Source: a virus. From it: a stretch of 22,595 nucleotides of DNA. The stretch lies in the IMG/VR virus record IMGVR_UViG_3300047471_000506, positions 1 to 22,595 of that record. One strand, written 5' to 3'. The position numbers and the translations under genes are program-made. The notes under the pieces were generated by a model, which saw nothing but the letters and a program-made list of their open reading frames with translations, did not search any database and was not told the origin of the DNA. This document shows, piece by piece, positions 1 through 22,595 of this stretch. Every line of letters starts with the position of its first letter. The first letter of the stretch is position 1.

Positions 1-1013
1 AAAAAGCGGCGAAGATATACGACCTACAGCTTCGTTCTGGAACCAAAACAATCAACGAAATCCGCGAAGAGCGGGGCGAAGAACCTGACCCAGACGGCAA
101 CGTTCTCCTGGTCTACACCGCCAACGGCGCGGTGCCGTTGAAGGACGTTGTTCAAGGCAAACTTATTCCGCCAACCTCAGCAGGGACTGAAGCAGGATCG
201 GACTCGGAGTCAAGTGCGCCTGGCTCGAAGCCGAAACCCGACTCTACTTCGTCTCCTGCTGGGGCCAGGCCAATTAGGGGGCCAAATCGACCTCCCAATT
301 CGAGTCCAGTTCCGACGGCGAAATTGGACAAAGCCACCAAGGCAGAATTACAAGCCGCCGCAGACCAAGCCAAAGGGCATCTGGATGATTTGAGTCCGAG
401 TCAGGCGTCTGCGGGTAACTATCCCAAGGGGCACATCTGGATTCAGGGACTCAACATCTCAATCGAAAATAACAAAGGTTCCCTTCGAGGGGAGAAAGAC
501 ACAAGTGGGAAGAAGTGGCAAGTCAGAATGCCGGCCCCATATGGTTACATTCGCGGAACCGTGGGAGCGGACGGTGATTCGGTCGACGTCTACCTGGGCA
601 AAAATCCCAATTCTGAAACAGTTTGGGTAATCGACCAAAGACGGGTTTCCAAAAAAGGCAAGCCTAAGAAGTTCGACGAGCACAAGGTCTTCATCGGGTA
701 CAAGAAGCTCAAGACCGCGATGAAGGACTGGCTCAAGTCGCATTTCGACGACCACGGGCATGATCGAATTTCAGCGATTACTGAACTCTCGATGGACGAA
801 CTCAAGGCTTGGTTAAAGACCGGCGATTTGAAAGAACCTCTTTCTGACCAGAACGTTGGGACTCCGGTAGATCTTCCCGACAGTTTGAAAAAGCTCGACA
901 CGGTTTCAACCGCGACCAATTTAATCTCAACTGGAAACAGACTCCCAAAGAAACGGAAGAAAAAGAAGAAGCCTTCCCCTGGTGCGCGTTGGCTCGAACT
1001 CGGAGCAATATAA
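1..1013 (+). CDS. Portal protein, C-terminal part, fused to an inorganic-pyrophosphatase-like domain (5' truncated)
   Basis: The reading frame is open from base 3 to the TAA at 1011-1013, so the gene begins before the window. Bases 33-95 encode SGTKTINEIREERGEEPDP, the typical tail of HK97/lambda-type portal proteins; the portal is the dodecameric ring through which DNA is packaged. A Pro/Ser-rich linker follows (about 180-330). Bases about 414-840 then encode a second domain with GNYPKGHIWIQG, PYGYIRGTVGADGDSVDVY and FDEHKVFIG. This matches the InPase-like domain (polyvalent-protein 'InPase' family) seen in phage portal/Mu gp30-type proteins; the three Asp in GADGDSVD (570-587) resemble the metal-binding Asp cluster of pyrophosphatases. 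The C-terminus is a Lys-rich tail. The portal assignment rests on the short visible end and on context; the InPase domain match is stronger. Whether it hydrolyses pyrophosphate is unknown. Confidence 0.8.
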   Translation, partial: KAAKIYDLQLRSGTKTINEIREERGEEPDPDGNVLLVYTANGAVPLKDVVQGKLIPPTSAGTEAGSDSESSAPGSKPKPDSTSSPAGARPIRGPNRPPNSSPVPTAKLDKATKAELQAAADQAKGHLDDLSPSQASAGNYPKGHIWIQGLNISIENNKGSLRGEKDTSGKKWQVRMPAPYGYIRGTVGADGDSVDVYLGKNPNSETVWVIDQRRVSKKGKPKKFDEHKVFIGYKKLKTAMKDWLKSHFDDHGHDRISAITELSMDELKAWLKTGDLKEPLSDQNVGTPVDLPDSLKKLDTVSTATNLISTGNRLPKKRKKKKKPSPGARWLELGAI

Positions 1014-1649
1014 ATGGCCGTAGTCCCAGACGGAAGTTGGTATCGGACTCCTCAAGGCGGTACAGTCCCGGCGAGTGCCCTCTTGGCGCCAACCGGAAAT
1101 CTCGACTCCAACGGGCTACCCATCTATGGCCCGGTATCGTCTACAAATCCGGCGAACGTAACTGGACAAGTCGGCGGCTTCGTTGCTCGGGTCTCGGCGA
1201 GCTTTACCCGACCCAACAATTCGACTCCCTATGTTGTTGGCCAATTAGTTGCCAACAACACAGCAGCCGGCTCGGTCGTTCCAATGAGCTTTGCTATTTC
1301 CCGTCTCGCGGGAAAGGGCGGAATGATCCGACGAGTGCGGCTCCGAAAGAATGGAACTGGAATTACCAACGCAAGTTTCCGGCTGCATTTATATTCTGTG
1401 GCGCCGACTCCTTCCAACGGTGATGGCGGAGCTTGGCTGACTGATCAAGCTGGAGCCTACGTTGGCTCGATGGATGTGACCTGTGATCGGGCCTTCACTG
1501 ACGGGGCGTCAGGAAATGGTGTTCCCAACACTGGAAGCGAAATCATCTTCACAGCGGATATCTATTACGGACTCCTGGAAGCCCGAGGCGCCTACACCCC
1601 AACGGCCCAGGAAATTCTGACTCTCTTGCTCGAAGTCGTGCAAAACTAA
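1014..1649 (+). CDS. Phage structural-type protein of unknown function (beta-rich, 211 aa)
   Basis: The ATG directly abuts the portal stop codon (TAA 1011-1013, ATG 1014), so translation is probably coupled. The protein is rich in Gly, Thr, Asn and beta-branched residues with few charges. It contains the segments FTRPNNSTPYVVGQ and RRVRLRKNGTGITNASFRLH, and ends in YYGLLEARGAYTP. From memory, this pattern occurs in uncharacterised phage proteins encoded near head and fiber genes of alphaproteobacterial prophages. The composition fits a beta-sandwich exposed on the virion. Its position between portal and a spike-like protein suggests a head or fiber accessory protein, but I cannot name a function. 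There is no signal peptide or membrane segment. Confidence 0.75.
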   Translation: MAVVPDGSWYRTPQGGTVPASALLAPTGNLDSNGLPIYGPVSSTNPANVTGQVGGFVARVSASFTRPNNSTPYVVGQLVANNTAAGSVVPMSFAISRLAGKGGMIRRVRLRKNGTGITNASFRLHLYSVAPTPSNGDGGAWLTDQAGAYVGSMDVTCDRAFTDGASGNGVPNTGSEIIFTADIYYGLLEARGAYTPTAQEILTLLLEVVQN

Positions 1650-2947
1650 TGCTTGCTACGGCTCCACAAGACCTGTCTCTGCTAACAGGGTATCCAGCAC
1701 CTTTGCTCGACTTCGATTTCGTCAACGGCGTCTATCGGCAAGACGGGGTTGGCGCAAACTCTGCAATCAGCAACTTCATCACCACTAGCCGAGCATCGGT
1801 TGGCTATGCCGACGATCAGTTGGGAAATTGGACAAGTTTCTCGGCGAACACAGCGCGAGCAGTTACTCCCGGTGGCAAGGGGCTTCTGGTCGAAGAAGCG
1901 CGTACCAACAGCATCCGCAACAATTCGATGCAGGGTGCAGTTGTTGGGACTCCAGGAACTGCACCCCTAAACTGGCAAATAAACGCGGGTACAGGACTGA
2001 CTTCATCTGTCACCCAACTTGGAACTGTTAACGGAATTGAGTTTATTGCCATTAGACTGGCGGGAACATCTGGCAGTACTTTTTCGTCTATCTACACAGA
2101 AGCAACTACTCAAATCGCTGCGAGTAACGGACAGACATGGACAGAAAGTTTGTTCATGGGGGTGGCGGCGGGCGCTACCAACGTAAATACTGTTTTCCCT
2201 GTGATCCAGCAGTATGCCGGCGGGGGTGGCTTTCTTTCAGCTTTGAACGGTCTTAATTTTCTGCCCTCTTTAGGACCGACTGCCACAACTAGGATCGTCA
2301 ACACACAGACGACAAACAACGCCTCGACAGCCTTCGTCCGCGCGGGCATTCAGATCAATTACAATTCTGGCGTTGCCGTTGACATTACCTTGCTGATTGG
2401 CTGGCCCCAGCTTGAACTTGGCGCATTCGCTACGAGTCCAATCCGCACTACCAATGCAGCAGCTACGAGAGCGGCCGATAAAGCGACACTAACCAACCCG
2501 TCAACAGTGACTAACGTACAAACGCTTGGTGCCCAATTCGTCAGCTTAACCAACAACGGTACTCCTGCAATTTTAGATGTTAGTGACGGTACAGCAAATA
2601 ACCGAAACACATTATTGGTCAATAGTGCCTCTGGGCAGAATGCTTCGGGAGCCAGCGTTATATCTGCGGGGGCACAAAATCCCCGCCTAGACGGTAGTGG
2701 CCCCTATATAGTAAATACTCTTGTAAAGGCTGCATATGCGTCGCAGCCAGGACAACGTGCATTTGCGTCAAACGGGGGCGTAGTTAGTTCCTCCATTAAC
2801 ATGGGAACTCTTACTGGACTTACAACCATAAGTATTGGCACTTTTGGAGCCGGAGTGGCGGGATTCGCAAATGCATATATTCGTCGAATTATGCTGTGGC
2901 CAACTACGTACTTGTCGAATATATCTTTACAAAGACTGACTCTGTAA
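1649..2947 (+). CDS. Head-spike/fiber-like protein with carbohydrate-binding-module-like fold
   Basis: The ATG overlaps the preceding TAA by one base (TAATG, 1647-1651). The 432-residue protein carries the marks of phage head-spike/fiber proteins. These are a TTSRASVGYAD segment (residues 45-54), GLLVEEARTN (78-87), a long beta-rich region, and WPQLELGAFATSPIRTT followed by AATRAAD (252-277), which closes a CBM/lectin-like domain. The C-terminal part (about 280-432) is Asn/Ser/Thr-rich and resembles a LamG-like or fiber-tip domain. Such proteins probably bind surface glycans and could help host adsorption; that role is inferred. It sits with other virion genes behind portal rather than with the tail-tip genes, which favours a head-attached spike over a tail fiber. 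Good confidence in the family type, low confidence in the exact location on the particle. Confidence 0.75.
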   Translation: MLATAPQDLSLLTGYPAPLLDFDFVNGVYRQDGVGANSAISNFITTSRASVGYADDQLGNWTSFSANTARAVTPGGKGLLVEEARTNSIRNNSMQGAVVGTPGTAPLNWQINAGTGLTSSVTQLGTVNGIEFIAIRLAGTSGSTFSSIYTEATTQIAASNGQTWTESLFMGVAAGATNVNTVFPVIQQYAGGGGFLSALNGLNFLPSLGPTATTRIVNTQTTNNASTAFVRAGIQINYNSGVAVDITLLIGWPQLELGAFATSPIRTTNAAATRAADKATLTNPSTVTNVQTLGAQFVSLTNNGTPAILDVSDGTANNRNTLLVNSASGQNASGASVISAGAQNPRLDGSGPYIVNTLVKAAYASQPGQRAFASNGGVVSSSINMGTLTGLTTISIGTFGAGVAGFANAYIRRIMLWPTTYLSNISLQRLTL

Positions 2948-3366
2948 TGTCTCAGATCGACGCCATGTTCAAATTCGCCTCGCTGGCCGCCGCCAAGGCC
3001 GATCCTGTCGTGCAGCATTACATGGCGTTGGACGACTCCCAGCAAGCGCAGTTCCAACTGAGCGTCATCATTCCAGGCGTTCAGGTTTGGAGAGCAAGTC
3101 AGGATGTCGCTGGCACCGATGGAGATGGAAACCCAACGGTGACTCATACCTTCCTGCCGGGCTACTTTATCTTCGTCTCAGCCGACCATGTAATCCCCGA
3201 GCTTCGCGACCATCCGGCCTTACAAGTCGCAGTTGACAGGGACAAGATGAACGCTCGGCAGGCAGGCATGGTGCTCAAGAGCACCATTACCAACAGTCTG
3301 CTGCAAGACCTCCGGTTTCAGCCAATCTACGCGGGAATGGACCCGCCATGGGGGAATTGGAGATGA
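2947..3366 (+). CDS. Small phage protein of unknown function (139 aa)
   Basis: I chose the ATG at 2947 because it overlaps the previous stop as TAATG (2945-2949), the same junction as at 1647-1651. An earlier in-frame start at 2896 would lie deep inside the spike gene. The protein begins with an Ala-rich helical part (FKFASLAAAKADPVVQHY), followed by a mixed segment containing VWRASQDV, HTFLPGYFIF and QVAVDRDKMNARQAG. It ends in a short aromatic tail. I do not recognise the family and see no catalytic motif, signal peptide or membrane segment. Its tight packing between a spike gene and a lipoprotein gene suggests a virion or accessory protein expressed with them. Coding is supported by the coupled junctions on both sides. 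Confidence 0.65.
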   Translation: MSQIDAMFKFASLAAAKADPVVQHYMALDDSQQAQFQLSVIIPGVQVWRASQDVAGTDGDGNPTVTHTFLPGYFIFVSADHVIPELRDHPALQVAVDRDKMNARQAGMVLKSTITNSLLQDLRFQPIYAGMDPPWGNWR

Positions 3367-4088
3367 GAATCTTTGCTGGGGCATTGTTGCTGCTGTTTCT
3401 TAGTGCTTGCGGGCAAGGCGGAATTGGAACAGGTCCAGTAACAATCTCCGACCCAATGGCGTATCTGGCACAGTCGAAGAAGCCAGACGGAAATGTTTCG
3501 ACTCCACTCTCAGGAACCGACGGAATGGTTTATCGTAGGTTCGACTTTGGACATGTCCAGGCCGAGGACAGCTTTCTAACCGGGCCAACAACGGCGATCA
3601 CGGCCTGGAGCTATTCTCCCTGGGGTGAATTTGTCGACTCCAACGGTGACGGTGGGGAAGTCTATTCCCTCCAAGGAAACATAGTCCATATCACCAGCAC
3701 CAAGCATCTGGGAGTACCGACAACACCGATCTCTTGGGTAGCGTTGAGGACCGACACGATTGACTGTTCTCAAGGATGGACATCTTATTCGGTCCTGGAA
3801 CGAGGTTGTAAGGCGACGGTTTCTTATCCCAACATCGGACCGATAGACACTATCATCAGCGAACACCTGAATCCGGTTGAACGGTTTGTCGAACGCATCT
3901 TCCTTGGCCGTGGTTGGGGACGTTTAGCCTGGCAAACGTTCCGGGCAACGGGCGCCCCAGCTCCCGACCGTTGTCCTTCGTTCGGCTGGAACGAATATCA
4001 GAACTGGATACTGACCGACTGTCGCTATGTTGTGAACATCGAACCGGCAAACGGAACATTGTCTGGTTCGATGCTCTGGCATCCATAA
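3363..4088 (+). CDS. Predicted lipoprotein (phage accessory gene)
   Basis: The ATG at 3363 overlaps the preceding TGA (ATGA, 3363-3366). An alternative start at 3348 would add five residues (MGELE) in front of the signal peptide and break it. The N-terminus MRIFAGALLLLFLSACGQ is a textbook type II signal peptide: one Arg, a hydrophobic core, and lipobox L13-S14-A15-C16. Gly at +2 contains no Asp retention signal, so outer-membrane sorting is expected in a Gram-negative host. The mature part has four further Cys in two close groups, compatible with disulfides in the periplasm. A lipoprotein among virion genes is unusual. Phage lipoproteins of this sort can block superinfection by masking receptors, which is a possible role but not shown here. 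The rest of the protein is not recognised. Confidence 0.75.
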   Translation: MRIFAGALLLLFLSACGQGGIGTGPVTISDPMAYLAQSKKPDGNVSTPLSGTDGMVYRRFDFGHVQAEDSFLTGPTTAITAWSYSPWGEFVDSNGDGGEVYSLQGNIVHITSTKHLGVPTTPISWVALRTDTIDCSQGWTSYSVLERGCKATVSYPNIGPIDTIISEHLNPVERFVERIFLGRGWGRLAWQTFRATGAPAPDRCPSFGWNEYQNWILTDCRYVVNIEPANGTLSGSMLWHP

Positions 4089-4110
4089 ACATGGCAAATA
4101 CTCAAACCTA

Positions 4111-4117
4111 AAGGAGA
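4111..4117 (+). promoter_or_regulatory. Strong ribosome binding site (AAAGGAG) for the 4124 gene
   Basis: AAAGGAG lies six bases before the ATG at 4124. The same core and spacing recur before 8136 and 15479. It follows a 35-base gap after a run of overlapping genes, so this gene is probably translated independently and at a high level. Confidence 0.75.
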
Positions 4118-4123
4118 AGGTAA

Positions 4124-4807
4124 ATGTCGACAGTGCAGTTGAATGCCGCCGCGATCGGCGGACTGATTCAAACCGGGTTTTCGGGAAATGTGCAAGTCCC
4201 GGCAGACGGCCTCATTACCGTCGACACCCGGGACGCGGCAAATTTGCTCGCGGCAGGATGCAGCTACGTTCGAGCAACGACTCGGCAACAGACCATCACC
4301 ACTCCCGCTGCCGGCGCGGTCGGGCAGTTGGTTGCGTCAACGGCGTTTTCTAACGGCACCAAGACGATCGCCAACCAGCCGGATGTGGCCAGGTTAGCTT
4401 CCGTTCGAATTGACCCCGGGACCTCTGCCATCACGGCGGGAAATGTCGCAGTTTCCTACATTGCGCTCGATGGAACCACCACGGTCGACAATCTTTCGGC
4501 CGTGACTGCGGCGAGCACGGTTCTGAGTCAGAACATCTCCAAGGGCATCGTGAAGCTGAATTCGCTTGTGGTTACTGCGGTCGCCGGCGGCGCCAGCCCA
4601 GGAATCCAGATGGACACGCTGAACCAGCTGGGCGTCATGGCCGACCCAGGCTATGTCGATTTCTCGGTCCTGGATCTGAAGGTCGATGGCGTGGACTCGG
4701 GCGTTGCGAGCGTCGCAACTGCTGCAGCTTGCTTCACTCCGTCGACGGCGCCCAACGGCACCCACACCTACAACGTCATCGCGAACTTCAATTCGCCGGT
4801 GACCTGA
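4124..4807 (+). CDS. Candidate capsid decoration or abundant virion protein (227 aa)
   Basis: The start ATG follows the strong site AAAGGAG at 4111-4117. The gene is more GC-rich than its neighbours, with codon choice (GTC, GCC, ACC, AAC) like the capsid and tail-tube genes, which suggests high expression. The product is rich in Ala, Val, Thr, Gly and Asn, with an N-terminal segment MSTVQLNAAAIGGLIQTGF and alternating beta-type stretches such as VAVSYIALDGTTTVDN. A C-terminal part (VDFSVLDLKVDGVDSG onward) looks like a small beta-domain. There is no signal peptide or enzyme motif. Position directly ahead of the sugar-transfer cassette makes it a possible acceptor for glycosylation. I do not recognise a named family; 'decoration protein' is inferred from composition, ribosome binding site and context. 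Confidence 0.6.
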   Translation: MSTVQLNAAAIGGLIQTGFSGNVQVPADGLITVDTRDAANLLAAGCSYVRATTRQQTITTPAAGAVGQLVASTAFSNGTKTIANQPDVARLASVRIDPGTSAITAGNVAVSYIALDGTTTVDNLSAVTAASTVLSQNISKGIVKLNSLVVTAVAGGASPGIQMDTLNQLGVMADPGYVDFSVLDLKVDGVDSGVASVATAAACFTPSTAPNGTHTYNVIANFNSPVT

Positions 4808-4822
4808 AGGGAGTCTGATCCG

Positions 4823-6193
4823 TTGCCCACCGCTGCTGCGCTAGTACAGACGGGAATCGAGTTTCAGAGTCAAGGAGATCTTGAGGCTGCTCGGCTTCAT
4901 TATCTCGCAGCTCTGAAACTGGATTCGAACTGTGTCCAAGCCATCGCGAACCTGTGCGTCGTGTTGGCCGAGACTAACCGACTTGAAGGTGCAGCAGCAT
5001 TAGCCTGGAAGCTCGTCGACCTGGTTCCTTTCAATGGAAACTTCTGGGAACTGTTGGGGAACTTTCTAACAAGGCTGGAGCGGTTGGACCTGGCCGAATA
5101 TGCCTTCGATCAGGCGATAGGACTGAGTCCAGAGTCTCCGAGCATCCACCATAATCTGGCGTTGTGTCTGTTGAGGCAGAGAAAATATCAACAGTCGATC
5201 GCAGCGTTCGAGCGCGCAGAGAAGCTCGGATCAAGGGGTCACGGAATCAAGAACGACAAAGCCCATGCCTTTATGGCCCTGGGAAACCTGAAACAAGGTT
5301 GGGAATTGTATGAGTCCCGGTGGGATACCTTGGTTCACCTTCCACCGTGGGATTATCACATTCCCGAGTGGAAGGGAGAAAATCTGACAGCAACCCGAAT
5401 CCTTATTCATGGCGAACAAGGTCTTGGCGACACGATCATGTGTTCAAGATTCTTTCGTGACCTCGCCGACTGGGATTGGGCAGATGTGACTCTGGGAGTT
5501 CCCAGAACCCTTCAGAACTTGTTTTCTGCCCAGGATTGGAACCTGAACATCTTGCCGATTGAGGACATGAACGAAGAAAACATGAAGGGCTTTGATTATC
5601 AGAGTCCAATGTATTCGGCAATGAGATATTTGGAAATTGACTCGCCAAAGGACGTTTCATCAAAGGCTTATTTGAAGGTCCCGGAACCGAGAAAGTTCGA
5701 GTCTGATTTTAACATCGGACTCTGTTGGGCTTCTGGCCGCCGTGGAACCGAGATGGACGCTCGGCGAAGAGAAGCTGACTTGAAGCTGTTTCTCCCCCTG
5801 ATCGAGAATCCGAAATTCAAAATCTGGTCACTTCAGAAAGGGACCAACGAAGAAGACATTTCAAACCTGGGTCTTGAAGGTCTTGTTTCCGACGAAACCG
5901 GAATGTTCTCAGATTTCTACGAAACGGCGAAATTCATTTCAGGCTTGGATCTGGTTTTGACAGTTGACACTGCGGTCGCCCATCTCTCGGGGGCGCTGGG
6001 CATACCGACTTTCATGCTAGCCCAATTCTCCAACTGCTGGAGATGGTGGAACATTGAGAATGGATCGGGCGAGCCCTGGTACTCGGGAATGAGAATCTTC
6101 AGACAATCAGTTCCGGGCGATTGGAAAGGCCCAGTCACAGCGGCAATTAACCAGATCAATCTGGGTCTGGTCCAGAGGAAGATTGCAGCGTGA
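4823..6193 (+). CDS. TPR-repeat protein with GT9/heptosyltransferase-like glycosyltransferase domain
   Basis: The start is TTG at 4823, nine bases after AAGGGAG (4807-4813); no better-placed ATG exists. Residues about 5-170 form tetratricopeptide repeats, for example DLEAARLHYLAALKLDSN and LDLAEYAFDQAIGLSPESP. Residues about 190-445 resemble the GT-B glycosyltransferases of family 9 (ADP-heptose transferase type). They show GEQGLGDTI at 197-205, the nucleotide-sugar-site segment VDTAVAHLSGALG at 381-393, and WRWW plus RIFRQSVPGDW near the end. TPR-GT9 fusions are common in bacterial glycosylation loci and often act on proteins. The TPR part probably selects the acceptor, perhaps a virion protein encoded nearby. 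Sugar and acceptor are unknown. The stop overlaps the next start, marking the first gene of a coupled cassette. Confidence 0.85.
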   Translation: MPTAAALVQTGIEFQSQGDLEAARLHYLAALKLDSNCVQAIANLCVVLAETNRLEGAAALAWKLVDLVPFNGNFWELLGNFLTRLERLDLAEYAFDQAIGLSPESPSIHHNLALCLLRQRKYQQSIAAFERAEKLGSRGHGIKNDKAHAFMALGNLKQGWELYESRWDTLVHLPPWDYHIPEWKGENLTATRILIHGEQGLGDTIMCSRFFRDLADWDWADVTLGVPRTLQNLFSAQDWNLNILPIEDMNEENMKGFDYQSPMYSAMRYLEIDSPKDVSSKAYLKVPEPRKFESDFNIGLCWASGRRGTEMDARRREADLKLFLPLIENPKFKIWSLQKGTNEEDISNLGLEGLVSDETGMFSDFYETAKFISGLDLVLTVDTAVAHLSGALGIPTFMLAQFSNCWRWWNIENGSGEPWYSGMRIFRQSVPGDWKGPVTAAINQINLGLVQRKIAA

Positions 6194-6846
6194 TTTATAC
6201 CATTTACCACCAAGCGCGCCCGCACGAGTCCACAGACGCTTGTCAGGCTATCTTTGTCGGCCGGCCAATCGGAAACAACATCGCGCATCTTGAAACCTTA
6301 GCTGAGATGCGGGCACACTTCTGGATCTGGAAGAACAAAAATCCTATGTTCTGGGTCGGCTTCCAGCATTATCGGAGATACTTGGACCTGAGAAACACTG
6401 ACTCCAGGGCGAAGATTGAAGTCACAGAGCCCCAACCGCAGGAAGAAATTCCCGCTTGGGTTGAGGACTTCGACGTGATCGTCCCCAGGGCTTGGCAAAT
6501 GAATCGGAATCTGACGGTCGGGGAACAATTCTGCGAGGCTCATGGAAACGAAGCCTGGAACCAGATGTTGGCGCTTGTTCCTGACTTTGAAAGATATTCC
6601 AAACGAAACTCCTATCATGTTTGTAACATCTTTCTGACTCGGTGGGAGATTTTCGCCCGGTATATGGAATTTTGGTGGGATCTTTCCCAGAGCCTCCTGA
6701 GAACAGTTTCTGTGCCTGAGAACTCCTACCAACATCGGATTCTGGGCTTTCTGTCCGAACGAATCTGGAGCTTCTGGTTAGATCGAGAACAAGAACGAAC
6801 CGGAATCAAAATTTTCGAGGTCCCGCTGATGTTGGTGACTCCATGA
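6190..6846 (+). CDS. DUF4422-like glycosyltransferase
   Basis: The GTG at 6190 overlaps the preceding TGA (GTGA, 6190-6193). The 218-residue protein has the DUF4422 signature: NIAHLETLAEMRAHFWIWKN (residues 30-49) followed by VGFQHYRRY (56-64), then an Asp-rich core containing WVEDFDVIVPRAW. DUF4422 occurs in capsular-polysaccharide and lipopolysaccharide gene clusters and is believed to be a glycosyltransferase-type domain. The protein is cytoplasmic, with no signal or membrane segment. It is encoded between two other putative sugar-transfer genes, so a step in building a short glycan is likely. The exact reaction is not established for this family member. Confidence 0.8.
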   Translation: MIYTIYHQARPHESTDACQAIFVGRPIGNNIAHLETLAEMRAHFWIWKNKNPMFWVGFQHYRRYLDLRNTDSRAKIEVTEPQPQEEIPAWVEDFDVIVPRAWQMNRNLTVGEQFCEAHGNEAWNQMLALVPDFERYSKRNSYHVCNIFLTRWEIFARYMEFWWDLSQSLLRTVSVPENSYQHRILGFLSERIWSFWLDREQERTGIKIFEVPLMLVTP

Positions 6847-7538
6847 AGATCTCCCTTCCAGATGTGACGGTTGTGGTCATTGACACGGTTTGTCACAGCT
6901 TGGCCCTCGAAGCAATCAAGGACACAGTTCGTGAGATCGAGCCGGCGGAGATTCTGGTTTGGAGCGATCGGAAACAGTTTCCCTTCTGTGATGTGATTCC
7001 CACAGGGGCGAAATCTTTCGAAGAAGTTGGAAAAATCCTCTGGTACGATGTGCCGAAAACAGTCAAGACCAGTCATTTCCTCGTCGTTCAATGGGACGGT
7101 TGGGTACTTGACGCAGGGAATTGGAACCCGAATTGGCTGGATCGAGATTACATCGGCGCTCCGTGGTGGCATCGGGACGGGCTCAACGTCGGAAACGGTG
7201 GATTTAGCCTTCGATCAACCGACTTGGCGAAATTCATTGCTAAGAACCAACAAATTTTTCCACTGGCGAACCCCGAAGACGTGGCGATTTGCCGGCACTA
7301 TCGAAAGACCCTGGAACTCTTGGGCTTTAGCTTCGGCTTAGAGTCAGAAGCAAGAAAATTCTCTTTCGAACGAACCGAACGGGTTTCAAGTTTCGGGTTT
7401 CATGGGATTTTCAACTGGGGAAAAGTCCTCTCCCCGGACAAACTTCTCTCCCGACTCGAACTGGTGAACGACTATGTTCGTTCCAGGCCCGAGTGGGCGG
7501 AGTTCTGGACTCAGGCAAGGACTCTTATCAGTGCATGA
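6843..7538 (+). CDS. DUF5672-like glycosyltransferase
   Basis: ATG 6843 overlaps the previous stop (ATGA, 6843-6846). The 231-residue product contains HFLVVQWDGWVLD (residues 78-90), RDYIGAPWW (101-109) and VGNGGFSLRS (116-125). These three blocks are the hallmark of the DUF5672 family, a GT-A-like glycosyltransferase domain. The Asp in QWDGW is a candidate metal/nucleotide-sugar ligand. The family is found in bacterial polysaccharide clusters and in phage glycosylation islands. Here it follows the DUF4422-like gene without a gap, so the two probably act in one pathway. Donor and acceptor are unknown. No membrane segment is seen, which fits modification of a cytoplasmic acceptor such as an unassembled virion protein. 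Confidence 0.82.
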   Translation: MKISLPDVTVVVIDTVCHSLALEAIKDTVREIEPAEILVWSDRKQFPFCDVIPTGAKSFEEVGKILWYDVPKTVKTSHFLVVQWDGWVLDAGNWNPNWLDRDYIGAPWWHRDGLNVGNGGFSLRSTDLAKFIAKNQQIFPLANPEDVAICRHYRKTLELLGFSFGLESEARKFSFERTERVSSFGFHGIFNWGKVLSPDKLLSRLELVNDYVRSRPEWAEFWTQARTLISA

Positions 7539-8103
7539 TACAGCCAGAGAGACGGGGAAGGCATTCTTCGAAACCTATGGGCCGGGGAAGAAGTCTGTCC
7601 TCGACGTGGGCTCGTTCGATGTCAATGGAACGTTAAAAGATTATGTTCCTGACGATATGAACTACTGCGGAACTGACATTTCTTCCGGCCCGAACGTGAA
7701 CGTGGTTCTTGACGATCCGCATCGGTTTCCATTTGTTTGTGAGGAATTTGACCTCATCGTTTCGACTTCCTGTTTCGAACACGACGATATGTTTTGGCTC
7801 ACCTTTTCCGAAATGTGTCGGATCGTAGCGCCCGGAGGATTTATTTACATTTCAGCTCCTGTTGCAGGAGCAGTCCATAATCATCCTATCGACGCCTGGA
7901 GGTTCTATCCCGACGCAGGGATAGCTCTCGCCCGTTGGGGTGAGAGAAATCTGGAGCCAATTTCACTCATTGAGTCGTTTATTCGTCCACCTGGCTCAGA
8001 AGGCTGGTCGGACTTCGTTGCGGTTTTTGCCAAAAGACCGTTCGGAAGGCCAGTGAATCTTTTAGTTAGTCAGTTTCCAAACGCAATGCACGTAAGGACT
8101 TGA
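7531..8103 (+). CDS. SAM-dependent class I methyltransferase
   Basis: I place the start at GTG 7531, which overlaps the end of the previous gene by eight bases and has AAGGA at 7517-7521. An earlier in-frame ATG at 7474 would overlap by 65 bases. Counting from 7531, the 190-residue protein has SAM-binding motif I VLDVGSFDVNG (23-33) and motif II YCGTDISSG (45-53). The central segment DLIVSTSCFEHDDMFW (74-89) and the loop VAPGGFIYISAP (99-110) complete a Methyltransf_11-type fold. Being the last gene of the sugar cassette, it may methylate a sugar hydroxyl or cap the glycan. Methylation of protein or another small molecule cannot be excluded. Confidence 0.85.
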   Translation: MHDTARETGKAFFETYGPGKKSVLDVGSFDVNGTLKDYVPDDMNYCGTDISSGPNVNVVLDDPHRFPFVCEEFDLIVSTSCFEHDDMFWLTFSEMCRIVAPGGFIYISAPVAGAVHNHPIDAWRFYPDAGIALARWGERNLEPISLIESFIRPPGSEGWSDFVAVFAKRPFGRPVNLLVSQFPNAMHVRT

Positions 8104-8122
8104 ATCGAGCCTAACCTTCAAC

Positions 8123-8129
8123 AAAGGAG
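8123..8129 (+). promoter_or_regulatory. Ribosome binding site that favours the start at 8136
   Basis: AAAGGAG at 8123-8129 stands three bases before ATG 8133 and six before ATG 8136. The same core stands six bases before 4124 and 15479, so the second ATG is the better start. Confidence 0.65.
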
Positions 8130-8135
8130 AGTATG

Positions 8136-8366
8136 ATGGCGACGGTAACGAAAGTGACTTCGGGAAGCACCACGACCTACACTGTCACAGACGCCCAGGG
8201 CAACGCGGCGACCTTGGCGGTTCTGGTCAATCCCGTGACCGGGAACGTGATTACTTACGGCGGTGCAGCCGTCCACAATGACGCGACGGCGATGATCAGT
8301 CAGCTATTGCTTCAGTTGCGAACGGGACTCCTGCCCGGCGCCGGCGCCCAGAATCTTCAGCCTTAG
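8136..8366 (+). CDS. Small protein of unknown function (76 aa)
   Basis: A tandem ATGATG at 8133-8138 gives two starts one codon apart; AAAGGAG spacing favours 8136, giving MATVTKVTSG. The protein is short, Thr/Val/Gly-rich and predicted beta-type in the first half (TYTVTDAQGNAATLAVLVNP). It ends in a helix (ATAMISQLLLQLRTGLL) and a Gly/Pro tail. I recognise no domain. The high GC content and strong ribosome binding site resemble those of the candidate decoration gene at 4124, so it could be a small virion component. It may instead belong to the following membrane-protein gene. There is no signal peptide. Confidence 0.6.
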   Translation: MATVTKVTSGSTTTYTVTDAQGNAATLAVLVNPVTGNVITYGGAAVHNDATAMISQLLLQLRTGLLPGAGAQNLQP

Positions 8367-8404
8367 GGCGAACCAGCCAACTCGGAGAGAAAAGGGGGCC
8401 AAGA

Positions 8405-8569
8405 ATGATTATCGAGATCCTTTTTGTCGTGACCATGTTCCTCTGGTTCTTGGCCCTTCTGCCTTTCCAGCCGGTTGAACCCTACCGGCCCTATGCGACT
8501 ACCTGGCTCGCGTTCGTGGCGATCCTGTTGCTGGGAGTCCATGTTTTCGCCGGATACCTGGTGAGATAA
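8405..8569 (+). CDS. Small two-helix membrane protein (54 aa)
   Basis: ATG 8405 follows a purine-rich site (GGGGG, 8394-8398) at a spacing of six bases and the frame closes at TAA 8567-8569. The first membrane helix covers about residues 3-20 (IEILFVVTMFLWFLALLP). A short polar loop contains QPVEPYRPY, and a second helix covers about residues 34-52 (WLAFVAILLLGVHVFAGYL). The size and two-helix layout resemble class II holins, but no endolysin or spanin lies nearby and the gene is far from a lysis module, so I do not call it a holin. Other options are a small membrane effector of superinfection or an assembly factor. Coding is supported by the ribosome binding site and by the amphipathic codon pattern. 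Confidence 0.6.
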   Translation: MIIEILFVVTMFLWFLALLPFQPVEPYRPYATTWLAFVAILLLGVHVFAGYLVR

Positions 8570-8607
8570 GGTTTCGGTCGTTGAAATTTGCGCTTCAGAT
8601 ACGCAGC

Positions 8608-8867
8608 GGTCTAGTGGGCCAAGTTTGCCGACTGAAAGAGGCGGCGGGCTGCGGCGATTTTTCGCCGGCTCAGGGACTCGATTGCGTTGACGGAACGGCC
8701 AGCCCGAGGTGGCGCGACTGGGCACGTGACGTAATCGCTTACGTGTCGGCCGAGGCTGCCCACCGACTCTGTCGACGGGTGCCGCTGGTGACAGCATACA
8801 GCCTAGCTGACTGGAGCCTTTCGCGGACTGGGTGGCCCAGACTAGACTCAAAGTCTTTTTTGGGCCA
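8608..8867 (+). ncRNA. Candidate structured RNA with long-range closing helix and competing 3' hairpin
   Basis: No convincing protein lies here, but complementary segments fit one nested fold. Outer helix: GTCTAG (8609-8614) with CTAGAC (8842-8847), then GGGCCA (8616-8621) with TGGCCC (8833-8838). Domain 1: CGGGCT (8645-8650) with AGCCCG (8701-8706), enclosing hairpins CGGCGA/TCGCCG (8652-8657/8662-8667) and CGTT/AACG (8685-8688/8694-8697). Domain 2: GGC-g-CGAC (8711-8718) with GTCGGCC (8745-8751), capped by ACGTAA/TTACGT (8729-8734/8739-8744). Domain 3: AGGCT/AGCCT (8753-8757/8815-8819), holding GCTG-GTGA-CAGC (8784-8795, a GNRA tetraloop) and CAGC-CTA-GCTG (8799-8809). I know no named RNA with this layout. 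It could be a stand-alone phage RNA or a leader for the protease-capsid genes. The fold was paired by eye and not energy-minimised. Confidence 0.5.
8844..8861 (+). terminator. Possible intrinsic terminator or attenuator hairpin
   Basis: AGACT (8844-8848), loop CAA, AGTCT (8852-8856), then a T-run through 8861. The stem is only five pairs, so termination would be weak. Its 5' arm overlaps the 3' arm of the outer helix of the structured RNA (8842-8847), so the two cannot form together. Confidence 0.4.
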
Positions 8868-9062
8868 ACACCCAGAATTTGTACCTTGAACAAAATTGGT
8901 CAAGACGCCGCTCGGTATGTTTCAAGATCTTCGACGTCGGAACATTGTTCGCTTTGTTCTATGTTTCGAGGTCCAAGCTCTTGCACCCTCGTTCAGGGGA
9001 TTACTTCGCCGAACGGTTGGTGTCGATACTTCGATCGAAAACCTCTTGGGAAGGTAAGCGAA
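8868..9062. other. Gene-free leader ahead of the protease gene
   Basis: I see no gene, tRNA or convincing promoter in these 195 bases. The one clear element is an imperfect dyad at 8885-8904, CTTGAaCAA-aa-TTGgTCAAG. The downstream end holds the ribosome binding site GGGAAGG (9048-9054), eight bases before the protease ATG. The protease frame stays open upstream to 8832, but the extra residues look like translated RNA rather than protein. Confidence 0.45.
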
Positions 9063-11096
9063 ATGCCGGATGATTTCAAACTCTTCCTTCCGATTTCGAA
9101 GGTTGAGAAGCAGAACGACGGGTCGGTGACGATTTCGGGCTATGCGTCAACGCCGGCGTTGGATCTCGATGGCGAAATTGTCAGCCTTGATGCTGTCAAA
9201 AAAGCCCTTCCGGGTTATATGGCTTGGCGGAACATTCGCGAAATGCACCAGCCGCGAGCGGTCGGAGTCGCGAAAGAAGCCAACGTCGACGAAAAGGGAC
9301 TGTTCCTTACTTCCAAGATCGTCGACAAGGCCGCGGTGGAGAAGGTTCTCGAAGGCGTTTACAAGGGCTATTCGATCGGTGGGCGGAAGCTCGCCAAAAC
9401 CGGGAACACGATTACCGAGATCGACCTGGTCGAGATTTCGATTGTCGACCGGCCAGCGAACCCGGAATGTCCGTTTTCAATTGCCAAGTCGGCGAAAGCC
9501 TTTACCGACTCGACTGTTGGTTATCTCGTCAAGACCGCTTCTCCGCCCCGGGACCCCAAAGCGCGTGCTCTCGGCCAGATGGCGAAAGCAGTTCGGACTC
9601 TCGCGAAGGCCCCACCGGCGGCTCACGATGGACTGTCACTTCCTGCTCCGATGAAATGCGCTGCACATGGGCTTCTCGACTGCAAGAAGTGCATGAAAGC
9701 CGCGAAGAAGGCGGAAAAAATCAAGAAACGTGAGGTTTCGGAACAGGAACGTTCTCGACTCGCTGGGACTGGGGCTGCCCTTCCCGACGGTTCCTTTCCG
9801 ATTGCCAACCGGTCTGATCTTGCCAATGCCCGGCAAGCTGTGGGTCGGGCGAAAGACCCTTCCAAGGCTCGGGCGCATATCAAAGCGCGGGCGGAAGCTC
9901 TCGGAGTCACACTTCCCGACAACTGGAAAAAGAAAGAAGCTTCGGCGTTGATCCAGTCCGCCGAAGACTCGCTTCTGAAACTTGACCCAAGTCCTGCGTC
10001 CGAGCTGTCCTTTCTGACCCTGGACGCCGGAGAGAAGCCTCGCCGCGATGGGGCTTCTTTGGGTAAGCGTCGATCTGGCCATGAGTCGATGCTTGAGGTC
10101 GACCTCGACCTTCAGAAAGGCGGCAATGGCGCGGACGAGGATTTTTTGGACTTGAAATTTGTGCAACCTTCTGAGGACAGAACGATGACAGTACAGGGTG
10201 ACGCGTTGACGAAGTGGCTGATCGAGAACGGGATGGCGGATGTCGTCCAGAAGGCTCGGCAGGGTTCTCCGATGACTCGGGCGGCTCGCATGGCCGACGC
10301 CAGGGGGAACTTGAAGAAGGTCAAGAAGGCTCGCGGTGGCGCGGCTGCGGCGATCGAGGACGCCCACAAGGTCTTGAAGGCGGCCTACTTGTCGAAACAA
10401 GCTCTCATCAAGGCCGGCAAGAAGCCGCCGATGGATGACGACGGCGACTTCGACATGGGCAAGGTCATGGGATCGCTTCAGAAAGCCTTCGGCGAGCTGA
10501 CGACCATGAAGACCTTCATCAAGGCTGCCGATGGTCAGCTGAAGAAGGCTGCTTCTCGCGCCGGCCAGCGGGGCCAGGAAACCACCGACGGGAACGAGTT
10601 CTACCAGGTTCCTGCGGGAGTGAAGGATCTGAATCAGAGCGATCTTACGTCTGCCGGTCCGGGTTCGGGGCGTGGTTCGGAACCTCCGATGTATCCGGTC
10701 GACGGTGGCGTCTATCCCGGCAAGTCGGCAAAGAGCAAAGGCATGATTTCGGTCGACCACGCTGAAGCGATCGCCAAGGCTGCTGCTGCCGAAGCCAAGG
10801 TCGAATTGCTGGAACGGGCGCCGATTGGTCCTTCCGGTCGCCGGCCCTATTCGTTCGATGTGACGAAAGCCTTCTCCGGCAACGGAAAGAATGCTGCGTC
10901 AAACAACGAGGCGACGAAAACGCTGTTCGACGGCGTCGATCCTGCTGCCTTGATGTCCGGCGACGAGCACGCCCACACGGCTGCAACCGCGCGGGTGATC
11001 GGCAACATGCTGACTCATCCTTCCACCTTCGGCAAGAGCGTGCTGTTCGACCCCAACTTCAAGGGAGGGGCCGGCTTCAAGGCACAAAATTCCTAA
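9063..11096 (+). CDS. Prohead protease fused to a zinc-knuckle-like motif, DUF6582-like domain and scaffold region
   Basis: The start ATG 9063 has GGGAAGG at 9048-9054. The 677-residue protein begins with a prohead serine protease (HK97 S78/XkdF-like, about residues 5-145). It shows ISGYASTPALDLDGE, His62 in REMHQPRAVGVA, Ser104 in KGYSIGGRK and Glu124 in DLVEISIVDRPANP, a plausible catalytic set. Next comes a Cys/His cluster CAAHGLLDCKKC (C199, H202, C207, C210). A segment at about 232-290, with LPDGSFPIANRSDLANA and HIKARAEALGV, matches the DUF6582-type domain seen in phage proteases. The remainder (about 300-677) is Lys/Ala/Asp-rich and helical, as expected for a scaffold that is cut away during maturation. 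The protease would process scaffold and capsid precursors inside the prohead. It precedes the capsid gene, the usual order. Confidence 0.85.
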   Translation: MPDDFKLFLPISKVEKQNDGSVTISGYASTPALDLDGEIVSLDAVKKALPGYMAWRNIREMHQPRAVGVAKEANVDEKGLFLTSKIVDKAAVEKVLEGVYKGYSIGGRKLAKTGNTITEIDLVEISIVDRPANPECPFSIAKSAKAFTDSTVGYLVKTASPPRDPKARALGQMAKAVRTLAKAPPAAHDGLSLPAPMKCAAHGLLDCKKCMKAAKKAEKIKKREVSEQERSRLAGTGAALPDGSFPIANRSDLANARQAVGRAKDPSKARAHIKARAEALGVTLPDNWKKKEASALIQSAEDSLLKLDPSPASELSFLTLDAGEKPRRDGASLGKRRSGHESMLEVDLDLQKGGNGADEDFLDLKFVQPSEDRTMTVQGDALTKWLIENGMADVVQKARQGSPMTRAARMADARGNLKKVKKARGGAAAAIEDAHKVLKAAYLSKQALIKAGKKPPMDDDGDFDMGKVMGSLQKAFGELTTMKTFIKAADGQLKKAASRAGQRGQETTDGNEFYQVPAGVKDLNQSDLTSAGPGSGRGSEPPMYPVDGGVYPGKSAKSKGMISVDHAEAIAKAAAAEAKVELLERAPIGPSGRRPYSFDVTKAFSGNGKNAASNNEATKTLFDGVDPAALMSGDEHAHTAATARVIGNMLTHPSTFGKSVLFDPNFKGGAGFKAQNS

Positions 11097-11129
11097 GTCG
11101 GGCACGTTCGCCCACGTTTAACCCAATCC

Positions 11130-11135
11130 AAGGAG
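11130..11135 (+). promoter_or_regulatory. Ribosome binding site of the major capsid gene
   Basis: AAGGAG lies seven bases before ATG 11143, in a 46-base gap. A four-pair hairpin GGGC/GCCC (11100-11113) precedes it but lacks a T-run. It is more likely neutral or an mRNA-stability element than a terminator. Confidence 0.7.
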
Positions 11136-11142
11136 ACTTTGA

Positions 11143-12798
11143 ATGCCCGACGGTAACATGATGCAGGTTCCCTTCACGGGACCGAATGGTATCGGCAACG
11201 AATTTGTCGCCTCGTTGTTCGAGAATGAGAACTTCCAGGCGATGATCGACAAACGCTTTGGCGGGTTGGCTAAAGCCGATACGATCGCGCAAGCAACGAA
11301 CCTTCTTTGGTACGACCTGCGCCCGGTCGTCCAGATGCTCTATCCCTATCGGGAATTGATTCCGCGGATTTCACGGCTTCCGCGAGTCAGTGCCGATGGC
11401 GGCACCGCGTTCAACTGGAAGCGGATCACTGGAGTCAACGTCAACGGCGCGTCGAGCGGCGTGTCGGAAGGCAACCGCGGCGCCCGGATCGCGATTTCCG
11501 AACAGGACATGCTGTCGGCATTCCGAACCCTGGGTTTCGAAAGCTCGGTCACATTCGAAGCGCGGCTCGCGGGAAGGAATCTCTCCCCGGATACGTTGGG
11601 GCTTTCGGTCCAAAGTTCCCTACGATCCCTGATGATCGACGAGGAGAAAATCCTCATCAATGGCAACGCAGGGCTTCCGCTGGGCACGACACCGACTCCG
11701 GCTCTCGTTGCTGGTGCGGTTTCGGGCGTTACCGGAACCATCAACGGGACGATTTACGTCGCGTGTGTTGCTCTCACCGGCATGGGGCAGTTGGGTTATT
11801 CGACCTACAACTCCACGACCGGTTTGGGTGGTGTGCTCGGGCAGGTCACCAAGACCAACGCCGACGGTTCAACCGACACCTATGGCGGTGGCTCGGCGAA
11901 ACCTTCGGCCGTTGCGTCGGCAGCTCCGACCGGCACCCAGGCCGTCACGGCGGCGGTTGCGGCAGTCACGGGCGCCTCTGCCTACGCTTGGTTCGCGGGA
12001 ACCGCGGCGAATGCGCTCTACTATGCTGGACTTACTCCCAGCAACCAGGCGATCCTGTCGAAGTATCCGTCGACTTCCGGCCAGCCGATGACCAATCTTC
12101 AGGTCGCCGGGAACTATCAGGACAATTCGACCGATATCCTGATCCCGGACGGGGTTTTGACCCAGATCGTTGGCTCGATCACTGGCGCGGCGCCCGGAAC
12201 GGCGATGGCGACCAATCCCATTCTGCCTTCGGGGATTACGTTGTCGGCCAGCGGCTCGATTATCTACACGATGGGTTCGGGCAACACTGGGGTCACGATC
12301 TCGGGGACGAATATCCTCGAATTCGATGCGATCTTGCGCGCCGCTTACGACCAGTACAAGCTCGGCTACGATCGGATCTTGGTGTCGTCGGTTGAGACCG
12401 CGGACATCTGGGGTGCGTTCCTGGCCCAAAGCGCCAACGCGTCGAGCTTCCGCATCTTGTTCGACGCCGACCAGGAAACCGGACGGATCGTTGCAGGTCG
12501 GAGAATCACCTCCTACCACAACAAATTCTTCGGCAACACGCTCGATGTCGAAGTGCATCCGTACGTTCCGCCCGGGACCGTGATCTTCTGGTCGGACAGG
12601 TCGCCCTACGAACTCTCGGGTGTGGCCAACTTGATCGAGGCGAAGGTTCGGCAGGACTACTATCAGATCCAGTGGCCTTGGTCGACTCGGCGGTATGAAT
12701 ACGGCGTGTACGTCGACGAGACGTTCCCGATCTACTTCACGCCGAGCTTTGCGCTGCTGACGAACAAGAACCCGAGCAGCGGCACGATGGTGTTCTAG
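11143..12798 (+). CDS. Major capsid protein, HK97 fold with Ig-like insertion
   Basis: This 551-residue protein has the HK97-type layout. An N-terminal arm leads to LLWYDLRPVVQMLYPYRELIPRISRLP (residues 54-80), the E-loop/P-domain region. A spine helix with SSLRSLMIDEEKILINGN (158-175) follows. Near the end are YDRILVSSVETADIW (409-423) and the A-domain segment GNTLDVEVHPYVPPGTVIF (464-482). Residues about 185-330 form an insertion with IYVACVALTGMGQLG, TNADGSTDTYGGG and ASAYAWFAGTAANALYYAG, which resembles an Ig/FN3-like domain probably displayed on the capsid surface. At 551 residues it is longer than the 300-400 usual for HK97-type capsids because of this insertion. The gene is GC-rich with a strong ribosome binding site. 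It assembles into the icosahedral shell around the portal and is matured by the protease upstream. Confidence 0.9.
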   Translation: MPDGNMMQVPFTGPNGIGNEFVASLFENENFQAMIDKRFGGLAKADTIAQATNLLWYDLRPVVQMLYPYRELIPRISRLPRVSADGGTAFNWKRITGVNVNGASSGVSEGNRGARIAISEQDMLSAFRTLGFESSVTFEARLAGRNLSPDTLGLSVQSSLRSLMIDEEKILINGNAGLPLGTTPTPALVAGAVSGVTGTINGTIYVACVALTGMGQLGYSTYNSTTGLGGVLGQVTKTNADGSTDTYGGGSAKPSAVASAAPTGTQAVTAAVAAVTGASAYAWFAGTAANALYYAGLTPSNQAILSKYPSTSGQPMTNLQVAGNYQDNSTDILIPDGVLTQIVGSITGAAPGTAMATNPILPSGITLSASGSIIYTMGSGNTGVTISGTNILEFDAILRAAYDQYKLGYDRILVSSVETADIWGAFLAQSANASSFRILFDADQETGRIVAGRRITSYHNKFFGNTLDVEVHPYVPPGTVIFWSDRSPYELSGVANLIEAKVRQDYYQIQWPWSTRRYEYGVYVDETFPIYFTPSFALLTNKNPSSGTMVF

Positions 12799-12854
12799 AC
12801 TGGTTTCGCGGCTGGTCTTTCTAGGTCCTACTTCTCTTTCTGTTAATCATGGCC

Positions 12855-12860
12855 AAGGAG
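12855..12860 (+). promoter_or_regulatory. Ribosome binding site for the 12868 gene
   Basis: AAGGAG seven bases before ATG 12868, in the 69-base gap after the capsid gene. That gap holds no clear terminator, so read-through into the neck genes is expected. Confidence 0.65.
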
Positions 12861-12867
12861 ATTTTCG

Positions 12868-13308
12868 ATGTGGATGATGTTCCCAGAAGGTGTCACGGAA
12901 GTATCCGTTGAGCAGATGAACTTCGTTGCGGAGGTCCACGACGAAGAGAAGCACGGATATTTTCGGGCACCGGACCATCTGGTTCCGAGTCTGATCGACT
13001 TGACGAAATGTGTTGTTCGGGTTCCTCCGGTCGATCATCCGGATGATTTGCCGCCGACGGCTCTGACCACAGCAACGTCCGATCTCGCGATTGCGAACGA
13101 GAACTTGCGGAATGAAAATTCCGACCTGCGAGGAAGCATTGCGGAGCTGAACGTGAGGGTTTCTGACCTGATGCTTCAGCTTCATGAAGCCAAGACGGAG
13201 CTGAACAACTTCAAGTTCGAGCAGGAGCAGAAGGGAACGGAAACATCGGAAGCCTCTTCCGAAACTCCCATGATCGGTGTTGAGACTTCTTCCCGCAAGA
13301 AAGGCTAA
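12868..13308 (+). CDS. Small post-capsid protein with coiled coil (146 aa)
   Basis: The N-terminal half contains MWMMFPEGVTEVSVEQMNFV and YFRAPDHLVPSLIDL, a pattern I recall from uncharacterised small proteins encoded just after capsid genes in proteobacterial phages. Residues about 75-120 carry a heptad-like pattern (LAIANENLRNENSDLRGSIA and onward), so a coiled coil is likely. The tail is Ser/Thr/Lys-rich and probably disordered. No enzyme motif is visible. Position between capsid and head-tail connector suggests a head-completion or assembly role, but this is inference from order only. Confidence 0.65.
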   Translation: MWMMFPEGVTEVSVEQMNFVAEVHDEEKHGYFRAPDHLVPSLIDLTKCVVRVPPVDHPDDLPPTALTTATSDLAIANENLRNENSDLRGSIAELNVRVSDLMLQLHEAKTELNNFKFEQEQKGTETSEASSETPMIGVETSSRKKG

Positions 13309-13314
13309 GTTTCC

Positions 13315-14178
13315 ATGACTCTGGCAAGCGGCGATTTGACAACTCTCTCAGCAGCGAGGCTTTGGGTTGACCCACTTCCGAGTGATGCTGTCTTAGCGCC
13401 GCTTATTACTCGGGCTTCGATGTCGATTCGGTCGATCTTGAACCGGACGAGCCTTTTACCCCGAGCTTATTCCGAACAGTTCGACGGAACCGGAACGGCG
13501 CAACTCGTTCTTCCAAATTATCCGGTTCTGGGCCTACCGACTTTGTCTGTCTCTGGCCAGTCTATTTCTCAGGCGGCTCAGGAGGGAGACGGACCTGGCT
13601 TCTGTTTTGGCTTTCGCTATCAACCTTGGAATGGAATACCTCCTGGAAATCCGGCGGTTTTGGAATTGGTCGGAACAAGGTATTGGGGCGGAAGGCAGAA
13701 CGTAGTTGTCAATTACTCTGCCGGGTATCAAATCACTGATGAACCTGGAACGGTTGATGCGACAACGTATCAAATCACGCCTTTAATTCCTCAGGGAAAT
13801 TGGGCGAGCGATCAGGGAGTCGTTTATGCCGATACCGGGGTGGCGTTGGTTCCAGTGGCGGACTCGCCGACTGTTGGCCAATATGTTCCACCGAACCCGG
13901 AAGGGTTGATGCCGATTTTGTATTATCAATTTTCTGTTGACGATGCGAGCCAGAATCTACTTCTTTCCTACGGATTTATCCCATACGACATCGAACAGGT
14001 TGCATTGGAAGTAATTGCAGACCGGGCAAGCTATCGGACTCGTGCCGGTGTCCGATCTAAGAGTCTTGCTGGACAGGAGACGATCGCCTATACCGACACC
14101 GCGCTGAATGACTATGTGAACAGAAGTCTCGGCGCGTATATTTCTGTTCTTCCTCCAGCAATAGGAGCGGCGGTGTAG
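13315..14178 (+). CDS. Head-tail connector protein (gp6-like/adaptor)
   Basis: ATG 13315 follows the previous TAA by six bases. The N-terminus LTTLSAARLWVDPL and the helical segment LAPLITRASMSIRSILNRTS are typical of the HK97 gp6-like adaptor family, which forms the ring under the portal. In the middle LPNYPVLGLPTLSVSGQSI is the beta-strand and loop often seen in this family, with a longer, aromatic-rich insert after it (about 80-200). The C-terminal helix YDIEQVALEVIADRASYR is also usual for these connectors. The insert makes the protein longer (287 aa) than the common 100-200. It joins the capsid portal to the tail completion proteins encoded next. Confidence is good for the role, moderate for the subfamily. 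Confidence 0.78.
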   Translation: MTLASGDLTTLSAARLWVDPLPSDAVLAPLITRASMSIRSILNRTSLLPRAYSEQFDGTGTAQLVLPNYPVLGLPTLSVSGQSISQAAQEGDGPGFCFGFRYQPWNGIPPGNPAVLELVGTRYWGGRQNVVVNYSAGYQITDEPGTVDATTYQITPLIPQGNWASDQGVVYADTGVALVPVADSPTVGQYVPPNPEGLMPILYYQFSVDDASQNLLLSYGFIPYDIEQVALEVIADRASYRTRAGVRSKSLAGQETIAYTDTALNDYVNRSLGAYISVLPPAIGAAV

Positions 14179-14180
14179 TC

Positions 14181-14498
14181 ATGGCCAATGACACTAGCCC
14201 GGAACCTGTTCAGCTTCCTGGGAATATAGGAAAACTCATTCTCGATCCTCTTGAGCATTCGATCGCGGCGGGGGCGAGAGAGGCGCTGAAGGTTGGAGTT
14301 CCAACCCACAACGTGGTCGAGATGTTTCTGAACCATCTCGCTTCTGTGGTCGCAATGATCGAGCCCGCTGGGGCAAGGGCAGCCACGGTCGAAGGACTCG
14401 TGAACAGCTTCGGAACTATGGTCCATAAACATGTTGAGGCCCAAAGAACCACAAAAAGCGGCCTTCTGGTTCCTCGGCCGGAATTAGTCAATGGCTGA
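14181..14498 (+). CDS. Small neck-region protein of unknown function (105 aa)
   Basis: ATG 14181 is two bases after the connector stop; AGGAG at 14163-14167 is thirteen bases upstream, rather far. The protein is mostly helical (LILDPLEHSIAAGAREALK and VVEMFLNHLASVVAMIEPA) with no Cys or catalytic motif. The last eight bases overlap the next gene. I do not recognise a family. A neck or assembly role is suggested only by order. Confidence 0.6.
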   Translation: MANDTSPEPVQLPGNIGKLILDPLEHSIAAGAREALKVGVPTHNVVEMFLNHLASVVAMIEPAGARAATVEGLVNSFGTMVHKHVEAQRTTKSGLLVPRPELVNG

Positions 14499-14976
14499 TT
14501 GCGGCGCGTGCAATCTCTGCTGCAAACTTCTCGCTGTCCCTGACATCGGCAAACCTGCTCGGATGCTGTGTTGGCACACGGGACTCCACGGCGGCTGTGC
14601 GGTTCATAGGGAAAAAGAAACCGACCCGAAACTCACCGCCTGCCATCAATGGAAGTGCGTTTGGCTCGCGTCTCAGGGACTTGAGGATGAAACCAAACGT
14701 GGCAGTCGGATGCTTCGGCCCGATATGTGCCATGTGGTTCTTGGGCCGTTTGATCGGGACGATCCGCATTTGCTTTATGTCCAGGTCGATCCAGCATACC
14801 CTGCGGCGTGGAAAAACTCCCACGTTCAGGCGTACCTCTCCGAAGTCATTTCCAAAGGCGCCAGGATTGAAGTCATCATTGATGAAGTGAGGTTTCGTTG
14901 GGATGGGGAAAGGTGTATGCCTGTTGAAGAGGCTTCCGAGTATGCCCAAGCCCATGCCGAGCGAGAGATCGCCTGA
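14491..14976 (+). CDS. YkgJ-type cysteine-cluster protein
   Basis: ATG 14491 overlaps the upstream gene by eight bases; no better start exists. The protein begins with CGACNLCCKLL, the CxxCxxCC signature (C4, C7, C10, C11), followed by C27, C36, C51 and C56, the last two in ACHQWKCVWL. This pattern defines the YkgJ/CxxCxxCC family (Pfam PF03692), thought to bind zinc or an iron-sulfur cluster. The C-terminal half (LLYVQVDPAYPAAW, EVIIDEVRFRWDGERCMP) is a mixed domain. The family is seen in phages and bacteria, but its biochemical role is unclear. Its place among connector genes is unusual and could indicate a moron gene or a metal-dependent assembly factor. The stop overlaps the next start (TGATG). 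Confidence 0.75.
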   Translation: MADCGACNLCCKLLAVPDIGKPARMLCWHTGLHGGCAVHREKETDPKLTACHQWKCVWLASQGLEDETKRGSRMLRPDMCHVVLGPFDRDDPHLLYVQVDPAYPAAWKNSHVQAYLSEVISKGARIEVIIDEVRFRWDGERCMPVEEASEYAQAHAEREIA

Positions 14977-15467
14977 TGCCCGGACTTCCAGTCGATCGGG
15001 CCGCCATAAAGAGCGCCTTGTTTACCCGACTCCAATCGGCTACGTTTTCGGTTCCGATCAACGGCTTTACGACTTGGGCGCAAACTTCGCGCCGGTTGAA
15101 GCTGTTTAACAATATTGATCCGAGCAACCAGCCGGCGATGTTTCTGGTTCAGCATCATGAGACTTATGAACAGTATGGAACGGGACGTTTGACCCGTCGA
15201 TTTCTGAACATGGGTGTTTGGTGCTATGCGCCGACCGGAGAGGAATCTATTGTTGGCGATGACCTTCTCGACTTGATGGAAACCGCCATTGAAACGGTTC
15301 TTCAACCTGACGATCCGTTTCGGAACGAGCTTACCTTGGGAGGTTTGTTGACTCCCAATAACGGTTGGTGTCGCATCGACCGTAGAGATGGCATGTTCAT
15401 TAGAGATCCTGGAGACATTGACAACCAGGCGCTTTTGATCATGCCGATTAGGATTCTACTTCCATAA
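14976..15467 (+). CDS. Tail terminator/completion-like protein (163 aa)
   Basis: The ATG overlaps the preceding stop as TGATG (14974-14978). The N-terminal helix (VDRAAIKSALFTRLQSA), the strand PAMFLVQHHETYEQ, the strand pair LTRRFLNMGVWCYAP and a helix with LLDLMETAIETVLQPDD follow the layout of siphophage tail-terminator/minor tail proteins (lambda gpU-like fold). The C-terminal strands (WCRIDRRDGMFIRDP, ALLIMPIRILLP) complete that alpha-beta fold. Such proteins cap the tail tube and join it to the head. The match is by pattern and gene order; sequence identity in this group is low, so confidence is moderate. Confidence 0.65.
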   Translation: MPGLPVDRAAIKSALFTRLQSATFSVPINGFTTWAQTSRRLKLFNNIDPSNQPAMFLVQHHETYEQYGTGRLTRRFLNMGVWCYAPTGEESIVGDDLLDLMETAIETVLQPDDPFRNELTLGGLLTPNNGWCRIDRRDGMFIRDPGDIDNQALLIMPIRILLP

Positions 15468-15472
15468 AGGAG
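15466..15472 (+). promoter_or_regulatory. Ribosome binding site for the 15479 gene
   Basis: AAAGGAG overlaps the upstream stop codon TAA (15465-15467) and lies six bases before ATG 15479. Core and spacing equal those at 4111-4117 and 8123-8129. Confidence 0.65.
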
Positions 15473-15478
15473 AATGAG

Positions 15479-15793
15479 ATGTCGGACGGAACAAACCCCG
15501 AGACTCGGATCATTCCAGACGATGGCACAACGCCGGGGCCGGGGCCAACGGATGTGACTCAGACAGAAACCACGACGGGATATGGCGAGGATGCGGCGCC
15601 GACAGAATCAGCCCCGGCGGCGCCGTCGGCACCTGACACGAATTCCGCCATCGAGGAGGCAATCAGAAAGTGGACCAGCGGCCACTTGTATAATTCTCCG
15701 TTGGCCCAGGCGACTGAAGCCTGGAACCACGTCATGGGCTCGCTCAATGCCCTGCGGACGTATCTGAAGGAGGAACTGGGCAAGGTTCAGTAA
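15479..15793 (+). CDS. Small acidic protein with disordered N-terminus (104 aa)
   Basis: Residues 1-55 are rich in Thr, Pro, Gly, Ala and Asp (for example GTTPGPGPTDVTQTETTTG) and probably disordered. The C-terminal half is helical (SAIEEAIRKWTSG and QATEAWNHVMGSLNALRTYL). There is no Cys, signal or membrane segment and I know no family. The strong ribosome binding site suggests it is made in quantity. Its place directly before the tail-tube gene makes a tail or assembly function possible, but that is context only. Confidence 0.6.
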   Translation: MSDGTNPETRIIPDDGTTPGPGPTDVTQTETTTGYGEDAAPTESAPAAPSAPDTNSAIEEAIRKWTSGHLYNSPLAQATEAWNHVMGSLNALRTYLKEELGKVQ

Positions 15794-15836
15794 CAGACAC
15801 GGTTTCAATTTCGCAACCCCAACTTGGGAGACGACG

Positions 15837-16574
15837 ATGGAGTTCGGATTTGGTTCAGGCATCTTGACGGGGTCGCGAAATGACATCGCGAATCAGACCC
15901 CGGTTCGATTCGGTGCCCTTCAGAATATCGACTTGGAATTTGCCGGCGATATTAAGGAACTGTTCGCGACGCAGCAGTTCCCGATCGACGTCGCGCGCGG
16001 CAAGACCAAGATCACGGGCAAGGCGAAGGTCGCCGAAATCAAGGGCTCGATGTATAACGAGATCTTTTTCGGTCAGACCCTCGCCACTGGGGCGCTGAAA
16101 TACGCCTACAACGAGTCGGTCGCGGCGGGAACCTCGGGCTTCTCCTACACCGTGGCGAACTCGGGCTCGACACCACTCGTCGACCAGGGAGCATTCTACC
16201 TCTCGGGCGGAAACCAGTTGAATTACGTTACCGGGGCGCCCGGCAGCGGACAATACAACTGGAATCCTTCCACCGGGGTCTATGTCTTCGCCACCGCGGA
16301 TGCTGGGTCTGCCTTCTGCGTGAACTACACATATCACGTTTCATCCGGGTTCAACATCGCGATCGGCAATCCGTTCATGGGGACAACTCCCCAGTTCGCT
16401 GCGACCTTGTTCCAGCAGTTCGAGGGGAATCAGGTCGTGTTGGTCCTGAACAAATGCGTTTCGAGCCGGCTCACGTTCCCGACTCGGATCGACGACTACG
16501 TGCTTCAGGACATCGACTTCTCGGCATTCGCAGACGCGAGCGGCAACGTCGGCACCTGGAACACCAGCAACTAA
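15837..16574 (+). CDS. Major tail tube protein
   Basis: ATG 15837 follows GGGAG (15826-15830) by six bases. The 245-residue protein has the tail-tube layout. An N-terminal strand with GSGILTGSRND and VRFGALQNIDLEF leads to a segment KTKITGKAKVAEIKGSMYN, then EIFFGQ, the usual strand-helix pattern of phage major tail proteins. A central beta-domain with GAFYLSGGNQLNYVTG may be an insertion exposed on the tube. The C-terminus (LTFPTRIDDYVLQDIDFSAFAD) is a typical closing strand. GC-rich codon choice and the gene order (before the chaperones and tape measure) support an abundant tube subunit. Whether the tail is contractile cannot be decided fully, but no sheath gene is present, which favours a siphophage. 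Confidence 0.85.
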   Translation: MEFGFGSGILTGSRNDIANQTPVRFGALQNIDLEFAGDIKELFATQQFPIDVARGKTKITGKAKVAEIKGSMYNEIFFGQTLATGALKYAYNESVAAGTSGFSYTVANSGSTPLVDQGAFYLSGGNQLNYVTGAPGSGQYNWNPSTGVYVFATADAGSAFCVNYTYHVSSGFNIAIGNPFMGTTPQFAATLFQQFEGNQVVLVLNKCVSSRLTFPTRIDDYVLQDIDFSAFADASGNVGTWNTSN

Positions 16575-16608
16575 GTCTGAATCTGAAACCTTAACCGGAG
16601 CTTCTATC

Positions 16609-17082
16609 ATGGCCGATGGAAACGGAAACGGACACGACGATGGACAAACCGGCGCCACTCTTGGCGTTGGGGAATATGTTCCGTTCACGATTGGGGGCAG
16701 GGAAATTCGCGTTCCCGCCCTCAGTCTGTGGGACTTGGAACAATCGAGGGAAGATATTCGAGCCCTCAATTCCGATATGTATTGGACCGAATATGCCTCG
16801 ACGGTCCTGAGAATCATAGCCCGGAAGATGGGGAATGTTGACAACTACCTTCCCATGTCCGAAGCATGGATGAAGTCCTGTACGGTCAAGGAAGCAAATG
16901 GAATTACGCCGGCATTTAACCAACTGCTGGCCCTCAGCGGGTTTGAGAACGCTGCTGCTACCGACCCTTTAGCATCGGAGGAAGCCGGGGCGAGCCCTGG
17001 GACTGGGACATCGGACGAATCGCCGCCGAACTCGCCGTCGCTTTCCGAATTCCAGACCTCCGATACCTCAAGCGAACCGTAA
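16609..17082 (+). CDS. Tail assembly chaperone (gpG-like), unshifted product
   Basis: ATG 16609 has GGAG at 16597-16600. The 157-residue protein begins with a polar Gly/Asn/Asp stretch. It then has the gpG-like core VPFTIGGREIRVPALSLWDL (residues 24-43) and a helical part with SDMYWTEYASTVLRIIARKMG. From about residue 120 the unshifted frame becomes low-complexity (ASEEAGASPGTGTSDESPPN), unlike a folded domain. This is what is seen when the ribosome normally shifts before that stretch to make a longer product. Chaperones of this group bind the tape measure protein and recruit tube subunits during tail assembly, and are not found in the mature virion. The gene lies between tail tube and tape measure as expected. 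Confidence 0.85.
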   Translation: MADGNGNGHDDGQTGATLGVGEYVPFTIGGREIRVPALSLWDLEQSREDIRALNSDMYWTEYASTVLRIIARKMGNVDNYLPMSEAWMKSCTVKEANGITPAFNQLLALSGFENAAATDPLASEEAGASPGTGTSDESPPNSPSLSEFQTSDTSSEP

Positions 17083-17261
17083 CGCTGAAGGACTACCAGC
17101 TTTTTCATAAGGCTTGGACAGATAATCCTCCAGGAGACTGGCTTCTTGCCGCACAGTTGGGGTATAAAGCTCCTGAAGCCAAGCATAAGGCTGCAGTCGA
17201 GAACACAAAAATGATGTTCGACATTATCAAAGGGTTTGAGGAAGCGGCGAAAAAGAAATGA
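16609..17261 (+). CDS. Tail assembly chaperone frameshift product (gpGT-like, -1 programmed frameshift)
   Basis: A -1 shift at CCCTTTA (16965-16971) joins codons 16609-16971 to the frame that runs from 16971 to TGA 17259-17261, giving a 217-residue protein (121 + 96). The shifted part contains EPWDWDIGRIAAELAVAF, PDLRYLKRTVTLKDYQLFHK and NPPGDWLLAAQLGYKAPEAK. This is well-formed sequence typical of the T-type extension in phage chaperones, with no ribosome binding site or sensible start of its own. The frame is closed upstream by TGA 16944-16946, which places the shift within 16947-17082. Lambda uses the same arrangement to make a small fraction of gpGT. The T part is expected to contact the tail tube while the G part coats the tape measure. 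The next gene overlaps the stop (ATGA, 17258-17261). Confidence 0.85.
16965..16971 (+). other. Slippery heptamer C CCT TTA for -1 frameshifting
   Basis: The in-frame codons are CCT (16966-16968) and TTA (16969-16971) preceded by C, an exact X XXY YYZ heptamer. After slippage they re-pair as CCC and TTT and reading continues with AGC at 16971. A small GC-rich hairpin, GGGC/GCCC with tight loop at 16988-16997, lies 16 bases downstream and could stimulate the shift, but is weak by eye. Confidence 0.8.
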
Positions 17262-17674
17262 TAACCGTTCGGGTCATTGCGGAAGAAGCTATTTTTCACC
17301 TGGACAAACTCCCAGCAGCTATTCGAAACGCACTCAAGAAAAAGTACGAGGATATTTTCGACCAGCTTCGAGCAGGGATGAAGGATCAGGTTCCGCTGAA
17401 GTTCCTTGATCCGAAACTGGTAACGTCTGGGGTGGAAGAAATCGGATCGACAGTTGTCGGTTTCATCGAAGCTGAAGACAAGCCTGGCGTTTATGCCATC
17501 TTTCCAACAAAAGCTAAAGTGCTTCGGTTTCTTTCCAAGTCCGGAGAGATTGTCTTCGCCCCGAAGGTGCTTAATCATCCTTTCCCCAAGGCCGCCCAGC
17601 ATTTGAATCAGTATCTTCTTGACTCCAAGCCCTGGATCGTTGAGCAGTTGACCAACGCTGTGAAGGACGCCTGA
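17258..17674 (+). CDS. HK97 gp10-like tail/neck protein
   Basis: ATG 17258 overlaps the chaperone stop (ATGA). The 138-residue protein starts with a strand and a long helix (FHLDKLPAAIRNALKKKYED). It then has GVYAIFPTKAKVLRFLSKSG followed by EIVFAPKVLNHPFPKAAQHL, the strand-loop pattern (AIFPTKAK.L.F, then HPFPK) that is typical for the HK97 gp10-like family of phage head-tail/tail completion proteins. The C-terminal helix ends in PWIVEQLTNAVKDA. Members usually lie between connector and tail-tube genes; here the gene lies just before the tape measure, which is a small rearrangement. It probably acts at the tail or the neck during assembly; the precise site is inferred. Confidence 0.75.
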   Translation: MITVRVIAEEAIFHLDKLPAAIRNALKKKYEDIFDQLRAGMKDQVPLKFLDPKLVTSGVEEIGSTVVGFIEAEDKPGVYAIFPTKAKVLRFLSKSGEIVFAPKVLNHPFPKAAQHLNQYLLDSKPWIVEQLTNAVKDA

Positions 17675-17676
17675 TC

Positions 17677-20600
17677 GTGCCTGATAACGTGAGAATTGAA
17701 CTTAGTGCCCAGGACGATGCGTCAAGTGTTGTTAGAAATTTATCGAATGAACTTCGAAAATTTCAAGTGCAGCACGACTCCATTATTCGCAAGTATGGCG
17801 AACATGCAGGAGAGGTTTATTACCAACGGCAAACTACTGCAATTAGAGAACAGATTCGTGCAACGACTGAACTCGCGGCGGCGCAGGAACGCGTTCAGCG
17901 ATATATGCAGGCACAGTCCAGTCTTTCTGCAAGTCGGGTAGAGGATCTTCTATTTCCAAAAAACGCTGCTGAAAACATCCACGGTTATGAAAGGAGTTTT
18001 AAGGAGTTAGTAGAAAATGTCGACCATGGCTCAAATCGTATGGGCCAAGGTATGCGGCATGTTATTGCGCTGTTCGACGAGTTCCAGCGTGGCCAACGCG
18101 GGGCTATGACTGCGTCGGCAACGGCCTTCTTGCGAGACACAGGGCTGTTGCAGCAAGGCATCAATGCTCTGATGACTCCGTGGGGCGCGGTTGCTGTTGC
18201 AGGTGTGGCAGCATTGGGTGCAATCGCCTATGCTGCTGAACAAGCCCATCAGCGCATAGCTTCAATTCGCGACACCGCTGCTGAGTTGGCCTTAAAAGGA
18301 CTCGGCGCTGGTCCGCAAGTTCGAAGCGATATTGCAAAAGAGTTTGACGCAGCAAAGGCAGCAGGTAACGAATACGCCGGAACTATTAAAGACCTTCAGG
18401 TCGAACTTGCTACGAAACTCCCCGCTGCGACTCAGGAAACCCGGACAGAGATAATTTCCCTTGCACAGTCCTTAGCTGGACTGAAAAACGTTTCTGCTGA
18501 GAAAGCAATTGAGCCGTTTTTGAAGGCGTTAGAGCACGGTCCCGAAGCGGCGGCCAAGTTTGTTGAAGGCCAACGCGGACTAGAAGGCGTTATCCGTTCG
18601 AATGGAATGACGCTTTCTGAGACTGTTCGAACGATTACGAACGTGGCTCAGGCTTACCGACTTGTTGTCTCCGAATTTGGCAAGGGCCAAATTATGGAGG
18701 CAGGAAGAGAGACGAATCTACTTAAAAATAGTTTTGTTGAGTTGTCCGGCGCGTTTATGGACGGCGGTACGGGGCTTGGTGGGACGTTTAATCCTGCCAT
18801 GAATACCACCGCGGAAATGATTGCGAAGGCTCACGACGCAACGAAAGATCTGAACGAATCTACTCGCCAGAACATCGGCGAGATGATGGCACAAGCGGAC
18901 GCAATCAAGACGGGAAATAGAAGTCTTGACGATCGTGTAACGGCGCTGAATCGAATTAAGGACGCTCAGGCGGGGGTGTCTCGGCTTGCTGGCGAAGTTG
19001 GAGAGTATGGTGATCCGACTGCAGCGCAGCGGGCGGCCAATGCGGTAAAGAACTTAGAAGCCGACCAGAGGAAGCAGACTCAATCTGGTGAGGAGAACGA
19101 ACATCAGCTCCGAATGAATCGGATCAATGCTGAGGCACAGGCGCAACATGCTAACCTAGCCATTCAAACCCAGGCAGCACAGAAACGGCTCGACGAAGCA
19201 AGGCGGATGTCGGAAATTCGCCTTCCTGGTGGCGATCCGAGTCAAGATCCAAGTGTTCAACAGGCAAAGGCTGCGCTTCAAGAAGCGGAACGGAAACAGT
19301 CGGATGAGACTCGGCGGATAAAGATTGATAATGCACACGCGGTAGCGGCAGAAGAAGCCCGTGGGACACAAGCACGGATCAAGGCGGAAGAAGATGCGCT
19401 TGCAGAAATTAAAGCGGGCGTTGCTGCGGGTAGAACTGCTAAAGAGGAAATAGGTCGGCAAGAAATCAAACTGGCCAACCTGAGACGGGAACTCAACAAT
19501 AAGAATTTCCAAGAAGCCAGGGACAATGCACGAGCGGAAGTAGAGTTAGCAAAAGGAAATGTAGATCAAATTCTCGCAGCGTATGCGAGGTTGAGTCAAG
19601 CCGCTGTTCGCACCGGACAGGCTCCGGCCGTTAATGCTCAGATTGAGCGCGAAAAGGTTCGTGACTTAGAATCGGCCCAGTCCCAGGCGTTTACGAGAGT
19701 TACTGAGTTTAATTCCTCGATGGAGCGTCAGGACAACCTGCGCATCCAGGCAAACCATGCGGCGCTAGAGATTCAAGTTGCCCAGCACGCCATGTCGAAA
19801 GACCAGATGGCGGCGAAAGAGGCTGAATTTACCCAAACCGTCATGGCGGAAGAGGAGCGTCGGGTCGAGGCGGAGTTAAAAACAAACGGACTCACAGAAG
19901 CTCAAAAGGTCCGGCTCTACGATCACCTGGCGGAACTCTATCAGAAAGATGCTGAGAAACAGCTTCAGGCACAAGAGAAACTGACTCAAGCCATCGAAGC
20001 CGAAAATACGAAGAAGCTCAAGTCGTTCCAGACGATGTTTGATTCCGTTGGAACGGCGATGGAAAGACTCCTCGATGCAGGGATCACAAGGTCTCAGACT
20101 CGACAGCAAGCGTTCCAGGAATTTGGAAAAAGCATCGTCAAGTCGATAACAACGGAACTTGGCCATTTAGGATCACAGTACGCTGGGAAGGGACTTGCGA
20201 GTGTTCTTGGTGTCAAAACCGAGGGCATGACCGACACGGGCATCGGTGCGGTTCTGAGTCGGGCGATTGGCGACAAGCTCGGGTTGACGAAAGAGTCGAC
20301 AGGTACGGAGGCGCTGAAAGGCGTTTCCGACAAGATGCAAAAGGCCGTCGACGCCCAGTCGAAAGCGTCGGAACTGTTTAAGAACTCTGTTCAGGAATTT
20401 GCCAAAGCCAGTTCGGCGTTGGTTGGGCTGGCAGATAAGCGGGGAGTTCCAGGCGGGTTTAGTCGAGGAGCAAGCAACGATAATCAACTGGGTTTAGATT
20501 CTCCAAGTTCCCAAGCCTCTGCGGCGGTCAGCGAAGCTCTGACTCATACGGGCGAGAAGCTCAAGAACTATTGTGCGATTTTAGTCAATCAAGCGTTGGA

Positions 20601-21807
20601 GAAGGCTGGAGTCCAAGGTTCCGGTTCAGGACTTGCTTCGAGCTTCAAGAATTACGGATCTCCGGTTTCTCCGGATGATGTCAGAAAAGGGGATGTTTTC
20701 TATGCTCCGCCGAGTGGCTGGGGCGATACAGGTCACGTAGGGTTCGCCACTGGCCCAGTTTCTGGCGGGCGGGTTCCGGTTATGTCCTCCCACATGCAGG
20801 GAGCAGCAAGTAACCCTGCCGGGGAAGAGACTCGGGACATTTCCAACCTCACGTTCCGGCGGCCGAACTATACGGACACGGTTAAGGTCGATCCGAGTTC
20901 GGTGGCCCAAGGAGTTGAGCAAGGAAACAAGGAAGCGTACTCTGTCGGCCAGGTCGCCATTCAAGAAGGTGTCACTCAAGGAAATTCGGACGTAGTTTCT
21001 ACCAATCAGCAACTTAGCGATAAGGTTGCAACGCTTCAGCAGACCTCCGACCAGCAGAAACAAGCTATTACTCAGAATACGCAAGCCCTCAGTCAGAACA
21101 CCCAGAAACAAGGCTCAGGGACAGGAACGGCTTCTACTACGTCTTCCATGACGAGTAATTTAGGGCTCTTGACTCAAGGTCTCGGCATCGCCGCCTCGGC
21201 GGCTTCGATCTTTGGTCGGCAACTTTCGCCAACTGCTCGGGCGGCTCTGGGAGCAGTTGGAGTTATTACCCAGCTTACGAGCTTTGTCAGAACCGCAGGA
21301 TCTTCGCTCGGCCTGTTTGGCGATGCGGCGAAAGCAACGTCGAGCGTGACAACGTTGTTGCAAGGGGCAAATACCGCGAACACGGTTGCAACGACTCTGA
21401 ATACAACTGCCACCACAGCGAACTCAACCGCGCAATCGTCTGCTGCGGTGGGAAGTGGGATTGGAGGAATTTTCAAATCTATTCCGCTGATTGGAATGTT
21501 GTTTGAACAGGGCGGAATTGTACCTTCCGCTGCTGGTGGGATGATTTCGGGTGGTGGACTCTCGATCCTTCATCCAAAGGAAATGGTACTTCCGGCGCAC
21601 TTGTCGACTGGGCTTCAGAACATGATTAGCCGGCAGCAGTATACGAATAATAACCAACCTGGTGCGGTGCTGAACTACAACGCTAACGTGACGGGGTATC
21701 ATCCTTACGCATCCCGAAGCGCATTTGATGCCCTGCTTCGCCAGCATGGGAATGCCCTGATGGGCCACGTTGAGAATGCAGTCCGTAATGGTTGGCGGGC
21801 GGCGTAA
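17677..21807 (+). CDS. Tape measure protein with embedded NlpC/P60-like peptidase domain
   Basis: GTG 17677 lies two bases after the previous stop, with AAGGA about ten bases upstream. The 1376-residue protein sets tail length. Its N-terminus (VRIELSAQDDASSVVRNLSN) and Ala/Gln/Glu-rich helical stretches are typical of tape measures. A hydrophobic segment (about residues 169-188, WGAVAVAGVAALGAIAYAA) may act as a membrane-inserting part. Residues about 950-1060 form an NlpC/P60-like cysteine peptidase: Cys966 in NYCAILVNQALEKAG, His1020 in GDTGHVGFATG, His1039 in SSHMQG. That domain would cut peptidoglycan during DNA entry. A Gln-rich coiled part and a Gly/Ser/Thr-rich C-terminus (ISGGGLSILHPKEMVLPAHL) follow. 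At about 0.15 nm per residue a tail near 200 nm is expected; this is a rule-of-thumb estimate. Confidence 0.9.
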   Translation: MPDNVRIELSAQDDASSVVRNLSNELRKFQVQHDSIIRKYGEHAGEVYYQRQTTAIREQIRATTELAAAQERVQRYMQAQSSLSASRVEDLLFPKNAAENIHGYERSFKELVENVDHGSNRMGQGMRHVIALFDEFQRGQRGAMTASATAFLRDTGLLQQGINALMTPWGAVAVAGVAALGAIAYAAEQAHQRIASIRDTAAELALKGLGAGPQVRSDIAKEFDAAKAAGNEYAGTIKDLQVELATKLPAATQETRTEIISLAQSLAGLKNVSAEKAIEPFLKALEHGPEAAAKFVEGQRGLEGVIRSNGMTLSETVRTITNVAQAYRLVVSEFGKGQIMEAGRETNLLKNSFVELSGAFMDGGTGLGGTFNPAMNTTAEMIAKAHDATKDLNESTRQNIGEMMAQADAIKTGNRSLDDRVTALNRIKDAQAGVSRLAGEVGEYGDPTAAQRAANAVKNLEADQRKQTQSGEENEHQLRMNRINAEAQAQHANLAIQTQAAQKRLDEARRMSEIRLPGGDPSQDPSVQQAKAALQEAERKQSDETRRIKIDNAHAVAAEEARGTQARIKAEEDALAEIKAGVAAGRTAKEEIGRQEIKLANLRRELNNKNFQEARDNARAEVELAKGNVDQILAAYARLSQAAVRTGQAPAVNAQIEREKVRDLESAQSQAFTRVTEFNSSMERQDNLRIQANHAALEIQVAQHAMSKDQMAAKEAEFTQTVMAEEERRVEAELKTNGLTEAQKVRLYDHLAELYQKDAEKQLQAQEKLTQAIEAENTKKLKSFQTMFDSVGTAMERLLDAGITRSQTRQQAFQEFGKSIVKSITTELGHLGSQYAGKGLASVLGVKTEGMTDTGIGAVLSRAIGDKLGLTKESTGTEALKGVSDKMQKAVDAQSKASELFKNSVQEFAKASSALVGLADKRGVPGGFSRGASNDNQLGLDSPSSQASAAVSEALTHTGEKLKNYCAILVNQALEKAGVQGSGSGLASSFKNYGSPVSPDDVRKGDVFYAPPSGWGDTGHVGFATGPVSGGRVPVMSSHMQGAASNPAGEETRDISNLTFRRPNYTDTVKVDPSSVAQGVEQGNKEAYSVGQVAIQEGVTQGNSDVVSTNQQLSDKVATLQQTSDQQKQAITQNTQALSQNTQKQGSGTGTASTTSSMTSNLGLLTQGLGIAASAASIFGRQLSPTARAALGAVGVITQLTSFVRTAGSSLGLFGDAAKATSSVTTLLQGANTANTVATTLNTTATTANSTAQSSAAVGSGIGGIFKSIPLIGMLFEQGGIVPSAAGGMISGGGLSILHPKEMVLPAHLSTGLQNMISRQQYTNNNQPGAVLNYNANVTGYHPYASRSAFDALLRQHGNALMGHVENAVRNGWRAA

Positions 21808-21810
21808 AAG

Positions 21811-22595
21811 ATGACCTTTCCGGTCATGCCAGCGTTGAACGGATTTTCAATCCATAAGCGGCCAACGTTTGCGACTACAGTACAAACCCCCAAATCTGGG
21901 CGAGAAGTAACGAACTTTCAACAGTATCTTCCCGTTTGGGAGTTTGAACTGGTTTATGAGATTCTTCGGGATCAGACCCAGAACACGATTCCCTTCAGCT
22001 ATTTCTCTGGAAAGACCGACGTTCAACAACTCATGGGGCTTTTTGCGGCCTGTTCAGGGGAGTATGGGTTCTTTTACTTTACTGATACAAGTGATGCAAG
22101 TCGGACGAAACAGCCCCTGGGCCTAGGCGATGGGTCGACGCAGAACTTTCGGCTTCTTCGAACCATTACGCTTAACTCTCTTACATATACCGAACCAGTT
22201 GGGGGAATTAACCTTGGAGAGTCTGTAACGGTTTTCGTCAACGATGTGGCGGTTCCTGAGTCTGGAAACTGGACCATCAGTGCCGATTTAACCACGTTAG
22301 AGTTTACAACCCCACCGGCAAATGGAGCGACAGTCACAATTTCGTTTTCCTATTACTACCTCTGTCGGTTCATTACGAACGACGCAGAGTTTGAAGAATT
22401 TATGTATGGTCGCTGGCTTCAACAGGGACTCAGATTCCGCTCGATACTTCTCCATGCTGCCGGTCAGGGATCGCTTCCGCCTTGGACTAATCCTCTTGAT
22501 CCGCCGATTCCAGTGACTCCACCGGGAGTTCTGCCTCCTGGGAAGTATTACTGGGAGATGACGGTCGATACTGCTGGTCGGGACGGTACGGCGGG
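21811..22595 (+). CDS. Distal tail protein, DUF2460-like (3' truncated by window)
   Basis: ATG 21811 is three bases after the tape-measure stop; the frame stays open to the last base, giving 261 codons. The N-terminus has FPVMPALNGFSIHKRPTF and YEILRDQTQNTIPFSYFSG. It then has EYGFFYFTDTSDASRTKQPL followed by GLGDGSTQNFRLLRTITL. This is the typical block of the DUF2460 family (GTA gp12/TIGR02217-type), where GFRfkDw..y.....LG.GDG..t.FqL occurs. The next beta segments (ESVTVFVNDVAVPES, TTLEFTTPPANGATVTISF) and RFITNDAEFEEFMYG also fit. These proteins form the hub at the tail tip below the tape measure. After about residue 225 a Pro-rich stretch precedes what may be a second domain, which lies beyond the window. 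Confidence 0.8.
   Translation, partial: MTFPVMPALNGFSIHKRPTFATTVQTPKSGREVTNFQQYLPVWEFELVYEILRDQTQNTIPFSYFSGKTDVQQLMGLFAACSGEYGFFYFTDTSDASRTKQPLGLGDGSTQNFRLLRTITLNSLTYTEPVGGINLGESVTVFVNDVAVPESGNWTISADLTTLEFTTPPANGATVTISFSYYYLCRFITNDAEFEEFMYGRWLQQGLRFRSILLHAAGQGSLPPWTNPLDPPIPVTPPGVLPPGKYYWEMTVDTAGRDGTA

Follow-up and report, generated by a model that had tools for sequence, protein, structure and literature searches.

A HiPIP-like domain, local hairpins and a possibly coupled open frame in the gap before a phage prohead protease gene

The gap that precedes the prohead protease gene of the virus record IMGVR_UViG_3300047471_000506 is partly coding. The 22,595 bases of the record (positions 1 to 22,595; the window) were analyzed, and the protease gene was found to be preceded, in the same reading frame, by a cysteine-rich HiPIP-like domain at whose beginning a hairpin and an overlap of stop and start codons are located. 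Just upstream, positions 8608 to 8867 (the segment) had been described in a sequence-only reading as a structured RNA holding no credible protein. The gap proved otherwise: coding sequence at 8886-9062 is conserved, and a frame of 102 codons is open across 8581-8889. To describe the gap before the protease as noncoding is incorrect for 8886-9062, and for 8581-8889 it is doubtful. We favor, at a little under even chances, an account in which the segment is the lineage-specific 5' part of a HiPIP-like/prohead-protease unit, with an orphan frame coupled translationally to it and a hairpin at the junction. The weights given to this and to the competing readings are our own estimates and were not computed. 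The features concerned are the following.

7474-8103: methyltransferase-like gene, upstream of the segment
8133-8366: gene for a 77-aa product, between the methyltransferase-like gene and the membrane gene
8405-8569, plus strand: gene for a 54-aa small membrane protein, an ORF with strong Shine-Dalgarno pairing, adjoining the segment upstream
8581-8889, plus strand: open frame of 102 codons with a TTG start, spanning the segment, coding uncertain; its TGA (8887-8889) overlaps the TTG at 8886
8601-8688, plus strand: local hairpin domain, -45.0 kcal/mol
8609-8621, plus strand: 5' strand of the outer helix, pairing with 8833-8847 in truncated RNAs only
8829-8872, plus strand: strong 3' hairpin
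8856-8862, plus strand: TTTTTTG, which the 102-codon frame reads as T TTT TTG, possibly a slippery heptamer for a -1 shift
8886-9062, plus strand: HiPIP-like domain with four cysteines, read in the protease frame, with TTG 8886 or GTG 8832 as possible start
9063-11096, plus strand: prohead protease gene (Pfam Peptidase_S78, E of 1.4e-6; PHROG head maturation protease) with its own Shine-Dalgarno site
11143-12798: gene for a 551-aa protein (PHROG 13692, unknown function), downstream of the protease

The 551-aa protein is taken for the capsid protein by its position only. A search with the 54-aa membrane gene found relatives at 58 viral loci, of which 56 lie in other contigs; among the 23 loci listed its gene contexts were varied, resembling those of a mobile accessory gene. 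At the left end of the window, one open frame (3-1013) joins a portal-like stretch (PHROG 12, residues 3-130, E of 2.4e-7) to an inorganic-pyrophosphatase-like domain (Pfam InPase, E of 1.6e-43).

The coding character of 8886-9062 emerged from comparison with related loci. A weak nucleotide match to three of them (L007, L008 and L013), just 5' of their protease genes, was on inspection a protein match, and in all three the HiPIP-like domain likewise shares the reading frame of the protease. Upstream of it in L013, and again in that frame, lies a ChaB domain (31.9 bits, cutoff 27). The stretch 8889-9059 matched the L007 product at 42% identity (tblastn E of 1.3e-15 in a 551-base database and of 8e-13 in the whole window), and the differences between the two, 25, 26 and 39 at the three codon positions over 58 codons, are distributed in a coding-like manner. 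An alignment of six sequences of the domain contains seven invariant columns, four of which are cysteines. The region shares with Pfam HIPIP (PF01355) a four-cysteine pattern with GWC, and 37 residues align to positions 22-64 of the 66 in the profile. It differs in scoring 15.9 bits, under the cutoff of 22, and the AlphaFold model of the domain is of low confidence (pLDDT 56); moreover, the likeness concerns the flank 8886-9062, not the segment. DUF6767 also scored 15.9 bits (cutoff 27), and the L013 domain reached 17.9 bits with HIPIP. Because of the subthreshold Pfam score, the equal score of DUF6767 and the low-confidence model, we name the putative domain HiPIP-like only. Similar four-cysteine domains occur in other contexts in loci L134 to L141.

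Two standard start codons are present in the HiPIP-like frame before its first cysteine, GTG 8832 and TTG 8886. At TTG 8886, Shine-Dalgarno pairing is absent (+0.2 kcal/mol, a value equaled or bettered by 87% of background positions); it is moderate at GTG 8832 (-5.6 kcal/mol), better than at TTG 8886, and good at the protease ATG, 9063 (-7.7 kcal/mol). The 102-codon frame begins 11 bases past the stop of the preceding gene, with weak ribosome-binding pairing of its own (-4.0 kcal/mol, a value reached by 26% of background positions), and it ends in TTGA at 8886-8889, where its stop and the TTG 8886 start share four bases. Junctions of the ATGA or TTGA type are those of translationally coupled, overlapping phage genes. 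Coupling fits the present junction because TTG 8886 has no Shine-Dalgarno pairing and because of the TTGA overlap; a stop-start overlap is thus found together with a downstream start that has no independent ribosome-binding site, as in coupled phage genes. Unlike in those genes, the upstream frame here has no homologue, a gene-unlike codon usage and a TTG start, and its coupling is predicted.

In the account that we favor, 8581-8889 would be translated as a short orphan frame, and TTG 8886, which has no ribosome-binding site of its own, would serve as the start of the HiPIP-like domain. Ribosomes ending the orphan frame may restart at TTG 8886, which would amount to translational coupling, and the hairpin 8829-8872, located just before that codon, could keep the start closed unless upstream ribosomes pass. 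Counted against a coupled orphan frame are its gene-unlike codon usage, its weak ribosome-binding pairing, the better pairing of GTG 8832, the site that the protease has for itself, the lack of a homologue and the weak structure model.

With a codon score of -0.069, the 102-codon frame falls below all 61 in-frame blocks, and 45% of 31 open off-frame blocks score at least as high. Its synonymous-codon score is matched or undercut by only 1 of the 61 in-frame blocks. The HiPIP-like region has a negative codon score as well (-0.107), with a normal synonymous score (0.044), so a stretch with a low codon score may still be a gene. A plus-strand frame open for at least 98 codons arose in 12% of shuffles. 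The structure model of the 102-aa product, made from the single sequence, was weak (pLDDT 56, pTM 0.47), and a fold search with it gave 48 matches, the best with an E of 1.2. Apart from contigs of the same virus, searches for a homologue of the frame were negative in viral contigs, genome contigs, and phage and plasmid records; by tblastn against 179 loci from other contigs, the best E was 0.26. A match to PHROG 8751 (E of 0.051) was dropped, as a genome search gave 0 of 21 records, the window included, at an E of at most 1. Two forward frames read with X at their stops matched no family, and the antisense frame of the segment found no match in phages. Nor was there any trace of a decayed ChaB domain in the segment; the best chance alignment (E of 0.013 in the 551-base database) lay on the minus strand.

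The segment itself is confined to this virus. A search with the protease yielded 62 loci, two of which (L002 and L003) come from the same virus, differing at 1 of 10,391 and 0 of 10,438 bases, and a genome scan with a protease alignment yielded 49 loci. The segment was found in two other contigs only, both practically identical copies of the same virus, and likewise, among viral contigs, the 42-base core of the 3' hairpin was present only in two contigs of that virus. The other 60 protease loci showed no DNA similarity to 8400-9100 at an E of 0.01. Searched with the segment, 179 nonself loci gave nothing with nhmmer at an E of at most 5 and a best blastn E of 0.16, and plasmids gave no match. 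Exact matches of 17 and 14 bases in other viral contigs had no real extension (nhmmer E of 2.8 to 4.2 at 4 of 13 loci), and a 33-base blastn match to eight Arthrobacter phage records (E of 0.09) was taken as chance.

That no recognized RNA family is present was borne out by an Rfam search of the window, with 0 matches at gathering thresholds, and by ARAGORN, which found no tRNA or tmRNA. A permissive Rfam search of 8560-9070 returned a single match at an E of at most 10, to mir-379 (8923-8981; 18.2 bits against a cutoff of 56), outside the segment. We also built a covariance model from the two identical copies and the fold including the outer helix; its E values are rough. It scored 298 bits on itself and at most 20.7 bits over 190 other loci, 12 copies of its own locus having been left out. 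One of the three scans with the model reported only matches with an E of at most 0.1. Run on the complete records to which 38 loci belong, the model matched once, at the segment's own twin. Matches at an E of at most 0.1 outside the segment (L033, L040, L018, L128, L084, L157 and L194) were taken as G+C-rich chance matches. Among the paper titles covered, none concerned this element. ROOL and GOLLD are large structured RNAs of phages and bacteria. The segment resembles them in having been proposed as an ornate RNA in a phage genome and differs in its lack of an Rfam match and of relatives and in a fold that depends on the choice of ends. A single independent sequence cannot establish a new RNA; if real, this one would represent a new regulatory element of a phage at the step of capsid maturation.

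Folding energy was compared with that of shuffled sequences, a check named in the sequence-only reading, and it fell below the shuffles in 8600-8870 (-125.4 kcal/mol, z of -3.08; 2 of 200 shuffles as low) and in 8570-9062 (z of -3.97; 0 of 100). For 8608-8850, the z was -2.40 (3 of 200). When 260-base windows were ranked by energy excess with 14 shuffles each, the segment placed 12th among 172 strand-windows, and third when read on the minus strand. Shuffling of synonymous codons in the 102-codon frame gave a z of -3.2, with 3 of 300 shuffles as low; in the same test on ordinary coding blocks (30 shuffles each), 2 of 61 were equally extreme. Overall, the folding of the segment is not exceptional for this genome and is exceptional in part only. 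Local folds of about the same strength as the segment's are found in coding sequence at 4841-4928 and 18661-18748.

The structure is concentrated at the two ends of the segment. Taken as separate pieces, whose z-scores are flattered because the ends were picked after viewing the fold, the 8601-8688 domain and the 8829-8872 hairpin gave z of -3.77 and -4.95, each with 0 of 200 shuffles as low, and the middle, 8689-8828, where the GNRA-capped hairpin lies, was no better than shuffles (z of -0.53; 53 of 200). A plus-strand window scan is the fairer control. Among its 2254 windows of 50 bases, the one at 8826, which holds the hairpin 8829-8872, came first by energy excess, and by z-score at least two windows (18666 and 2136) were more extreme. 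Among nonoverlapping windows of 88 bases, those at 8821, 8601 and 8921 ranked third, eighth and twelfth on the plus strand. Local RNA structure in the form of two hairpins is likely present, because both are far more stable than shuffles and one ranks first by energy excess. A terminator would have a G+C-rich stem directly followed by a U run; in the hairpin 8829-8872 the U run lies within the 3' arm, and a scan of 8000-9300 found 0 intrinsic terminators. Inside the HiPIP-like coding region, a further long hairpin (8917-8988, z of -3.90) overlaps the chance mir-379 match. A direct repeat, TGGGCCAA (8615-8622 and 8861-8868), considered as a target-site duplication, was noted by eye only, and no terminal inverted repeats were seen.

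With its natural flanks, the segment does not favor a nested 240-base RNA that the outer helix closes. The two blocks of the helix and the GNRA-capped hairpin (8784-8795) are present where they had been placed, and the latter has a probability of 0.72 to 0.92 in all five contexts tested. The helix had been listed with 12 pairs and has one more: 8609-8615 with 8841-8847 and 8616-8621 with 8833-8838, 13 Watson-Crick pairs in all with a 2-base bulge. At least 13 pairs at a span of at least 200 arose in 2 of 1000 dinucleotide shuffles, and at any span in 11 of 1000; the 12 stems of at least 6 pairs in the segment were matched by 43 of 1000. In 8608-8850, the 12 listed pairs form at a probability of at least 0.99, except for the innermost (0.38), and the mean probability of the outer block is 0.91 to 0.93 for RNAs from 8608 to 8850, 8856 or 8862. 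With the end at 8850, it is 0.85 for a start at 8581, 0.61 at 8600, 0.07 at 8570 and 0 at 8405. With the end at 8868, 8872 or 8890, the outer helix has a probability of at most 0.002 from any of the five starts; imposing it raises the folding energy by 11 kcal/mol in 8600-8872 and by 6 kcal/mol in 8608-8872. The single nested fold of the sequence-only reading is therefore not stable to the choice of ends; once the RNA reaches at least 8868, its ends fold locally, the hairpin 8829-8872 competing with the outer helix. The case shows that a fold seen in a segment taken alone can be lost once about 20 bases are added to it.

These results bear on what else the segment might be. That it is a noncoding structured leader, whose hairpins control the HiPIP-like and protease genes by attenuation or by gating translation, perhaps together with a long-range helix that excludes them, is in our estimate unlikely. 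In such a leader, 8833-8847 would perhaps be a shared stretch, contested by 8609-8621 on the 5' side and 8853-8867 on the 3' side. The z-scores of 8600-8870 and 8570-9062 agree with it, as does structure beyond what a 102-residue protein requires (the 3 of 300 synonymous shuffles), although 2 of the 61 ordinary coding blocks have an equal excess. Few shuffles (2 of 1000) have a helix like the outer one, which nonetheless loses in context, as would suit a switch, and the spanning frame has a codon usage unlike that of genes. Against the leader, forcing the outer helix carries the energetic cost given above, the middle of the segment gives no signal, the terminator scan found none, and there is no related RNA in Rfam or among the 190 other loci (20.7 bits at best against 298 for self). 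By general knowledge, two helices that compete for one strand are found in attenuators and riboswitch expression platforms; the segment differs from these in having no called terminator, no conserved sensor domain and no relatives. Of the regulatory leader of the protease operon proposed earlier, the local hairpins are likely and the nested 240-base architecture is not favored with natural flanks, and a leader or gate at the HiPIP-like/protease start is possible; a free or packaged RNA, also suggested, found no support in this analysis. We consider it very unlikely that the segment is a switch RNA whose exclusive states, the 13-pair helix against the 5' and 3' hairpins, gate the HiPIP-like extension to yield two protease forms, with and without a possibly iron-sulfur domain.

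It is rather unlikely that the segment is a functionless spacer, neither gene nor regulatory RNA, left by a recent recombination that replaced the ChaB-containing upstream part of the relatives. The restriction of the segment to copies of this virus is as expected of such an exchange, as are its off-frame-like codon usage and the arrangement in L013, where ChaB precedes the HiPIP-like domain in the same frame and no trace of it is left here. However, both the 102-codon open frame with its TTGA junction and the 50-base hairpin with the largest energy excess on the plus strand would then be coincidences, and gaps of 300 bases between phage head genes are generally unusual.

Besides coupling, a -1 frameshift at T TTT TTG (8856-8862) could carry ribosomes from the 102-codon frame into that of the HiPIP-like domain and the protease, yielding a fusion that mimics the extensions present in frame in the relatives; we regard this as highly improbable. 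The heptamer is in the right frame, within an overlap that is open from 8811 to 8886, and it contains one of only two TTTTTT runs on the plus strand of the window. Nevertheless, such heptamers occur in the genes of this phage anyway (23 in 6573 codons, or about 0.09 per 25 codons). The other TTTTTTG (10142-10148) is in the zero frame of the protease, where the -1 frame stops within about 10 codons. Furthermore, the hairpin 8829-8872 encloses the heptamer instead of lying downstream, and the next predicted stem, at about 8885-8904, is small. Elsewhere in the window, the gene at 16609-17082 has C CCT TTA in frame at 16965, with a -1 frame open from about 16947 to about 17258 that fills the gap before the next gene. 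This arrangement (16609-17260) is likely a tail-chaperone -1 frameshift, the tail-chaperone identity being assigned by position only.
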